Assembly (NCBI RefSeq): GCF_000931445.1
Contig: NZ_CP010849.1
Location: 1,736,001-1,800,000 of the forward strand
From: Streptomyces cyaneogriseus subsp. noncyanogenus
GTDB taxonomy: Bacteria > Actinomycetota > Actinomycetes > Streptomycetales > Streptomycetaceae
DNA length: 64,000 nucleotides
Direction of reading: 5' to 3'
Positions 1 to 64,000 of the stretch are shown in pieces (position 1 is the first letter of the stretch; every line of letters starts with the position of its first letter). The notes under the pieces are model-generated. The model was not told where the DNA came from, made no database searches, and worked only from the letters and a program-made list of their open reading frames with translations. The translations under genes and the position numbers were made by a program.

Positions 1-491
1 GCCCGGGCGAGACGGTGCGCTTCATGGGCCCGGGCGGCGCCTACGCCCCCGACCCCGCCGCCGACTGGCATCTGCTCGCCGGTGACGAGAGCGCCCTGCC
101 CGCGATCGCCCGCTCCCTGGAGTCGCTGCCCGACGGCGCCCGCGCCCACGCCTTCGTGGAGGTCTCGGGTCCGGAGGAGGAGCAGAAGATCGACTCCGAC
201 GTGGAGGTGGTCTGGCTGCACCGCGGCACCCGGCCGGTCGGCGAGGCACTGGTCGAGGCCGTGCGCTCGCTGGACTTCCCCGAGGGGCGGGTGCACGCCT
301 TCGTGCACGGCGAGGCGGGCTGCGTGAAGGAACTGCGCCGCCTGCTGCGGGTGGAGCGTGAGATCCCGCGCGAGGCCCTGTCCATCTCCGGCTACTGGCG
401 TCTGGGCCACAACGAGGACGGCTGGCAGGCGTCGAAGCGGGAGTGGAACGCGCGGATCGAGGCGGAGCAGGAGAGGGCGCACGCCGCGTAA
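1..491 (+). CDS. Siderophore-interacting protein, C-terminal part (cut by window edge)
   Basis: The frame is open from the window edge (first full codon at 3) to the stop at 489-491, so about 162 C-terminal residues are visible. The segment ADWHLLAGDESALPAIA and the end SGYWRLGHNEDGW are typical of the C-terminal NAD(P)H-binding half of the SIP/ViuB family, which is about 280 residues in full. These FAD enzymes reduce ferric siderophores in the cytoplasm and release iron. The N-terminal FAD-binding barrel lies outside the window. Downstream, the ancestral intergenic region with the convergent acetyltransferase gene was interrupted by the element at 539-4079. Confidence 0.88.
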   Translation, partial: PGETVRFMGPGGAYAPDPAADWHLLAGDESALPAIARSLESLPDGARAHAFVEVSGPEEEQKIDSDVEVVWLHRGTRPVGEALVEAVRSLDFPEGRVHAFVHGEAGCVKELRRLLRVEREIPREALSISGYWRLGHNEDGWQASKREWNARIEAEQERAHAA

Positions 492-538
492 GGGCACCCC
501 GAGGGGCGCCCGGTGCACAGCCGGGCCCGCCCCCGCTC

Positions 539-575
539 GGGGTGCCGGTAAGAACGCTGTCACCAGCCGCAAACG
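539..575 (+). repeat. Left terminal inverted repeat of the Tn3-like element
   Basis: It starts GGGGTGCCGGTAAG and ends GCCGCAAACG. It is 37 nt long and matches the reverse complement of 4043-4079 at 36 of 37 positions. Length and GGGG start fit Tn3-family ends (usually about 38 bp). Confidence 0.9.
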
Positions 576-582
576 AGGGGCG

Positions 583-1074
583 TCACGTCCGGCGACGTGC
601 GGCGCGGTCGCGCTCGGCAACGTGTCGGGCGACTGCGTGAACGCCGGGGCGGGCGTACCGCTCCAGGGATCGGACGGCGTGCCTGGACCGGGCCAGCAGC
701 ATGGGGGTGGAGGTGCCGCCCTCCGCGTCGTGTGTCAGGGCGCTGTGGCGTAGCCGATGCAGCGTGAAGCCGTCCAGGTCCTCGATGTCGTCGGGCGAGG
801 CGAGCGGGTTGGCCAGCAGTCGGGTGTTCTCCTCGAAGATCTCCTCAGCCCGGCGGCAGGAGAGCCGGGCCCGGCCGGTCAGGGGGCACACGTCGAGCGT
901 CGGCGTCCCGGCCGGGGCCCTGCGGTCGGTGAGGAACAGTGGGCCACGGGTACGGCGGGCGATCAGCCTGGGCAGCAGCTGGGCGGTGCCGGACTGCCAG
1001 TGAATCCACTCCGTCGCCCCGCCCTTGGCAGTGATCTTCCCGCGTTTGTCCTGCGGGAACAGGCCTTCCACGTT
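583..1074 (-). pseudogene. Tyrosine recombinase/integrase, 5'-truncated remnant
   Basis: About 164 residues of a phage-integrase-type catalytic domain can be read, beginning near NVEGLFPQDKRGKIT and ending at 583. The HxxRH box (LHRLRHSALTH), a later SRH and the ERYARP segment with the nucleophilic tyrosine are present. The N-terminal DNA-binding domain and the first catalytic-arginine region are missing, and the frame upstream of about 1074 does not look like integrase. Relatives as I remember them read SRHASVRSLERY; here one serine codon seems to be lost next to the active site. Its place just inside the left repeat suggests it was the co-integrate resolution enzyme (TnpI-like) of the element. 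Almost certainly inactive. Confidence 0.75.
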
Positions 1075-1124
1075 CGCTGTCCGGTCACCGGTTCGATCGC
1101 CACGTCCGTCCCGCCCTTCCGGCA

Positions 1125-1235
1125 CTGCCGCAGTGAATGCGTACACCTCGCCTGCGACGGCCGGAGAACTCGCCGCAGGTCGCGATGATCACCGTAGGGG
1201 CTCTGCCGCAGTGAATCCGGCATTTACTGCGGCAG
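1125..1235. other. Putative tyrosine-recombinase resolution site (repeat set)
   Basis: CTGCCGCAGTGAAT occurs at 1125-1138 and again at 1203-1216. An inverted copy with one mismatch, ATTTACTGCGGCAG, follows at 1222-1235 after a 5-nt spacer. Two 14-bp arms around a short spacer plus an upstream direct copy is the plan of TnpI-type internal resolution sites (core inverted arms with accessory direct repeats). It lies directly upstream of the truncated recombinase. A weaker relative of the motif is near 1169-1180. The function is inferred from layout only. Confidence 0.5.
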
Positions 1236-1309
1236 GAGCGTTGTCCGCTCCCGGCGGTCTGAAGGCATCCTCACCCCGCACCGACCTCCTGCGAGAAAAG
1301 GAGTTGCGC

Positions 1310-2248
1310 TTGTTGGCTTCTGGTCGTCAGGGTGCGGTGGTGATCGGAACAGAGATCGAACTCCCCGTCGTGGACGGGGTCCTCTCGGGTGTGGACTTCG
1401 GCGGCCACGGTGAGGGAGTGCTGCTTGTCCACGGCAGCGGACACAACGCCGCCGCCTGGGGGGATGTGGCGTCCAGTCTGGTGAGCGAGTGTCATCCGAT
1501 CGCCATCGACCTGCGTGGCCATGGGCAGACCCGGCTCGACTCCACCGGCCCCGAGCAGTACTGGCGAGACATCGGTGGCGTCGTCACCGCGCTGGGCTGG
1601 GACCGTCCCGTGCTGGTGGGCCATTCCACCGGCGGGTACGCGGTGACGGCTGCCACTGCCAGTGGCCTCGTGGAACCGGCCGCCCTCTGCATCGTGGACG
1701 GCATGGTGCTCGATGACCGTAGCGCGTCACTCGCCGAGCATGCCGCTGCACGGACCACGGAGGCGGCGGACCGTTTGCGGACGATGTTCCGCTACGGCTG
1801 GGAAACGAATGACGACCAGATGCATGCCTATGTCGAGCAGTGCGCGCGGGAGGCCGGAGGGGACTGGCTCAACGCCGGAGCACGGCACGAACTCGTCGAG
1901 GAGGTCACGCGGCGCTCCTTCCTGCACCGCGGCCACCGGTGGGTACGGCGACCGACCATCGAGGAGATCGTGACTGTCACCACCGTGGAGCCCGACGCAG
2001 AAGTCTTCCCGAGTATCGAGGTGTACGACCGCCTCACCTGTCCGATGACGATCGTGCTGGCCGAGGATGGTTTTTACGCCTCGCGGCGCGACGAAGTGCG
2101 TGCCGTCGTCGATGCCGTCCCTGGCCGCCGGCTGATCGACATCAGCTCGAACCACAACATCCCCATGACCCGGCCTGCTGACCTCGCCGCGATCATTCTC
2201 GACCTGATGCGAGACCGAGCTGCGGCATCGGTCGGGAACGTCGGTTGA
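1310..2248 (+). CDS. Alpha/beta hydrolase (cargo of the Tn3-like element)
   Basis: 312 residues from TTG at 1310, chosen because AAAAGGAG ends 6 nt upstream and the protein family starts here; the frame is open further upstream but reads as non-coding. It has the alpha/beta-hydrolase fold landmarks: oxyanion motif VHGSGHN, DLRGHG, nucleophile elbow GHSTGG, a likely acid in VLAEDGF, and a late histidine in SSNHNIPM. No signal peptide is visible, so it is probably cytoplasmic. The substrate is unknown. The lyase gene follows after 29 nt with its own ribosome site, so the two form an operon. A role in breaking down the same antibiotic class, for example hydrolysing an ester or amide, is a guess from context only. 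Confidence 0.85.
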   Translation: MLASGRQGAVVIGTEIELPVVDGVLSGVDFGGHGEGVLLVHGSGHNAAAWGDVASSLVSECHPIAIDLRGHGQTRLDSTGPEQYWRDIGGVVTALGWDRPVLVGHSTGGYAVTAATASGLVEPAALCIVDGMVLDDRSASLAEHAAARTTEAADRLRTMFRYGWETNDDQMHAYVEQCAREAGGDWLNAGARHELVEEVTRRSFLHRGHRWVRRPTIEEIVTVTTVEPDAEVFPSIEVYDRLTCPMTIVLAEDGFYASRRDEVRAVVDAVPGRRLIDISSNHNIPMTRPADLAAIILDLMRDRAAASVGNVG

Positions 2249-2277
2249 TCCCCACCCCACCCCTGCAAGGAGTTGCT

Positions 2278-3153
2278 GTGGCCGTAAGCGAGATGTCCGT
2301 GGCAGACAAGGGCGCTGGGCCGTACGGCATCGCGGCCGGACCTGACAGCGCACTGTGGCTCACCTTCGCGCACAGCGGCCGCATCGCGCGCCTCACCCTC
2401 GACGGCGAACTCAACGAATACCCCCTGGAATCGCCCGAGTGTCGCCCTACGGTCATCACGCCCGGGCCCGACGGAGCACTGTGGTTCACCCGATCCCAGG
2501 ACCACCGGATCGGCCGCATCACCGCCGACGGTGAAACGGAGTCCTTCCCCGTGCCGACGCCCGACAGCGGACCATTCGGGATCACCGCCGGTCCGGACGA
2601 TGCGATGTGGTTCACGGAGATGAACACCGACCGGATCGGACGCATCACCAGCACGGGAGACATCACCGAGTTCGTCCTTCCCTGTACGGGCGCCTATCCC
2701 TCGGCAATCACCGCAGGCCCTGATGGGGCCCTGTGGTTCACACTCAACCAGGCGAACGCGATCGGCCGCATCACTGTCCACGGAGACATCGTTATCCACC
2801 GGCTCCCCACCCCGAGCGCTGCACCCGTGGGCATCACCAGCGACGGCGCCGCCTTGTGGTTCGTCGAGATCGCAGCGGGCCAGATCGGCAGGATCTCGGT
2901 GGACGGCGCGATCAAGGAGTTCCCGCTCCCTGACCCTACGGCCAAACCCCATGCCATCGTCGCGGCCTCCACCGGGGACTGCTGGTTCACCGAATGGGGA
3001 GCCAACAGCATTGGCCACATCACCGGTAGCGGCAAGATCACCGAGTACAGCCTGCCGTCACCGTCGTCCGAGCCGCACGGCATCACCCTGGGTCCCGACG
3101 GCGCTCTGTGGGCGGCCCTTGAAACGGGAGGGGTCGCGCGGCTTGAACCGTAG
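2278..3153 (+). CDS. vgb: Streptogramin B lyase (virginiamycin B lyase, Vgb)
   Basis: 291 residues from GTG 2278, with AAGGAG 5 nt upstream (2267-2272). The protein is a seven-bladed propeller built from repeats of the form GPYGI..GPDxALWFT..xxIGRIT. Near the C terminus it carries KPHAI, WFTEWGAN, EPHGI and a final blade WAALETGG. In S. aureus Vgb, the equivalent two histidines and two glutamates are the catalytic and Mg2+-binding residues, and all are present here. Vgb enzymes linearise type B streptogramins by an elimination reaction at the ester bond. Length is close to the roughly 295 of known enzymes. No export signal. Distant propeller proteins share the repeats, but the conserved active-site set makes true lyase activity likely. 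Confidence 0.87.
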   Translation: MAVSEMSVADKGAGPYGIAAGPDSALWLTFAHSGRIARLTLDGELNEYPLESPECRPTVITPGPDGALWFTRSQDHRIGRITADGETESFPVPTPDSGPFGITAGPDDAMWFTEMNTDRIGRITSTGDITEFVLPCTGAYPSAITAGPDGALWFTLNQANAIGRITVHGDIVIHRLPTPSAAPVGITSDGAALWFVEIAAGQIGRISVDGAIKEFPLPDPTAKPHAIVAASTGDCWFTEWGANSIGHITGSGKITEYSLPSPSSEPHGITLGPDGALWAALETGGVARLEP

Positions 3154-3284
3154 CCTCAGGACGAAGACCGCCCACTCCGGAGCACCGCGCACACGTTTCG
3201 AGCAGGCTCAGGGTAGCTGTGTGTCGGCGTCGTGCCACGCGAGACGCCGGCGCGGCCCGCTCGCAGTGCCGTACAGGCGCAGGT

Positions 3285-3952
3285 TCACGCCTTCTCCACA
3301 GTGGATCGCGCGGCGGCCTGGTCGTCCGGGGCCCGGGGTCCCGGCACGGAGGCCGCGGCGAGGTTGAGACGGGCGCCCATGTCGAGGTTGACCTCACCGT
3401 AGGGCCGGACATGGGACCAGAACAGCGGGGTCAGGCCGCGCCGGTCAGCGGGCGTGAGGAGGTCCGCCCACTCGGTTCGCCGAGGATGTCCTGGAGCATC
3501 AGGGTGTTCACGTAGACCAGGGCCGATTGCAGAATCCGCAGGCACAGCACGAACATCTCCTGCTCATCCCGCACCTGCTCCGGCCGCCGCTCCTCGCACG
3601 CCACGTGCTCGGCTAGCCAACCGGTCAGCTTGTCCGCATCCGCGACGCCGCACTCTCACGAAAGCCCAGGTGCCCACGGATCTGCGCGGTGGTACTCGAC
3701 CGTCCGGCCGCTCCGCTCGTACGCGTCCAACTCGGATGCGGGCACCTGTACCTGCCGGGCGACGAACTCCACCGCCTCGCCCGGCAACTCGAACCGGCCC
3801 CAGGGAAACCGGCCGTACTGCGTATAGAACTTCAGCAACACGGCAAAGCCCAGTCTCGTCGCACCGCGCTTGCCGGACACGAGTCCCTGCTCGTCCTTCA
3901 ACAGCGTCCAGTGCTCGACCAGGTCGTCCAGGTCCAAAGGGATACGGGCCAC
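3285..3952 (-). pseudogene. Tn3-family transposase remnant (N and C termini fused, frameshifted)
   Basis: From ATG at 3952 the reading is MARIPLDLDDLVEHWTLL..., the DUF4158 N-terminal domain of Tn3 transposases. It continues through KLTGWLAEHVACEERRPEQV and then jumps at 3563-3571 straight into the C-terminal text QEMFVLCLRILQSALVYVNT, ending LDMGARLNLA...VEKA. Roughly 700-800 residues, including the DDE catalytic core, are missing compared with the family (about 1000 residues). At least three frameshifts are visible, near 3701, 3655 and 3480. The 5' end lies about 90 bp inside the right terminal repeat, as expected for tnpA. Not functional. Confidence 0.87.
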
Positions 3953-4042
3953 AATTGTCGATCGTCCTCTCGGAGCCTCACCCCGCGCAGCTGTACGACC
4001 CCGGACTCACCCACACGGGTGGCACCTCTACAAGATCACCGC

Positions 4043-4079
4043 CGTTTGCGGCTCGTGACAGCGTTCTTACCGGCACCCC
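4043..4079 (-). repeat. Right terminal inverted repeat of the Tn3-like element
   Basis: Read on the minus strand it starts GGGGTGCCGGTAAG and ends GCCGCAAACG. The only difference from the left repeat is at 4054. It is followed on the chromosome side by CACTC, the presumed partner of CGCTC at the left border. Confidence 0.9.
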
Positions 4080-4133
4080 CACTCGGGCGCGCCGGCCCGC
4101 CTCCGTCCCCCGCGAGGGCGGGCGCCGCCCCGC

Positions 4134-4721
4134 TCAGACGCCGTCGCCGCGCACGCGCGCGTGCAGGTGCATGTCGTGCCAGCCGTCGGAGTGGCGCAGC
4201 GCGCTGCGCTTGGTGCCCTCCAGGCCGAATCCGGTCTTCCCCGCGACCCGGCAGGACGCCGGGTTGTGGACGGAGTGGGTGAGCTCCAGGCGGTGGAAGC
4301 CGATCTCGTCGAGGGCCCAGTGGGCGAGCGCCGCCGTGGCCCGGGCCGCGACGCCCCGGCCGCGGGCCTCGGCCACCGTCCAGTAGGCGACCTCGGCCAC
4401 ACCGTCGCCGAGCCGGACGTTGCGCAGCGCGACCCTGCCGAGCAGCCGGTCGCCGGCCGCGTCGGCCACCGCCCACTGGACGTCGCACTCCTGCGCCCAG
4501 GCCCGCTGCCACTCGGCTATCCACCCCCGGACCTCGTCCTCGGAGTCGGCGGTGCGGATGTGCCACTGGTGCATCGCCGGGTCCTGGAAGGCGTGGAAGA
4601 CGGCGGGCGCGTCCTCGGTCCGCCAGGGGCGCAGGACCAGGCCGTCACCGGAGGGGAGGGTGGGCTGCGGAGTGCGGGAGAGCGTCCCGGCCGGGAGGAC
4701 CGCACGCGTGAGATAAGGCAT
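4134..4721 (-). CDS. GNAT-family N-acetyltransferase (RimJ/RimL type)
   Basis: 195 residues from ATG 4721, preferred because AGGA lies 8 nt upstream; an in-frame ATG at 4730 would add three residues. Recognisable parts are LVLRPWRTEDAPAVFHAFQDP at the N terminus, the acetyl-CoA loop around VAEARGRGVAARAT, and the late EIGFHRLELTHSVHNPAS..CRVAGKTGF segment typical of RimJ/RimL-like enzymes that acetylate protein N termini or small molecules. The substrate cannot be told. It is convergent with the siderophore-interacting gene on the far side of the mobile element and divergent from the pseudouridine synthase. Confidence 0.85.
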   Translation of the reverse strand: MPYLTRAVLPAGTLSRTPQPTLPSGDGLVLRPWRTEDAPAVFHAFQDPAMHQWHIRTADSEDEVRGWIAEWQRAWAQECDVQWAVADAAGDRLLGRVALRNVRLGDGVAEVAYWTVAEARGRGVAARATAALAHWALDEIGFHRLELTHSVHNPASCRVAGKTGFGLEGTKRSALRHSDGWHDMHLHARVRGDGV

Positions 4722-4801
4722 GACGCGCATCCTGCCAAGGGCTCCCGCCAGGCGCCCGGCGTTTTCCGCCGCCGTGCGCCCGGCTCGTACCCTTGCTCGC
4801 G

Positions 4802-5764
4802 ATGAGACGCCGTACCCCGCCCCCGCCCGCTCCCCTCCCCCAGCGCCATGGGGTCGACCCCGTACGGGTGCGGCTGCCCGCCGCCGGTGCGTGGGCCACC
4901 GTGCGCGAGCATCTGGTGGAGCGGCTGTCCGGTGCGGGCGCCGGGGTCGTCGACGGGATGTTCGAGGCCGGGCTGGTGGTCGGCGCGGACGGCCGGCCGG
5001 TGGCGGCGGACGCGCCCTACGAGCCCGGACTCTTCGTCTGGTTCCACCGGGAACTGCCCGACGAGGTGCGGGTGCCCTTCCCCTTGGAGGTCGTCCACCG
5101 CGACGAGCACATCGTGGTCGTGGACAAGCCGCACTTCCTGGCCACCACCCCGCGCGGCAGCCATGTCGCCGAGACCGCGTTGGCGCGTCTGCGCCGGGAG
5201 CTGGGCGTCGAGACGCTGACCGCCGCCCACCGCCTGGACCGGCTCACCGCCGGGCTGGTGCTGTTCACGGTGCGCCCGGAGGAACGCGGCGCGTACCAGA
5301 CGCTGTTCCGGGACCGGCGGGTGCGCAAGGAGTACGAGGCGGTCGCCCCGTACGATCCCTCGCTCGCCCTGCCCCGGACCGTGCGCAGCCGGATCGTGAA
5401 GGAGCGCGGCGTGCTGACCGCCCGGGAGGTCGCGGGCGAGCCGAACGCCGTCACCCACGTCGAGCTGATCGACCACCGCCCGTGGCGGGAGGCCGCTCTG
5501 GGCCGCTACCGGCTGGTGCCCGCCACCGGCCAGACCCACCAGCTCCGCGTGCACATGAACGCGCTCGGTGTGCCGATCCTCGGCGACCCCCTCTACCCGG
5601 ACGTCGCCGCCCCGGCGCCGGCCGGCGACTTCCGCCGGCCGCTCCAGCTCCTGGCGCGCGCGCTGGAGTTCACCGACCCGGTCACGGGGCGGGAGCACCG
5701 GTTCCGCAGCGAGCGGGCGCTGGACGCCTGGGCGGCGTACGACCGCTGGGCCGCGGGGCGATGA
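4802..5764 (+). CDS. RluA-family pseudouridine synthase
   Basis: 320 residues from ATG 4802. The catalytic motif HRLDRLTAGL with its aspartate, preceded by VHRDEHIVVVDKPHFLATTPRG, and the late motif GQTHQLRVHMNALGVPILGDPLY are diagnostic of RluA/RsuA-type enzymes that isomerise uridine in rRNA or tRNA. The N-terminal part has the size of an S4-like RNA-binding domain but is weakly conserved. No good Shine-Dalgarno is visible, and TACCCT sits about 8 nt upstream, so a leaderless transcript is possible. A TTG at 4793 is a less likely start. The target nucleotide is unknown. Confidence 0.9.
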   Translation: MRRRTPPPPAPLPQRHGVDPVRVRLPAAGAWATVREHLVERLSGAGAGVVDGMFEAGLVVGADGRPVAADAPYEPGLFVWFHRELPDEVRVPFPLEVVHRDEHIVVVDKPHFLATTPRGSHVAETALARLRRELGVETLTAAHRLDRLTAGLVLFTVRPEERGAYQTLFRDRRVRKEYEAVAPYDPSLALPRTVRSRIVKERGVLTAREVAGEPNAVTHVELIDHRPWREAALGRYRLVPATGQTHQLRVHMNALGVPILGDPLYPDVAAPAPAGDFRRPLQLLARALEFTDPVTGREHRFRSERALDAWAAYDRWAAGR

Positions 5765-5845
5765 CCGGTCCGGCGGACGTCCGGGCACCGGCCCGGCCCG
5801 GGGCCCGGGCCGGGCCGGCACACCGTCCGCGGTCCGCCGGGGCCC

Positions 5846-7387
5846 TCAGGAGCGGCGCCACCAGCGCAGGACGCGCTGCCACACGCTCTGCGGGCGGTCG
5901 CCCGGGGCGGGCGGAGGGACGAGTTCGGGCTGGGGCTGGGCCTGCGGGAGCGGCTGCGGCCGCGCCCCGCTCGGCGGACCCGGCGGGACGGACGGCGCCG
6001 TCGTACCCGGCGGGGGCACGGCCTCCGTCTGCGCCGCCGGCCGCTCCATGCCGACGTGCCAGGTCGCGCGCTGCGCCGGGACCGGACGGTGGCTCGGCAG
6101 CTCCGTCACCTCCTGCTGCGGCTTCGGTTCGAAGCGCACCGGCAGCTCCACCAGATGGCGGGAGGCGATCGACGACCGCCAGGTCAACTCGTCCTCGTCG
6201 CAGTCGAGCTGGACGTCGGGGAGCCGCATCAGCAGCGCGTCCACGCCCGTGTCGGCGATCGTCCGTCCGATGTCCTGGCCGGGACACTCGTGCGGGCCTC
6301 CGCCGAACGCCAGGTGGGAACGGTTGCCCTGCATGTCGGCGAACCGGTCGGGACGCACCCGCGGGTCCACGTTGCCGGGCGCGATCCCGAACAGCAGCCC
6401 GTCGCCCCGGCGGATGCGCTGGCCGCCCAGCTCGATGTCCTGCTTGGCGAAGTAGGCGAAGATCGTGCTGAACGGCGGCTCGTCCCACAGGGATTGCTCG
6501 ACCGCCTCGGGCACCGTCATCTGGCCGCCGCTGAGCTGGGCGCGGAACCGCGGGTCGGTGAGCACCACGCGCAGCACGTTGGAGATGAGGTTGGCGGTGT
6601 TCTCGTAGGCGGCGAAGAGGACCAGCCGCAGGTGCTCGCGGACCTCGTCGTCGGTCAGCCCGGCCGGGTGGGTGATGAGGTGGCTGGCGAAGTCCTCGCC
6701 CGGCTCGGCCCGGCGGCGCTCGGTGAGCCGCGTCAGCGCGTCCATGACGTAGGCGTGGCTGGCGATGGCGGTGTCGGTACCCTTGAGCGCGTCGCGCGCG
6801 GCCTCCACCAGCCGGTCGTTGTACTCGCCGGACATGCCGAGGATCTCGCACATCACACCCATCGGCAGATGCTCGGCGAACTGCCCGACGAGATCGGCGC
6901 GGCCCTGACCGCAGAAGCGGTTGACGAGCCGCTGGGTATGCCGGTTGACATGGCGGCGCAGGTCCCGGAAGTCGATGGTGGAGATGGCGCCGGCGACCGC
7001 GCCGCGCAGCCGCTTGTGCTCGTCGCCCTCGGCGTGGGAGCAGATGGGCTGCCAGGCGATGTGCGGCATGAGCGGGTGGTCGGGCCTGACCATGCCCTCC
7101 CTGAGCGGGGTCCAGATGCGGCTGTCCCGGCAGAACTGTGCGGGAGCACGCACCATGTGCAGGTTCTCCGCGTGGCCGAGGACCACCCAGACGGGCACGT
7201 CGTCGTGGAGCAGCGCGGGCGCGACGGGGCCGTGCTCCGCCCGGAGTTTCTCGTACAGCTCTCCCAGGTCCTCCGCCGCGTGGAGCCGGTGCAGCCCGCC
7301 GGGCCCGAGGGCGTGCGCGGGGCAGCCGGGCGGCGGTACGAGCGTGGCATCGCCCGTTCCGGTCGGGGCGTGGGATTCAGGCGTCAC
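5846..7387 (-). CDS. cvnE: Cytochrome P450 of the conservon (CYP157-like) lacking the ExxR motif
   Basis: 513 residues from GTG 7387 (GGAG about 8 nt upstream). The heme-binding loop FGGGPHECPGQDIG is intact, and the I-helix region LVLFAAYENTANLI can be seen. Where nearly all P450s have ExxR, this protein reads EQSLW, the variant reported for the CYP157 family. The P450 domain ends near residue 430. A tail of about 80 residues rich in proline and glutamine follows, ending in the basic aromatic VLRWWRRS. It is the last gene of the conservon, 63 nt after cvnD. By position it matches CvnE9/RarE of S. coelicolor. The substrate is unknown; a role in developmental signalling is the family idea. Confidence 0.9.
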   Translation of the reverse strand: MTPESHAPTGTGDATLVPPPGCPAHALGPGGLHRLHAAEDLGELYEKLRAEHGPVAPALLHDDVPVWVVLGHAENLHMVRAPAQFCRDSRIWTPLREGMVRPDHPLMPHIAWQPICSHAEGDEHKRLRGAVAGAISTIDFRDLRRHVNRHTQRLVNRFCGQGRADLVGQFAEHLPMGVMCEILGMSGEYNDRLVEAARDALKGTDTAIASHAYVMDALTRLTERRRAEPGEDFASHLITHPAGLTDDEVREHLRLVLFAAYENTANLISNVLRVVLTDPRFRAQLSGGQMTVPEAVEQSLWDEPPFSTIFAYFAKQDIELGGQRIRRGDGLLFGIAPGNVDPRVRPDRFADMQGNRSHLAFGGGPHECPGQDIGRTIADTGVDALLMRLPDVQLDCDEDELTWRSSIASRHLVELPVRFEPKPQQEVTELPSHRPVPAQRATWHVGMERPAAQTEAVPPPGTTAPSVPPGPPSGARPQPLPQAQPQPELVPPPAPGDRPQSVWQRVLRWWRRS

Positions 7388-7450
7388 AGTGGTCGCTCCG
7401 AAGCTGAGGTGGATGCGGTGGTGTCGGGTGTACGGGGGACGGGGGCGCGG

Positions 7451-8071
7451 TCAGGTGAGCGCGCCGGTCAGGGCGAGCGAGTGCAGGAAGCGCATGAGGG
7501 TCATCAGGACGTCCCGGCTGGAGGCGCGGCGGCGCACGTCGCACTCCACGATCGGGATCTCCTCGGGCAGGTCGAGCGCCGTGCGCAGCTCCGGCAGGGG
7601 GTAACGGGGCGCGTCCGGGAAGGAGTTGACGGCGACCACGAACGGCACCCCGCGCTCCTCCAGGCGCCCCATGACGTCGAAGCTGACCTCCAGCCGGCGG
7701 GTGTCGACCAGCACCACCGCGCCGAGCGCCCCCTCGAACAGCCCGTTCCACAGGAACCAGAAACGCTCCTGGCCGGGGGTGCCGAAGAGGTACAGCACCA
7801 GTTCGTCGGTGATGCTGATGCGGCCGAAGTCCATCGCCACGGTGGTGGCCGTCTTGGACGCGGAGCCGAAGTTGTCGTCGACCCCGATGCCGGCCTGCGT
7901 CATGGTCTCCTCGGTGGTCAGCGGCCTGATCTCACTGACCGAGCCGACCATCGTGGTCTTGCCGACCCCGAAGCCGCCGACGATGACGATCTTCACGGCG
8001 GCTTCGGCCGTGTCCGGCAGCCGGTCCTCCGTCCGCGGGCCGGGGATCCGGTCAGAGTCTTTGAAGTCCAT
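7451..8071 (-). CDS. cvnD: Conservon small GTP-binding protein CvnD
   Basis: 206 residues from ATG 8071. The P-loop GGFGVGKTT stands near residue 30, followed by a switch-like TTEETMTQAGIGVD. The G3 region is MDFGRI, and VNSFPDAP occupies the place of the NKxD guanine box with changed residues, as is normal for conservon ATP/GTP-binding proteins. It overlaps the end of cvnC by 20 nt, so translation is probably coupled. CvnA-D proteins form a membrane-associated complex likened to eukaryotic G-protein signalling. The S. coelicolor equivalent at this location (RarD, cvn9) affects aerial mycelium formation. Confidence 0.92.
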   Translation of the reverse strand: MDFKDSDRIPGPRTEDRLPDTAEAAVKIVIVGGFGVGKTTMVGSVSEIRPLTTEETMTQAGIGVDDNFGSASKTATTVAMDFGRISITDELVLYLFGTPGQERFWFLWNGLFEGALGAVVLVDTRRLEVSFDVMGRLEERGVPFVVAVNSFPDAPRYPLPELRTALDLPEEIPIVECDVRRRASSRDVLMTLMRFLHSLALTGALT

Positions 8072-8474
8072 GCATCACCGCTTCGAGAAGAGATCGGTCG
8101 GCAACCTTCTGACGGACGATCGGGGCACGCGCGTGTACCAGACCCGTCGTCAGCAGCTCGGTGAGCAGGACGGTCACCACGCTGAACGGCAGGCTCAGGT
8201 AGGCCGACAGCTCCGCCACGGACAGCGGGGCGGAACACAGCCGCAGTACGGCGGCCTGCTCGGGGGTGGCGGACGCCGGCGGGTCGTCGGCACGGGCCAC
8301 GATCAGCGTCACGAGGTCGAGTTCGGCGCGTTCGCCGTCGGCGTCCCCACCGCCGATCACGTACAGCCGTTCGGGGTTCTTCTTCTCGCCCTCCTGCGGC
8401 GGAGCACCCGGTGCGGGGGGCGCGGCGGACGGCTGGGATCTCGGGTGTCGCCGCTGGCGTTGCGGAGGAGTCAT
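8052..8474 (-). CDS. cvnC: Conservon DUF742 protein CvnC
   Basis: 140 residues from ATG 8474, sharing an ATGA overlap with the cvnB stop. The N-terminal 40 residues are rich in proline, glutamine and arginine. The DUF742 domain follows, beginning near RLYVIGGGD, with VLRLCSAPLSVAELSAYLSLPFSVV..LLTELLTTGLVHARAP, which resembles a winged helix. It is the usual third member of conservons and probably links the CvnB/CvnA sensor part to the GTPase. The conserved short end EAVMHGLQRL overlaps the cvnD start. Confidence 0.92.
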   Translation of the reverse strand: MTPPQRQRRHPRSQPSAAPPAPGAPPQEGEKKNPERLYVIGGGDADGERAELDLVTLIVARADDPPASATPEQAAVLRLCSAPLSVAELSAYLSLPFSVVTVLLTELLTTGLVHARAPIVRQKVADRSLLEAVMHGLQRL

Positions 8475-8878
8475 ACGGTCTGCCCGCTGTGCCGCGCCGG
8501 GCTGGTCAGATGGGGACCGATGCGGGCGACCAGGTCGCGCATGCGGTTGCTCATCAGGCCGGGCTCGCAGACGATGTCGGACAGCACCGCCAGATAGGCG
8601 TTGGCGCCCGCGGCCATCAGGTAGAAGTAGCCGCCGTCGATCTCGATGATGACCAGTTTCATCCGGCCGTCGCTGTCCGGGATCTCCTGCGCGACCGCAC
8701 CCGCCAGGCTCTGCAGGCCCGCGCAGGCGGCGGCGACGCGGTCGGCGGCGTCGGGGTCGCCGGCGTAGCGGGCGATGCGCAGTCCGTCCGCGGAGAGCAC
8801 CACGATCATCTCGATGCCCGGGACCCCGTCGTAGAGCTCCTTGAGCATCCAGTCGAAGTTGCCTCGCTGCTGGATCAC
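8471..8878 (-). CDS. cvnB: Conservon roadblock/LC7 protein CvnB
   Basis: 135 residues from GTG 8878; GTGA is shared with the cvnA stop. The text FDWMLKELYDGVPGIEMIVVLSADGLRIA and the following DRVAAACAGLQSLAGAVAQE are the roadblock/LC7 domain, the small dimerising fold of GTPase-regulating proteins. It is expected to act with CvnD, perhaps modulating its nucleotide cycle. The 4-nt overlaps on both sides mean CvnA, CvnB and CvnC are made from one coupled mRNA. Confidence 0.92.
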   Translation of the reverse strand: MIQQRGNFDWMLKELYDGVPGIEMIVVLSADGLRIARYAGDPDAADRVAAACAGLQSLAGAVAQEIPDSDGRMKLVIIEIDGGYFYLMAAGANAYLAVLSDIVCEPGLMSNRMRDLVARIGPHLTSPARHSGQTV

Positions 8879-10488
8879 TTCAGGTCTCCCTCGTCATCGG
8901 CCGGAGCGTGGGCCGGCTCATTGGGCGGCTGGGTGAATGCGTGCGGGTCCGGATCGCCTTTCAGGCCCTCCCAGAAGGCTTCGACCCACAGCCCCGGCGG
9001 GGGCTCCTCCACCTCCTGGACCGGCTCGGGCTCCGGACGGGACCAGGCGGCGTTCCGGGCCCGGTCGGCGGCCGCGCGGGCCGCGCGCTCCGCCTCCTCC
9101 CGCTCGGCGGCGGCCTGTTCGGCGATCCGCCGGCTGAGCGGGGTCTTGACCCGGCTGCGGCGCTGGGGCAGGCCGCCCGCGGTCCACTCGGTGACGACGG
9201 GGACGTCGTCCTCCAGGGAGATCGTCGCCGGGATGCGGGGGCTGGTGGGGCGGCGCTTCTTGGGCGGGCGCTTGGGGCCCTCCAGCGCGTCGGGCTCCCG
9301 CTTGGGCACCGAGGTGGCGCCGATGCCGTGGGCGAGTCCGACGCCGGGCTCTTCGGTGAGCATCTGGCTCGGTACGACGAGGATGGCGCGGACGCCGCCG
9401 TACGCGGAGGCGCGCAGCGAGACCTGCATGTTGAAGGCCGTGCACAGCCGGCCGACGACGGCCAGGCCCAGGCGCGGGCTCTCCCCGAGGTCCTGGAGGT
9501 CGACACCGGCCTTGGCGCGCTCCAGCATGCCCTCGATCCGGGCGCGGGCGTCCTCGCTGAGGCTGACGCCGGCGTCCTCGATCTCGATGGCCACGCCGGT
9601 CTGCACCTCGGTCGCGGTGACGTGCACCTTGGTGTTCGGCGGGGAGTAGCGGGTGGCGTTGTCGAGGAGTTCGGCGGCGGCGTGGATGACCGGCTCGACG
9701 GCGGTGCCCTTGACGTTGACCTTGGCGATGGAGGCCAGGTGGATGCGGCGGTACTCCAGGATCCGGGACATGGCGCCGCGCAGCACGCTGTACAGCGCGA
9801 CCGGCTCGGGCCACTGGCGGCCCGGCCGGCCACCGCCGAGGACGGAGATGGAGTCGGCCAGGCGGCCGATCAGCGCGTTGCCGTGGTCGATGCGCAGCAG
9901 GTCGTCGAAGACCTCGGGGTTGCGGCCGTGGTCCTCCTCCATCTCGCGCAGTTCGTTGGCCTGCTGGTGGACGATCGCCTGGACCCGCCGGGCGATGCTG
10001 ACGAAGGAGCGCTCGGTGGAGTCGCGCAGGGTGTCCTCGTGGTCGATGATCTCCAGCATGATCCGCAGCAGGCGCTGCTGCGGCTCGCTGATCATCCCGT
10101 AGGAGGGATCGAGGTCCGCGAGGCGCAGCATCGTCTCGCGGGGGGTGTTCCCCCGGCGCATGTGGCGCAGCGCGGTGGGCAGGATCTCGCCGCCGAGCCG
10201 GGCGACCTCCTCGTCCTGGTCGGCGATCAGCCGCTCCAGGCGGGCGGTCTCCCGGGCGTGCTCCGCGCGCAGGGCACGGACGACGCGGCCACGGCGTACC
10301 GCCTCGGCGGCCGTCGCGGCCACGAGGAGTGTGGCGACGGCACCGCACCCGGCGACGGCGAGCCGGGCCGGTTCCGTCACCAGGGCGACGGCGGCCCCGG
10401 TCACCGCGGCCATCAGTATCGCCGGCAGCAACAGCAGGGACGCGACGGGAAGTTCGCGGCGGCCGGCAGGGGTATCAGCACTCACCAT
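8875..10488 (-). CDS. cvnA: Conservon sensor histidine-kinase-like protein CvnA
   Basis: 537 residues from ATG 10488, with AGAGGG upstream; frame extension beyond this start is unlikely coding. Two membrane helices lie near residues 15-40 and 45-65, followed by a coiled segment (RALRAEHARETARLERLI). The nitrate-sensor-like helical region follows, then an HATPase_c domain with N-box EPVIHAAAELLDNATRYS and G2-like RLGLAVVGRLCTAF. The C-terminal 150 residues are basic and low in complexity (PKRPPKKRRPTS, many Ala/Arg/Glu). No cognate response regulator is adjacent, as usual for conservons. It is the membrane partner of the module and head of a five-gene operon. RarA in S. coelicolor is the positional equivalent. 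Confidence 0.92.
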   Translation of the reverse strand: MVSADTPAGRRELPVASLLLLPAILMAAVTGAAVALVTEPARLAVAGCGAVATLLVAATAAEAVRRGRVVRALRAEHARETARLERLIADQDEEVARLGGEILPTALRHMRRGNTPRETMLRLADLDPSYGMISEPQQRLLRIMLEIIDHEDTLRDSTERSFVSIARRVQAIVHQQANELREMEEDHGRNPEVFDDLLRIDHGNALIGRLADSISVLGGGRPGRQWPEPVALYSVLRGAMSRILEYRRIHLASIAKVNVKGTAVEPVIHAAAELLDNATRYSPPNTKVHVTATEVQTGVAIEIEDAGVSLSEDARARIEGMLERAKAGVDLQDLGESPRLGLAVVGRLCTAFNMQVSLRASAYGGVRAILVVPSQMLTEEPGVGLAHGIGATSVPKREPDALEGPKRPPKKRRPTSPRIPATISLEDDVPVVTEWTAGGLPQRRSRVKTPLSRRIAEQAAAEREEAERAARAAADRARNAAWSRPEPEPVQEVEEPPPGLWVEAFWEGLKGDPDPHAFTQPPNEPAHAPADDEGDLK

Positions 10489-10824
10489 GTAGGCCCTCTG
10501 AAAAACGAATCGGCTGGGACGGGGGGAGCTTGCGGTGGGGGTATGCCATGGAGCTGTCGGGATCTTCCGCACACGGGGAACAAATGCGCGAATTCACCTC
10601 AACTCGGTGCGCTGCGGGCGAGCCTAGTCCGACCGGATCATCGCCGTGTCATATTCGGCAAGCACCTGAAACGGGTACCGGAGCAGCGGTAAGCTCGGCT
10701 TATTTACACGACGGGCTACTGTTCGAACACGCAACGTCACCGCGTACAGGCATGCGAAAGTCGCTCACCGGACCGAGTGAACGGGAGGGGGCGATCCGCG
10801 GCCGATCGCTCGCCCCGCATGCGA
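10489..10824. other. Intergenic region upstream of the conservon
   Basis: This lies between the cvnA start and the terminator of the helicase gene, and presumably holds the cvn operon promoter on the minus strand. It is less GC-rich than its surroundings (for example GCTTATTTACAC near 10700). I see no confident -35/-10 pair, RNA gene or small coding frame. Confidence 0.5.
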
Positions 10825-10857
10825 ACGGGGCCGAACCGAGTGTCGGTTCGGCCCCGT
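10825..10857 (-). terminator. Hairpin terminator downstream of helY
   Basis: Perfect arms GGGGCCGAACC (10827-10837) and GGTTCGGCCCC (10845-10855), extendable by two pairs, surround a 7-nt loop. It lies about 110 nt beyond the helicase stop on the minus strand. Between the two, 10926-10958, is a short GGACCC hexamer repeat. Confidence 0.7.
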
Positions 10858-10965
10858 CGGAGGCCCCGGGGGTCGCGCACGTGCCGGAAGAGGCCGCGCG
10901 GCAGGCCCGGCCGCGGCCCGCGGCCTCGGACCCGGACCCGGACCCGGACCCGGACCCGCCGGACG

Positions 10966-13773
10966 CTACCCGACCGAGGAGTAGGCCACCACGCCGCGCA
11001 GCAGCCCTTCGACGGCCTTGCGCGCGTTCTTCGGCACCGTCGAGCCCTCGGCCGGCGCGGCGGCCGCGATCTGGCCGAGGACGTCGATGACCTGCTTGCA
11101 CCAGCGCACGAAGTCGCCGGCCGGCATCTCCGCCTCCCGCAGCACCTCGTCCAGGCCCTTGCCGGAGGCCCACATGTACGCCGCCCAGGCGAACCCGAGG
11201 TCGGGCTCGCGCTGGCCCACGCCCTCGGTCTGGCTGATCCGGAAGTCCTCCTCCAGGGCGTCGAGGCGGCCCCAGATGCGGACCATCTCGCCCAGCGCCG
11301 CCTTGGCCTTGCCCGAGGGCAGCTTGGGCGCCATCGCGTCGTCCGCGACCCGGGCCTCGAAGACCAGCGCCGAGACGCAGGCCGCCAGTTCGGCGGGGGC
11401 GAGCCCCTCCCAGACGCCCTCGCGCACGCACTCGCTGGCGAGCAGGTCGAGTTCGCCGTAGAGCCGGGCGAGCCGCTTGCCGTGCTCGGTGACCTCGTCG
11501 CCGCGCAGATAGTCCAGCTCCGTCAGCAGCGCCACGATCCGGTCGAAGGTGCGGGCGATGGTGTTGGTCCGGCCCTCGATACGGCGCTCGAGCTGCGAGG
11601 TGTCGCGCAGCAGCCGGTGGTACCGCTCGGCCCAGCGGGCGTGGTCCTCACGGTCGCTGCACCCGTGGCAGGGGTGGGCCCGGATCGCCTTGCGCAGCCG
11701 TGCGATCTCCCGGTCGTCGGCGGCCTGGGAGCGGCGCTTGCGGTGCCGGTCCGGCGGGATGTGCCCGGCCTTGGTGCGCAGCGCGGAGGCCAGGTCGCGG
11801 CGGGACTGCGGCGAGCGCGGATTGAAGGACTTCGGGACCCGCATCCGCTCCAGCGGCTCCACGGGCACCGGGAAGTCGATCGCCGCCAGCCGCTTGACCT
11901 GCCGCTCGGCGGTCAGCACCAGGGGACGCGGACCGTCCTGGTGGTCGAAGCCGCGGTGCCCGTTGGACCGGCCCGGGGGCAGCCCGGGGTCGAGCACCAG
12001 CGCCAGGCCCGCGTACTTGCCCGTGGGCACGTGGATGACGTCACCGGGCTTGAGCTTCTCCAGCGCGACGGCCGCCTCGGCCCGCCGCTGGGCGGCGCCC
12101 TGCCGGGCCAGCTCGGTCTCGCGGTCCTTCAGCTCGCGGCGCAGCCGGGCGTACTCCTCGAAGTCGCCGAGGTGGCAGGTCATGGACGCCTTGTAGCCCT
12201 CCAGCCCCTCCTCGTTGCGCTGCACCTGCCGGGAGATCCCGACCACCGACTTGTCGGCCTGGAACTGCGCGAAGGACGTCTCCAGCAGCTCGCGCGAGCG
12301 GTGCCGGCCGAACTGCTCGACCAGGTTGACCGCCATGTTGTACGACGGCTTGAAGCTGGAGCGCAGCGGATAGGTGCGCGTACCGGCCAGGCCCGCCAGG
12401 TGCTCGGGGTTCATGCCGCGCTGCCACAGCACCACGGCGTGACCCTCGACATCGATGCCGCGGCGGCCCGCCCGGCCGGTGAGCTGGGTGAACTCACCGG
12501 GGGTGATGTCGGCGTGCTGCTCGCCGTTCCACTTGACCAGCTTCTCCAGCACCACCGAGCGGGCCGGCATGTTGATGCCGAGGGCGAGGGTCTCGGTGGC
12601 GAAGACCGCCTTGACCAGGCCGCGCACGAACAGCTCCTCCACGACCTCCTTGAAGGTCGGCAGCATGCCCGCGTGGTGGGCGGCGATGCCGCGCTCCAGC
12701 CCTTCCAGCCACTCGTAGTAGCCGAGGACGTGCAGGTCCTCCGCCGGGATGGAGGACGTGCGCTCCTCGACGAGCGCGCGGACCTGCTCGCGCTCCTCCT
12801 GGTCGTTGAGCCGCAGGCCCGCGTACAGGCACTGCTCGACGGCGGCCTGGCAGGCGGCGCGGCTGAAGATGAAGGTGATCGCGGGCAGCAGCCCCTCGGC
12901 GTCGAGCCGCTCGATCACCTCCGGCCGGCTCGGCGTCCACACCCGGGAGCGCTGCCTGCGCTCCCGCTCCCGGTCGGCCTCGCGCATGGACCGGCCGCGA
13001 CGCCGGTCCGGATAGGACGGGCGGCTCGCCTCCATCCGCGCCATCCGCATGAGATCGGGGTTGACCGCCTTCTTGTGGCCCTCCCCCTCCTCGAACAGGT
13101 CGTACATCCGCCGCCCGGCGAGCACGTGCTGGAACAGCGGCACGGGCCGGTGCTCGGAGACGATCACCTGGGTGTCGCCGCGCACGGTGTCCAGCCAGTC
13201 GCCGAACTCCTCGGCGTTGGAGACGGTCGCCGACAGCGACACCAGCGTCACGGACTCGGGAAGATGGATGATCACCTCTTCCCAGACGGCGCCCCGGAAG
13301 CGGTCGGAGAGGTAGTGCACCTCGTCCATGACCACATAGCCGAGGCCGAGGAGGGTCTGGGAACCCGCGTACAGCATGTTCCGCAGCACCTCGGTGGTCA
13401 TCACGATCACCGGGGCGTCGGAGTTCACGCTGTTGTCGCCGGTGAGCAGGCCCACCTTGCCGGTGCCGTAGCGGCGGCACAGATCGGCGTACTTCTGGTT
13501 CGACAGCGCCTTGATGGGGGTCGTGTAGAAGCACTTCTTGCCCTGCTGGAGGGCGAGGTGGACGGCGAACTCGCCCACGATCGTCTTGCCGGAGCCGGTG
13601 GGCGCGGCGACCAGCACGCCCTTGCCCGCCTCCAGGGCCCGGCATGCCTCTATCTGGAACGGGTCGAGGCCGAAGTCGTACATCTCGCGGAAGGAGGCGA
13701 GCGCGGTGGCCTGCTCGGCAGCGCGCCTGCGGGCTGCCGCATACCGCTCGGCCGGTGAGAGATCCTCTGTCAT
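10966..13773 (-). CDS. helY: DEVH-box helicase, HelY/Ski2-like
   Basis: 935 residues from ATG 13773. Helicase motifs in order are QIEACRALEAG (motif Q region), APTGSGKT (Walker A, near residue 55), TTPIKALSNQK, MDEVHYLSD (DEVH box), SLSATVSN (motif III), AAHHAGMLP and QLTGRAGRRG (motif VI). The long C-terminal half contains a Ski2-type accessory region (PLRSSFKPSYNMAVNLV) and a small cysteine pair in HPCHGC. Such enzymes unwind RNA or DNA with ATP; the actinobacterial HelY role is not well defined. It sits next to tatC/tatA and the paf genes, the same order as in mycobacteria. Confidence 0.92.
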   Translation of the reverse strand: MTEDLSPAERYAAARRRAAEQATALASFREMYDFGLDPFQIEACRALEAGKGVLVAAPTGSGKTIVGEFAVHLALQQGKKCFYTTPIKALSNQKYADLCRRYGTGKVGLLTGDNSVNSDAPVIVMTTEVLRNMLYAGSQTLLGLGYVVMDEVHYLSDRFRGAVWEEVIIHLPESVTLVSLSATVSNAEEFGDWLDTVRGDTQVIVSEHRPVPLFQHVLAGRRMYDLFEEGEGHKKAVNPDLMRMARMEASRPSYPDRRRGRSMREADRERERRQRSRVWTPSRPEVIERLDAEGLLPAITFIFSRAACQAAVEQCLYAGLRLNDQEEREQVRALVEERTSSIPAEDLHVLGYYEWLEGLERGIAAHHAGMLPTFKEVVEELFVRGLVKAVFATETLALGINMPARSVVLEKLVKWNGEQHADITPGEFTQLTGRAGRRGIDVEGHAVVLWQRGMNPEHLAGLAGTRTYPLRSSFKPSYNMAVNLVEQFGRHRSRELLETSFAQFQADKSVVGISRQVQRNEEGLEGYKASMTCHLGDFEEYARLRRELKDRETELARQGAAQRRAEAAVALEKLKPGDVIHVPTGKYAGLALVLDPGLPPGRSNGHRGFDHQDGPRPLVLTAERQVKRLAAIDFPVPVEPLERMRVPKSFNPRSPQSRRDLASALRTKAGHIPPDRHRKRRSQAADDREIARLRKAIRAHPCHGCSDREDHARWAERYHRLLRDTSQLERRIEGRTNTIARTFDRIVALLTELDYLRGDEVTEHGKRLARLYGELDLLASECVREGVWEGLAPAELAACVSALVFEARVADDAMAPKLPSGKAKAALGEMVRIWGRLDALEEDFRISQTEGVGQREPDLGFAWAAYMWASGKGLDEVLREAEMPAGDFVRWCKQVIDVLGQIAAAAPAEGSTVPKNARKAVEGLLRGVVAYSSVG

Positions 13774-13913
13774 CGTACTTTCGAGCGTACCGGGCCCCAC
13801 CGACAAGGAGACGATCATTATGCGGACCCGGCTGCCCGGACCCGCGGTCGTCCCCGGGCACAAGGCGGGTGCGAAGCCTTCCGGCCGTTCCGGCCGGACG
13901 CCGGGAACGCGGT

Positions 13914-13945
13914 GAGGGGCCGGACGGTCGTCCGTCCGGCCCCTC
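13914..13945 (-). terminator. Hairpin terminator after tatC
   Basis: Perfect 14-bp stem: GAGGGGCCGGACGG (13914-13927) pairs with CCGTCCGGCCCCTC (13932-13945) across TCGT. It is 26 nt beyond the tatC stop on the minus strand and separates the tat genes from helY. Confidence 0.8.
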
Positions 13946-13970
13946 GTCCTTACCGCTTCGCCGCGCGGGA

Positions 13971-14921
13971 TCAGGTCACGTCGTCGTAGCCGCCGTACCG
14001 GCTCGACGGGGTGCCGTCGACGGCACCGCTCGCCTGCTGCGGCAGGGCCGGCGTCGCCGAGACGGGTTCGATGCCGTCGATGGGCTCGGGGGTGAGATCG
14101 AGATGCGACGCCTCGTCGTCGTCCAGTTCGGCGTCGGGGTCGGCGCGCCGCCGGCGCCGGTCGTTGAGCAGGGCGACACCGACGGCGACGAAGTACAGCA
14201 CGACGATCGGCCCGGCGAGGGCGATCATCCCGATGGGGTCCGTGGTGGGCGTCGCCACGGCACCGAAGACGAAGACGCCCATGACGACACCACGCCACCA
14301 GCCGATCATCCTGCGACCGGTGACGGCACCGGCGAAGTTGAGCATGACCAGCAGCAGGGGCAGCTCGAAGGCGCCGCCGAAGATGAGGATCATCCGGACG
14401 ACGAAGTCCAGGATCTTGTCCATCGGAAGGATGTTCGCCGAGCCGTCGGGCGTGATGCCCAGCAGCACCCGCATGCTGATGGGCATGATCGTGTACGCGA
14501 GCCAGGCACCGCCGAGGAAGAGGGGTACGGCCGCCGCCACGAACCAGTACGTGTACTTCCGTTCGTGCTTGTGCAGGCCCGGCGCCACGAACGCCCAGAG
14601 CTGGTAGAGCCAGACGGGGCTGGCGAGGACGATGCCCGCCATGAGGCACACCTTCACCGTGGTGGTGAAGGGGGACAGCAAATCGGTGTAGGCGATGACG
14701 GCGCAGGCGCCACCGGTGGACTCGCCCAGGCCCTCGGTACACCGCGGGACGGGATCCGCGAGGAAGGTCATCAGCTGCTGGCTGTAGAAGACTGCCACCA
14801 CGGTGACGACCGTGATCGCCAGCATGCCTTTCGCGAGCCGGTTGCGCAGCTCACGCAGATGCTCCACCAGGGGCATCCGCCCCTCGGGATCCTTCTCTTT
14901 CTTGCGGGCAGACTTGAGCAA
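13971..14921 (-). CDS. tatC: Sec-independent protein translocase subunit TatC
   Basis: 316 residues from ATG 14921. The signature MPLVEHLRELRNRL near residue 16 is the TatC N-terminal motif that helps bind twin-arginine signals. Six membrane helices follow, with FVAPGLHKHERKY and the periplasmic-side ATPTTDPI segment. About 60 extra acidic and polar residues at the C terminus (after DRRRRRADPD) are common in Streptomyces TatC. The protein forms the receptor complex for folded proteins carrying twin-arginine signals. It lies 48 nt downstream of tatA and is certainly co-transcribed. Confidence 0.96.
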   Translation of the reverse strand: MLKSARKKEKDPEGRMPLVEHLRELRNRLAKGMLAITVVTVVAVFYSQQLMTFLADPVPRCTEGLGESTGGACAVIAYTDLLSPFTTTVKVCLMAGIVLASPVWLYQLWAFVAPGLHKHERKYTYWFVAAAVPLFLGGAWLAYTIMPISMRVLLGITPDGSANILPMDKILDFVVRMILIFGGAFELPLLLVMLNFAGAVTGRRMIGWWRGVVMGVFVFGAVATPTTDPIGMIALAGPIVVLYFVAVGVALLNDRRRRRADPDAELDDDEASHLDLTPEPIDGIEPVSATPALPQQASGAVDGTPSSRYGGYDDVT

Positions 14922-14969
14922 CCCACGTCCTCATCTCGTGCGGCGGGCCAGGGGGTCACCGGCCCTGCG

Positions 14970-15248
14970 TCAGCGCTTGGTGGTGTCCGTCGGCTCGGTG
15001 ACCGGGCGGGAGCTGGTCACATCACCGGGGGCGGCCTGGATGGTGCGCTGCGCGGGCTGCTCGTCGCCGGGGGGCGGGCCCGCCGGGGCGGAGGACTTGT
15101 CCTCCTCCTTCATCGCCTTGGCCTCGCTCTTGAGGATGCGCGCGGACTTGCCGAGCGACCGCGCCATGTCCGGGAGCTTCTTCGCGCCGAAGAGCAGGAT
15201 GATGACGACGAGGATCAGAATGATCTCGGTAGGTCCGAGCCTTCCCAT
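14970..15248 (-). CDS. tatA: Sec-independent protein translocase subunit TatA
   Basis: 92 residues from ATG 15248. It has the standard plan: N-terminal membrane helix (PTEIILILVVIILLFGAKKL), the FGxxKLP hinge, the amphipathic helix DMARSLGKSARILKSEAKAM and a disordered charged tail ending in TDTTKR. The hinge sequence fits TatA rather than TatB. TatA oligomerises to open the path for folded substrates recognised by TatC. It heads the tatA-tatC operon. The upstream region carries overlapping palindromes (15288-15314). Confidence 0.95.
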   Translation of the reverse strand: MGRLGPTEIILILVVIILLFGAKKLPDMARSLGKSARILKSEAKAMKEEDKSSAPAGPPPGDEQPAQRTIQAAPGDVTSSRPVTEPTDTTKR

Positions 15249-15287
15249 AAGTCTTTACCTTCTCACCGAGGCGGCTGTGTGGGGTGC

Positions 15288-15314
15288 TGTCCGATCAGTC
15301 GGACATACGTCCGA
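15288..15314. promoter_or_regulatory. Overlapping palindromes upstream of tatA
   Basis: TGTCCGA-TCAG-TCGGACA (15288-15305) is a perfect 18-nt palindrome. Its right arm is also the left arm of TCGGAC-ATAC-GTCCGA (15299-15314). Three alternating GTCCGA half-sites about 40 nt before the tatA start look like a repressor site or an mRNA structure. No factor can be named. Confidence 0.45.
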
Positions 15315-15494
15315 TCGATCGTGCTGTGCAGCGATCGTAACGCTCGGGGGTAAACGTGAGGCAATCCCCGTGCGTACTCCCGTCCGCGCCCGGGCCTCTG
15401 TCTCCGGGCGCGACCAGCAGCGTACCTGCCGCAACCGGCGTGATGACAGGGCGAAGCGGCCCGGAACACGACTTACCCAAGTCCGATATGTCAC

Positions 15495-15689
15495 TCAGAG
15501 CGCGTCCACGGAGCGGGCCGTGCTGACGGCCGCGCGCTCCAGGTCCTCCGCCGCCCGGTTGATCCGGCGGGCCGCTTCCGTCACCTGCCGGCCCAGCCGC
15601 CGGGCCTCCACGAACACCCGTACGGCGAACACCGCCAGGACGGCGAGACCCAGGAACCCCACGGCAACCGCGAACATCGGCCAGAACAT
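15495..15689 (-). CDS. Small single-pass membrane protein
   Basis: 64 residues from ATG 15689, reading MFWPMFAVAVGFLGLAVLAVFAVRVF and then a basic and acidic helix (EARRLGRQVTEAARRINRAAEDLERAA). One N-terminal transmembrane segment is followed by a helix with coiled-coil spacing in the cytoplasm. The position between the tat and paf genes is that of a conserved short hypothetical gene in Streptomyces. I do not recognise a function. Its codon use (GC at third positions) supports it as real. Confidence 0.75.
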   Translation of the reverse strand: MFWPMFAVAVGFLGLAVLAVFAVRVFVEARRLGRQVTEAARRINRAAEDLERAAVSTARSVDAL

Positions 15690-15723
15690 GGAGCCGAGCC
15701 TAGACCGTCCCGCCGGGAGCGGC

Positions 15724-16026
15724 CTAAACGGTCGAGTACAGCCGCAGCGTCCGGACCCCGCCGCCGGTGAGCAGCTCCACGATCCGCTCCCCCGCCGGCT
15801 TGCGGACGGCGGCACCGCACCCGGGACAGGTGAACGAGTAGAAGGTGGTACGGCGGGTGGCGCCGATGGCGAGCCGCAGGGCGCTCGCGGCCAGCTCGAA
15901 ACGGCCCCGGCAGTCCGGGCAGCCGGCCCGGAACACCACCGGGGAGACGCTTCTCATCCCGGCGAACGCGGACGCCGCCGACATCTCCCGCACCCCCGGC
16001 CCCACCGGCTCGCTCAACGCGCTCAC
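15724..16026 (-). CDS. Small zinc-ribbon protein
   Basis: 100 residues from GTG 16026, overlapping the pafC stop by GTGA. Two cysteine pairs, CPDC (near residue 37) and CPGC (near residue 68), frame a ribbon that likely binds one zinc ion. The C-terminal part RIVELLTGGGVRTLRLYSTV is conserved-looking but unknown. The direct translational coupling to pafC suggests a related role, perhaps nucleic-acid binding. No known family name comes to mind. Confidence 0.78.
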   Translation of the reverse strand: MSALSEPVGPGVREMSAASAFAGMRSVSPVVFRAGCPDCRGRFELAASALRLAIGATRRTTFYSFTCPGCGAAVRKPAGERIVELLTGGGVRTLRLYSTV

Positions 16027-17117
16027 TCCCGCCCGTCGTGGTGTCCGCCGGCCGGCACCGGGCAGGCCGGCCGGTCCTCGGGACCCGCGCCGGGCGGCCC
16101 GTCCGCCGGCGCGGCCCCGGCCGCCTCCGCCGCCTCGATGCCGTCGTACGCCGCCAGTGCCTCGCGGGCCGCCCGGCGGGCGCTGTCCGCGAGCTCGGGC
16201 GGGGAGACGATCCGGCCGTCGCGCCCCAGCCGCAAGGCCAGGCGGCGCAGCGACGCCGGGTCGGGAGTGCGCAGGGTGATGCGCAGACCGCCGTCCGGGA
16301 GCTCCTCCGCGCTGTCGTGCGGGTAGTACTCGGCGACCCAGCGTCCGCCCGGGCCGACCTCGACCACCACCTCCGGGTCCTCGGCGGCGGGCTGCACCAG
16401 CCCCTCCGACAGGTCCCGCAGCTCGGTCTCCGGCGGCGCGGCCGGCGCGTCGAGGATCTTGATCTCGGCGACCCGGTCGAGCCGGAAGGTCCGCCGCGCC
16501 TCGGAGCGCCGGCACCATGCCTCGACATAGGTGTGGCCGACGCTGACCAGGCGGATCGGGTCGATCTCGCGTTCGGTGAGCTCGTCGCGGGCCGGCGAGT
16601 AGTAGCGGATCCACAGCCGGCGCCGCTCGGAGATCGCCCGGTCGACGTCGGCGAAGACGCCGCCCTCCGACTCGAAGGTCACCGACAGCCGGGAACTGGC
16701 CCCGGCCGCCTCCCCGGCCGCGGCCTCCACCTTGGCCGTGGCCCGCAGCAGCGCCTGCCGGTCGCTCTCGCGCAGGCCGGGCAGCGTGGCCACGGCACGC
16801 GCGGCGACCAGCAGCGCGGTGGCCTCGTCGGCGGCGAGCCGCAGGGGCTCGGCCGCCTCCGCGCCGAGGGCGGCGGCGTTGTGCCACCAGATGCGCTCGC
16901 CGTCGGTGTCGATGTCGAGCAGGTCGCCGCCGCGGAAGCTGGTGCCGCACATGGGCAGCACGTCGAGGTCGGAGACCAGTTCCTCCTCGGAGATGCCGAA
17001 GGCGCGCGCGACGTCCGCGATCCGGGCGCCGGGACGCTCCTTGAGATACGTCACCAGCGACAGCATCCGCCGGGTCTGGTCGATGGCGTTCACGGGCCGG
17101 GCCGGTTTTCCTGCCAT
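16023..17117 (-). CDS. pafC: WYL-domain transcriptional regulator PafC
   Basis: 364 residues from ATG 17117 (GGGGGAG upstream, 16 nt after the pafB stop). The N-terminal helix-turn-helix region reads ARIADVARAFGISEEELVSDL. The WYL domain follows with LWIRYYSPARDELTEREIDPIRLVSVGHTYVEAWCRRS, then a C-terminal WCX extension. In mycobacteria PafB and PafC form a heterodimeric activator of the RecA-independent DNA damage response, and the WYL domains probably sense single-stranded DNA. The C-terminal 40 residues are rich in Pro/Gly/Ala and look unstructured. Confidence 0.92.
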   Translation of the reverse strand: MAGKPARPVNAIDQTRRMLSLVTYLKERPGARIADVARAFGISEEELVSDLDVLPMCGTSFRGGDLLDIDTDGERIWWHNAAALGAEAAEPLRLAADEATALLVAARAVATLPGLRESDRQALLRATAKVEAAAGEAAGASSRLSVTFESEGGVFADVDRAISERRRLWIRYYSPARDELTEREIDPIRLVSVGHTYVEAWCRRSEARRTFRLDRVAEIKILDAPAAPPETELRDLSEGLVQPAAEDPEVVVEVGPGGRWVAEYYPHDSAEELPDGGLRITLRTPDPASLRRLALRLGRDGRIVSPPELADSARRAAREALAAYDGIEAAEAAGAAPADGPPGAGPEDRPACPVPAGGHHDGRE

Positions 17118-17133
17118 GTTCGTCCGCTCCCCC

Positions 17134-18111
17134 TCAGCCCTTGGCCACGGCACGCAGCCGGTCCATCACGTCGGCCCGCAGCTCGGCGGGGTCCAGGACC
17201 ACCACGTCCGGGCCGAACTCCACCAGCCAGGCGTCCAGCCCGTGCCCGTACGGGATCTCCAGCTCGTCCCAGCCGTCGCCGCGCTCCCGTACCGCGGTCG
17301 CCTTCGCCCGCAGCGGGTAGCCGGCGCCCGAGCGCAGCCGGATCCGCGCGGAGCGGTCGGCGGTCTCCCCGGCCCAGCTCGCGACGGTCTCGCGGACGGT
17401 GACCACGTCGGGCACCGGGGCGGTGTACCTGCCGCCGCGCGAGCGCACCTTGCCGGTGATCCGGGACAGCCGGAAGACCCGCTCGGCGCCGCGCTCCCGG
17501 TCGAAGCCGGCCAGGTACCAGTGGCCCCGCCAGCACTCCAGCGCCCACGGCTCGACATGCCGCTGCTCGGGGTGGGCGGCGTTGGACTTGCGGTAGTCGA
17601 AGACGACCGGCCGGCGGTCCCGGCAGGCCAGCATCAGCGGCTCGAAGGCGGCCTCGTGCACGGGGATGCGCGGCTCCAGGGCGCTGTGCGCCCCGTACGG
17701 GTCGACGTCCTCCGGCAGCCCGGCCGCGCGCAGCTTCTGCAGCGCCCCGCTGGCCGCGCCCGCGAGCCGGGCCTGCTGCCACACCTTGGCGGCGAGCCCC
17801 AGCGCGGCCGCCTCCTCGGCGTCCAGGGTGATGGGCGGAAGGCGGTTGCTGTCCCGGCGGGCCAGGTAACCGACCTCGCCGTCGATGCTCTCGACGGTCT
17901 CGATGACCAGTCCGAGCTCACGCAGATCGTCCTTGTCCCGCTCGAACATGCGGTTGAAGGAATCGTCCGAGCCCGCGGCGCCCTGTCCCGGCCCGAACGC
18001 CTCGACGTACGCCTCGATGGACTCACGCAGCTCGCGCTTGCTGAGCGGCCGCCGCGTCCCGAGCAGACACAGCGCCAGGTTCATCAGCCGCTCGGCCTTG
18101 GCAATCGCCAT
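17134..18111 (-). CDS. pafB: WYL-domain transcriptional regulator PafB
   Basis: 325 residues from ATG 18111. The start MAIAKAERLMNLALCLLGTRRPLSKRELR is the winged-helix region of PafB. The WYL domain has RRPVVFDYRK..HVEPWALECWRGHWYLAGFDRERGAERVFRLSRI. It partners PafC, whose gene begins 16 nt downstream. Despite the name (proteasome accessory factor), its established role is in DNA-damage gene activation. A hairpin at 18186-18213 separates it from the upstream FKBP gene. Confidence 0.92.
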   Translation of the reverse strand: MAIAKAERLMNLALCLLGTRRPLSKRELRESIEAYVEAFGPGQGAAGSDDSFNRMFERDKDDLRELGLVIETVESIDGEVGYLARRDSNRLPPITLDAEEAAALGLAAKVWQQARLAGAASGALQKLRAAGLPEDVDPYGAHSALEPRIPVHEAAFEPLMLACRDRRPVVFDYRKSNAAHPEQRHVEPWALECWRGHWYLAGFDRERGAERVFRLSRITGKVRSRGGRYTAPVPDVVTVRETVASWAGETADRSARIRLRSGAGYPLRAKATAVRERGDGWDELEIPYGHGLDAWLVEFGPDVVVLDPAELRADVMDRLRAVAKG

Positions 18112-18185
18112 CGACGCCCTTCGCCTTCCCTATGGTGCTTCCGACCGATGACCGTACCGCTCCGCGGTGCCGTGGCAAAAGCCGA

Positions 18186-18213
18186 GGGCCCATGCCCGGA
18201 CAGGCATGGGCCC
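18186..18213 (-). terminator. Hairpin terminator after the small FKBP gene
   Basis: Perfect 11-bp arms GGGCCCATGCC and GGCATGGGCCC around a 6-nt loop. It lies 66 nt past the FKBP stop on the minus strand and before the pafB start. Confidence 0.75.
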
Positions 18214-18278
18214 CGAGTGATCGGTTCCGGTCGGACTCGGCGCGCAGGGCGGGCCGGGCCGCGTCGGCCGTGCGGCGA

Positions 18279-18650
18279 TCAGACCCCGAGCAGGTCGACG
18301 ACGAAGATCAGCGTCTCGCCGGGCTTGATCGCGGGGGTCGGGCTCTGGTTGCCGTAGGCGAGGTGCGCCGGGATGGTGAGCTGGCGGCGGCCGCCGACCT
18401 TCATGCCCTGCACACCGAGGTCCCAGCCCTTGATGACGCGGCCGGCGCCGAGCGGGAAGCGGAAGGGGGCGCCACGGTTCCAGCTCGCGTCGAACTCCTC
18501 GCCCGTGCTGAAGGCGACACCCACGTAGTGGACGGTGACGGTCTGGCCCGCCTGCGCCACCGCGCCGTCGCCCTCCCAGATGTCCTTGATCTCGAGATCC
18601 GCCGGGGGCTCGCCGCCGGGGAAGTCGATCTCGGGCTTGTCGATGCTCAC
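18279..18650 (-). CDS. FKBP-type peptidyl-prolyl cis-trans isomerase, cytoplasmic
   Basis: 123 residues from GTG 18650 (AGGAG about 8 nt upstream). A single FKBP domain is complete: VTVHYVGVAFSTGEEFDASWNRGAPFRFPLG, VIKGWDLGVQGMKVGGRRQLTIP and AYGNQSPTPAIKPGETLIFVVDLL. The Asp, Phe, Trp and Tyr positions of the active pocket are present. It has no signal sequence, so it should act on proline bonds of cytoplasmic proteins. It follows the lipoprotein FKBP gene by 58 nt and may be co-transcribed with it. Confidence 0.93.
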   Translation of the reverse strand: MSIDKPEIDFPGGEPPADLEIKDIWEGDGAVAQAGQTVTVHYVGVAFSTGEEFDASWNRGAPFRFPLGAGRVIKGWDLGVQGMKVGGRRQLTIPAHLAYGNQSPTPAIKPGETLIFVVDLLGV

Positions 18651-18708
18651 GTGTTCAGCTCCTGCTTGTCTGCGGAAAGGCAACGGGACCAGTCTTACAT
18701 CCTGTCGA

Positions 18709-19710
18709 TCACATCTTCGCCAGGATGTCGACGGTGAACACCAGCGTGGCGCCCTTCTCGATGCCACTGCCCTGCGGCGGGTTGTCACCGTAGCCCAGCT
18801 CCGGCGGGATCACGATGAGGACACGGCTGCCGACCTTCTTGCCGGTCAGACCCTGCGACCAGCCCTTGACGACCTGCTCCAGCGAGAACGAGGTGAGCTG
18901 GCCCCGGCCGTACGTGGAGTCGAACTCCTTGCCGTTGCCCCACTGCACGCCCTTGTACTGCACGAGCACGCTGTCGTCCGCGGCGACCGTCGCGCCGCCG
19001 CCCTCGATGACGTAGTTCGCCACGAGCTTCTTGGGGGCGTCCGCCTTGGGGATCTCGATGGAGGGCGCCTTGCCGTCGGTGCCGGTGCCGACCTTGGGCA
19101 GGTCCGTGGCGTCCTGGGCGACCTGCGTGCCCTTGGCGGAGCTCTTGGCGTTGAAGGTGTCCTGGACGTCGACCACGAACACCAGCGTGTCGTCGTCCTT
19201 GATGCCCGCCTGCTCGTTGCCCTGGGTGCCGTACCCCCAGGTGGGCGGCACCGAGAACAGGACGCGGCTGCCGGTCTTCTTCCCGGTGAGCGCGTACCGC
19301 CAGCCGTCGAAGATGGCGCCCTGGGCGAGCTGGACGGCCTCGGGCTTCTTGCGCTCGTAGGAGGTGGTGAAGACCTTCCCGGTGTTCCAGATCTGCCCCA
19401 GGTAGTTCACCACGACGTAGTCGTTCTCCGCGACGGTCTTGCCGCCGCCGGCGACCACCGTCTTCACCGCGAGCTGCTTGGACGGCTCGCCGCCGCCCTT
19501 GGCGACGGTCGGCTTCTGGCCGAACTTCGCGCCCGCGGTGATCGCCGGCAGCGGACCGTCGACGATCTTGGGCGGCGGCGCCGCGGAGGTGGCCGACGCG
19601 GAGGGTGTCGCGCTCGCGCCGGACTCACTCGTGTCGGACTCGTCGTCACCGCATGCGGCGAGCGTGACCAGTCCAGCGGGTACGGCGATGAGAAGTGAGC
19701 GTCGGCGCAC
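18709..19710 (-). CDS. FKBP-type isomerase lipoprotein with two FKBP domains
   Basis: 333 residues from ATG 19710. A lipoprotein signal MRRRSLLIAVPAGLVTLAAC ends in the lipobox LAAC, so the mature protein is anchored outside the membrane. After a Ser/Ala/Pro linker come two FKBP-like domains, roughly residues 65-190 and 215-333. The second keeps VLVQYKGVQW..FDSTYGRG..VVKGWSQGLTGKKVGSRVLIVIPPELGYGDNP and looks active. The first has VVVNYLGQIW and several changed pocket residues (FTTSYERKK). It is a probable folding helper for secreted proteins. Confidence 0.92.
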   Translation of the reverse strand: MRRRSLLIAVPAGLVTLAACGDDESDTSESGASATPSASATSAAPPPKIVDGPLPAITAGAKFGQKPTVAKGGGEPSKQLAVKTVVAGGGKTVAENDYVVVNYLGQIWNTGKVFTTSYERKKPEAVQLAQGAIFDGWRYALTGKKTGSRVLFSVPPTWGYGTQGNEQAGIKDDDTLVFVVDVQDTFNAKSSAKGTQVAQDATDLPKVGTGTDGKAPSIEIPKADAPKKLVANYVIEGGGATVAADDSVLVQYKGVQWGNGKEFDSTYGRGQLTSFSLEQVVKGWSQGLTGKKVGSRVLIVIPPELGYGDNPPQGSGIEKGATLVFTVDILAKM

Positions 19711-19773
19711 GATGGGGGCCTCGTTATCGGTCGATCTTGTGGATGGCGTGCGCGCAACTCTACGGCGTGAGAA

Positions 19774-19802
19774 GGGCGCCGTACGGGAAACGTACGGCGC
19801 CC
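19774..19802 (-). terminator. Hairpin terminator after pafA
   Basis: Perfect 12-bp stem GGGCGCCGTACG / CGTACGGCGCCC with GGAAA loop. It lies 41 nt beyond the pafA stop on the minus strand. Confidence 0.8.
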
Positions 19803-19842
19803 GTGTTGCGTTCCGGTCTTTCCCCGCGGTCGTCCCGGAGCG

Positions 19843-21204
19843 CTACATACCCGCGATCAGCTTCTCCACCCGGTCGTCCACGGAGCGGAACGGGTCCTTG
19901 CACAACACCGTGCGCTGGGCCTGGTCGTTGAGCTTGAGGTGGACCCAGTCCACGGTGAAGTCCCGGCGCTGTTCCTGGGCGCGCCGGATGAAGTCGCCGC
20001 GCAGCCGGGCGCGCGTGGTCTGCGGCGGGACGGACTTCCCCTCGAAGATCTTCAAGTCGTTGCAGACCCGCGCGGCCTGGCCCTTCTTCTCCAGCAGGTA
20101 GTACAGGCCGCGACGGCGGTGGATGTCGTGGTAGGCGAGGTCTATCTGGGCGACCCGCGGATGCGACATGGTCATGTTGTGCTTGGCCCGGTACCGCTCG
20201 AGGAGCTTGTACTTCATGACCCAGTCGATCTCGGTGTCGATGCGGTCGAGGTCCTCGGTCTCGATCGCGTCCAGGGTGCGGCCCCACAGCTCCAGCACCC
20301 GCTCGACGGTGCCGGTGCGGATGCCGCGCCGCTCGCAGAAGTCCACGGCCTTCTCGTAGTACTCCCGCTGCACCTCCAGCGCGGAGGCTTCCCGGCCGCT
20401 GGCCAGGCGTACCTTCCGCCGCCCGGTGATGTCATGGCTGACCTCGCGGATCGCCCGGATGGGGTTCTCCAGGGTGAGGTCCCGCATCACCGTGCCGGCC
20501 TCGATCATGCGTAGCACCAGGTCGGTGGCGCCGACCTTCAGCAGCATGGTCGTCTCGGACATGTTCGAGTCGCCGACGATGACGTGCAGCCGGCGGTAGC
20601 GCTCGGCGTCCGCGTGCGGCTCGTCGCGTGTGTTGATGATCGGCCGGGAGCGGGTCGTCGCCGAGGAGACGCCCTCCCAGATGTGCTCGGCGCGCTGGCT
20701 GACGCAGTACACGGCGCCGCGCGGCGTCTGCAGCACCTTGCCGGCCCCGCACAGGAGCTGCCTCGTCACCAGGAACGGAATGAGGATGTCCGCGAGCCGC
20801 GAGAACTCCCCGTGCCGGGCCACCAGATAGTTCTCGTGGCAGCCGTAGGAGTTGCCCGCCGAATCGGTGTTGTTCTTGAAGAGGTAGACGTCGCCCGCGA
20901 TTCCCTCCTCGTGCAGGCGTCGTTCCGCGTCTACCAGGAGTCCTTCCAGAATGCGCTCGCCCGCCTTGTCGTGGGTGACGAGTTCGATCACGTTGTCACA
21001 TTCGGGTGTGGCGTATTCCGGATGTGACCCCACGTCGAGATAGAGGCGGGCGCCGTTGCGCAGAAAGACATTGCTGCTGCGGCCCCATGACACGACACGG
21101 CGGAAGAGGTACCGCGCCACCTCGTCAGGCGACAGGCGGCGCTGTCCCCTGAACGTGCACGTGACGCCGTACTCGTTCTCCAGCCCGAAAATGCGGCGGT
21201 CCAT
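19843..21204 (-). CDS. pafA: Pup--protein ligase PafA
   Basis: 453 residues from ATG 21204. The N terminus [16 protein letters not shown] carries the glutamine-synthetase-like nucleotide-binding Glu motif. [17 protein letters not shown] contains the catalytic aspartate. [17 protein letters not shown] and [31 protein letters not shown] are shared with Dop. The C-terminal domain (about residues 380-453) follows. It joins the C-terminal glutamate of Pup to substrate lysines using ATP. It is transcribed away from the core proteasome genes, with the MFS/LacI pair between. The MFS gene upstream ends 9 nt before its start, so readthrough from that gene is possible. Confidence 0.96.
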
Positions 21205-21213
21205 GAGTGAACA

Positions 21214-22467
21214 TTACGCCCGATCCCCGGAACTGAAACGGGGTTCGACAGCACGGTTCGGATCATTTTCCGAACCGGCCGCGATCACCGCGCTCGGCAC
21301 GGGAGCTGCGAGTACCCGTCCGGTGGCCACCAGAACCAGCAGGGACGCGCCTCCGGCCATCCACGGCACGGCGAAGCCCCACACCGTGCCGCCCGCCTCG
21401 ACGACCGGTCCCGTCAGCCCCGTCCCCACCGACGCGCCCACGGTGAACGTCGTCACCAGCCAGGAGAACGCCTCGGTGACCGTGCCCCGCGGCGCGTGCC
21501 GGTCGACCAGGACGAACGCGCAGGCGATGGCGGGCGCCAGGAAGACACCGGCGACCACCGTGAGCAACACCATGCCGACCGGGCCCGGCGTCAGCATCAG
21601 CGGGAGGTAACACACCGCCAGAAGGGCCACCAGCACCGTCAGCCGCCGGGCGGGCTCCCCGGCCCACTGCCGCGCCCCGTAGACGGAGCCGCCGGCCAGC
21701 GCCCCGAGCCCCAGGGCGGCCATCAGCCAGCCGTACACGGCGTCGCCCCCGTGCTCGTCCGCGTACGACACGGCGGCCACCGTGATGGACCCCAGCGCCA
21801 TCCCCACGCACAGGAACGCGGCCAGCAGCACCAGCAGCCCGGGCGACCGCAGCGCGCCGAGCCAGTGCGCCTCCCGGGGCGCCGACCGCCACGCGCGCGA
21901 GGGCGGCGACACCACCACCGACAGGGCGCCCAGCACGCCGACCGCGTTCAGGACCAGCAGCGCGGCCTGCGCCGACCACAGCGACACGCACAGCGTCACC
22001 AGCAGCGGCCCGACGGTGAACATCACCTCCTGGGCGATCGCGTCCATGGCGTACGCCGTGTGCACCTGCCCCTCCTTGCGCAGGACACTGGGCCACAGGG
22101 CCCGCAGCCCGCCCTCCAGCGGCGGCGTGAACAGCCCCGCGGCCGCCACCGCCGCGTAGGCGACCGGCAGCGCCCCGGCACCGGCGAACGCGAAGACACC
22201 CATGGCCAGCCCGGAGAGCACCGCGGCGGGCAACTGCACCCGCGGCTGCCCGTACAGGTCCACCAGCCGCCCCAGCACCGGCTGCCCCACGGCGTTGGCG
22301 ACGCCGTACACGGCCGCCAGCGCGCCCGCGAGGCTGTACGTGCCGCCCTCCGCCCGCACGAACAGCACGATCGCGATGGCCGCGGTGGCGTTGGGCAGCC
22401 GCCCCACCAGCGTGCCGACGAGCAGCCGGGTGGCATGCCTCGCCCGGAGGATCTCCAGGTACCCCAT
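21214..22467 (-). CDS. MFS transporter
   Basis: 417 residues from ATG 22467 (an AAAGGCAGGG stretch lies upstream); an in-frame GTG at 22497 has no ribosome site. About twelve hydrophobic segments can be traced. The first loop GRLVDLYGQPRVQLPAAVLSG between helices 2 and 3 fits the MFS pattern. It is probably a drug or metabolite exporter of the DHA1-like type; the substrate is unknown. It is divergent from a LacI-family gene with a shared 68-nt control region containing an inverted repeat, so that regulator likely controls it. Confidence 0.88.
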   Translation of the reverse strand: MGYLEILRARHATRLLVGTLVGRLPNATAAIAIVLFVRAEGGTYSLAGALAAVYGVANAVGQPVLGRLVDLYGQPRVQLPAAVLSGLAMGVFAFAGAGALPVAYAAVAAAGLFTPPLEGGLRALWPSVLRKEGQVHTAYAMDAIAQEVMFTVGPLLVTLCVSLWSAQAALLVLNAVGVLGALSVVVSPPSRAWRSAPREAHWLGALRSPGLLVLLAAFLCVGMALGSITVAAVSYADEHGGDAVYGWLMAALGLGALAGGSVYGARQWAGEPARRLTVLVALLAVCYLPLMLTPGPVGMVLLTVVAGVFLAPAIACAFVLVDRHAPRGTVTEAFSWLVTTFTVGASVGTGLTGPVVEAGGTVWGFAVPWMAGGASLLVLVATGRVLAAPVPSAVIAAGSENDPNRAVEPRFSSGDRA

Positions 22468-22506
22468 GACCGGCCCTGCCTTTCCCTCGCCCGACACGCG
22501 AGGTTT

Positions 22507-22533
22507 TACGTATAACTACCTCACTCATACGTA
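22507..22533. promoter_or_regulatory. Inverted repeat in the MFS/lacI divergent control region
   Basis: TACGTAT (22507-22513) and ATACGTA (22527-22533) are inverted copies 20 nt centre to centre. They lie directly before the LacI-family start at 22536 and about 40 nt before the MFS start on the other strand. The AT-rich arms stand out in this GC-rich DNA. It is a good candidate for the operator of the LacI-family regulator, acting on both genes. Confidence 0.55.
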
Positions 22534-22535
22534 CC

Positions 22536-23582
22536 ATGTCCGCTGTTCACCAGTCCAGACGAAAGAGCAGGCCCACGGTGGCACGAGGCAGCACCCGCCC
22601 CACCAGCCGGGACGTCGCGCAGGCCGCCGGTGTCTCCCAGGCCGCGGTCTCCCTGGTCCTGGGCGACAAGTGGCGCGGGCGGGTGTCGGAGGCGACGGCG
22701 CAACGCGTCCGCGAGGCGGCGCACTCCCTCGGCTACCGCCCGAACCTGGCCGCGCGCAATCTGCGCCTGGGCCGCACGCGCACGGTTCTGCTGGTCGTCC
22801 CGGCGCTGACCACGGAGTTCTTCGCGGGCGTCTACACGGGCGCCACCCGGGTGGCCGCCGAGCACGGCTTCGGTGTCGTCCTCTACCCCTCACCCGAGGG
22901 CATCGGCCCCGCCCGCGACCCCTTCGCCTCCGCGCAGGCCGCCCTGGACGGCGTCATCGCCTCCTCCATGGCCGCCGACGCCCTGACGGCGATCCGGGGG
23001 GACCAGCTCCCGCTGGTGATGCTGGACAGCGATCCGGACGGCAGCCTGGGCGCGGCCACCGTCAATCTGGACATCGCCGACGGCGTCCGGCAGGTCGCCG
23101 ACCACCTGCTGGCCCAGGGCCACCGCCGCTTCCTGCACCTGGCCGCGGACGTGGCCTCGTGGACGTTCGAGGTCCGTGCCCGGGAGCTGGCGGCACGTCT
23201 GGCCGGCACCGAGCTCGGCACCGTCCGCGCCCCCATCTCCATCGAGGGCGCCCGCACGGCCGCGGAAGCCGCCCTGGGCCGCCCGGGCCCCCGCCCCACG
23301 GCCGTGGTCTGCGACGACGACCAGTTGGCGGCCGGCGCCTACAAGGCGGCCCGCCGTCTGGGCCTGCGCGTGCCCGAGGACATCTCCGTCACCGGCGTGG
23401 ACGATCTGGCCCTGGCCACCGCGATCGACCCGGAGCTCACCACGGTCCGCCTGGACGCGGAGCTGTTCGGCGAGCACGGCATGCGAGCCCTCCTGGCGGT
23501 CCTCAAGGGCGAGGCCCCCGAGGCCGGCGACATCCCGGTACACCTGGTGGTACGAGGCTCCACGGCCCCGCCCCCGGCATAA
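22536..23582 (+). CDS. LacI-family transcriptional regulator
   Basis: 348 residues from ATG 22536. The helix-turn-helix TSRDVAQAAGVSQAAVSLVLGDKWRGRVSEATAQRV and hinge region AAHSLGYRPNLAARNLR are followed by a periplasmic-binding-protein-like effector domain with CDDDQLAAGAYKAARRLGLRVPEDISVTGVDD. It probably binds a small ligand and represses the divergent MFS gene and itself. The first 20 residues (basic) precede the usual start of LacI homology; a later GTG near 22578 is an alternative start. The sequence directly upstream contains the inverted repeat 22507-22533. Confidence 0.9.
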   Translation: MSAVHQSRRKSRPTVARGSTRPTSRDVAQAAGVSQAAVSLVLGDKWRGRVSEATAQRVREAAHSLGYRPNLAARNLRLGRTRTVLLVVPALTTEFFAGVYTGATRVAAEHGFGVVLYPSPEGIGPARDPFASAQAALDGVIASSMAADALTAIRGDQLPLVMLDSDPDGSLGAATVNLDIADGVRQVADHLLAQGHRRFLHLAADVASWTFEVRARELAARLAGTELGTVRAPISIEGARTAAEAALGRPGPRPTAVVCDDDQLAAGAYKAARRLGLRVPEDISVTGVDDLALATAIDPELTTVRLDAELFGEHGMRALLAVLKGEAPEAGDIPVHLVVRGSTAPPPA

Positions 23583-23656
23583 GGGGGCCCCGCAGCCGCG
23601 CACGGCCCGACCCACCCCCATCGCGAAGGCGCTACGCGCACCCCCACCGTGGGACA

Positions 23657-23784
23657 CAGGCGCCGCAGGCAGAAGCCGCACCCCCACCGCGCCGCACAGG
23701 CGCCGCAGACATGACACGCGGACCCACGACCCGCACAGGCGCCGCAGGCATGACAAGCAGACTCACAACCCGCAGGCGCCGCAG
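23657..23784. repeat. Four-copy direct repeat CAGGCGCCGCAG in intergenic DNA
   Basis: Exact copies start at 23657, 23697, 23736 and 23773, so they are spaced 40, 39 and 37 nt. The core GGCGCC is itself palindromic. Linking sequences are partly similar (CCCACC, GACACG, GACCC). The block fills the space between the convergent lacI and prcA stops. Function unknown; a structured or clustered protein-binding region is possible. Confidence 0.7.
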
Positions 23785-23836
23785 CCACAGGGGCACAAGC
23801 CCCGGGAGCGCCACCGGCGCCCCCGGCGCCGCGGAC

Positions 23837-24595
23837 CTACTCCTCGTCCGAGCCCGCCGCGTCACTCCCGGTACCGGACTCCGCGGCCCCCGCCGCCCCC
23901 CGCTCCAGCAGCCGCGACAACTGGCCTCCGGTGATCCGCTTGAACTTCCGCTTCTGCGGCCGCGTCCGGTCCAGCACCGCGACCTCCAGCCGCTCGGCCG
24001 GGATCTCCCGCTGGCTGCCGTTGGTGTCCCGCGACAGCGCCTGCACGGCCAGCTGCAACGCCTCCGCCAGCGACATCCCGTCCCGGTGCCGCTGGTCGAG
24101 GTAGCTGCTGATCTGCTCGGCGTTGCCGCCGACCGCCACCGAGCCGTGCTCGTCGACGATCGAGCCGTCGTGCGGCAGCCGGTACATCTGGTCCTGCTCC
24201 GGGGTCTCCCCCACCTCGGCGACGACCAGCTCCACCTCGTACGGCTTCTCCCCCGAGCTGGAGAAGATCGTGCCGAGCGTCTGCGCGTAGACGTTGGCGA
24301 GCCCCCGCGCCGTCACGTCGTCACGGTCGTACGTGTAACCGCGCAGGTCGGCGTAGCGCACCCCGCCGATGCGCAGATTCTCGTACTCGTTGTACTTTCC
24401 GGCGGCCGCGAAACCGATCCGGTCGTAGATCTCGCTGAACTTGTGCAGCGCGCGGGACGGGTTCTCACCGACGAACACGATGCCGTCGGTGTACTGCAGC
24501 ACGACCAGGCTGCGGCCGCGGGCGATGCCCTTGCGGGCGTATTCCGCCCGGTCGGCCATGGCCTGCTGGGGTGAGACATAGAACGGCGTCGACAC
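23837..24595 (-). CDS. prcA: Proteasome alpha subunit PrcA
   Basis: 252 residues from ATG 24595. [29 protein letters not shown] is the gate-forming N-terminal region and H0 helix of alpha subunits. The Ntn-fold body follows with [15 protein letters not shown] and [26 protein letters not shown]. The C terminus is Ala/Gly/Ser/Asp/Glu-rich. Seven copies form each outer ring of the 20S core, whose surface pockets receive the QYL tail of Arc. The prcB stop is 70 nt upstream, and the operon order prcB-prcA is the usual one. Confidence 0.96.
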
Positions 24596-24665
24596 CGGTT
24601 ATCCGTCCCTTTCAGTCGAAGTCACTGGATCACCTGACAACAAACAAGGCGGAACAAGGCGTGCC

Positions 24666-25511
24666 CTACAGCAGCGCCGCCCGCGGTCCGTCCGGATGCT
24701 CCAGCCGCCGTTCCAGGATCGACCGGGCGATCTCGGCCCCCTCGTCGTCGGTGAGCCGGCGGAAGCCGTCCTCGGTGATCACGGTGACGATCGGGTAGAT
24801 CCGGCGCGCGACATCGGGACCACCGGTCGCCGAGTCGTCGTCGGCGGCGTCGTACAGGGCCTGGACCACCAGCGTCGTGGCCTCGGCCTCGGTCAGATCG
24901 TCGCGGAACAGCTTCTTCATGGCGCCGCGCGCGAAGACCGAGCCGGAGCCCGTCGCCGCATAGCTCTGTTCCTCCGACCGTCCGCCCGTCACGTCGTACG
25001 AGAAGATGCGCCCCTTGCCGCGGTCCACGTCGTACCCGGCGAAGAGCGGCACCACGGCCAGCCCCTGCATGGCCATGCCGAGGTTGGAGCGGATCATCGT
25101 CGACAGGCGGTTGGCCTTGCCCTCCAGCGAAAGCTGGGTGCCCTCGACCTTCTCGAAGTGCTCCAGCTCGAGCTGGAACAGCTTCACCATCTCCACGGCC
25201 AGACCCGCCGTGCCGGCGATGCCCACCGCCGAGTACTCGTCCGCAGGGAAGACCTTCTCGATGTCCCGCTGCGCGATGACATTGCCCATGGTGGCGCGCC
25301 GGTCACCGGCGAGAACCACGCCGCCGGGGAAGGTCACGGCCACGATCGTCGTGCCGTGCGGCGCCTCGACGACTCCCTGCACCGGCGGAAGCTGCCGGTT
25401 GCCGGGCAGCAGCTCCGGCTGGTGCTCGGCGAGGAAGTCCATGAACGAGGAGGACCCCGGCGTCAGGAAGGCAGCAGGTAGACGCCCGGTGCTACGAGTG
25501 TTGGCTTCCAC
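24666..25511 (-). CDS. prcB: Proteasome beta subunit PrcB
   Basis: 281 residues from GTG 25511, with GGAAGGA 5-6 nt upstream; the frame is open further upstream without family similarity. A propeptide of 53 residues ends in APHG, and the mature subunit starts [21 protein letters not shown] with Thr54 as nucleophile. The Asp and Lys partners are seen in LAGDRRAT and DIEKVFPAD. Seven copies form each inner ring. The C-terminal end [10 protein letters not shown] is typical. In S. coelicolor I recall an endonuclease-like gene between prcB and pup; none is evident in the 287 nt here. Confidence 0.96.
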
Positions 25512-25798
25512 GCGATTCCTTCCACGTATGCAGCAGCCCGCCTTGTGAGTGTCGGGCCGATCGTTGAAACTGCCCCAGCGCGGCATTCGGCTGAAGCACG
25601 GTACGCAACGGACCCTACCCCCCTTGCGGCAGTGATCCACATACTCGGCGGGAACCCCGGAAGAACCCAGGAAGGGGACACAACGGGTCCGGATGCGGCG
25701 CCGCGCGCGGCACGGCCTCACCGCACCGCGCGCGACACCTCACGCACCTCTCGCCCGCCGGTCGCCCGCCCGGCCAACCGGCCCTAAGGCCGACCGGC

Positions 25799-26017
25799 CT
25801 ACTGGCCGCCCTTCTGGACGAAGGACCGCACGAAGTCCTCGGCGTTCTCCTCGAGCACGTCGTCGATCTCGTCCAGTACGGAGTCGACGTCGTCGCTGAG
25901 CTTCTCGTGGCGTTCCTTGAGGTCCTCCGCAGCCTGCGCCTCCTGCGCCTGCTCCTCGACCTCCTCGGTGGACCGGGTGGCCTTCTGCTGTCCGCCGCCG
26001 GTGTCCTTGGTCGCCAT
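25799..26017 (-). CDS. pup: Prokaryotic ubiquitin-like protein Pup
   Basis: 72 residues from ATG 26017; an open frame to 26062 is less likely because Pup proteins start MATKDTGGGQQ. The sequence is rich in Gln, Glu and Asp, mostly disordered, with the central helix EDLKERHEKLSDDVDSVLDEIDDVLEENAEDFV that binds the Arc coiled coil. It ends FVQKGGQ. The C-terminal glutamine must be deamidated by Dop before PafA can attach Pup to lysines. It sits between dop and prcB. Confidence 0.97.
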   Translation of the reverse strand: MATKDTGGGQQKATRSTEEVEEQAQEAQAAEDLKERHEKLSDDVDSVLDEIDDVLEENAEDFVRSFVQKGGQ

Positions 26018-26251
26018 AACCCTCACCCCGCTCGGTTCGCCCGACACAATTCGCTCGGTCAAGATCAGACCCTACAAGCCGGGTCCGACATCGGCCCCGC
26101 AGTTTCTCCAACGCACGGGGCCTACCTTCATGATTCCCAGTGGCGGGGTTTTCCACCCCGCCCCGCCGCTTTCCTGCTGGTACCCGCGGAATCCGCCCGC
26201 CGTGCACCCGCGCGGACGTCCGGATTCCCGCGTGCCCGGCCCGGCCGCCGT

Positions 26252-27763
26252 TCAGCCGCCGGAGAGCACCCTGACCAGGTCCTCGGCCGTACGGCAGCGG
26301 TCCAGCAGCTCCTTGACGTGATTACGCGTTCCGCGAAGCGGCTCCAGGGTGGGCACCCGCTGGAGCGAGTCCCGGCCCGGCAGATCGAAGATCACCGAGT
26401 CCCAGGAGGCCGCGGCCACGTCGTCGGCGTACTGCTCCAGGCAGCGCCCGCGGAAGTAGGCGCGGGTGTCCTCCGGCGGCTTCGTACGGGCCCGCTCCAC
26501 CTCGGTCTCGTCCAGCAGCCGCTTCATGCGGCCCCGGGCCACCAGGCGGTTGTACAGGCCCTTCTCGGGGCGCACATCGGCGTACTGGAGGTCGACCAGA
26601 TGCAGCCGCGCCGCGTCCCAGTCCACGCCGTCCCGGCGCCGGTAGCCCTCCATGAGCTCCCGCTTGGCGACCCAGTCCAGCTCGCCGGCCAGGCTCATCG
26701 GATCGTTCTCCAGGCGGGTGAGGGTGTCCTCCCAGCGGCTCAGCACGTCCATGGTCTGGTCGTCGGCGTCCGCCCCGAACCGTTCCTCCACGTATTTGCG
26801 GGCCAGCTCGTAGTACTCCATCTGGAGCTGCACCGCGGTGAGGGTGCGGCCGCTGCGCAGCGTGACCAGATGCCGCAGCGAGGGATCGTGCGAGACCTGG
26901 TGGAGGGTGCGCACGGGCTGGTCCACGGCGAGGTCGACGGCGATGAAACCGTCCTCGATCATCGACAGCACCAGCGAGGTCGTGCCCAGCTTGAGATAGG
27001 TCGAGATCTCCGACAGGTTCGCGTCACCGATGATCACATGGAGCCGGCGGTACTTCTCGGCGTCGGCGTGCGGTTCGTCGCGGGTGTTGATGATGGGGCG
27101 CTTGAGGGTCGTCTCCAGGCCCACCTCGACCTCGAAGTAGTCCGCCCGCTGGCTGAGCTGGAACCCGTGCTCGTGCCCGTCCTGCCCGATGCCGACGCGG
27201 CCGGCCCCGGCGAAGACCTGGCGGGAGACGAAGAACGGCGTCAGGTGGCGCACGATGTCCGAGAAGGGGGTCTCCCGCTTCATCAGGTAGTTCTCGTGCG
27301 TGCCGTAGGACGCGCCCTTGTTGTCGGTGTTGTTCTTGTACAGGTGGATCTGCTGGGCGCCGGGGAGCTGGGCGGCTCGTTCCGCGGCCTCGGCCATGAT
27401 CCGTTCGCCGGCCTTGTCCCACAGCACGGCGTCCCTCGGATTGGTGACCTCGGGCGCGCTGTACTCGGGGTGCGCGTGGTCGACGTACAGCCGGGCTCCG
27501 TTGGTGAGGATCACATTGGCCAGGCCGATGTCCTCGTCGGTGAGCTGGCTGGCGTCGGCGGCCTCGCGGGCGAGGTCGAAGCCTCGCGCGTCCCGCAGCG
27601 GGTTCTCCTCCTCGAAGTCCCAGCGGGCCCGGCGGGCCCGGTGCATCGCCGCCGCGTAGGCGTTGACGATCTGGGACGAGGTGAGCATGGCATTGGCGTT
27701 CGGGTGGCCGGGGACGGAGATCCCGTACTCCGTCTCGATGCCCATTACTCGCCGTACGGTCAT
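26252..27763 (-). CDS. dop: Pup deamidase/depupylase Dop
   Basis: 503 residues from ATG 27763, with AAGGAGGG upstream. It is a paralogue of Paf[11 protein letters not shown] carries the ATP-binding Glu motif and [18 protein letters not shown] contains the catalytic aspartate. The Dop-specific loop lies near residues 40-80 ([21 protein letters not shown]). Later come [17 protein letters not shown] and [31 protein letters not shown]. It converts the terminal Gln of Pup to Glu and removes Pup from substrates. The next gene upstream is arc, with a terminator between, so dop may have its own promoter in 27764-27950. Confidence 0.96.
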
Positions 27764-27954
27764 GCGGCCCTCCTTGCCCGGCGGCGCCCTCGGTCGTGGA
27801 CACCGCTCAGATACCGCTGGTGCTCGATCACGTGTGCGGTGCCCGTCCCCGCACTGCGCGACTCGGCGGTACGCAAGAGCCTAGAACGCCTTTGCGCTGG
27901 TGGGGAGATCATCTGCGTCATTGCCTGCTCCATCCGCGGCCCCGAAAAACAGTC

Positions 27955-27987
27955 GGCTGCGGGTACCCGGTGAGGGCACCCGCAGCC
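27955..27987 (-). terminator. Hairpin terminator after arc
   Basis: Arms GGCTGCGGGT (27955-27964) and ACCCGCAGCC (27978-27987) with a 13-nt loop. It starts 10 nt beyond the arc stop on the minus strand. An upstream CCCCGAAAAAC stretch at 27940-27950 follows on the transcript. It may attenuate readthrough from arc into dop. Confidence 0.65.
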
Positions 27988-27997
27988 ACCCTGCGTT

Positions 27998-29764
27998 TTA
28001 CAGGTACTGACCGGTGTTCGCCACCGTGTCGATGGAGCGTCCGGTGTCCGCGCCCTGCTTTCCGGTGACAAGGGTGCGGATGTAAACGATCCGCTCGCCC
28101 TTCTTGCCGGAGATCCGGGCCCAGTCGTCCGGGTTGGTGGTGTTGGGCAGGTCCTCGTTCTCCTTGAACTCGTCCACGCACGCCTGGAGGAGGTGGGAGA
28201 CCCGCAGACCCTTCTGACTCTTCTCGAGGAAGTCCTTGATCGCCATCTTCTTGGCGCGGCCCACGATGTTCTCGATCATGGCGCCGGAATTGAAGTCCTT
28301 GAAGTAAAGGACTTCCTTGTCACCATTGGCGTAGGTGACCTCCAGGAAGCGGTTCTCCTCCGATTCGGCGTACATCTGTTCCACCGCGGTCTGGATCATG
28401 CCCTGGACGGTGGCCGCCCTGTCGCCGCCGTGCTCCGCGAGGTCCTCCTCGTGCAGCGGGAGGCGCTCGGTGAGGTACTTCCCGAAGATGTCCTTGGCCG
28501 CCTCGGCGTCCGGACGCTCGATCTTGATCTTCACATCGAGCCGGCCGGGCCGCAGGATGGCGGGGTCGATCATGTCCTCGCGGTTGGAGGCGCCGATCAC
28601 GACCACGTTCTGCAGGCCCTCCACGCCGTCGATCTCGGCGAGGAGCTGCGGGACGATGGTGTTCTCCACGTCCGAGCTGACACCGGAGCCGCGGGTGCGG
28701 AAGAGGGACTCCATCTCGTCGAAGAAGACGATGACCGGGGTGCCCTCGCTGGCCTTCTCCCTCGCCCGCTGGAAGACCAGGCGGATCTGCCGCTCGGTCT
28801 CGCCGACGTACTTGTTCAGCAGCTCGGGACCCTTGATGTTCAGGAAGAAGCTCTTGCCGGCCGCCTGTCCGGTCACCTCGGCGACCTTCTTGGCCAGCGA
28901 GTTGGCGACCGCCTTGGCGATCAGCGTCTTACCGCATCCGGGCGGGCCGTAGAGCAGGACGCCCTTCGGGGGACGCAGCTCGTGCTCCCGGAACAGGTCC
29001 GGGTAGAGATAGGGGAGCTCGACCGCGTCGCGGATCGCCTCGATCTGGTTGCCGAGGCCGCCGATCTGCTCGTAGCCGATGTCCGGCACCTCTTCGAGGA
29101 CGAGCTCCTCGACCTCGCTCTTGGGCACCACCTCGTAGACGTAGCCGGAGCGCGGCTCCAGCAGCAGGGCGTCGCCGGGACGGATGGTGACGTCCAGCAG
29201 CGGCTCGGCGAGCCGCACCACCCGTTCCTCGTCGGTGTGCCCCAGCACCAGGGCTCGCTCGCCGTCCTCCAGGATCTCCTTGAGGGTGACGATGTCGCCG
29301 ACGCGCTCGAACGCCATGGCCTCGACCACGTTGAGCGCCTCGTTGAGCATGACTTCCTGGCCGCGCCTCAGCTCGTCGAGGTCGACGCTGGGGCTGACGT
29401 TCACCCGGAGCTTGCGGCCCCCGGTGAAGATGTCGGCGGTGCCGTCCTCGTTCGCCTGCAGGAAGACACCGAAGCCGGCCGGCGGCTGGGCGAGCCGGTC
29501 GACCTCCTCCTTGAGGGCCACGATCTGGTCGCGGGCCTCACGGAGCGTATTGGCGAGCCGCTCGTTCTGCGCGGACACGCCGGCCAGGTTGGTCTGCAGC
29601 TCGACGATCCGCTCTTCGAGAATCCTCGTGTGCCGCGGAGAGTCGGCGAGCTTGCGTCGCAGGACGGCGATCTCCTGCTCAAGGTAGGCAATCTGCCCGT
29701 CCGGGTCGTCGGACCCGCGTCCCGGGCGGATGCCGCGGTTCATGTCGTCGTCGTGGGCTGCCAC
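27998..29764 (-). CDS. arc: Proteasome-associated AAA+ ATPase ARC/Mpa
   Basis: 588 residues from GTG 29764 (GGAGGAGGTGAGG upstream); the in-frame TTG at 29782 overlaps that ribosome site and is unlikely. Parts in order: N-terminal coiled coil (residues 25-95) that binds Pup, two OB domains, then the AAA module with GPPGCGKT (Walker A), FFDEMESLF (Walker B), [18 protein letters not shown] and the arginine finger. The protein ends in GQYL, the penultimate-tyrosine tail that docks into the 20S alpha ring. The hexamer unfolds pupylated proteins. It is first in the minus-strand arc-dop-pup-prcB-prcA run. Confidence 0.96.
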
Positions 29765-30007
29765 GGTCCTCACCTCCTCCAAGGGGAGCTGGACGCTTCC
29801 AGACCCTACCTGGGTGGGTGTCGATTGAAACCCCTAGATCACAAAGACGGTCGGGGTGTGTCCGATCTTCACCCTTGCGCTCTCCCTCACGCCAGGGGAA
29901 TACCCACGGAACACGATTGAAAAGCAGGCGGAGGTAGGGTCTAAGCGTTCAACACCCGTCAGAGCTGGCCGGATTCCGTACAGCTCGACGCAGAAACGGC
30001 AGGAGAG

Positions 30008-30313
30008 ATGAGCGTGCAGCAGGAGGCCGGAGTCGACGGCGAGGCACTGGAGGTGTGGATCGACCAGGACCTGTGTACCGGCGACGGCATCTGCGCCCAG
30101 TACGCGCCCGAGGTGTTCGAGCTGGATATCGACGGTCTGGCGTACGTCAAGGGCGCGGACGACGAGCTGCTGCAGGACAAGGGGGCGACAACGCCCGTGC
30201 CGCTGCCGCTTCTCACGGACGTGGTCGACTCCGCCAAGGAGTGTCCGGGCGAATGCATTCACGTACGTCGGGTTTCGGACAAGGTCGAGCTGTTCGGACC
30301 CGACGCAGAGTGA
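30008..30313 (+). CDS. Ferredoxin (single cluster)
   Basis: 101 residues from ATG 30008, AGGAGAG just upstream. DLCTGDGICAQYAPEVFEL carries two cysteines and SAKECPGECIHV two more, the layout of small [3Fe-4S]/[4Fe-4S] ferredoxins that donate electrons to P450s and other oxygenases. The protein is acidic and cytoplasmic. The gene is divergent from arc with a 243-nt shared control region that includes an AT-richer stretch near 29880-29945. The electron partner is not obvious; the conservon P450 at 5846-7387 is too far away to infer pairing. Confidence 0.9.
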   Translation: MSVQQEAGVDGEALEVWIDQDLCTGDGICAQYAPEVFELDIDGLAYVKGADDELLQDKGATTPVPLPLLTDVVDSAKECPGECIHVRRVSDKVELFGPDAE

Positions 30314-30397
30314 CCGAGTCTGAACACAAGGCGATCACTGTCTGTTTTCTCACACGTTGACCCCGATGTCGTCCCCGGACCCCCTCGGAAGCGCTCC

Positions 30398-31024
30398 TCA
30401 CACCGCCCGGGCCTGGGACGGATCCGAGCGCACGAACGCGCCGTTCTTCCACCGCCACTTCACGTCGTCCGTCACGTCCGGGCAGCAACTGGGCACATCG
30501 GCCGACGAGTAGCCGAGCAGGGTGGCGAGGACGGCGCCGTCACGCACCGCGATGCCGGTGGCCGTGCGGCGCTCGCGGGGGTCGACGAGGGTGGCCACCA
30601 CACGGGGCGCGCCCCCGTCGGCGTCGCGGGTGAGGACGTACACGCCGTCGGGCGGGGTGCCCATGGGTGCGTCGCAGTGGACGACGGCGACCGTCTCGGG
30701 CCGGCCGTCGCCGTCGAGGTCGCCGGTGGCCTTCTTCTGCACCACCGCCTCGACCGGGCCGCACTCCAGCGGGAAGGCGGCGGCCGCCGGGTCGGGCGGC
30801 GCGGCCTCCGCCCGGGCGGCGCCCGTCTTCGGAGCGGCGGCGGCCTGCGCCGCCGTGGCGGCGTCGGGCGGCAGGAGCGAGGAGAGGGCCACGACGCCGA
30901 CGACAGCGGTCGCGGTGGCGATCCAGTGGATGGGGCGGGTGTGCGTGTGCGCCAGGTCCGGAACGGCGGAGTGCTGCACGAGGAGTGTCTCCTGTGAGGG
31001 CTGTACCGGTGGGATGGCCAGCAT
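30398..31024 (-). CDS. Secreted or membrane-anchored protein with FG-GAP-like motif
   Basis: 208 residues from ATG 31024 (start uncertain; a GTG at 31039 adds five residues and neither has a clear ribosome site). A hydrophobic stretch WIATATAVVGVVALSSLLPP near residue 35 is a signal anchor or signal peptide. An Ala/Pro linker follows, then a domain with DLDGDGRPETVAVVHCDAP, a calcium-loop-like FG-GAP motif, and paired cysteines in VPSCCPDV. The export prediction is firm but the function is unknown. It is transcribed on the minus strand from a region that also holds a strong terminator (31113-31164). Confidence 0.72.
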   Translation of the reverse strand: MLAIPPVQPSQETLLVQHSAVPDLAHTHTRPIHWIATATAVVGVVALSSLLPPDAATAAQAAAAPKTGAARAEAAPPDPAAAAFPLECGPVEAVVQKKATGDLDGDGRPETVAVVHCDAPMGTPPDGVYVLTRDADGGAPRVVATLVDPRERRTATGIAVRDGAVLATLLGYSSADVPSCCPDVTDDVKWRWKNGAFVRSDPSQARAV

Positions 31025-31112
31025 CGTGCCATACGTCACAGTGCGGCGGAACGGCGGGGTGGGTACCAGGACCGGTTCGGCGCAGCCGGTCCGGCTCCCC
31101 GGGGCAACACGA

Positions 31113-31164
31113 GGACGCCGTGGCCGAGTTCCCGGGTGTTCGCGGGAACTCGGCCACGGCGTCC
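31113..31164 (-). terminator. Strong hairpin terminator after trmI
   Basis: Perfect 21-bp stem (31113-31133 with 31144-31164), 10-nt loop. It begins 27 nt beyond the trmI stop on the minus strand. One of the three most stable inverted repeats in the window. Confidence 0.85.
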
Positions 31165-31190
31165 GTACGTTGAACGGCGGCAGGGCCGGC

Positions 31191-32093
31191 TCAGCGGCCG
31201 GCGCCCCCGTCCGCGTTGGGGCCGGCGTAGTCCTCGCCGTAGGCGCCCTTGGCGGGGCGGCGGCGGCGCATCGGCGGCTCGACGCCGTCGGCGAGGCGGC
31301 GGGCGGTGAGCAGGAAGCCGGTGTGGCCGATCATCCGGTGGTCCGGGCGGACGGCCAGGCCCTCGATGTGCCAGTTGCGGATCATGGTCTCCCAGGCGGT
31401 CGGCTCGTTGAAGCAGCCGATCTCGCGGATGGACTCCACGGTCCGGGCGAGCTGGGTGGTGGTCGCGACGTAGCAGCACAGGATGCCGCCGGGCACGAGC
31501 GCCTTGGAGACCGCCTCCAGGCACTCCCAGGGGGCGAGCATGTCGAGGATGACGCGGTCGACGTCGGTGTCGGACAGGTTGTCCTGGAGGTCGCCGACGG
31601 TGAGCTGCCAGGCGGGGTGCGGGCCGCCGAAGTAGCGCTCGACGTTCGCCTGGGCGATCTCGGCGAAGTCGGCGCGGCGCTCGTAGCTGTGCAGCATGCC
31701 CTGGTCGCCGATGGCGCGCAGCAGGAAGCTGCTGAGCGAGCCGGAGCCGACGCCGGCCTCCACGACGCGCGCGCCGGGGAAGATGTCGGCGAAGGCGAGG
31801 ATCTGCCCCGCGTCCTTGGGGTAGACGACGGCTGCCCCGCGGGGCATGGACAGGACGTAGTCGGGGAGCAGGGGGCGCAGCGCGAGATAGGCGACGTTCC
31901 CGGTGGTGCGGACAACGCTGCCCTCGGGAGCGCCGATCAGCTCGTCGTGCGGGAAGGAACCCTTGTGGGTGTGGAAGTTCTTCCCGGCCTCGAGCGTGAA
32001 CGTGTAGTGGCGGCCCTTGGGGTCGGTCAGCTGTACCTGGTCCCCGACCTTGAAGGGCCCGCGACGGCGGGCGGCACCGGTCGGTTCGGACAT
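31191..32093 (-). CDS. trmI: tRNA (adenine-58-N1)-methyltransferase TrmI
   Basis: 300 residues from ATG 32093. The N-terminal domain (GDQVQLTDPKGRHYTFTLEAGK) is the small beta domain of TrmI/Trm61. The Rossmann methyltransferase follows with VVEAGVGSGSLSSFLLRAIG (SAM motif I), DVDRVILDMLAPWECLEA and GGILCCYVATTTQLAR. Such enzymes methylate A58 in the T-loop of tRNA as tetramers. The C-terminal 20 residues are basic, then Gly-rich. The neighbouring RecB-like gene and the proteasome locus have the same association in mycobacteria. Confidence 0.93.
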   Translation of the reverse strand: MSEPTGAARRRGPFKVGDQVQLTDPKGRHYTFTLEAGKNFHTHKGSFPHDELIGAPEGSVVRTTGNVAYLALRPLLPDYVLSMPRGAAVVYPKDAGQILAFADIFPGARVVEAGVGSGSLSSFLLRAIGDQGMLHSYERRADFAEIAQANVERYFGGPHPAWQLTVGDLQDNLSDTDVDRVILDMLAPWECLEAVSKALVPGGILCCYVATTTQLARTVESIREIGCFNEPTAWETMIRNWHIEGLAVRPDHRMIGHTGFLLTARRLADGVEPPMRRRRPAKGAYGEDYAGPNADGGAGR

Positions 32094-32140
32094 GTGACCA
32101 GCCTACCGGCCTTTGGCGGGGCCGCCGACCACGAGCGGGC

Positions 32141-33826
32141 TCAGGCGGAGGGGCGGGCCATGGCCTTGACGAAGGCGCGCTCGACGTCGGCCGCGGACAG
32201 CACGCCGTAGATCGCGCCGGTCTCCTCCACGACGAGGTACTCGGTCGCCGGGGTGGCGCGCAGGACGTCCAGGAGTTCCTCGCCCGCCAGCTCGGCCGAG
32301 ACCCGCATGCCGTCGGTGAGGTCCTGGGCGAGCCCGCTGACCGCGACCCAGGGGCGGCGGTGCTCGGGGACGCCGACGATGGCGGCCTCGCGGACGATCG
32401 ACAGGGGGCTGCCCTCGGCGTCGACGACGACCAGGGCGCGGGCCCCGGCGGCGTTGGCGCGGCGCAGGGCCTCGGAGAGCGGGGTGTCGCTCTCGACCGG
32501 GACGGCGCGGCGGGTCAGGGTGCGGGCGCGCAGGTCGGGCAGGTGCTCGCGCAGACGGGCCATGCGCAGGCTGTTGCCGGCGCCGGTCCAGATGATCGCG
32601 GCGAGGATGGCGGCGAGCAGGGCGTCCATGACGGTGTCCATGCCGACGTTGTCCACCGCGTCGGAGCCGAGGGCGCCGGACTGGGTGAGCAGCGGCAGCC
32701 CGATCAGGACGCTGACGGCGAGGGCGCGGCCGACCCAGGCGGCGGCGACCGTGCCGGTCATCGGCTTGCCGGTGATCTTCCAGACGACCGCGCGGAGCAT
32801 CCGGCCGCCGTCGAGAGGCAGGCCGGGCAGCAGGTTGAAGGCGGCCACGATGAGGTTGGAGATCATCAGGCCGGCCAGCAGGACGCCGGGGACGGTGCCC
32901 GGCTCCACCGGTTGCAGGGCCAGGTAGAACACACCGGCCAGGACGAGGGAGAGCAGGGGCCCGACGAAGGCCAGGACGAACTCGCGCCCGGGGGTCTCGG
33001 CCTCCTTCTCGATCTCGGAGACGCCGCCGAAGAACTGGAGCTGGATGCGGCGGACCGGGAGCTTGAAACGGAGGGCGGCGAGGGTGTGGGCGAGCTCGTG
33101 GACGAGGACGGAGGCGTAGAAGGCGACCGCGAAGAACAGGGAGACCAGATAGCGGGCGGCACCGAGCTCGGGCAGGACGCGGTCGAGCTGGCCGCCGAAG
33201 ACCCAGGTGATCAGGGCGGCGACGAGGAACCAGCTCGGCGCGACGTAGACGGGGACGCCGAAGGGCCGCCCCATCAGCAGTCCGCCGCCGGGCTCCGGGG
33301 GGCGCTGCGGCGGGGGCCCGGGAGCGACCGCGGGGGCGGGGCGGGCGGTGTCGCCGCCGGGACCGTCCCCGGAGCTGCCGTCCGTACCGGCCGTTCCCTC
33401 CGCTCCGTGCCCGGTGTTCTCGCCCCGCTCCCGCTCGGGACCCGCCGTGGCGTGCGGGGAGGAGGCGGACGTCCGGTCACCGGGGCCGCCCCCGGCGGAG
33501 GGCGCGCCGGCACCGGGGCGCCCGCCGGCCGGCCCGTCGGCCGGGTCCGGCCGGTCCGTCCCGGACGGTTCGCCGTTCCCGCAGGGTTCGCCGCGCCGGT
33601 CCTCGGCCCCGGTGGGCACGGCGTCCCCGGCCGGTGCGCCCTCCGGGGCGGGGCCGGCGGGTGCCGGACCGCCGGGCTCCCGGCGGGCGGGTTCCGGGTG
33701 GGTGTCGCCGCTCGGGGCCGGGCCGGGGCGTGCGGGGTCCGCGGCCGGGGCCGCCCGACCCGCGTGGTGCTCGGCCGGTTCCTCGCTGCCGGACCGCGGC
33801 TGCCCGCTCCCGCCGCTCACGTCCAC
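32141..33826 (-). CDS. Site-2 protease family zinc metalloprotease (M50) with CBS domains
   Basis: 561 residues from GTG 33826 (GAGGGG 5 nt upstream). The first 195 residues are a low-complexity Pro/Gly/Ala/Glu cytoplasmic extension. The membrane protease follows with GVPVYVAPSWFLVAALITWVF, the zinc motif LVHELAHTLAALRF (HExxH) and the second metal-ligand motif NLLPGLPLDGGRML. Two CBS domains end the protein (LTRRAVPVESDTPLSEALRRA and ATEYLVVEETGAIYGVLS), which usually bind adenine nucleotides and regulate activity. It cuts substrates within the membrane; the target is unknown. Mycobacterial Rv2625c-type proteins are similar but lack so long an N-terminal extension. Confidence 0.9.
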   Translation of the reverse strand: MDVSGGSGQPRSGSEEPAEHHAGRAAPAADPARPGPAPSGDTHPEPARREPGGPAPAGPAPEGAPAGDAVPTGAEDRRGEPCGNGEPSGTDRPDPADGPAGGRPGAGAPSAGGGPGDRTSASSPHATAGPERERGENTGHGAEGTAGTDGSSGDGPGGDTARPAPAVAPGPPPQRPPEPGGGLLMGRPFGVPVYVAPSWFLVAALITWVFGGQLDRVLPELGAARYLVSLFFAVAFYASVLVHELAHTLAALRFKLPVRRIQLQFFGGVSEIEKEAETPGREFVLAFVGPLLSLVLAGVFYLALQPVEPGTVPGVLLAGLMISNLIVAAFNLLPGLPLDGGRMLRAVVWKITGKPMTGTVAAAWVGRALAVSVLIGLPLLTQSGALGSDAVDNVGMDTVMDALLAAILAAIIWTGAGNSLRMARLREHLPDLRARTLTRRAVPVESDTPLSEALRRANAAGARALVVVDAEGSPLSIVREAAIVGVPEHRRPWVAVSGLAQDLTDGMRVSAELAGEELLDVLRATPATEYLVVEETGAIYGVLSAADVERAFVKAMARPSA

Positions 33827-33999
33827 GGTGTCCCCTCGTTCGAAGCGTCTCCCGCGCCTCGCGGGCGGGAGGGTCTCGTGTCGATGGTATGCGGCCCCGG
33901 CGTCCCGTTCCGCCCCGGCACCCCTGGCTCCTCCCCCCGGCGCACGCCGCACGGCCGCGGGTGGGGCGCTGTCGGTGCCGGGCCGTAAGGTCTGTGGGC

Positions 34000-34968
34000 A
34001 TGGAGACGAGCATCGAGGGTGTCGTGGAGACCGCCGCCGGTCCCGCCCCGCGGGTGGAGCCTTCCGCGGCGGCCGGGGCGGCGGAGGCCGAGGCGAGCGG
34101 GGGCGGTACGGCGACGGCCGCCGCCCCGGAGCCCGCCGCCATACCGCCCGCGACGCTCTCGCCCTCGCGCGCCGGTGACTTCATGCAGTGCCCGCTGCTG
34201 TACCGGTTCCGGGTGATCGACCGCCTTCCGGAGAAGCCGAGCGAGGCGGCGACCCGGGGCACGCTGGTCCACGCGGTGCTGGAGCGGCTCTTCGACGCCC
34301 CGGCGGCCGAGCGGACGCCCCCGCGCGCGAAGGCGCTCGTGCCGGCCCAGTGGGACCGGCTGCGCGAGAGCCGCCCGGAGGTCGTGGAGCTGTTCGCGGA
34401 CGATCCGGACGGCGAGCGGCTGGCGCGCTGGCTCGCCGAGGCGGAGCGGCTGGTCGAGCGCTGGTTCAGCCTGGAGGACCCGAGCCGCCTGGAGCCGGCC
34501 GAGCGGGAGCTGTTCGTCGAGGCGGAGCTGGAGTCGGGGCTGCGGCTGCGCGGCATCATCGACCGGGTCGACGTGGCGCCCACGGGCGAGGTGCGGATCG
34601 TCGACTACAAGACGGGCAAGGCGCCCAGGCCGCAGTACGCGGAGGGCGCGCTGTTCCAGATGAAGTTCTACGCCCTGGTGGTGTGGCGGCTGAAGAAGGT
34701 CGTCCCGCGCCGGCTTCAGCTCGTCTACCTCGGCAGCGGGGACGTGCTGACGTACGACCCGGTCCTCGCCGACCTGGAGCGGGTCGAGCGCAAGCTGCTG
34801 GCCCTGTGGGACGCGATCCGGCTGGCGACCGAGACCGGCGACTGGCGGCCTCGGCCCACCAAGCTCTGCGGCTGGTGCGACCACCAGGCGCACTGCCCGG
34901 AGTTCGGCGGCACTCCCCCGCCCTATCCGCTGCCCGTGCGCCCGGCCGCCGCCGGTGCGGACGGCTGA
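34000..34968 (+). CDS. RecB-family PD-(D/E)XK nuclease with iron-sulfur cysteines
   Basis: 322 residues from ATG 34000. After a 45-residue Ala-rich lead comes LSPSRAGDFMQCPLLYRFRVIDRLPEKPSEAATRGTLVHAVLERLF, the RecB-nuclease opening with the conserved histidine. Next are GIIDRVDV and EVRIVDYKTGK (the D...D-x-K catalytic residues), and the end CGWCDHQAHCPEF. The first cysteine (MQCP) with the last three fits a 4Fe-4S cluster as in AddB and Cas4. It probably acts in DNA repair. It stands divergent from the site-2 protease gene. A similar gene accompanies trmI in mycobacteria. Confidence 0.9.
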   Translation: METSIEGVVETAAGPAPRVEPSAAAGAAEAEASGGGTATAAAPEPAAIPPATLSPSRAGDFMQCPLLYRFRVIDRLPEKPSEAATRGTLVHAVLERLFDAPAAERTPPRAKALVPAQWDRLRESRPEVVELFADDPDGERLARWLAEAERLVERWFSLEDPSRLEPAERELFVEAELESGLRLRGIIDRVDVAPTGEVRIVDYKTGKAPRPQYAEGALFQMKFYALVVWRLKKVVPRRLQLVYLGSGDVLTYDPVLADLERVERKLLALWDAIRLATETGDWRPRPTKLCGWCDHQAHCPEFGGTPPPYPLPVRPAAAGADG

Positions 34969-35057
34969 GCCGGGCGCACCGTCCGGCGGGCGCCCCGGCG
35001 GCGGGACGGCCCGCGCCCACAGGGCAGAATGGGGCCGGACTAGCGAAGGAGACTTAC

Positions 35058-35729
35058 GTGGCCATCCGCGTCCTACTGGTCGACGACCAGCCGCTGCTGC
35101 GTACGGGCTTCCGGATGATCCTGGAGGCGGAGCAGGACATCGCGGTCGTCGGCGAGGCCGGTGACGGCCTCCAGGCTCTCGACCAGGTGCGGGCGCTCCA
35201 GCCCGACGTGGTCCTGATGGACATCCGCATGCCCCGGATGGACGGCGTGGAGGCGACCCGGCAGATCACCGGCCCCGGGCGGGACGGCCCGGCGAAGGTG
35301 CTGGTGCTGACCACCTTCGACCTCGACGAGTACGTGGTGGAGGCGCTGCGGGCCGGTGCCAGCGGCTTCCTGCTGAAGGACGCCCCGGCGGTGGAACTGG
35401 TGCAGGCGATCCGCGTGGTGGCCGCCGGTGAGGCGATGCTCGCGCCGAGCATCACCCGGCGGCTGCTCGACAAGTACGCCACGCATCTGCCCTCCGGTGA
35501 CGAGCCGGTGCCGGACACCCTGCACACGCTCACCGACCGTGAGGTGGAGGTGCTGAAGCTGGTGGCGCGCGGTCTGTCCAACGCCGAGATCGCCGCCGAT
35601 CTCTTCGTCAGCGAGACCACGGTGAAGACGCACGTGGGGCATGTGCTGACCAAGCTGGGGCTGCGCGACCGTGTGCAGGCCGCGGTGTACGCGTACGAGA
35701 GCGGGCTGGTGCGCCCCGGGGCGCAGTAG
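35058..35729 (+). CDS. NarL/LuxR-family response regulator (orphan)
   Basis: 223 residues from GTG 35058, GAAGGAG upstream. The receiver domain has VLLVDDQPLLRTGF, phosphoacceptor Asp in VVLMDIRMPRMDG, LVLTTFDLDEYV and the Lys of GFLLKDAP. A LuxR-type helix-turn-helix follows with LTDREVEVLKLVARGLSNAEIAADLFVSETTVKTHVGHVLTKLGLRDR. No histidine kinase lies nearby, so its partner is encoded elsewhere or it works without one. A strong bidirectional terminator follows immediately. Confidence 0.94.
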   Translation: MAIRVLLVDDQPLLRTGFRMILEAEQDIAVVGEAGDGLQALDQVRALQPDVVLMDIRMPRMDGVEATRQITGPGRDGPAKVLVLTTFDLDEYVVEALRAGASGFLLKDAPAVELVQAIRVVAAGEAMLAPSITRRLLDKYATHLPSGDEPVPDTLHTLTDREVEVLKLVARGLSNAEIAADLFVSETTVKTHVGHVLTKLGLRDRVQAAVYAYESGLVRPGAQ

Positions 35730-35744
35730 GCCCGCGCCGCCGGG

Positions 35745-35806
35745 TCCGTACGACGCGCGAAGGGCGCCCCCTGGCCGGCGGGGGGCGCCCTTCGCGCGTC
35801 GTACGG
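35745..35806. terminator. Bidirectional terminator between response regulator and solute-binding gene
   Basis: Perfect arms of at least 25 nt (35746-35770 and 35782-35806) around a short GC loop, between convergent genes ending at 35729 (+) and 35814 (-). The outer halves read CCGTACGACGCGCGAAGG. One of the longest perfect stems in the window. Confidence 0.85.
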
Positions 35807-35813
35807 CGGGCCG

Positions 35814-37394
35814 TCAGTCCTTGCTGAGTTCCCAGAACCGGAAGACGGTGGAGGCGTCGAGGCAGTACTCCAGGCCGTAGACGTGGTCGCGGACGACCGC
35901 GTACTGCTTGGCCTGCCAGACGGGGAGGACGGGGACGTCCTCGGCGACGATGTCCTGGAGGCGGCCGAACTCCTCCTCGGTCGCGGAGCGGTCGCTCTCG
36001 GCGGCGGTGCGCGGCAGCAGGGTGCCGGTGATCGCGCTGTCGGCGTAGTTGTTGCCCAGCACGTTGCCCTTGCCGAAGAAGGGGGCCGTGAAGTTGTCGG
36101 GGTCCGGGTAGTCGGGGATCCAGCCCTTCACGTACACGCCGTACTTGCCGGCGGCTATGTCCTTCTCGTACTGCTCGAAGGGCACGGACTTCATCTCGGC
36201 GTCGAACAGGCCGCTCGCGTTGAGCTGGCCGGCGATCGCCTGCAGCTCCTGGTCGGTGGCCGGGCCGTAGCGGGACGGGGTCGACCAGAGGGTCAGCTCG
36301 ACCTTGCCGGTGATGCCGTCGGCGCGCAGGGCGGCGGCGGCCTTCTCCTTGGACGGGCGGGCGCCGTAGGTGTCGAAGAAGGCCGTGTTGTGGCCGGCGA
36401 TGCCGGCCGGGATGATCGAGTACAGCGGGGTCGCCGTGCCCTGGTAGACGTCCTGGATGAGGGCCTCGCGGTCCAGCAGGTGGGCGATGGCCTTGCGGAC
36501 GCCGGACTTGCCGGCCACCGGGTCGTCCATGTTGAAGACGAGGTGCTGCACTTCGGCGCTGCTGCCCTCGACGATCTCGACGCCGGAGCCCTCGTCGGCT
36601 TTCTGGAGGTCGGCGATGTCGCTCGCGGTCAGGCCGCGGTAGGCGACGTCGACGTCGCCGTCCAGGAGGGACTGCTTCAGCTTGCTCTGGTCGCCGTGGA
36701 AGAACTTGAGCGTCACGCCCGAGTTCTGGACCTCGGCGCCGCCCTTGTAGTGCTTGTTCACCGAGAAGACGGCCTGGTCCTCACCGAAGGAGTCCAGCTG
36801 GTAGGGGCCGGAGCCGACCGCCTTGCCGTCCTTGCGCAGTCCGTCGGCGTCGTACTGGCGGTGGTCGACGATGGAGCCGGCCCCGGAGGCGATCTTGCTG
36901 GGGAAGGTGGCGTCCGGCGTGTTGAGGTGGAAGACGACCGTCCTGGCGTCCGGCGTCTCGACCTTGTCCAGTGTGGTGAACATGACGGCGGGACCGGCAC
37001 CGTCCTTGATCTTCAGCACGCGGTCGAAGGAGAACTTCACGTCCTTCGAGGTGAGCGGGTCGCCGTTGCTGAACTTGAGCCCGTCCTTGAGCGTGCACCG
37101 GTAGACCTGGGCCCGTGTGTCGGTGAAGGCACAGGACTCGGCGGCCTCCGGTTCCGGCTGCGTGCCTCCCTTGGGGAAGCTGAGCAGCGACTGGAAGACG
37201 TTGTTGAACAGCAGCCAGGAGCCGGGGTCGTAGCCGGAGGCGGGGTCGGTGGCCAGGACGTCGTCGGACATGCCGACGACGATCGAGGAGCCGTCGGCCC
37301 CGCTGTCGCCGTTCTCCGTACCGCAGCCGGTCAGCAGGCCGGAGGCGAGCCCCGCCACGATCGGCAGGACCGGCCAGTGGTTGCGCAGGTTCAC
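35814..37394 (-). CDS. ABC transporter substrate-binding lipoprotein, family 5 (first of two)
   Basis: 526 residues from ATG 37394. The signal MNLRNHWPVLPIVAGLASGLLTGC ends in lipobox LTGC. The family-5 (oligopeptide/DppA) fold shows CTLKDGLKFSNGDPLTSKDVKFSFDRVLKI and GWIPDYPDPDNFTAPFF. The protein should be anchored outside the cell and pass peptides or other ligands to a permease. No permease or ATPase gene is adjacent. It lies 70 nt after a paralogue at 37465-39069 on the same strand. The two share about half of their residues by eye, suggesting an old duplication. Confidence 0.9.
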   Translation of the reverse strand: MNLRNHWPVLPIVAGLASGLLTGCGTENGDSGADGSSIVVGMSDDVLATDPASGYDPGSWLLFNNVFQSLLSFPKGGTQPEPEAAESCAFTDTRAQVYRCTLKDGLKFSNGDPLTSKDVKFSFDRVLKIKDGAGPAVMFTTLDKVETPDARTVVFHLNTPDATFPSKIASGAGSIVDHRQYDADGLRKDGKAVGSGPYQLDSFGEDQAVFSVNKHYKGGAEVQNSGVTLKFFHGDQSKLKQSLLDGDVDVAYRGLTASDIADLQKADEGSGVEIVEGSSAEVQHLVFNMDDPVAGKSGVRKAIAHLLDREALIQDVYQGTATPLYSIIPAGIAGHNTAFFDTYGARPSKEKAAAALRADGITGKVELTLWSTPSRYGPATDQELQAIAGQLNASGLFDAEMKSVPFEQYEKDIAAGKYGVYVKGWIPDYPDPDNFTAPFFGKGNVLGNNYADSAITGTLLPRTAAESDRSATEEEFGRLQDIVAEDVPVLPVWQAKQYAVVRDHVYGLEYCLDASTVFRFWELSKD

Positions 37395-37464
37395 GTGCTG
37401 TGCCTTGTCGTCGGTGAGTCGAGTCGCCGGGGCCGTCGTCCACGGCCCCGGCGGCGGGAAGGCG

Positions 37465-39069
37465 TCAGCCGCTCACTCCGCGGCCGAGCTCCCACAGCTG
37501 AAGGGTGGAGGTGGAGTTCAGGGCGTAGGCGGTACCCGTGATGTCGTCCCGCGCGGCGACGTACTGCTTGCCCTGCCACAGCGGCAGCACCGGTACGTCG
37601 TCGGCGACGATGTCCTGCATCTTCGTCACGCTCTCCGCGGCGGACAGCCGGTCGGCCTCGCGCCGGGACTCCGGGATCAGGGTGTTGCGGATCTCGTTGT
37701 TGACGTACGGCGAGCTGAGGAAGTTGTCGGCGTCGAGGAACGGGGCGAGGAAGTTGTCGGCGTCGGGGAAGTCGGGAAACCAGCCCATGCCGTAGACCGC
37801 GTACTCGCCCTTCTGCTCGGCGGGGCGGAAGGTCTTCCAGGGGGTGCCCTCGATGCTGACGTCGAACAGGCCGCTGTCGTTGAGCTGCCGCTTCAGTTCC
37901 TCGAACTCCAGCTCGGTGGCCGAGCCGTAGTGGTCGGTGGTGTAGTGCAGCGTCAGCTTCACCGGGATGCTGACGTCGGCCCGCTCCAGCAGGGACTTGG
38001 CCTTGTCCGCGCTCGGGTCGCCGTACGTGTTGAAGAACGAGTTGGAGTGGCCGGTGATCGTGGCCGGCACCAGGGAGTACAGCGGCTCGGCCTGGGAACC
38101 GTAGACCCGGGAGATCAGTTCGCTGCGGTTGATGACCTGGGCCATGGCCTGGCGGACGGCCTTGTCCTCGACCTCGGGCGCGTTGGTGTTGAAGGCCAGG
38201 TAGCGGATCTCCAGGCCGGGCATCTCCACCAGGTCGACGGTGTCGTCGGAGGCGTTCGACAACTCCCTGACCTGCTCCGGCGTCATGGCACGGGTCATCA
38301 GGTCGATGTCGCCCTGGTTCAGCGCGGTGCCCATGGCGTCGGCGTCCTGGAACGACACCATCTCCACCTTGTCGTTGTTCACCGTCAAGGTCCCCTTGTA
38401 GCCGGGGTTCTTGGTGAACACGGCCCTGACCAGTTCGTCGCCCTCGACCTCGGTCTGCACGGTGTACGGACCCGAGCCGTCCACCTCGAAGCCCTCGCGC
38501 AGCTTGTCCTTGGCGTAGTCGTCGGGGTTGACGATGCCCGCGACCGGGGTGGACAGCTTGAACGGGAAGGTGGCGTCGGCGGTCTTGAGGTGGAAGATGA
38601 CCTCGCGCTCGCCCTGCGTCTCGACGGTGTCGATGGTGGACAGCAGGCCGGAGACACCGCTGTCGGTCTTCAGGGAACGCGCGCGGTCGATCGAGTACTT
38701 CACGTCGGCCGCGGTGACCGGGTCGCCGGAGGCGAACGTCAGGCCGTCGCGCAGGGTGCAGGCGTAGCGTTCGTTGCCGGTGTCGGTGAAGCCGCACTTC
38801 TCGGCGGCCTCGGGCACCGGCTCCCCCTCCCCGCGGGGCTGGACCATCAGGGTCTGGACAGTCTGGCGCAGGATGTTCCAGCTGCCGACGTCGTAGGCGA
38901 AGGCCGGGTCGAGGGGCGCGGGGGCAGCCTTCGAGGCGGTGAACCGGTCCGTGGTGCCGACGACGATCGCGTCACCGTCGCCGCTGCCGCCGTCCGGTCC
39001 GCCGCACGCGGCGAGCACCGGGGCGAGCAGACCGATGACGGCCGGCAGCACCAAAGTCTTGCGGTTCAT
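37465..39069 (-). CDS. ABC transporter substrate-binding lipoprotein, family 5 (second of two)
   Basis: 534 residues from ATG 39069. The signal MNRKTLVLPAVIGLLAPVLAAC has lipobox LAAC. Typical family-5 text is CTLRDGLTFASGDPVTAADVKYSIDRAR and GMGWFPDFPDADNFLAPFL. It is the first of the tandem pair in transcription order and probably co-transcribed with the downstream paralogue, since the 70-nt gap has no strong hairpin. Ligand unknown. The final segment YALNSTSTLQLWELGRG matches the paralogue's LDASTVFRFWELSKD, so the C termini are well conserved. Confidence 0.9.
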   Translation of the reverse strand: MNRKTLVLPAVIGLLAPVLAACGGPDGGSGDGDAIVVGTTDRFTASKAAPAPLDPAFAYDVGSWNILRQTVQTLMVQPRGEGEPVPEAAEKCGFTDTGNERYACTLRDGLTFASGDPVTAADVKYSIDRARSLKTDSGVSGLLSTIDTVETQGEREVIFHLKTADATFPFKLSTPVAGIVNPDDYAKDKLREGFEVDGSGPYTVQTEVEGDELVRAVFTKNPGYKGTLTVNNDKVEMVSFQDADAMGTALNQGDIDLMTRAMTPEQVRELSNASDDTVDLVEMPGLEIRYLAFNTNAPEVEDKAVRQAMAQVINRSELISRVYGSQAEPLYSLVPATITGHSNSFFNTYGDPSADKAKSLLERADVSIPVKLTLHYTTDHYGSATELEFEELKRQLNDSGLFDVSIEGTPWKTFRPAEQKGEYAVYGMGWFPDFPDADNFLAPFLDADNFLSSPYVNNEIRNTLIPESRREADRLSAAESVTKMQDIVADDVPVLPLWQGKQYVAARDDITGTAYALNSTSTLQLWELGRGVSG

Positions 39070-39514
39070 GCTCGGGTTACTCCAGGACTGTCGGGTCCGT
39101 GTATCCGGCATGCAGGGGTGGCGCAGCGGATCACGGGGACGTGGGGGTGATGTTCTCGCGACGAGATTAGTCCGCGCCCGCAGTACGGTTCGCGGGCACC
39201 GAAGTTGAGGCCCCATCACGCAGCGAAACCGGGTGCGGACAGTCCGAAAACCCGACAGGGGAAGGATTGGTGCAGGGTTCCACCAATCAGGACACATAGG
39301 CACCTCGGTGGCACCCGGAAGGCCGCCCTCAGCACACGCGGGGCCCCTTGTCGACCCCGTCTCGCGTGGCGAACGTCACAACCGGCCCCTGGCGGGCGGC
39401 CGCCGGAACACCTTCGTCCGGCGGCCGGAATTCCCCTTCGCGCCACCCCGTGATCTCCCGGACACGGGTACCCCGGAATTCCCGCCTTATCACCGCCGTA
39501 CGCTGGGTGAACGC
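39070..39514. other. Intergenic region between HAD hydrolase and solute-binding genes
   Basis: It contains the presumed promoter of the two lipoprotein genes (near 39080-39200, no clear -35/-10 seen) and an inverted repeat 39398-39428 (11-bp arms CGGCCGCCGGA / TCCGGCGGCCG, 9-nt loop), a likely terminator for the HAD gene on the minus strand. No credible coding frame. Confidence 0.55.
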
Positions 39515-40255
39515 CTACCGCATTTCCGTCATCAGCCCGCGCAGAAATGCCAGGTCGACCTCTTCCAGCGAGGACACGACCGTGCGCCGGGGCGCCGGGG
39601 CGAGGGGGGCGACGGACGGCACGGCCACCACGCGGCAGCCCGCGGCCTCGGCGGCGGCGACCCCGGTCGCGGTGTCCTCGACGACCGCGCAGGCCACCGG
39701 GTCGACGCCCAGTCCGGCGGCGGCGGTCAGATAGGGATCGGGGTGGGGCTTGGTGCGCGGCACCTCGTCGCCGGCGACCGACAGCGCGAAGTGGTGCGTG
39801 CCCAGCGTCGCCAGCACCCGGTCGATGATCCGCCGGTGCGAGGCGGACACCAGCGCGGTGGGGACCCGGTGCTCGTGCAGCTCCGCGAGCAGCCGGGCGG
39901 CTCCCGGCATCAGCGGCAGCGCCTGCTCGATGCGTTCCTCGAAGCCCTTGTTGAGCAGCACCGTGAGTTCGGGGAGGGTGATGGCGGCGCCGGTGGCCTC
40001 GATCAGGAAGCCCGCGCTGCGGCTCATGGGGCCCCCGACCACCACATGGCGCCAGGACTCGTCGAGGGTGTGCCCGAGGGAGGCGAAGACCTCGACCTCG
40101 ACGTCCCACCAGAAGCCCTCGGTGTCCACCAGGGTGCCGTCCATGTCGAGGAGCACGGCCTGAAGGGCACTGCCGTCGGCGGTCCGGACCTTCCCCGGCC
40201 GGGCGGAGCCGGCGGTTGTGGGAAGGGTTCCGAGCGCGGGCACCGTACTGGTCAT
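39515..40255 (-). CDS. HAD-superfamily hydrolase (beta-phosphoglucomutase/phosphatase-like)
   Basis: 246 residues from ATG 40255 (AAGGAGGT 7 nt upstream). The four HAD motifs are LLDMDGTLVDTE (nucleophile Asp), VSASH (Ser/Thr motif), the Lys of RTKPHPDPYL, and VVEDTATG. The cap between motif I and II is helical (subclass IA), as in sugar-phosphate phosphatases and beta-phosphoglucomutases. The substrate cannot be told. The gene follows metH in the same direction, with two hairpins between. Confidence 0.9.
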   Translation of the reverse strand: MTSTVPALGTLPTTAGSARPGKVRTADGSALQAVLLDMDGTLVDTEGFWWDVEVEVFASLGHTLDESWRHVVVGGPMSRSAGFLIEATGAAITLPELTVLLNKGFEERIEQALPLMPGAARLLAELHEHRVPTALVSASHRRIIDRVLATLGTHHFALSVAGDEVPRTKPHPDPYLTAAAGLGVDPVACAVVEDTATGVAAAEAAGCRVVAVPSVAPLAPAPRRTVVSSLEEVDLAFLRGLMTEMR

Positions 40256-40279
40256 CCACGTACCTCCTTGAGGGACGAT

Positions 40280-40309
40280 CAGGCCGGCTCCCGGGTGGGA
40301 GCCGGCCTG
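40280..40309 (-). terminator. Hairpin between metH and the HAD gene
   Basis: Arms CAGGCCGGCTCCC and GGGAGCCGGCCTG (13 bp) around GGGT, 24 nt before the HAD start codon on the minus strand. Either a second terminator of metH or a leader structure of the HAD mRNA; its closeness to the start favours a leader role or attenuation. Confidence 0.5.
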
Positions 40310-40385
40310 CGGTGGACCGACCAGTGTACGACGTGCGCGGACGGAACGCCTGTGGTGAACCGTGTGCCCCGGGGCACGCGGCGTC

Positions 40386-40411
40386 GCGCGGGCCGCCTGG
40401 ACGGCCCGCGC
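40386..40411 (-). terminator. Hairpin terminator after metH
   Basis: Arms GCGCGGGCCG and CGGCCCGCGC (10 bp) around CCTGGA, 16 nt beyond the metH stop on the minus strand. Confidence 0.65.
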
Positions 40412-40427
40412 CCTTGCCCCGGACGCC

Positions 40428-43400
40428 TCAGCGGGCGTTGAAGTACTTCGCCTCCGGGTGGTGGATGACGATGGCGTCGGTGGACTGCTCGGGGTGGAGC
40501 TGGAACTCCTCCGACAGGTGGACGCCGATGCGCTCCGGCCCGAGCAGGTCGGCGATCTTGGCGCGGTCCTCCAGGTCGGGGCAGGCGCCGTAGCCGAGGG
40601 AGAAGCGGGCACCGCGGTACTTCAGTTCGAACATGCCCTGCATCTCCTGCGGGTCCTCGCCCGCGAAGCCCAGTTCGGCGCGCACCCGCGCGTGCCAGTA
40701 CTCGGCGAGCGCCTCGGCCAACTGCACGGACAGGCCGTGCAGTTCGAGGTAGTCCCGATAGGCGTTGGACTCGAACAGGCGAGCGGTCTCGGCGCCGATC
40801 CGGGAGCCGACGGTGACGACCTGGAAGCCGACGACGTCCTGCTCGCCGGACTCCTCCGGGCGGAAGAAGTCGGCCAGGCACAGGCGCCGGCCGCGCCGCT
40901 GGCGGGGGAAGGTGAAGCGGGTGCGCTCGTTGCCCGCCTCGTCCAGGACGATCAGGTCGTCGTCCTTGGACACGCACGGGAAGTAGCCGTAGACGACGGC
41001 CGCTTCCAGCAGGTTCTCGGTCTGGAGGCGGTCCAGCAGACCGCGCAGCCGGGGCCGTCCCTCGGTCTCGACCAGCTCCTCGTACGTCGGCCCCTCGCCG
41101 GTGCGGGCCTGCTTCAGGCCCCACTGGCCCTTGAACAGGGCGCCCTCGTCGAGCCAGCTCGCGTACTCCTTGAGCTGGATGCCCTTGACCACCCGCGTGC
41201 CCCAGAACGGGGGCTCGGGCACCGGGTTGTCGGTGGCCACGTCGGACCGCACGTGCCCGGCCTCGGGCCGCTCCTCGACCACGGCCGTCGCCGCCGCCCT
41301 GACCCGGCGCTGCCTCAGCTCCGGCAGCTTGGCGCCGGGCACGCCCCGCTTGATGCCGATGAGGGCGTCCATCAGGCGCAGGCCCTCGAACGCGTCGCGG
41401 GCGTAGCGGACTTCGCCTTCGTAGATCTCGTGCAGGTCCTGCTCGACGTAGGCGCGGGTGAGGGCGGCGCCGCCGAGGATGACCGGGAACCGGGCCGCCA
41501 GGCCGCGCTGGTTGAGCTCCTCCAGGTTCTCCTTCATGATCACCGTGGACTTCACCAGCAGCCCGGACATGCCGATGACGTCGGCCCGGTGCTCCTCGGC
41601 GGCCTCCAGGATCGCCGAGACCGGCTGCTTGATGCCCAGGTTGACGACGTTGTAGCCGTTGTTGGACAGGATGATGTCGACGAGGTTCTTGCCGATGTCG
41701 TGGACGTCGCCGCGCACGGTGGCCAGCACGATCGTGCCCTTGCCCGCCTCGTCGGTCTTCTCCATGTGCGGCTCGAGGTAGGCCACCGCGGTCTTCATCA
41801 CCTCGGCGGACTGGAGCACGAACGGCAGCTGCATCTGGCCGGAGCCGAACAGCTCGCCGACCACCTTCATGCCGTCCAGCAGGGTCTCGTTGACGATCTC
41901 CAGCGCGGGCCGCCGGGTGAGGGCCTCGTCCAGGTCGGCCTCCAGGCCGTTGCGCTCGCCGTCGATGATGCGGCGCTTGAGGCGCTCCTCCAGCGGCAGG
42001 GCGGCCAGCTCCTCGGCCTTGGACGCCTTCAGCGACTTGGCGGTGGCGCCCTCGAACAGCTCCATCAGCCGCTGCAGCGGGTCGTAGCCCTCACGGCGGC
42101 GGTCGTAGATCAGGTCCAGCGCCGTGCCGACCTGCTCCTCGTCGAAGCGGGCGATCGGCAGGATCTTGGAGGCGTGGACGATCGCGGAGTCCAGGCCGGC
42201 CTTCACGCACTCGTCCAGGAAGACGGAGTTGAGCAGGATGCGGGCGGCCGGGTTGAGGCCGAAGGAGATGTTCGACAGGCCCAGCGTGGTCTGTACCTTC
42301 GGGTGGCGGCGCTTGAGCTCGCGGATCGCCTCGATGGTGGCGATGCCGTCCTTGCGGGACTCCTCCTGACCGGTGCAGATGGTGAAGGTCAGGCAGTCGA
42401 TGAGGATGTCCTCCTCGTGGATGCCCCAGGTGCCGGTCAGGTCGGCGATCAGCCGCTCGGCGATCTCGACCTTCTTCTCGACGGTGCGGGCCTGGCCCTC
42501 CTCGTCGATGGTCAGCGCGATCAGGGCCGCGCCGTGCTCCCTGGCCAGCTCGGTGACCTTGGCGAACCGCGACTCGGGCCCGTCGCCGTCCTCGTAGTTC
42601 ACCGAGTTGATCACCGCGCGGCCGCCCAGCTTCTCCAGGCCCGCCCGCAGGACCTCCACCTCGGTGGAGTCCAGCACGATCGGCAGGGTGGAGGCGGTGG
42701 CGAAGCGGCCGGCCAGCTCCTCCATGTCGGCCACGCCGTCGCGGCCCACGTAGTCCACGCACAGGTCGAGCATGTGCGCGCCCTCGCGGATCTGCTCGCG
42801 GGCCATCTCCACGCAGTCGTCCCAGCGGCCGTCGAGCATGGCCTCGCGGAACTTCTTGGAGCCGTTGGCGTTGGTGCGCTCGCCGATCGCCAGGTAGGAG
42901 GTGTCCTGCCGGAACGGCACGGTCTGGTAGAGGGAGGCCGCGCCCGGCTCCGGCCGCGGGTCCCGCGGCGGCGGGGTGACGCCGCGGACGCGCTCCACGA
43001 CCTGCCGCAGGTGCTCCGGCGTCGTACCGCAGCAGCCGCCGACCAGGGACAGGCCGTACTCGCGGACGAACGTCTCCTGCGCGTCGGCCAGCTCCGGCGC
43101 CGTCAGCGGGTAGTGGGCGCCGTCCTTGCCCAGGACCGGCAGGCCGGCGTTGGGCATGCAGGACAGCGGGATGCGCGAGTGGCGTGAGAGGTAGCGCAGG
43201 TGCTCGCTCATCTCGGCGGGGCCGGTCGCGCAGTTCAGGCCGATCATGTCGATGCCGAGCGGCTCCAGCGCGGTCAGGGCCGCGCCGATCTCCGAGCCCA
43301 GCAGCATGGTGCCGGTCGTCTCCACGGTCACCGACACGATCAGCGGCGCGTCCAGGCCGGCGGTGCGCAGGGCGCGGCGGGCGCCGAGCACGGCCGCCTT

Positions 43401-43943
43401 GGTCTGCAGCAGATCCTGCGTGGTCTCCACCAGCAGCGCGTCGGCGCCGCCCGCGAGCAGACCCTCGGCGTTGCGCTGGTAGGCGTCGCGCAGGGTGGTG
43501 TACGGGGCGTGGCCGAGGGTGGGCAGCTTGGTGCCGGGGCCCATGGAGCCCAGCACCCAGCGCTGGCGGCCGTCACCGGCCGTGAACTCGTCGGCCACCT
43601 CGCGGGCCACCCGGGCCCCGGCCTCGGACAGCTCGTACACCCTGTCGGGGATGTCGTACTCGCCGAGCGCGGAGTGGTTGGCGCCGAAGGTGTTGGTCTC
43701 GACGCAGTCGACACCGACGGCGTAGTACGCCTCGTGGACCGAGCGGACGATGTCGGGCCGGGTCAGGTTCAGGACCTCGTTGCACCCCTCGAGCTGCTGG
43801 AAGTCGTCCAGCGTGGGGTTCTGCGCCTGGAGCATGGTGCCCATCGCCCCGTCGGCGACGACCACACGGGTGGCGAGCGCTTCTCGCAGGGCGGACACGC
43901 GGGTCCGGCTGTCGGCGGAAGGGGTGGGCGGCGACGAGGCCAT
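40428..43943 (-). CDS. metH: Cobalamin-dependent methionine synthase MetH
   Basis: 1171 residues from ATG 43943 (GGGAG upstream); the frame is open further but not family-like. Domains in order are the homocysteine/zinc domain (VVADGAMGTMLQ...GLNCATGP...GGCCGTTPEHLR), the pterin domain, the cobalamin cap and binding domain with DVHDIGKNLV (the cobalt-ligand His), and the C-terminal activation domain binding SAM (PEESGEQDVVGFQVVT...GYGACPDLEDRAKI). It moves methyl from methyl-tetrahydrofolate to homocysteine. I see no convincing cobalamin or SAH riboswitch box upstream, only a nested hairpin. Confidence 0.96.
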   Translation of the reverse strand: MASSPPTPSADSRTRVSALREALATRVVVADGAMGTMLQAQNPTLDDFQQLEGCNEVLNLTRPDIVRSVHEAYYAVGVDCVETNTFGANHSALGEYDIPDRVYELSEAGARVAREVADEFTAGDGRQRWVLGSMGPGTKLPTLGHAPYTTLRDAYQRNAEGLLAGGADALLVETTQDLLQTKAAVLGARRALRTAGLDAPLIVSVTVETTGTMLLGSEIGAALTALEPLGIDMIGLNCATGPAEMSEHLRYLSRHSRIPLSCMPNAGLPVLGKDGAHYPLTAPELADAQETFVREYGLSLVGGCCGTTPEHLRQVVERVRGVTPPPRDPRPEPGAASLYQTVPFRQDTSYLAIGERTNANGSKKFREAMLDGRWDDCVEMAREQIREGAHMLDLCVDYVGRDGVADMEELAGRFATASTLPIVLDSTEVEVLRAGLEKLGGRAVINSVNYEDGDGPESRFAKVTELAREHGAALIALTIDEEGQARTVEKKVEIAERLIADLTGTWGIHEEDILIDCLTFTICTGQEESRKDGIATIEAIRELKRRHPKVQTTLGLSNISFGLNPAARILLNSVFLDECVKAGLDSAIVHASKILPIARFDEEQVGTALDLIYDRRREGYDPLQRLMELFEGATAKSLKASKAEELAALPLEERLKRRIIDGERNGLEADLDEALTRRPALEIVNETLLDGMKVVGELFGSGQMQLPFVLQSAEVMKTAVAYLEPHMEKTDEAGKGTIVLATVRGDVHDIGKNLVDIILSNNGYNVVNLGIKQPVSAILEAAEEHRADVIGMSGLLVKSTVIMKENLEELNQRGLAARFPVILGGAALTRAYVEQDLHEIYEGEVRYARDAFEGLRLMDALIGIKRGVPGAKLPELRQRRVRAAATAVVEERPEAGHVRSDVATDNPVPEPPFWGTRVVKGIQLKEYASWLDEGALFKGQWGLKQARTGEGPTYEELVETEGRPRLRGLLDRLQTENLLEAAVVYGYFPCVSKDDDLIVLDEAGNERTRFTFPRQRRGRRLCLADFFRPEESGEQDVVGFQVVTVGSRIGAETARLFESNAYRDYLELHGLSVQLAEALAEYWHARVRAELGFAGEDPQEMQGMFELKYRGARFSLGYGACPDLEDRAKIADLLGPERIGVHLSEEFQLHPEQSTDAIVIHHPEAKYFNAR

Positions 43944-43983
43944 GAAGGGGCTCCCTTGGATGCGACGGCTGTCGGCTTTGCGT

Positions 43984-44017
43984 CCCCCGGCACACGTCCG
44001 GGCGGACGTCGCGGGGG
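43984..44017. other. Nested inverted repeat upstream of metH
   Basis: An inner hairpin ACGTCC-GGGC-GGACGT (43994-44009) lies inside flanking runs CCCCCG and CGGGGG. It is 40-75 nt upstream of the metH start and may structure the metH leader. No match to known riboswitch cores is visible. Confidence 0.35.
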
Positions 44018-44472
44018 AATGCGCACGCGGCCAGGGTAGCCGGGACCGTGGGCGGATGGTCAGGGCGTCCACGGGACGGACGGGGGCGGACGGGCGCGCC
44101 AGGGCCGGAAGCGGTCCCCGCGCGCGGGGACGTCACGGGGGGGCGGCCCGTGCGGGGGCGGGGCTGCGGGGGCGGCCACGGGGGTGCGGGGCGGGGAGCG
44201 CCTGGCGTGGCGGGCTCTGCGCGGGCCCTCCCCCGGGGAGTGCCGGGCGCCTGCGCCGACTGGCCTACCCTTGCGCCGGCGGCCGGCTCCCGGGCGACAG
44301 CCCGCACGTGAGGGGGACCGGCGCCTTCCAGCCGTATCCGGTCACCGTCCGGCCCGGGCCTTCCCCCGTGTCCGGCCACGCCCGGGCACGTCCGGGTAGG
44401 TGCGCCCCGGCGGGCGGGCCGGCGTGAACAGTGGCCGACCGACCATTGGCGGCAGGTCGGCAACGACCGGTA
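44018..44472. other. Intergenic region between metH and gylR
   Basis: A very GC-rich stretch (44060-44270) carries no convincing coding frame. A possible gylR promoter is TTGGCG (44446-44451) followed 18-19 nt later by GTAGTG/TAGTGT (44470-44476), just before the GylR operator. The metH promoter is presumably within 44020-44100 on the minus strand but is not recognisable. Confidence 0.45.
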
Positions 44473-44491
44473 GTGTTCGACAATGCCGAAC
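44473..44491 (+). promoter_or_regulatory. GylR operator in front of gylR
   Basis: GTGTTCGACAATGCCGA (44473-44489) is an exact 17-nt match to the reverse complement of 45676-45692 before glpF. The extended site GTTCG-N7-CGAAC (44475-44491) is an imperfect palindrome suited to an IclR-family dimer. It covers the likely -10/transcription start of gylR, which fits autorepression. The similarity continues a few bases upstream (CCGGTA). Confidence 0.75.
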
Positions 44492-44544
44492 GGCGGCAGT
44501 GATGTCGCGAAGGCGGCAGTCGAAGGGACGGAGGCAGTACGGCG

Positions 44545-45309
44545 ATGGCACGGAACATCCAGTCGCTCGAACGGGCGGCCGCGATGCTGCGGCTGCTCGC
44601 GGGCGGCGAGCGGCGGCTCGGCCTGTCGGACATCGCCTCCTCGCTGGGCCTCGCCAAGGGCACCGCGCACGGCATCCTGCGCACCCTCCAGCACGAGGGC
44701 TTCGTCGAGCAGGACGACGCGTCCGGCCGTTACCAGCTCGGCGCCGAGCTGCTGCGGCTGGGCACGACCTACCTCGACGTGCACGAGCTGCGGGCGCGCG
44801 CCCTGGTGTGGGCGGACGACCTGGCCCGCTCCAGCGGCGAGAGCGTCCACCTGGGCGTCCTGCACCAGCAGGGCGTCCTGATCGTGCACCACGTCTTCCG
44901 GCCCGACGACAGCCGGCAGGTCCTGGAGATCGGGGCGATGCAGCCGCTGCACTCCACGGCCCTGGGCAAGGTGCTGGCGGCGTACGACCCGGTGGCCCGC
45001 AGCGAGGCGGTGGAGTCCGAGCGCAAGGCGTTCACCGACCGGACCGTCTGCGACCCGGACGGCTTCGAGCAGATCCTCGACCTCACGCGCGCGCGTGGCT
45101 ACGCGGCGGACGTCGAGGAGACCTGGGAGGGCGTCGCCTCCATCGCGGCCCCCATCCACGACCGGCGGCGGATGCCGGTGGGCGCCGTCGGCATCACCGG
45201 CGCCGTCGAGCGGCTGTGCCGGGACGGCGAGCTGCGCCCCGAGCTGGTGGCGGCGGTGCGCGACTGCGCCCGGGCGGTCTCGCGCGACCTGGGCGCCGGG
45301 CGGTTCTGA
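44545..45309 (+). CDS. gylR: IclR-family glycerol operon regulator GylR
   Basis: 254 residues from ATG 44545 (GGAGG about 10 nt upstream). The winged helix-turn-helix is RLGLSDIASSLGLAKGTAHGILRTLQHEGFVEQ. The IclR effector domain follows with ESVHLGVLHQQGVLIVHHV, MQPLHSTALGKVLAAY and SIAAPIHDRRRMPVGAVGITG. By context it is GylR, repressor of the glycerol operon, thought to respond to glycerol-3-phosphate. Twin operators at 44473-44491 and 45676-45692 support control of both itself and glpFKD. Confidence 0.94.
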   Translation: MARNIQSLERAAAMLRLLAGGERRLGLSDIASSLGLAKGTAHGILRTLQHEGFVEQDDASGRYQLGAELLRLGTTYLDVHELRARALVWADDLARSSGESVHLGVLHQQGVLIVHHVFRPDDSRQVLEIGAMQPLHSTALGKVLAAYDPVARSEAVESERKAFTDRTVCDPDGFEQILDLTRARGYAADVEETWEGVASIAAPIHDRRRMPVGAVGITGAVERLCRDGELRPELVAAVRDCARAVSRDLGAGRF

Positions 45310-45337
45310 GCCCCGCCAGTACCCGTACGGCCTGCGC

Positions 45338-45375
45338 GCCCGCGCGCGTACGGTCGCTCGCCCGCGCGCGTACGG
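45338..45375. repeat. 16-nt direct repeat after gylR
   Basis: GCCCGCGCGCGTACGG occurs at 45338-45353 and 45360-45375. It is located just past the gylR stop in a 510-nt gene-free region; its GTAC-containing ends can pair with the nearby CCGTAC elements at 45323 and 45382 and may form the gylR terminator. The rest of 45376-45583 shows nothing I can name. Confidence 0.45.
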
Positions 45376-45583
45376 ACATGGCCGTACCCGGCCGGGTCCG
45401 TCACCGGGCACGCCCGCACAGGGCACCGCACAGCCCGACACGGCCCCACGACGACAACAAGCACCGGGAGGCCGGACGGCGTCCCGGCGTCCGGCCTGCC
45501 CGCGGCCGGCGCCTCCGTCCCACCTCCCCCGGGCCGCCCGGAGCCGCCCGAGTCGCCCCGCGCCGCGGCGAACCCCCACAAGA

Positions 45584-45692
45584 TCGATAACTCCGGCCGA
45601 TCAATAACGATCGTGCTTTCGATAACAGAACCCTTGACGCCTGAGTAACGTCGGAGCAAGACTCCCGTCCATCGGTCGGCATTGTCGAACAC
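45584..45692 (+). promoter_or_regulatory. glpF promoter region with TCGATAAC repeats and GylR operator
   Basis: TCGATAAC (45584-45591), TCAATAAC (45601-45608) and TCGATAAC (45619-45626) recur at 17-18 nt intervals. A candidate -35 TTGACG (45634-45639) follows, with a weak -10 around 45657-45663. Then comes the GylR operator TCGGCATTGTCGAACAC (45676-45692), identical to the gylR operator in reverse. The operator would sit at or just after the start of transcription. The repeats are placed like activator sites. Confidence 0.6.
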
Positions 45693-45819
45693 CTACCGGC
45701 AATAGACGCTAGAGTGTGACAACGCCAAGGGCCGCCATCGCTCTCACCCCCGAGGGCGCCGGAACACCCGGAGGGACCCGGGTACGGCATCCCCTGGACG
45801 AAGGACAAAGGAGTCGCGG

Positions 45820-46614
45820 GTGTCCAGCTCCGACATCTTCATCGGCGAGACCATCGGTACCGCCGTGCTCATCCTGCTCGGCGGCGGGGTCTGCGCCGCC
45901 GTCACGCTCAAGGCCTCCAAGGCCCGCAACGCCGGCTGGCTCGCCATCGCCTTCGGGTGGGGTTTCGCCGTGATGACCGCGGCCTACATCTCGGCGCCGC
46001 TGTCCGGCGCCCACCTCAACCCGGCCGTGACCCTCGGCATCGCCCTCAAGGACGGCGAGTGGGGCAACGTCCCGACCTATCTGGCCGGGCAGATCCTCGG
46101 CGCCATGATCGGCGCGGCCCTGGTCTGGGTCGCCTACTACGGCCAGTTCCAGGCGCACCTGACCGACCGGGAGATCGTCGGCGGCCCGGGCGCGCAGGAC
46201 ACCGCGGCCAAGGCCGTCGAGGCGCAGGAGCAGGGCGCCGGCCCGGTGCTGGGCATCTTCTCCACCGGCCCCGAGATCCGCCACGCGGTGCAGAACCTCG
46301 CCACGGAGATCATCGGCACCTTCGTCCTGCTGCTCGCCATCCTCACCCAGGGCCTGAACGACCAGGGCAACGGCCTCGGCACCCTGGGCGCCCTGATCAC
46401 CGCCTTCGTCGTCGTCTCGATCGGCCTGTCCCTCGGCGGGCCGACCGGCTACGCGATCAACCCCGCCCGCGACCTCGGCCCGCGGATCGTGCACGCCCTC
46501 CTTCCCCTGCCCAACAAGGGCGGCTCCGACTGGGGGTACGCCTGGATCCCGATCGCCGGTCCGCTGATCGGCGCGGCGATCGCCGCAGGCGTGTACAACG
46601 TCGCGTTCGCTTAG
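45820..46614 (+). CDS. glpF: Glycerol uptake facilitator (aquaglyceroporin)
   Basis: 264 residues from GTG 45820 (AAAGGAGT upstream). Six membrane helices and two NPA boxes, [10 protein letters not shown] (near residue 68) and [13 protein letters not shown] (near 215), identify the MIP family. The Asp following the second box is the GlpF-type residue favouring glycerol over water. An insert of about 40 residues between the halves ([18 protein letters not shown]) is usual in actinobacterial members. Known as gylC in S. coelicolor. First gene of the glycerol operon under GylR. Confidence 0.94.
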
Positions 46615-46707
46615 GAGTGCCGCCCCGCCCACCGGCACGGACTCCCACCGCACGGCACGCGCCGTACACGCGAGCCCCCACCACCACGGAATTCCCAGGA
46701 GCAGACA

Positions 46708-48246
46708 GTGACCGACGCCCACACCGCCGGCCCCTTCATCGCGGCGATCGACCAGGGCACGACCTCCTCCCGCTGCATCGTCTTCGACCGGGACGGCCGG
46801 ATCGTCTCCGTCGACCAGAAGGAGCACGAGCAGATCTTCCCCAGGCCGGGCTGGGTCGAGCACGACGCCAACGAGATCTGGGCCAACGTCCAGGAGGTCG
46901 TCGCCGGAGCCGTCGCCAAGGCGGGCATCACCCGCGACGACATCAAGGCCATCGGCATCACCAACCAGCGCGAGACCACCCTCGTCTGGGACCGGCACAC
47001 CGGCGAGCCCGTCCACAACGCCATCGTCTGGCAGGACACCCGCACCGACGCCCTCTGCCGGGAGCTGGCCCGCAACGTCGGCCAGGACCGGTTCCGCCGC
47101 GAGACCGGCCTGCCCCTGGCCTCCTACTTCGCCGGTCCCAAGGCCCGCTGGCTGCTCGACAACGTCGAGGGTCTGCGCGAGCGCGCCGAGGCGGGCGACC
47201 TGCTCTTCGGCACCATGGACACCTGGGTGATCTGGAACCTGACCGGCGGCGTCGACGGCGGCCGGCACGTCACCGACGTCACCAACGCCTCGCGCACCCT
47301 GCTGATGAACCTGCACACCATGCAGTGGGACGAGCGGATCTGCGAGTCCATCGGCGTGCCGGCGCAGATGCTCCCCGAGATCCGCTCCTCCGCCGAGGTG
47401 TACGGCGAGATCCGGGGCGGCCGGCTGGGCGAGCTGCTCGGCGGCGTCCCCGTCGCCTCCGCCCTCGGCGACCAGCAGGCGGCCCTGTTCGGACAGACCT
47501 GCTTCTCCGAGGGAGAGACCAAGTCGACGTACGGCACCGGCACCTTCATGGTGATGAACACCGGTGACAAGCTCATCAACTCCTACAGCGGGCTGCTGAC
47601 GACCGTCGGCTACCAGATCGGCGACGCCAAGCCGGTCTACGCGCTGGAGGGCTCGATCGCCGTCACCGGTTCCCTGGTGCAGTGGATGCGGGACCAGATG
47701 GGGCTGATCTCCACCGCCGCCGAGATCGAGACCCTCGCCCTGTCGGTCGAGGACAACGGCGGCGCGTACTTCGTCCCGGCCTTCTCCGGGCTGTTCGCGC
47801 CGTACTGGCGCTCCGACGCCCGCGGCGTGATCGCCGGCCTGACCCGGTACGTCACCAAGGCGCACCTCGCGCGCGCCGTCCTGGAGGCCACCGCCTGGCA
47901 GACCCGGGAGATCGCCGACGCCATGACCAAGGACTCCGGCGTCGAGCTGACCGCCCTCAAGGTCGACGGCGGCATGACCTCCAACAACCTGCTGATGCAG
48001 ACCCTCTCGGACTTCCTGGACGCGCCCGTGGTGCGCCCGATGGTCGCCGAGACGACCTGCCTCGGCGCCGCCTACGCCGCCGGCCTCGCCGTCGGCTTCT
48101 GGAACAGCACCGACGACCTGCGCGCCAACTGGCGCCGGGCCGCCGAGTGGACCCCCCGCATGGACGCGGCGACCCGCGACCGTGAGTACAAGAACTGGCT
48201 CAAGGCCGTCGAGCGGACCATGGGCTGGATCGCCGACGAAGGCTGA
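46708..48246 (+). CDS. glpK: Glycerol kinase
   Basis: 512 residues from GTG 46708 (AGGAG upstream). FGGY-kinase features are [16 protein letters not shown] at the start, [29 protein letters not shown], the [10 protein letters not shown] loop and the ATP site [15 protein letters not shown]. It phosphorylates glycerol to glycerol-3-phosphate in the cytoplasm, trapping it after GlpF entry and producing the inducer of the operon. Length is normal. Lies 93 nt after glpF and 29 nt before glpD. Confidence 0.96.
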
Positions 48247-48275
48247 CGAGAGCCGACGAGGAGTAAGAACCCGAC

Positions 48276-49892
48276 ATGACCACTCAGTCCACCCTGCAGT
48301 CCGTGCCTGCCCTGGGGACGCGCCCGGCCTCCGGCTCCAACCCGAGCCGCGCCGAGACCAGGGAGCAGCTCTCCAAGGCGTCGTACGACCTCCTCGTGAT
48401 CGGCGGCGGCATCCTCGGCATCTCCACCGCCTGGCACGCCGCGCAGGCCGGTCTCAGGGTGGCCCTGGTCGACGCCGGCGACTTCGCCGGCGCCACCTCC
48501 TCCGCCTCCTCCAAGCTGCTCCACGGCGGCCTGCGCTACCTGCAGACCGGCGCGGTGAAGCTGGTCGCGGAGAACCACTTCGAGCGCCGCGCGGTCTCCC
48601 GCCAGGTGGCCCCCCACCTGGCGAACCCGCTCACCTTCTACCTCCCCGTGTACAAGGGCGGGCCGCACGGCGCGGCCAAGCTCGGTGCGGGCGTCTTCGC
48701 CTACTCCGCGCTGTCGGCGTTCGGCGACGGCGTCGGCCACCTGCTCTCCCCCGCCAAGGCGCAGGCGGACGTCCCCGAGCTGCGCACCGAGAACCTCAGG
48801 GCCGTGGCCGTGTACGGCGACGACCAGATGAACGACGCGCGGATGGCGCTGATGACGGTCCGCGCGGCCGTCGAGTCGGGCGCCGTCGTCCTCAACCACG
48901 CCGAGGTCACCGGGCTGCGCTTCACCCGCGGCCGCGTCACCGGCGCCGAGCTGAGGGACCGTCTGTCCGGCGAGGAGTTCGGCGTCAACGCCCGGCTGGT
49001 GCTGAACGCGACCGGCCCCTGGGTCGACCACCTGCGCCGCATGGAGGATCCGAACGCCGCGCCGTCCATCCGCCTGTCCAAGGGCGCCCACCTCGTGCTG
49101 AAGCGGACCTCTCCGTGGAAGGCGGCGCTGGCGACCCCGATCGACAAGTACCGCATCACCTTCGCCCTCCCCTGGGAGGACATGCTGCTGCTCGGCACCA
49201 CCGACGAGGAGTACGAGGGCGATCCGGCGGACGTCGCGGTCAACGACAAGGACATAGCCCAGATCCTGGACGAGGCCGCGTTCTCCATCCGCGACCAGCA
49301 GCTCGACCGGGAGCTGATCACCTACGCCTTCGCGGGCCTGCGCGTGCTGCCGGGCGGGCCCGGCGACACGGCGAAGGCCAAGCGCGAGACGGTCGTCACC
49401 GAGGGCCGGGGCGGCATGCTGTCGGTCGCCGGCGGCAAGTGGACCACCTTCCGCCACATCGGCCGTACGGTGATGAAGAAGCTGGAGTCGCTGCCGGGCC
49501 ACCCGCTGGGCGACGACTTCGAACCGATCTCCTCCCTGCCGCGGAAGCTGCCGCTGCCGGGCGTCGCCAACCCCCGCGCGGTCGCCCACCGCCTCCTGGT
49601 GGACCACCCGGCGCCCGGCCCGCGCATGGCGGCCGACACCGCCCGCCACCTGGCCACCCACTACGGCTCGCTGGCGTTCGACATCGCCCGCCTGGCCAAC
49701 GACGACCCCGCACTCGCCGAGCGCGTCCACCCCGACGCCCCGGAGATCTGGGCGCAGGTCGTCTGGGCCCGTGACCACGAGTGGGCGCAGACCCCGGACG
49801 ACGTGCTGCGCCGCCGCACCACGCTGACCATCCGCGGTCTGGCCACCGACGAGATCCGCGCCAAGGTGCGGGACCTGCTCGACCGGCGGTAG
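48276..49892 (+). CDS. glpD: Glycerol-3-phosphate dehydrogenase (FAD, aerobic)
   Basis: 538 residues from ATG 48276 (GAGGAG 11 nt upstream). The dinucleotide fold LLVIGGGILGISTAWHAAQAGLRVALVDAGDFAGATSSASSKLLHGGLRYL binds FAD, and the family motif SSKLLHGGLRYL is exact. The C-terminal DAO_C domain is present (AHRLLVDHPAPGPRMAAD...TTLTIRGLATDEI). It is membrane associated and passes electrons from glycerol-3-phosphate to quinones, forming dihydroxyacetone phosphate. Last gene of the gyl operon recognised here; a fourth small gene (gylX in S. coelicolor) is not evident in 49893-50186. Confidence 0.95.
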   Translation: MTTQSTLQSVPALGTRPASGSNPSRAETREQLSKASYDLLVIGGGILGISTAWHAAQAGLRVALVDAGDFAGATSSASSKLLHGGLRYLQTGAVKLVAENHFERRAVSRQVAPHLANPLTFYLPVYKGGPHGAAKLGAGVFAYSALSAFGDGVGHLLSPAKAQADVPELRTENLRAVAVYGDDQMNDARMALMTVRAAVESGAVVLNHAEVTGLRFTRGRVTGAELRDRLSGEEFGVNARLVLNATGPWVDHLRRMEDPNAAPSIRLSKGAHLVLKRTSPWKAALATPIDKYRITFALPWEDMLLLGTTDEEYEGDPADVAVNDKDIAQILDEAAFSIRDQQLDRELITYAFAGLRVLPGGPGDTAKAKRETVVTEGRGGMLSVAGGKWTTFRHIGRTVMKKLESLPGHPLGDDFEPISSLPRKLPLPGVANPRAVAHRLLVDHPAPGPRMAADTARHLATHYGSLAFDIARLANDDPALAERVHPDAPEIWAQVVWARDHEWAQTPDDVLRRRTTLTIRGLATDEIRAKVRDLLDRR

Positions 49893-50186
49893 GCGCCCGC
49901 GCTCCCGGCCCCGGGGGGGGCGGCTCCGCACCGGCGACGCACGACGGCGCACGAGCGGACCCGCTCCCCGGGTGTGCCGCCCCCGACGCGGAGGCGGCGC
50001 GGGTCACGCACCTCACCCCACGCCGTCCCCGCCCACCTGCGACGACTCCCCGGGTGTTCCGGGGTGGTTGCCGGGGCAGTGATGGGTCACTCCCCCCAAG
50101 GGGGGTTGCGAGGGGGCTGCGGGCGCCCCCTCCGCACGCCGTAAGGTGGGGAGGTCAAGCGAGGGCACGTCGGAAGGAGGCACTGG

Positions 50187-51185
50187 GTGATCGAGCTCGA
50201 GGGGGTTCCCGAGCTGATCGACCCGGTCATGGTGGCCGCGTTCGAGGGCTGGAACGATGCCGGCGACGCCGCCTCCACCGCGGTCGCGCATCTCGACAGG
50301 GAGTGGAAGGGCGAGGTGTTCGCGGCGCTGGACGCCGAGGACTACTACGACTTCCAGGTGAACCGCCCCACGGTGTTCATCGACAACGGCGTCCGCAAGA
50401 TCATGTGGCCGACGACCAGGCTGTCGGTGGTCCGGGTCGGCGGCGACAAGCCGCGGGACCTGGTGCTGGTCCGGGGGATCGAACCGTCCATGCGCTGGCG
50501 CTCGTTCTGCAACGAGCTGCTGGGCTTCGCCCATGAGCTGGGCGTGGAGCTGGTGGTCATCCTGGGCGCCCTGCTGGGCGACACCCCGCACACCCGTCCG
50601 GTCCCGATCAGCGGGACCACCTCCGATCCCGACCTGGCGCGCCGCATGGACCTGGAGGAGACCAAGTACGAGGGCCCGACGGGCATCGTCGGCGTCCTGC
50701 AGGAGGCGTGCACGCACGCCGGTGTGCCGGCGGTGTCGCTGTGGGCCGCGGTGCCGCACTACGTGTCGCAGCCGCCGAACCCCAAGGCGACGCTGGCCCT
50801 CCTCAACCGCCTGGAGGACCTGATCGACGTGCGCGTCCCGCTGGGCGAGCTGCCCGAGGACGCGCGCGCCTGGCAGGTGGGCGTGGACCAGCTCGCCGCC
50901 GAGGACAGCGAGGTCGCCGAGTACGTCCAGACCCTGGAGGAGGCCCGGGACACCGCGGAGCTGCCGGAGGCGTCGGGCGAGGCGATCGCCCGGGAGTTCG
51001 AGCGGTATCTGCGGCGCCGGGACGGCGGGGGCGGGCCGTCCGGCGGGCACGCCACGGCGGACGGCGGCGACGTTCCCCCCGGTCCGCCCGGGACGTCGTA
51101 TCTGCGGGACAACCCCGGCGGCCGGACCCGGCCGCCGAAGCCGCCCGCGGCGAGCGGGGACGACGAGGACTCCCCGGAGAACTGA
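50187..51185 (+). CDS. PAC2-family protein (proteasome assembly chaperone-like fold)
   Basis: 332 residues from GTG 50187 with a strong GGAAGGAGG (50172-50180). The PAC2 signature VMVAAFEGWNDAGDAASTAV is followed by VLVRGIEPSMRWRSFCNELLGFA and LGALLGDTPHTRPVPISG. The last 60 residues are Gly/Pro-rich and disordered. Bacterial PAC2 proteins are related in fold to eukaryotic proteasome assembly chaperones but their function is not settled. Its presence in an organism with a 20S proteasome is suggestive only. Upstream, 50092-50105 has a CCCCCC-AA-GGGGGG repeat. Confidence 0.88.
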   Translation: MIELEGVPELIDPVMVAAFEGWNDAGDAASTAVAHLDREWKGEVFAALDAEDYYDFQVNRPTVFIDNGVRKIMWPTTRLSVVRVGGDKPRDLVLVRGIEPSMRWRSFCNELLGFAHELGVELVVILGALLGDTPHTRPVPISGTTSDPDLARRMDLEETKYEGPTGIVGVLQEACTHAGVPAVSLWAAVPHYVSQPPNPKATLALLNRLEDLIDVRVPLGELPEDARAWQVGVDQLAAEDSEVAEYVQTLEEARDTAELPEASGEAIAREFERYLRRRDGGGGPSGGHATADGGDVPPGPPGTSYLRDNPGGRTRPPKPPAASGDDEDSPEN

Positions 51186-51190
51186 CGAGA

Positions 51191-51237
51191 CCGGGCGGGG
51201 GCGGAGCAGGTACCTGCTCCGCCCCCGCCCGGTTTTC
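51191..51237. terminator. Bidirectional terminator between PAC2 gene and mshC
   Basis: A 44-nt perfect palindrome (51191-51212 and 51213-51234, GTAC centre) followed by TTTT on the plus strand. It sits between convergent stops at 51185 (+) and 51261 (-). It resembles a true intrinsic terminator with a U-tract, which is uncommon in Streptomyces. Confidence 0.88.
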
Positions 51238-51260
51238 CGTACGAACGGGCCGTGAGCCCT

Positions 51261-52490
51261 CTACAGCGCGACGCCCAGCAGGGCGTCGACGGCGCGCGAC
51301 ACCAGCCCGGGCGCGCCCGTGTCCGTGCCGCCGGTCTCGTGCTGGAGGGCGGCCCAGCGGTCGACCGCGGCGAGCGCTGCCGGGGCGTCCAGGTCGTCGG
51401 CGAGGGCGTCGCGGATCTCCTCCACGAGCGCGTCGGCGGGCGGCCCGTCGGGCCGGGACACCGCCGAGCGCCAGCGGCCGAGGCGGGCGACGGCGTCCTG
51501 GAGCACCTGGTCGGTCCACTCCCAGTCGGCGCGGTAGTGGTGGGCGAGCAGCGTCAGGCGGATGGCGGCGGGGTCGACGCCCTCGCGCCGCAGCGCCGAG
51601 ACGAAGACCAGGTTGCCCTTGGACTTGGACATCTTCTCGCCGTCGAGGGCGACCATGCCGGCGTGCACGTACGCCCGGGCCATGGGGAACTCGCCGGTGA
51701 GCGCCTGGGCGTGCGAGGCGCCCATCTCGTGGTGCGGGAAGACGAGGTCGGAGCCGCCGCCCTGGACGTCGAAGCCCATGCCGAGGTGGTCGAGGGCGAT
51801 GGCCACGCACTCGATGTGCCAGCCGGGCCGGCCGCGGCCGAGGGAGCCGCCGTCCCAGCTCGGCTCGCCGTCGCGGGCCGCCATCCAGAGCATCGGGTCG
51901 AGCGGGTTCTTCTTGCCCGGCCGGTCCGGGTCGCCGCCGCGCTCGGCGGACAGCAGCCGCATCGCGGCGGCGTCCAGGTTCGAGACCCGGCCGAAGTGAG
52001 GGTCGGACTCGACGGAGAAGTAGAGGTCGCCTTCGAGTTCGTAGGCGGCGCCGAGGTCCCGCAGCCGCTCCACGAGCGGCACGATGCCGGGTATGGCCTC
52101 CACGGCGCCTATGTAGTGCCGGGGCGGCAGCATGCGCAGCGCCGTCATGTCCTCGCGGAAGAGAGCGGTCTCCTTCTCGGCGAGGGCGCTCCAGTCGACG
52201 CCGTCGCGCTCGGCCCGCTCCAGGAGGGGGTCGTCGACGTCGGTGACGTTCTGGACGTAGTGGACCTGCCGCTTGGTGTCGAGCCACACGCGCTGCACGA
52301 GGTCGAACGCGTTGTAGGTCGCCGCGTGCCCCATGTGGGTGGCGTCGTACGGCGTGATGCCGCAGACGTAGATACGGGCGACGGGACCGGGGTCGAGGGT
52401 GACGAGGCCGCCGGTCGCGGTGTCGTGGATCCTCAGGTCGCGGCCCTGACCAGGCAGGGCGGGGACCTCGGAAGCGGGCCAGGCATGCAT
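51261..52490 (-). CDS. mshC: Cysteine--GlcN-Ins ligase MshC (mycothiol synthesis)
   Basis: 409 residues from ATG 52490. It is related to cysteinyl-tRNA synthetase: [18 protein letters not shown] contains the HxGH-type motif and zinc cysteine, [15 protein letters not shown] and [13 protein letters not shown] add zinc ligands, and [11 protein letters not shown] is the KMSKS loop. The short C terminus lacking a tRNA-binding domain, and the [13 protein letters not shown] variant, separate MshC from CysS. It uses ATP to join cysteine to GlcN-inositol, the step before acetylation to mycothiol. It ends a minus-strand run with the SCO1664-family, DUF3090 and phosphatase genes. Confidence 0.94.
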
Positions 52491-52621
52491 GTCATGAGCC
52501 TAACCGCAGCACGGTTGCGCCCACGAACCGGACCGCGCGGGATGGCCGGGAAGGCCTTCTTGCGCGAAACCCGGCGCTGTGCTGCGGTGACGCCGGCCAC
52601 CAAGAGGTGGTAAAGCGGGCG

Positions 52622-53452
52622 CTACACCGGCGGCCAGGGGATCGCCGGCCACTCCCCGCCCGGCTCCGGATGGGTGCCGGAGGCCAGCAGCGCCTCGACC
52701 CGGGCGCGCGTGGCGCCGATCTCGGCGGCGGTGATCAGCCCGGCCAGCCGGTCCGCGAGGGCACCGCCGTCCTCCAGCGCCTCCCGCAAGGCGCCGAGCA
52801 CGGCGACCGCCTCGTCGGTGAGCGGTTCCCCGGCCCAGCCCCACAGCAGCGTCCGCAGCTTGTTCTCGGCGTGGAAGGTGACCCCGTGGTCGATGCCGTA
52901 CAGCCGTCCCCCGGCGTCGGGCAGCAGGTGCCCGCCCTTGCGGTCGGCGTTGTTGATCACGGCGTCGAGCACGGCGAGCCGCCGCAGGCGCTCGTCGTCG
53001 GCGTGCACCAGCAGCGCGGTGCGCCCCTCACCGACCTCGGCGAACCCGATCGCCTTCCACCCCGGCCCCGGCTCCTCCCCCTCCACCAGGGCGAGCAGCT
53101 CCGCGTCCGGTACCGCCTCGATCCAGAGCTGGCACATCCCCTCGCCGTAGGGCCCCTCCCGCAGCACGGTGGGCGGGACCAGCCCCCAGCCGGTGGCCTC
53201 GGAGACCTCGTAGGCGGCGACCTCCCGCGCGGCCAGGGTGCCGTCGGGGAAGTCCCACAGGGGGCGCTCCCCGGCGACCGGCTTGTAGACGCAGGCGGCC
53301 TGCCGCCCCTCGTGGGTCACCGTGCAGTACAGCGCCGCGTTGGACGCCTCACGGATGCGTCCGCGGACGGTCAGCTCGCCCCGGGCGAGCAGGTCGGCGG
53401 CGGGTGCCCCGGCCGTCACGCCCCGCGGCGGTATCCGTTCTGGCGCGGACAT
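52622..53452 (-). CDS. SCO1664-family protein (PI3/4-kinase-like fold)
   Basis: 276 residues from ATG 53452; its start overlaps the end of the DUF3090 gene by 37 nt, so the two are translationally linked. Kinase-like landmarks are EASNAALYCTV, the lysine in CVYKPVAGERPLWDFPDGTLAAREVAAYEVS, VLDAVINNADRKGGHLL (resembling HxDxxxxN catalytic text) and LYGIDHGVTFH (resembling a metal-binding DxG). This is the family annotated from S. coelicolor SCO1664. The substrate is unknown. It travels with mshC and the phosphatase in actinobacteria. Confidence 0.88.
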   Translation of the reverse strand: MSAPERIPPRGVTAGAPAADLLARGELTVRGRIREASNAALYCTVTHEGRQAACVYKPVAGERPLWDFPDGTLAAREVAAYEVSEATGWGLVPPTVLREGPYGEGMCQLWIEAVPDAELLALVEGEEPGPGWKAIGFAEVGEGRTALLVHADDERLRRLAVLDAVINNADRKGGHLLPDAGGRLYGIDHGVTFHAENKLRTLLWGWAGEPLTDEAVAVLGALREALEDGGALADRLAGLITAAEIGATRARVEALLASGTHPEPGGEWPAIPWPPV

Positions 53453-54006
53453 ACGTGTCCTTCCGGGTCGAGCGGGAGGCTGCACAGCGGGCACGGCGGC
53501 CGCCCGGCGTTGACGACGTCGAGGGCGCGCTTGGCGAAGGCTCTGGCCTGCGCGCCGGTGAGCCGGACCCGCAGCATCGGGGGCCCGTTCTCCTCGTCCT
53601 GCAAAAGCCGCTCCTCGGCCTCGGCGAGGTCCTCCTCGGAGTCGGCGTCGAGCTCGACGAGGGCCTGAGCCTCGACGATCATGCGCTGTTCCTCGCCGTC
53701 CCAGGCCAGCGCCATGGTGCCGACCCGGAACTCCTCCTCGATGGGGGTGTCCAGCGGGGCGGTGTCGGCGATCTCCGCGGGGGCGACGGCGGGGACGGCG
53801 GCGCTGCCGCCGCTGCGCCGCACGACCTCGTCCAAGAGCTCGTCCATGCGTTCGGCGAGCGCGGCGACCTGGGTCTTCTCCAGGGCCACGCTGGTCACCC
53901 GGGAGCCGGCGGAGGCCTGGAGGAAGAACGTACGGCGCCCGGGCAGTCCGACCGTACCGGCCACGAAGCGTTCCGGCTGGTCGTAGAGGAACACCTGACG
54001 GGACAC
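53416..54006 (-). CDS. DUF3090 family protein
   Basis: 196 residues from GTG 54006 (GGAG 8 nt upstream). It starts SRQVFLYDQPERFVAGTVGLPGRRTFFLQASAG and ends with a probable zinc site, RPPCPLCSLPLDPEGHVCPRQNGY (CxxC and a later His/Cys). In between is DEEFRVGTMALAWD-like text and an acidic segment. No enzymatic function is known for the family. Four-gene conserved neighbourhood: phosphatase, DUF3090, SCO1664-family, mshC. Confidence 0.88.
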   Translation of the reverse strand: MSRQVFLYDQPERFVAGTVGLPGRRTFFLQASAGSRVTSVALEKTQVAALAERMDELLDEVVRRSGGSAAVPAVAPAEIADTAPLDTPIEEEFRVGTMALAWDGEEQRMIVEAQALVELDADSEEDLAEAEERLLQDEENGPPMLRVRLTGAQARAFAKRALDVVNAGRPPCPLCSLPLDPEGHVCPRQNGYRRGA

Positions 54007-54030
54007 GTCCTGTCTCCATTGAATGTCGTG

Positions 54031-54072
54031 GCGGAAGGGCGGAAAGGGCGGTAAGGGCGGAAAGCGGAAAGG
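54031..54072. repeat. Purine-rich tandem repeat upstream of the DUF3090 gene
   Basis: About five imperfect copies of GCGGAAAGG (units of 7-9 nt) on the plus strand. On the transcript of the minus-strand genes the run is pyrimidine-rich. It lies between the phosphatase stop (54171) and the DUF3090 start (54006). Probably slipped-strand origin; no function assigned. Confidence 0.6.
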
Positions 54073-54170
54073 AGGATCGGCGTGATGGAACGTGATGAAC
54101 GGCGTGAAGGTCGTGACCAATGCCGCGGGACGGCACTGCCGCGACCGCTTCACCCTACTGCGGCCGTCGA

Positions 54171-54857
54171 TCACGGTGCGCCCGCACCACCCCCGACGGT
54201 CGCGTCGTCGCCCGGCGGCTCCTCGCGCGGGGCCAGGGAGGCGAAGTCGCCGGTGTCGCCGAGACGGACCAGGAACGGCCGCAGCCGGGTGTAGCGGATC
54301 GCCGTGATGGAGCACGGTTCGACGGCGATCCGCTGGAAGAGGTCGAGATGGAGCCCGAGCGCCTCCGCGACGAGCGACTTGATGATGTCCCCGTGCGAGC
54401 ACATGAGGTAGACGGCGTCGGGGCCGTGGTCGCGCTCCACGCGCGCGTTCCACTCGCGGACCGCCTCCGCGGCGCGGGTCTGCATGGCGCGCATCGACTC
54501 GCCGCCGGGGAAGGCTGCCGCCGAGGGGTGCGCCTGCACCACCTCCATCAGCGGCTCGTCCTTGAGTTCGTCGAGTTTGCGGCCGGACCAGTCGCCGTAG
54601 TCGCACTCCTCGATCCGCTCCTCGATGTGCGGGCGCAGTTCGGGGCGGGCGTCGAGCAGCGGCCGGATCGTCTCGCGGCAGCGCTGGAGCGGGCTGGTGA
54701 CGACCTCGGCGATCGGCAGCCCGGCGAGCCGCCCGGGCAGGGCGGCGGCCTGCGCGGTGCCGCGTTCGTCGAGGCCGACACCGGGCATCCGGCCGGCGAG
54801 CAGCCCCTCGGTGTTGGCGGTGGAACGTCCGTGCCTGACCAGGATCAGCGTGGGCAT
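54171..54857 (-). CDS. Histidine phosphatase family protein (phosphoglycerate-mutase-like)
   Basis: 228 residues from ATG 54857. The catalytic motif LILVRHGRSTANTEGLLAGRMPGVGLDERG carries the RHG active histidine. VVTSPLQRCRETI, the glutamate in EECDYGDWSGRKL and a second histidine in YLMCSHGDIIKS complete the set. Actinobacterial members next to DUF3090 are annotated as putative phosphomutases. Substrate unknown. It is the first gene of the run leading to mshC and is divergent from corA with 61 nt between starts. Confidence 0.9.
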   Translation of the reverse strand: MPTLILVRHGRSTANTEGLLAGRMPGVGLDERGTAQAAALPGRLAGLPIAEVVTSPLQRCRETIRPLLDARPELRPHIEERIEECDYGDWSGRKLDELKDEPLMEVVQAHPSAAAFPGGESMRAMQTRAAEAVREWNARVERDHGPDAVYLMCSHGDIIKSLVAEALGLHLDLFQRIAVEPCSITAIRYTRLRPFLVRLGDTGDFASLAPREEPPGDDATVGGGAGAP

Positions 54858-54918
54858 GCGGCCAGGGTAGGGGTAAGGAACGGCGCGGTGGCGCCGGGGC
54901 GAGGGGAGAGTACGTTCG

Positions 54919-55920
54919 GTGATCGTCGACTGCGCCATCTACCGGGACGGGCGGCGCCGCGAGGGGCCCGAGGACTTCTCCGACGCGCTCGGCGAGGCGC
55001 GGGCCGCGGGCGGGTTCGTCTGGGTCGGGCTGCACGAGCCGACCGCGAAGGAGTTCGACCTGGTCACCCAGGAGTTCGCGCTGCATCCACTGGCCGTGGA
55101 GGACGCCCTGAAGGCCCACCAGCGGCCCAAGCTGGAGGTGTACGAGGACTCGCTGTTCATGGTGGTCAAGCCGGTCGTGTACGACGCGGCCGGCGACACG
55201 GTCTCCTCCGGCGAGGTCATGGTCTTCCTGGGGGACGCGTTCGTGGTGACGGTCCGCCACGGCGAGGGCGCCCCGCTGACGGCGGTCCGGGACCGGCTGG
55301 AGAAGGAGCCGGAGCTGCTCGGCAAGGGCCCCACCGCGGTGCTGTACGGGATCGCCGACGCCGCCGTCGACCACTACCTGGACGTGGCGACCGAGCTGCA
55401 GACCGACCTGGAGGGGCTGGAGGCGGAGGTCTTCTCGCCGGACGACGGCGGCTCGCGCCACACCGCCTCGCGGATCTACAACTTCAAGCGGCAGGTCCTG
55501 GAGTTCCGCCGTGCCGTCGGCCCGCTGGGGCCGCCGCTGTCCCGGCTGGCGGGCACGGGCCCGTTCGGCGGGTCGGCGCGGGTGCCGTTCGTGGACGACA
55601 CCGCGCGGCCCTTCTTCCGCGACGTGCACGACCACCTCACGCGGGTGAACGAGTCGGTGGAGGGCCTGGACCGGCTGGTCTCGGACATCCTGTCGGCCCA
55701 TCTGGCGCAGATGAGCGTCCGGCAGAACGACGACATGCGGAAGATCTCCGCCTGGGCGGCCATGGCCGCGATCCCCACCATGATCGCGGGGATCTACGGC
55801 ATGAACTTCGAGCACATGCCGGAACTGCGCTGGGTGTGGTCCTATCCGTTGCTGATCGTGGTGATGGCCGTCCTCGAGGTGCTGGTGTACCGGCTGTTCA
55901 AGCGGCGGGGGTGGCTGTGA
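54919..55920 (+). CDS. corA: CorA-family magnesium/cobalt transporter
   Basis: 333 residues from GTG 54919 (GAGGGGAGAG 9 nt upstream). A large soluble N-terminal funnel domain (residues 1-265) includes VEDALKAHQRPKLEVYEDSLFMVVKPV. Two C-terminal membrane helices are joined by the YGMNFEHMPEL loop with the GMN selectivity motif. The end is basic (LFKRRGWL). It forms pentameric Mg2+ channels in the plasma membrane. Confidence 0.94.
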   Translation: MIVDCAIYRDGRRREGPEDFSDALGEARAAGGFVWVGLHEPTAKEFDLVTQEFALHPLAVEDALKAHQRPKLEVYEDSLFMVVKPVVYDAAGDTVSSGEVMVFLGDAFVVTVRHGEGAPLTAVRDRLEKEPELLGKGPTAVLYGIADAAVDHYLDVATELQTDLEGLEAEVFSPDDGGSRHTASRIYNFKRQVLEFRRAVGPLGPPLSRLAGTGPFGGSARVPFVDDTARPFFRDVHDHLTRVNESVEGLDRLVSDILSAHLAQMSVRQNDDMRKISAWAAMAAIPTMIAGIYGMNFEHMPELRWVWSYPLLIVVMAVLEVLVYRLFKRRGWL

Positions 55921-56050
55921 GGACGTACGGGGCGGTCGGGCGGGCGCGCGGGCCCGGCCCGCCCGGCGCGCGACCGAGGGCGCGCGGCCGACGGCGGGAG
56001 GGGCCCGGAAGGGCGTAACCATGCGGACCGGGGCGCGTTGTTCCGCGTGA

Positions 56051-56101
56051 CGGCCGTGGCGGGGAAGACCCCCCGAGCCCCCACCACGGCCGCAGACTTC
56101 C
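56051..56101. terminator. Inverted repeat between corA and the F420 oxidoreductase gene
   Basis: CGGCCGTGG (56051-56059) and CCACGGCCG (56093-56101) with an internal CGGGGAAGACCCCCCG. It lies between convergent genes and likely ends both transcripts. Confidence 0.6.
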
Positions 56102-56127
56102 CGCCGCCCTCCGCGGCGAGGCGCCTG

Positions 56128-57183
56128 TCAGGCGAGGCCGGCGCGCTCCAGGGCCTCGGCTCCGGCCCGGAGGGCGGCGATCCGCTCCTCCAGGGTGAAG
56201 CCCGCCGGGGCGAGGGAGAGCGTGGTCACCCCGGCCGCCGCGTAGGACTTCATCCGGTCCGCGATCCGCTCCACGGACCCCAGCAGCGTCGTCCGGTCGA
56301 TCAGCTCGTGCGGTACGGCCGCCGCGGCGCCCTGCTTGTCGCCCGACAGGTACTTCTCCTGGATCTCGGCGGCGGCCTGCTCGTACCCCATGCGCCGGGC
56401 GAGCCGGTTGTAGAAGTTCTGCTTGGGGCTGCCCATGCCGCCGACGTACAGCGCGGTGTACGGGCGGAAGGTGTCGGCGAGCGCGGCCACGTCCTTGTCG
56501 TCGCCGAGGGCCAGCGGCAGGGTCGGGCACACGTCGAACCCGTCGAGCGTCTTGCCGGCCTTCTCGCGCCCGGCGCGCAGGTGCCGGATCGCCGTCTCCT
56601 CCAGGTGCTCGGCCGAGGGGAAGATGAGCAGGGCGCCGTCGGCGATCTCGCCGGTCTGCTCCAGGTTCTTCGGCCCGATCGCGGCGATGTACAGCGGGAT
56701 GTGCTCCCGCTGCGGGTGCACGGTCAGCTTGATCGGCTTGCCCGGGCCGCCGGGCAGCGGCAGCGTCCAGTGCTCGCCCTCGTACGTCAGCCGCTCCCGC
56801 GTCATCGCCCTGCGCACGATCTCGACGTACTCACGGGTCCGGGAGAGCGGCTTGTCGAACTTCACGCCGTACCAGCCCTCGGAGACCTGCGGTCCGGAGA
56901 CGCCGAGACCGAGCCGGAAGCGGCCGCCCGACAGGGAGTCCAGGGTGGCGGCGGTCATCGCGGTCATCGCGGGCTGGCGGGCCGGGATCTGGAAGATGGC
57001 CGAGCCGACGTCGATGCGCTCGGTCCGGGCGGCGACCCACGCCAGCACGGTGGCCGCGTCGGAGCCGTACGCCTCGGCGGCCCAGCAGACGGCGTAGCCG
57101 AGCCGGTCGGCCTCCTGGGCGACGGCGAGGTTGTCCGCGTCCATTCCGGCGCCCCAGTAGCCGAGGTTGATCCCGAGCTGCAT
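56128..57183 (-). CDS. LLM-class F420-dependent oxidoreductase
   Basis: 351 residues from ATG 57183 (AAGGGGA 7 nt upstream). It is a luciferase-like TIM barrel: LGINLGYWGAGMDADNLAVAQEADRLGYAVCWAAEAYGSD at the start, RTERIDVGSAIFQIPARQPAMTAMTAATLD, and GRFRLGLGVSGPQVSEGWYG. The family uses deazaflavin F420, which actinomycetes make, and FMN is less likely. Substrate unknown. Divergent from the aldo-keto reductase, with CAGTAA-containing similar hexamers before both. Confidence 0.88.
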   Translation of the reverse strand: MQLGINLGYWGAGMDADNLAVAQEADRLGYAVCWAAEAYGSDAATVLAWVAARTERIDVGSAIFQIPARQPAMTAMTAATLDSLSGGRFRLGLGVSGPQVSEGWYGVKFDKPLSRTREYVEIVRRAMTRERLTYEGEHWTLPLPGGPGKPIKLTVHPQREHIPLYIAAIGPKNLEQTGEIADGALLIFPSAEHLEETAIRHLRAGREKAGKTLDGFDVCPTLPLALGDDKDVAALADTFRPYTALYVGGMGSPKQNFYNRLARRMGYEQAAAEIQEKYLSGDKQGAAAAVPHELIDRTTLLGSVERIADRMKSYAAAGVTTLSLAPAGFTLEERIAALRAGAEALERAGLA

Positions 57184-57371
57184 GGCCGATTCCCCTTACC
57201 GATCAGTAACGTCAGTTGGCCCGACCTTAGCGCGGCCGTCCCGCGCGCGTCAGCAGCGGCGTCCGTCCCGGCGCGCGGACGGCGCGCGGCGGCGGTGGCC
57301 TGCCGCCGCGGACGGAAACGGTCGTCCACAGGCCCCCACGGACAAACGCCTGACCAGTAATCTCGGCGTTC

Positions 57372-58358
57372 ATGGAGCAGAGGCATCTCGGTCGCACCGG
57401 CCTGCGCGTGTCCCGCATCGGTCTCGGAACCCTGACCTGGGGGCGGGACACCGACGAGCATGACGCGGCGGAGCTCTTGAAGACCTTCTGGGAGGCGGGC
57501 GGGACCCTCGTCGACACCGCGGACGTGTACGGCGACGGGGAGGCCGAGTATCTGCTCGGCAGGCTCATGGACGGCCTGGTGCCGCGGCGGGATCTGGTGA
57601 TCTCCACCAAGGCGGGCAGCGTCCCGGACCCCGACCGCCGCGTCGACGGCTCGCGCGGCCATCTGCTCTCCGCGCTGGACGCCTCGCTCGCCCGGCTCGG
57701 CACGGACCACGTCGACCTGTGGCACGTCCACGCCTTCGACCCCCACACGCCGCTGGAGGAGACGCTGCACGCCCTGGACCTGGCGGTGGCCAGCGGCCGG
57801 GCCCGCTACGCCGGGGTCTCCAACTTCTGCGGCTGGCAACTGGCCAAGGCGGCGACCTGGCAGCTCGCCGCGCCGGGGGCGCGCACCCGGCTGGCCAGTA
57901 CGCAGATGGAGTACTCGCTGCTCCAGCGCGGCGTCGAGCGGGAGGTGCTGCCCGCCGCGCTGGACCTGGGGATCGGGCTGCTGCCGTCCTCCCCGCTGGG
58001 CCGCGGCGTCCTGACCGGCAAGTACCGGGGGGACGCCATGCCGCCGGACTCGCGCGGTGCTTCCGACCACCTGGCGCCGTTCGTGGCGCCCTACCTCGAC
58101 GACACCGCGAGCCGCATCGTGGACGCGGTGGCGACGGCGGCGGACGGACTGGCCGTGACCCCGCTCCAGGTGGCCCTCGCCTGGGTCCGGGACCGGCCCG
58201 GCGTGGCCGCGCCCGTCGTCGGCGCGCGGAACGCGCGGCAGCTCGCCGCGGCGTTGTCAGTGGAGGCCCTTAGTCTTCCTGACGAGATCTGCCGGGCGCT
58301 CGACGACGTGTCGGCGCCCGTGCACCGCTATCCCGATCACGACTGGAGCACGCTGTGA
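57372..58358 (+). CDS. Aldo-keto reductase
   Basis: 328 residues from ATG 57372. The catalytic tetrad can be placed: Asp and Tyr in LVDTADVYGDGEAEYLLG, Lys in VISTKAGS, His in DLWHVHAFDPHTPLEET. The NADPH site shows PVVGARNARQLAAAL near the end. It reduces aldehydes or ketones with NADPH; substrate unknown. Its stop overlaps the start of the following gene (GTGA), so the pair is translationally coupled, an unexpected link between a reductase and a RecD2-like protein. Confidence 0.92.
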   Translation: MEQRHLGRTGLRVSRIGLGTLTWGRDTDEHDAAELLKTFWEAGGTLVDTADVYGDGEAEYLLGRLMDGLVPRRDLVISTKAGSVPDPDRRVDGSRGHLLSALDASLARLGTDHVDLWHVHAFDPHTPLEETLHALDLAVASGRARYAGVSNFCGWQLAKAATWQLAAPGARTRLASTQMEYSLLQRGVEREVLPAALDLGIGLLPSSPLGRGVLTGKYRGDAMPPDSRGASDHLAPFVAPYLDDTASRIVDAVATAADGLAVTPLQVALAWVRDRPGVAAPVVGARNARQLAAALSVEALSLPDEICRALDDVSAPVHRYPDHDWSTL

Positions 58359-60784
58359 GCACGGAGCCCGAGACCACGGAGCACGCCGAGCCGGGGACGC
58401 CGGGCACCACGGAGGCCGGCGCGGCGCGGGACACGGGCGCCCCGCCCGGACCGCAGGATCCCGCGGGCGCGGACGAGACGCCGGCCCGGGACGAGGCGGA
58501 CGCGGCGGCGGGCCCGGCTGAGGCCGCCTCGCCGGCCGAAGCCGCCCCCGGGCACTCCGGCGAGCCCGCCGGCGGGAGCCCGGGCGCCGGGGAGTCCGGG
58601 GAGGCGGACCCCGACGGCCCGGAGCCCCCGCACGCGAGCGCCGGGGACGCGGACGCCGACGGCTCGGAAGCCGGGGACGCGCGGACCATGGACGGGAACG
58701 GGGACGGCGGCGAGGACTCCGGCGCCGACGGCGGTGCGGCGGGAGGCGAGGGCGGGGAGCTGTCCGAGGCCGAGGCCGAGCTGCTCGCCCAGCGGCTGGA
58801 GCGGGAGCGCATCGAGCGGCGCAAGGCGGAGAAGAGGGGGCCGATCGCGAGCGGGGCCAAGCTCAGCGGACAGGCGGCCGATCTGCTGGCCGCGGTCCGG
58901 GCCGTCGAGAGCGGCGAGAAGCCGCCGGCCACCGTCTTCGGCGGCCCCCGGCCGGCTCCGCGCCGCCCCGCCCCCGAGCCGGCCCGCCGGCCGCAGCCGG
59001 TGCCGGCCCCGGCCGCGCCCGCGGCCCCCGCCGCGGAGACCGTGCAGGCCGTACGGCGCGTGCTGGCCGAGGGCGGCGCGCCCGAGGCCCTGGCACCGCT
59101 GGCCGCCGCGGCGCTCGGCGAGGGCGCGGACGAGCGGCTGCGCGCGGACCCCTGGCAGCTCCTGCGGGTGACGGGCGTACGCCCGGAGCAGGCCGACGGC
59201 TTCGCCCGGGCGCTGCTCGGCGCGGAGTGCGGCCCCGGCGACGAGCGGCGGGGCCGCGCGGTCACCGGCTGGCTTCTGGAGCAGGCGGCCCTGGCCGGGC
59301 ACACCGCCCTGGAGCTGCCGCAGCTCACGGCCGCGCTGGCCCGGCACGGCGTGCCGGACCCCGACGCGGCCGTGCAGAGCGCGCTCGCCGAGGGAGAGAC
59401 CCTGGCGTTCCAGGACGCCCTGGACGAGCCCGGCACCCCGGTCCCGCCGGACGCCACGGCGGCGACGGCGGAAGAGGACGGCGCGGAGGTCGAGCGCCCG
59501 GTCCGGGTCCTGATCGGCCTGGAGCGGTACGCGCTCGCGGAGGAGAGCCTCGCCGACGGTCTGGCCCGGCTGGTCGATTCGGTCCCGGCGCGGACCGCCG
59601 CCGAGGAGGACTGGGAGCGGGCCGCCGCCTCGGCGCAGGGCTCCGCGGCCGACCTGATCCGCGCCGTCGCGGCCCACGCCCTGGTCCTGCACACGGGCGG
59701 CGAGGCGTCCCTCGCGGAACCGGCGGCGCTGCTGCGCGCCGCCCACGGCCTCGGCCTGCGCGCCTGGGCCGCCACGCCCAGCCCGGCCGGCCGCGCCCGC
59801 TTCGCGGCGCTGCCGGGCGGCCCGGCGGCTTCCGTGGCGACCGTCACCGGGCTCCTGGCCGGCTCGGAGGGGCCCGGCCGGGACGCGGACGGTTCGCTCG
59901 ATCTCGACCTGCTCGTGGTGTTCGACGCCCCCCAGCTCGACGTCGAGGCGGCGGCGCTGCTGACCGAGTCGCTGGCGGACGGCGCCCGGCTCGTGCTGGC
60001 CGGGGACCCGGCGGTGCTGTGGTCCGTGGGCCCGGGACGGGTCTTCGCGGATCTCCTGGCGGCGCGGATCTGTCCCCACATCGCCTCGCGGCTCCCGGAT
60101 CCCGGCCCGCTGGGCGAGCTGGTCTCCGGCATCGGCGCCGGGGAGCTGATCCAGGTGCGGGCGCCGGGCAAGGAGGTCGTGATCGTCCCGGTGCGGGACG
60201 CGGGCGAGGCCGTGCACCGGACCGTGCAGCTCGTCGCCGACTCGGTGCCGCGCGCGATCGGCGTCCCCGCCGACGAGACGCAGGTGATCACTCCGGGGCA
60301 CGGCGGTGCCGTCGGCACGCGCGCGCTGAACGCGGCGCTGAAGGAGCGGCTCAACCCGGGCCCGGGCCGCTTCGGCGGTTTCGACCCGGGCGACCGGGTC
60401 GCCTACTCCCCCGCTCCGGGCCGTACGCTGCCGGGCCGGGTGGTGACGGCCGACGCCGACGGGCTGCACCTGTCCTGCGCGGGAGAGGCCGTCGTCGTGC
60501 CGAAGGACCGGGTGGAGCGGTGTGTGCGGCACGGGTGGGCGCTGACCGCGCACCAGGCGGCGGGCGGCCGGTGGCCCGCGGTGGTCGTGGTCCTGCCCGG
60601 TGACGCGGCACCGGTCCTCAGCCGCCCCTGGGTCTACACGGCGTTCGGCCGGGCCGAGCGCCATCTGTCCGTCGTGCACGGTGTGGAGCAGGCGCTGCCG
60701 CGCGCCGTGGCCGAGGTCCCGGCGAAGCCCCGGACGACGCGCCTGCCGGTCCTGCTGGCGCCCCAGACGACCGCGGCCGGCTGA
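58355..60784 (+). CDS. RecD2-like helix-hairpin-helix protein with lost ATPase motifs
   Basis: 809 residues from GTG 58355. Residues 1-125 are acidic, low complexity. A helical region (about 125-200) is followed by the RecD2-type HhH region (ADPWQLLRVTGVRPEQADGFARALLG, 260-360). A RecD-like motor follows in which each ATPase motif is changed: HTGGEASLAE where GGPGTGKT is expected, and VVFDAPQLD where DEA is expected. GDPAVLWSVGPGRVFADL, the SH3-like FGGFDPGDRVAYSPAPG and motif VI-like YTAFGRAERHLSVV are still recognisable. It may bind DNA and act as a regulatory or structural partner without unwinding. Confidence 0.8.
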   Translation: MSTEPETTEHAEPGTPGTTEAGAARDTGAPPGPQDPAGADETPARDEADAAAGPAEAASPAEAAPGHSGEPAGGSPGAGESGEADPDGPEPPHASAGDADADGSEAGDARTMDGNGDGGEDSGADGGAAGGEGGELSEAEAELLAQRLERERIERRKAEKRGPIASGAKLSGQAADLLAAVRAVESGEKPPATVFGGPRPAPRRPAPEPARRPQPVPAPAAPAAPAAETVQAVRRVLAEGGAPEALAPLAAAALGEGADERLRADPWQLLRVTGVRPEQADGFARALLGAECGPGDERRGRAVTGWLLEQAALAGHTALELPQLTAALARHGVPDPDAAVQSALAEGETLAFQDALDEPGTPVPPDATAATAEEDGAEVERPVRVLIGLERYALAEESLADGLARLVDSVPARTAAEEDWERAAASAQGSAADLIRAVAAHALVLHTGGEASLAEPAALLRAAHGLGLRAWAATPSPAGRARFAALPGGPAASVATVTGLLAGSEGPGRDADGSLDLDLLVVFDAPQLDVEAAALLTESLADGARLVLAGDPAVLWSVGPGRVFADLLAARICPHIASRLPDPGPLGELVSGIGAGELIQVRAPGKEVVIVPVRDAGEAVHRTVQLVADSVPRAIGVPADETQVITPGHGGAVGTRALNAALKERLNPGPGRFGGFDPGDRVAYSPAPGRTLPGRVVTADADGLHLSCAGEAVVVPKDRVERCVRHGWALTAHQAAGGRWPAVVVVLPGDAAPVLSRPWVYTAFGRAERHLSVVHGVEQALPRAVAEVPAKPRTTRLPVLLAPQTTAAG

Positions 60785-60802
60785 GCGGGGCGGAAGACGC
60801 GG

Positions 60803-60849
60803 CGACGGCGGTGGCCGTCAGGGGTCTGCCCCGACGGCCACCGCCGTCG
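60803..60849. terminator. Bidirectional terminator
   Basis: A 17-bp stem (60803-60819 with 60833-60849) capped by GGGG-TCTG-CCCC. It is between the convergent stops at 60784 (+) and 60883 (-). Confidence 0.85.
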
Positions 60850-60882
60850 TCGTACCGGGGGACGGTGCCCGCGGCTCAGCGC

Positions 60883-61680
60883 TCAGCGGCCGGCGCCCAG
60901 CCGTCCGGGCCCGCCGCCGTGCCCGCCGTCCGCGTCGTCGTCCTCATCGTCCTCGTCGTCCTGATCGGCCTCATCGTCTTCGTCGCCTTCGTCGTCCTCT
61001 TCGGTTCCCCGGTCCAGCGCCCCGTCGGCGTCATCGTCGTCGATCTCGTCGAGGTCGTCGATGTCGTCGTCGGTGTCGTCGTCGAAGACCGCGCTGACGT
61101 CGAAGCGGCAGACCACCCCCTGGGGGTCGATCTGCTCGAACGGTGCCTCCAGCCACTCGCCGGCCTCGGCGGGTTCGTCCGCCGCCGTGACCCACAGCGT
61201 GGAATCGCCCTCCTCCAGGCCGAACTCCTTGTGCCGCGAGGCGATCTCGTCCGGTTCGAACTCGCCGAACAGCAGGCCGAGCGCCCCGTGGACCGTGCCG
61301 GAGGCGTGCGTGGCGGCGCCGTCGTCCTCGTCGGCCGCCTCGATCCGCCTGGCCTGCGCCAGCAGCCGCTGCGGCTCCACGACGGTGTAGTCGCGGCGGA
61401 TCAGCACGCTCAGCGCGTTCGGCTCCTCGGGGCCGGTGTACGGCGGCAGCGTGTCGTCCGCGCCGGGGATCTCGAAGGGAGTGACCTCGTCGTAGCGGTC
61501 GTAGAGCAGCTCGTCGTACGCCTCTGCGGCCGCGGCCAGCTTGTTGAACGCCTCGTAGACGGCCGGGTCGTCCTCCCCCGACCTGCGTTCGACCGCGGCC
61601 AGGTGGCGGTCGAGCGCGGTCTTGACCGCCTCGGCGGCGGCGCGTACCTCGGCAGCGGTGGGCTGCGCAGCATCAGACAT
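60883..61680 (-). CDS. Acidic-tailed hypothetical protein
   Basis: 265 residues from ATG 61680. Residues 1-195 look folded: an N-terminal helix (TAAEVRAAAEAVKTALDRHLAAVERRSG), a YDELLYDRYDEVTPF segment and VVEPQRLLAQARRIEA, typical of a conserved Streptomyces hypothetical. The last 65 residues are almost all Asp and Glu followed by GGHGGGPGRLGAGR. Acidic tails of this kind can bind basic proteins or mimic DNA, but nothing else points to a function. It is divergent from the DUF5703 gene. Confidence 0.85.
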   Translation of the reverse strand: MSDAAQPTAAEVRAAAEAVKTALDRHLAAVERRSGEDDPAVYEAFNKLAAAAEAYDELLYDRYDEVTPFEIPGADDTLPPYTGPEEPNALSVLIRRDYTVVEPQRLLAQARRIEAADEDDGAATHASGTVHGALGLLFGEFEPDEIASRHKEFGLEEGDSTLWVTAADEPAEAGEWLEAPFEQIDPQGVVCRFDVSAVFDDDTDDDIDDLDEIDDDDADGALDRGTEEDDEGDEDDEADQDDEDDEDDDADGGHGGGPGRLGAGR

Positions 61681-61727
61681 AGTGCAGACGCTATCCGTAC
61701 CCGGGCCCAGCCCGCACAATAGATGCG

Positions 61728-61916
61728 ATGCCGGAATACGAATTTGTCGACGTGTACGTACCGCGCGGGGTCTCCCGCAAGGACGCGACACGTCTGCTGA
61801 CGGACCACGCCGAGTACGGACACTGGGAGTTGTACCGCCTGAGCCTGCTGCGCGACGGCAGCCGCAGGGTGCGGTTGCGCCGGCGGATCATCCGCCAGGT
61901 GCGCGCCACGTGGTGA
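61728..61916 (+). CDS. DUF5703 family small protein
   Basis: 62 residues from ATG 61728. MPEYEFVDVYVPRGVSRKDATRLLTDHAEYGHWELYRLSLLRDGSRRVRLRRRIIRQ is a conserved actinobacterial text known as DUF5703. It has the alternating pattern of a small alpha/beta protein, with an Arg-rich C terminus. No function is known. A perfect 12-bp hairpin (61947-61974) ends the transcript. Confidence 0.85.
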   Translation: MPEYEFVDVYVPRGVSRKDATRLLTDHAEYGHWELYRLSLLRDGSRRVRLRRRIIRQVRATW

Positions 61917-61946
61917 GCGAGGGCGGAGAGTGAACGACGGAGATGC

Positions 61947-61974
61947 AGCGGGCCCCGCGGATGCGGGGCCCGCT
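61947..61974. terminator. Hairpin terminator after the DUF5703 gene
   Basis: Arms AGCGGGCCCCGC and GCGGGGCCCGCT (12 bp) around GGAT, 31 nt after the DUF5703 stop and 63 nt past the chpC stop on the other strand, so it may serve both. Confidence 0.8.
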
Positions 61975-62036
61975 CCGTGTGCCCGTCGTACGGCACCCGG
62001 TACATGCTGGATGACTGCGCGCCCCCAGCCGTCGCG

Positions 62037-62795
62037 TCACGCCGAGGCACGCGCCTTGCGGTACAGCACCGCACCCGCGAGCAGCGCTCCCGCGCCCGCC
62101 GGCAGGGCGAGACCGAGCGGCAGCCCGCTGCCGGTCTGCGCGAGCTGCGCGTTGCCCTTGGGCTGGCTGACGAACTGGACCTCCGGATCGTTGCCGCGCG
62201 GGGACTCGTCCGGACCGTCGGGCTTGTCGGGCGTGGCGGGGGTGTCCGGGGTCGCGGGGGTGCCGGGGTTCTCCGGCTTCACCGGGGGCTTCTCGGGGCC
62301 GCTGGGCGGGTTGCCGTGCGGGCCGTCCTCGTTGACGCAGTCGTTGCCCGCGGCCGGGTTGCCGAGGCCGACGACGTCGACGCTGTTGCCGCAGACGTTC
62401 ACCGGGACCTGGACCGGGACCTGGACGTGGTTGCCGGAGCCCACGCCGGGGGAGCCGGTGGCGTGACCGCCGGCGTGCGCGCCGCCGGCGTCGCCGTGAC
62501 CGCCGGAGCCGCCGTGACCGCCCGGGTCACCGTGGCCGCCGGACGCACCGCCGCCCTGGTTGGCGCACACGTTGCCCACCGCCGGGTTGAGGATGCCGAT
62601 GACGTCGACCGTGTTGCCGCAGACGTTCACCGGCACGTGCACGGGGGCCTGCACCGTGTTGCCGGACAGCACGCCGGGCGAGCCGGAAGCGGAGCCGTGG
62701 GCGCCGGAGTCGGCGTGGGCGGCGCCGCCGGCGGCGGCGAGCACACCGGTCGCGGCCGCCATCGTCATCAGGCCCTTACGGGTGACCTGTCGCAT
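62037..62795 (-). CDS. chpC: Long chaplin with sortase signal (ChpC-like)
   Basis: 252 residues from ATG 62795. A signal peptide (LMTMAAATGVLAAAGGAAHA) is followed by two chaplin domains with GSPGVLSGNTVQAPVHVPVNVCGNTVDVIG and GSPGVGSGNHVQVPVQVPVNVCGNSVDVVG, each with paired cysteines. They are separated by a Gly/His-rich linker. A Pro/Asp-rich stretch leads to LAQTG, then a membrane helix and the basic end RKARASA, the class E sortase anchor. Chaplins coat aerial hyphae and spores with amyloid fibres and lower surface tension. It lies next to chpH, matching SCO1674/SCO1675. Confidence 0.95.
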   Translation of the reverse strand: MRQVTRKGLMTMAAATGVLAAAGGAAHADSGAHGSASGSPGVLSGNTVQAPVHVPVNVCGNTVDVIGILNPAVGNVCANQGGGASGGHGDPGGHGGSGGHGDAGGAHAGGHATGSPGVGSGNHVQVPVQVPVNVCGNSVDVVGLGNPAAGNDCVNEDGPHGNPPSGPEKPPVKPENPGTPATPDTPATPDKPDGPDESPRGNDPEVQFVSQPKGNAQLAQTGSGLPLGLALPAGAGALLAGAVLYRKARASA

Positions 62796-62859
62796 TTGCT
62801 GAATACCTGCCTTCGGCCTTGGGCCGTTGTGCCGTTGTCCTGAATTCGTCGTTCTCAAG

Positions 62860-62906
62860 GCCGGTCGGCCCTGGCGCGCGCGGCGCGCGCTCCAAGGCCG
62901 ACCGGC
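62860..62906 (-). terminator. Hairpin terminator after chpH
   Basis: Arms GCCGGTCGGCC (62860-62870) and GGCCGACCGGC (62896-62906) with a GC-rich inner repeat. It is 29 nt beyond the chpH stop on the minus strand and separates chpH from chpC, so chpC probably has its own promoter in 62796-62855. Confidence 0.75.
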
Positions 62907-62934
62907 TCAAACCCTCAGGGGGTGAGGCTCAACG

Positions 62935-63168
62935 TCACTTGTTGATGCAGGTGTTGCCGAAGGCGGGGTTCAGCACGCCGATCACGTCGACCGTGTTGCC
63001 GCAGACGTTCACCGGGACGTGGACGGGCACCTGGACGACATTGCCGGACAGGACACCCGGGGACCCCACGGCGGCACCGAACGCGCCGGCGTCGGCCGCG
63101 GCCATGCCCGCGCCCGTGAGAACGAGTCCACCCGTGGCAACCGCGGTAGCGACGACCTTCTTGATCAT
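62935..63168 (-). CDS. chpH: Short chaplin (ChpH-like)
   Basis: 77 residues from ATG 63168 (CGAGGAGGAATA upstream, a strong site). The signal peptide VVATAVATGGLVLTGAGMAAA is followed by a single chaplin domain GSPGVLSGNVVQVPVHVPVNVCGNTVDVIGVLNPAFGNTCINK with the two conserved cysteines. Mature length about 50, as for short chaplins that self-assemble into amyloid fibrils on aerial hyphae. A sigma-BldN-like promoter lies 49-76 nt upstream. Confidence 0.96.
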   Translation of the reverse strand: MIKKVVATAVATGGLVLTGAGMAAADAGAFGAAVGSPGVLSGNVVQVPVHVPVNVCGNTVDVIGVLNPAFGNTCINK

Positions 63169-63216
63169 TATTCCTCCTCGTTGGCAACGCGATCCCATGT
63201 GCGGATCACATGACGA

Positions 63217-63244
63217 GTAACGAAGAGGGAGTAATGGAGCTACG
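63217..63244 (-). promoter_or_regulatory. Putative sigma-BldN promoter of chpH
   Basis: On the minus strand CGTAGC (63239-63244) and CGTTAC (63217-63222) are exactly 16 nt apart. The BldN consensus known from Streptomyces is CGTAAC-N16-CGTTGA, so there are three mismatches in twelve, with correct spacing. It would start the transcript about 40 nt before the chpH start. Confidence 0.55.
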
Positions 63245-63339
63245 AGCTTATGGTCGCATTCACCCGTCCCAGTCGGGCTCCGCACGTCCGAGCGAATAGT
63301 CGCGACCGGATGCAGCGGGGCAAACCGGGACGGGTCGAT

Positions 63340-64000
63340 TCAGGAGGCGTCGATGAAGCGGTCGAGCACCCGCACGCCGAACTTGAGGCCCTCCACCGGG
63401 ACCCGCTCGTCGACGCCGTGGAACATGCCCGCGAAGTCCAGCTCCGGCGGCAGCTTCAGCGGCGCGAAGCCGAAGCAGCGGATGCCGAGGTCGTCGAAGG
63501 ACTTGGCGTCGGTGCCGCCGGAGAGCATGTACGGCACGGCCCGGGCGATGGGGTCCTCGGCGCGCAGCGCGCTCTGCATGGCGTCGACCAGCCGGCCGTC
63601 GAAGTCGGTCTCCAGCGCCTTGTCGGCGTGCACGTCCTCCCGCCGCACGCGCGGGCCGAGGATCCGGTCGAGGTCGGCGAGGAACTCCTCCTCGTAGCCG
63701 GGCAGGAAGCGCCCGTCGACATGGGCGGTGGCCTGGCCGGGGATGACGTTGACCTTGTAGCCGGCGCCGAGCATGGTGGGCGCCGCGGAGTTGCGCAGCG
63801 TGGTGCCGATCATGCGGGCGATGCCGCCGAGCTTGGCGAGGGTCTCGTCCATGTTCTCGGGGTCGAGTTCGGTGCCGAGCGCGTCGGAGAGCTCGTCCAG
63901 GAAGGCCCGCACGGTCTTGGTGACCCGCACCGGCCACGTGTGGCGGCCGAGCCGCGCGACGGCGTCGCACAGCTCCGTGATCGCGTTGTCGTCGTTGGTC
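63340..64000 (-). CDS. M20-family metallopeptidase, C-terminal part (cut by window edge)
   Basis: About 220 C-terminal residues are visible, and the frame stays open to the window edge. It includes the dimerisation domain (AGYKVNVIPGQATAHVDGRFLPGYEEEFLADLDRILGP) and the last part of the catalytic domain (GGTDAKSFDDLGIRCFGFAPLKLP..GVDERVPVEGL). The metal-binding N-terminal residues lie outside. It is probably a dipeptidase or acetylase-like amidohydrolase of unknown substrate. The stop at 63340 is followed by the chpH promoter region 96 nt on, so it does not share a transcript with chpH. Confidence 0.9.
   Translation of the reverse strand, partial: TNDDNAITELCDAVARLGRHTWPVRVTKTVRAFLDELSDALGTELDPENMDETLAKLGGIARMIGTTLRNSAAPTMLGAGYKVNVIPGQATAHVDGRFLPGYEEEFLADLDRILGPRVRREDVHADKALETDFDGRLVDAMQSALRAEDPIARAVPYMLSGGTDAKSFDDLGIRCFGFAPLKLPPELDFAGMFHGVDERVPVEGLKFGVRVLDRFIDAS

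Follow-up and report, generated by a model that had tools for sequence, protein, structure and literature searches.

A near-universal Streptomyces protein with a predicted RecD2-type helicase fold and lost catalytic motifs

The open reading frame at 58355-60784 of the window (the whole stretch of 64,000 nucleotides that was analysed) encodes a protein with a predicted RecD2-type fold that has lost the catalytic residues of a helicase. The loss is old and widespread, the protein is under purifying selection, and a canonical RecD2 is encoded elsewhere in the genome. We take the protein to be a neofunctionalised pseudohelicase, an ATP-independent binding platform that would dock on DNA forks or on the partners of RecD2, and we give this reading a probability of about 0.68. 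The motif loss noticed in the initial annotation is real, and it is older and wider than was supposed there; the role at DNA ends that was suggested with it is one of several possibilities. The features of the region are as follows.

56128-57183, minus strand: luciferase-like oxidoreductase (PF00296), syntenic neighbour
57372-58358, plus strand: aldo/keto reductase (PF00248), overlapping the pseudohelicase start, syntenic across the family
58355-60784, plus strand: degenerate RecD2 paralogue, 809 aa (GTG at 58355, stop at 60784)
58355-58759, plus strand: acidic, fast-evolving N-terminal tail, aa 1-135 (from charge, and from dN/dS of aa 60-135)
58760-58954, plus strand: conserved helical segment, aa 136-200 (among the searched loci, in the window's own genus only)
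59042-59305, plus strand: HhH_RecD2 domain, aa 230-317 (PF14490)
59636-59653, plus strand: former Q motif, Gln431 lost (alignment)
59687-59722, plus strand: former motif I (Walker A), reads LHTGGEASLAEP (alignment)
59765-59800, plus strand: former motif Ia, largely stripped of the basic residues that intact relatives have in APTGRAAKR (alignment)
59906-59941, plus strand: former motif II (Walker B), VVFDAPQLD, with Asp to Phe/Leu and Glu to Asp
59987-60025, plus strand: motif III, GDPAVLWS, Gln lost and Gly-Asp kept (alignment)
60074-60097, plus strand: motif IV region, Arg579 kept (alignment)
60386-60505, plus strand: SH3-like (2B) barrel, aa ~678-717 (strands in the AlphaFold model)
60524-60577, plus strand: motif V region, His kept and Arg/Gln/Ser/Glu lost (alignment)
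60623-60661, plus strand: motif VI region, RPWVYTAFGRAER, Arg766 kept (alignment; PF13538)
60883-61791, minus strand: acidic protein without a Pfam match, syntenic neighbour
63340-63930, minus strand: M20 peptidase (PF01546), syntenic neighbour, reading frame still open at the end of the window

We begin by considering the reading frame and the fold that it encodes. The GTG start and the stop codon of the aldo/keto reductase gene upstream overlap (GTGA), an arrangement kept in nearly all the Streptomyces loci that have the 5' end present. The codon positions of the sense frame have the usual G+C pattern (0.86/0.60/0.95); a gene on the opposite strand was also considered and rejected, the long antisense open frames being G+C artefacts. 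Pfam finds HHH_RecD2 at residues 230-317 (E 4.9e-8) and UvrD_C_2 at residues 726-774 (E 3.4e-8), with an AAA_30 match slightly under the cut-off. The NCBIfam model of RecD2 (TIGR01448) covers residues 229-797 with E 1.8e-31 and a score of 109 bits where the cut-off is 500, and the model of RecD from RecBCD (TIGR01447) scores 58.5 bits against a cut-off of 310, while models of defence systems give weak and partial matches. The order of the parts (HhH, 1A, and 2A with its SH3-like insert) is that of RecD2. An AlphaFold model of the core, which takes 61 window and locus sequences as input and supersedes an earlier model from Streptomyces sequences alone (pLDDT 62), has a pLDDT of 92.7 and a pTM of 0.90, and predicts the SH3-like barrel with strands at residues ~681-715. 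When the core model is used in Foldseek, 3gp8 is found with E 8.9e-31; the best PDB match is Deinococcus RecD2 (PDB accession code: 3e1s), with a VIA Z of 33.0 and an rmsd of 2.8 A over 484 residues, and RecD of RecBCD scores well under this, at Z ~22. Deinococcus RecD2 is also the nearest solved protein by sequence (E 9e-84 with the family profile). On the strength of this modelling the frame encodes a RecD2-type SF1B fold, and the RecD2 architecture that the initial annotation described, with an HhH region, a motor outline, an SH3-like domain and motif VI, holds up against Pfam, the structure prediction and Arg766, the motif VI residue present in 78 of the 80 loci examined.

What is missing from this fold is the catalytic machinery. 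Motif I has neither the Lys nor the Ser/Thr of a P-loop, as was first reported, and its GGEASLAE aligns with the GGPGTGKS of intact relatives while being two residues shorter. Since the Walker A pattern (G-x4-G-K-[ST]) occurs nowhere in the ORF, an intact P-loop located elsewhere in it is ruled out; the pattern is likewise absent from 134 relatives (the 80 loci and 54 further Streptomycetaceae members). The description of motif II has to be corrected: it had been read as DE changed to DA, but the gap-free alignment takes VVVDEASMLD to VVFDAPQLD, so that Asp523 is replaced by Phe or Leu and Glu524 by Asp. The ssDNA motifs Ia and Ib have largely lost their Arg, Lys and His residues. Among the 123 columns common to intact relatives and canonical RecD2, the Streptomycetaceae have lost 33 of the 61 that lie in helicase motifs versus 13 of the 62 elsewhere (Fisher p 1.8e-4).

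How far does this degenerate form extend? A scan of genome contigs gives at least 379 confirmed relatives, the best 80 of which were examined as named loci; 79 of these belong to Streptomyces and one to an actinobacterium, and a set picked as best matches leans towards close kin. Walker A was also checked in the 54 further Streptomycetaceae members, and the sampled members of 17 genera are all without both Walker A and Walker B. Among genomes drawn evenly across the order, all 45 of the same genus contain the gene, with no stop codons inside the matches, and the core has a dN/dS of 0.21-0.30 in seven pairs by a simple NG86 estimate. These comparisons, together with the synteny described below, agree with the initial view of a maintained protein and indicate a degenerate RecD2 under purifying selection that is near-universal in Streptomyces. 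One further locus, L122, was retrieved and proved to be no member of the family. Searches of plasmids yielded RecD-like helicases, with the pseudohelicase absent from the matches listed. Among the plasmid records, NZ_LT559118.1 (Nonomuraea, 11.85 Mb) has almost no annotation and probably represents a chromosome.

The chromosomal neighbourhood allows the loss to be placed in time. The 80 best-match loci share, with few exceptions, the order CorA, luciferase-like protein, aldo/keto reductase, pseudohelicase, acidic protein, chaplins, M20 peptidase, and these neighbours are metabolic and cell-surface genes, with no repair genes among them. The acidic protein (60883-61791, minus strand) has a long Asp/Glu-rich C-terminal tail and adjoins the pseudohelicase throughout Streptomyces; directly past it lie two chaplin genes with ChpA-C domains (62037-63285, minus strand), whose synteny is nearly fixed in the genus. 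In five other actinomycete families (f7, f10, f12, f14, f16) an intact RecD2-like protein, with GGPGTGKS and DE, stands beside the reductase, and in most of these families the luciferase-like and M20 genes flank it as well. In f21 the intact protein adjoins M20 on a contig too short to include the reductase side; the intact copy of f18 is not syntenic. Degenerate versions are found in f1, f2, f6, f8, f17, f20, f28, f31, f34, f35 and f40. The initial annotation had reasoned that relatives with normal motifs would make the change a local mutation. That possibility is rejected, as no Streptomycetaceae relative has normal motifs; normal relatives do exist, but as the syntenic orthologues of other families, and the loss is thus ancient and clade-wide.

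The differing replacements in motif I had raised the suspicion of independent losses. In a maximum-likelihood tree with the columns of motifs I, II and V masked and the long rows L253 and L254 excluded, however, the 36 degenerate rows form one clade versus 24 intact rows (100/99; 200 of 200 bootstrap trees). On the basis of this clade, it appears that the Actinomycetes lost catalysis a single time, at a deep branch, with the protein kept and the dead P-loop then drifting lineage by lineage; the clade could be inflated by the long branches of some short members, which makes the single loss provisional. In several genomes of f2, f6, f20, f28 and f31 the syntenic protein is cut to open frames of ~320-490 aa. 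In seven short syntenic proteins (L159, L160, L163, L165, L248, L250, L252) much or all of the ATP-binding region is gone, a stage of further reduction.

A canonical RecD2 scoring over the cut-off is present elsewhere in 41 of 41 Streptomycetaceae genomes, that of the window genome lying at G000:C1:2906060-2908249 with 834 bits. The sampled genomes of f34, f35, f17 and f18 also have such a match, and no copy over the cut-off was found in the families with the intact version (f7, f10, f12, f14, f16, f21) or in the degenerate families f2, f6, f8, f20, f28, f31 and f40. In Streptomycetales and f17 the dead copy is therefore a paralogue that coexists with an active-looking RecD2, which does not hold everywhere. 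Besides the degenerate protein, three f35 genomes (G098, G100, G107) each encode two RecD2 proteins that score over the cut-off. In one same-genus genome (G009:C1:3277071-3279258) the canonical match is split over two open frames of 501 and 488 aa, which might reflect a disrupted gene or an error in sequencing, and the degenerate paralogue in that genome is whole.

We turn our attention to what the remaining residues can tell about the use of the protein. Within Streptomyces, motifs I, II, III, V and VI have a conservation of 0.90-0.96 versus 0.86 for other core columns, while Q, Ia and Ib reach only 0.68-0.73; with all motif columns pooled, they are no better conserved than the remaining core (0.856 vs 0.863). 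We read the high and the low groups as a former nucleotide pocket that may be newly constrained and an ssDNA path in domain 1A that appears relaxed. The core contains 4 Lys and has a net charge of -21; the corresponding figures for canonical RecD2 are 15-28 and -3 to -8. Such a Lys-poor, negative core, along with the lost basic residues of Ia and Ib, argues against simple, classic and tight ssDNA binding, and the binding of DNA ends that had been proposed is so far unsupported for the same reasons; binding of a protein partner seems the more likely of the two. The acidic N-terminal domain of the initial annotation is acidic indeed, with a net charge of -24 across 225 aa. As residues ~60-135 are poorly conserved, with a pairwise dN/dS of 0.69-0.85 in four pairs and 1.52 in a fifth, it looks like a loose tail instead of a domain, and residues 136-200 are its sole conserved part.

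Combining these observations, a course of events can be outlined. The actinomycete ancestor would have had an ordinary RecD2-like SF1B helicase gene beside the aldo/keto reductase gene, and this RecD2-like gene would have lost ATP binding and hydrolysis once, with the fold retained and the former pocket placed under new selection. The present protein, presumably hydrolysing no ATP and thus not translocating, would work by binding: its HhH, 2A and SH3-like domains would form a static platform that docks on DNA forks or on RecD2 partners (SSB, RecA, or RecD2 itself) and in this way adjusts recombination or the repair of forks. The partner and the substrate are guesses. Bacillus RecD2 modulates replication restart and has links to SSB and RecA (PMC12143592), for which reason we name SSB, RecA and RecD2 as the first candidates. 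A narrower proposal, tentative and in our view possible at best, is that a second RecD2-type helicase became a non-catalytic regulator throughout an actinomycete clade. Its rebuilt pocket, with the sequences LHTGGEA, DAPQLDVE and GDPxxLWS and the two retained candidate arginine fingers, would bind a protein or another ligand, and the regulator would possibly act on canonical RecD2 or its partners.

The main rival, though an unlikely one, is that the protein has left DNA metabolism and now partners the aldo/keto reductase or the product of another neighbouring gene. The reductase adjoins it in nearly all families and shares the GTGA overlap in Streptomyces, and the loss of Lys and of motifs Ia and Ib would fit a lost binding of nucleic acids; the HhH, 2A and SH3-like parts of RecD2 are nevertheless retained. 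The adjacency also occurs with intact versions; being older than the catalytic loss, it offers no explanation for that loss. We regard as improbable a divergent but active NTPase, in which the remodelled pocket would bind and hydrolyse a nucleotide through non-canonical residues aided by Arg579 and Arg766. Such an enzyme would account for the two candidate arginine fingers, for the Gly-Asp of motif III and for the high conservation of motifs I, II and III, but the Lys, the Ser/Thr, the Mg-binding Asp, the Gln of the Q motif and the Gln/Glu of motif V are all lost, the P-loop is two residues shorter, and most of the sampled f35 members lack Arg766. Still less credence is given to a decaying pseudogene, or a relic held only by its overlap with the reductase gene: the nearly free evolution of the N-terminal tail and the truncated frames in several f2, f6, f20, f28 and f31 genomes are what decay would produce, whereas a core dN/dS of 0.2-0.3, the stop-free matches in all 45 same-genus genomes and the deep synteny are not.

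The value of the locus lies in the comparison that it offers. Pseudohelicases are rarely caught with living ancestor-like and dead forms at one chromosomal place; here a direct comparison is possible between the intact orthologues, the dead ones and a separate canonical RecD2, so that the use of a helicase fold without a motor becomes testable. There is also a caution for annotation, since a near-universal Streptomyces gene should not be labelled an ATPase or helicase. We found no description of this protein in the literature searched, a search that most subscription papers fall outside.

Among the known systems, RecD2 itself (TIGR01448; Deinococcus radiodurans RecD2, PDB accession codes: 3e1s, 3gp8, 3gpl) has the same HhH, RecA-like 1A and 2A folds, SH3-like 2B and C-terminal UvrD_C_2 in the same order; the pseudohelicase differs in its score (109 of 500 bits), in the missing residues of Walker A and B, Q, Ia/Ib and motif V, in its Lys-poor acidic core and in its N-terminus. 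The intact syntenic proteins (e.g., L147, L151, L152) share its neighbours, ~42-45% core identity and its side of the tree with respect to canonical RecD2, but keep GGPGTGKS and DE and occur in genomes that have no RecD2 copy over the cut-off. RecC of RecBCD and AddB are SF1 helicase folds without motor activity that serve as scaffolds; they share the non-motor SF1 fold with the present protein, and differ from it by their SF1A origin and by their stable complexes with nuclease-helicase partners. The retained helicase fold and the loss of catalytic residues across orthologues under purifying selection make the Streptomyces protein a probable pseudohelicase, a descriptive class to which the conserved Utp25 (PMC9539457) belongs, although that is a eukaryotic RNA-helicase-like ribosome factor. 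Deinococcus radiodurans PriA is a demonstrated pseudohelicase, with no ATPase or unwinding activity, that binds DNA and, by its authors' evidence, DnaB (PMC4504706). It resembles our case as a bacterial helicase fold kept with dead motifs, but it belongs to the PriA family, whereas the Streptomyces protein, known here by sequence and model, is an SF1B RecD2 paralogue that stands beside a canonical copy.
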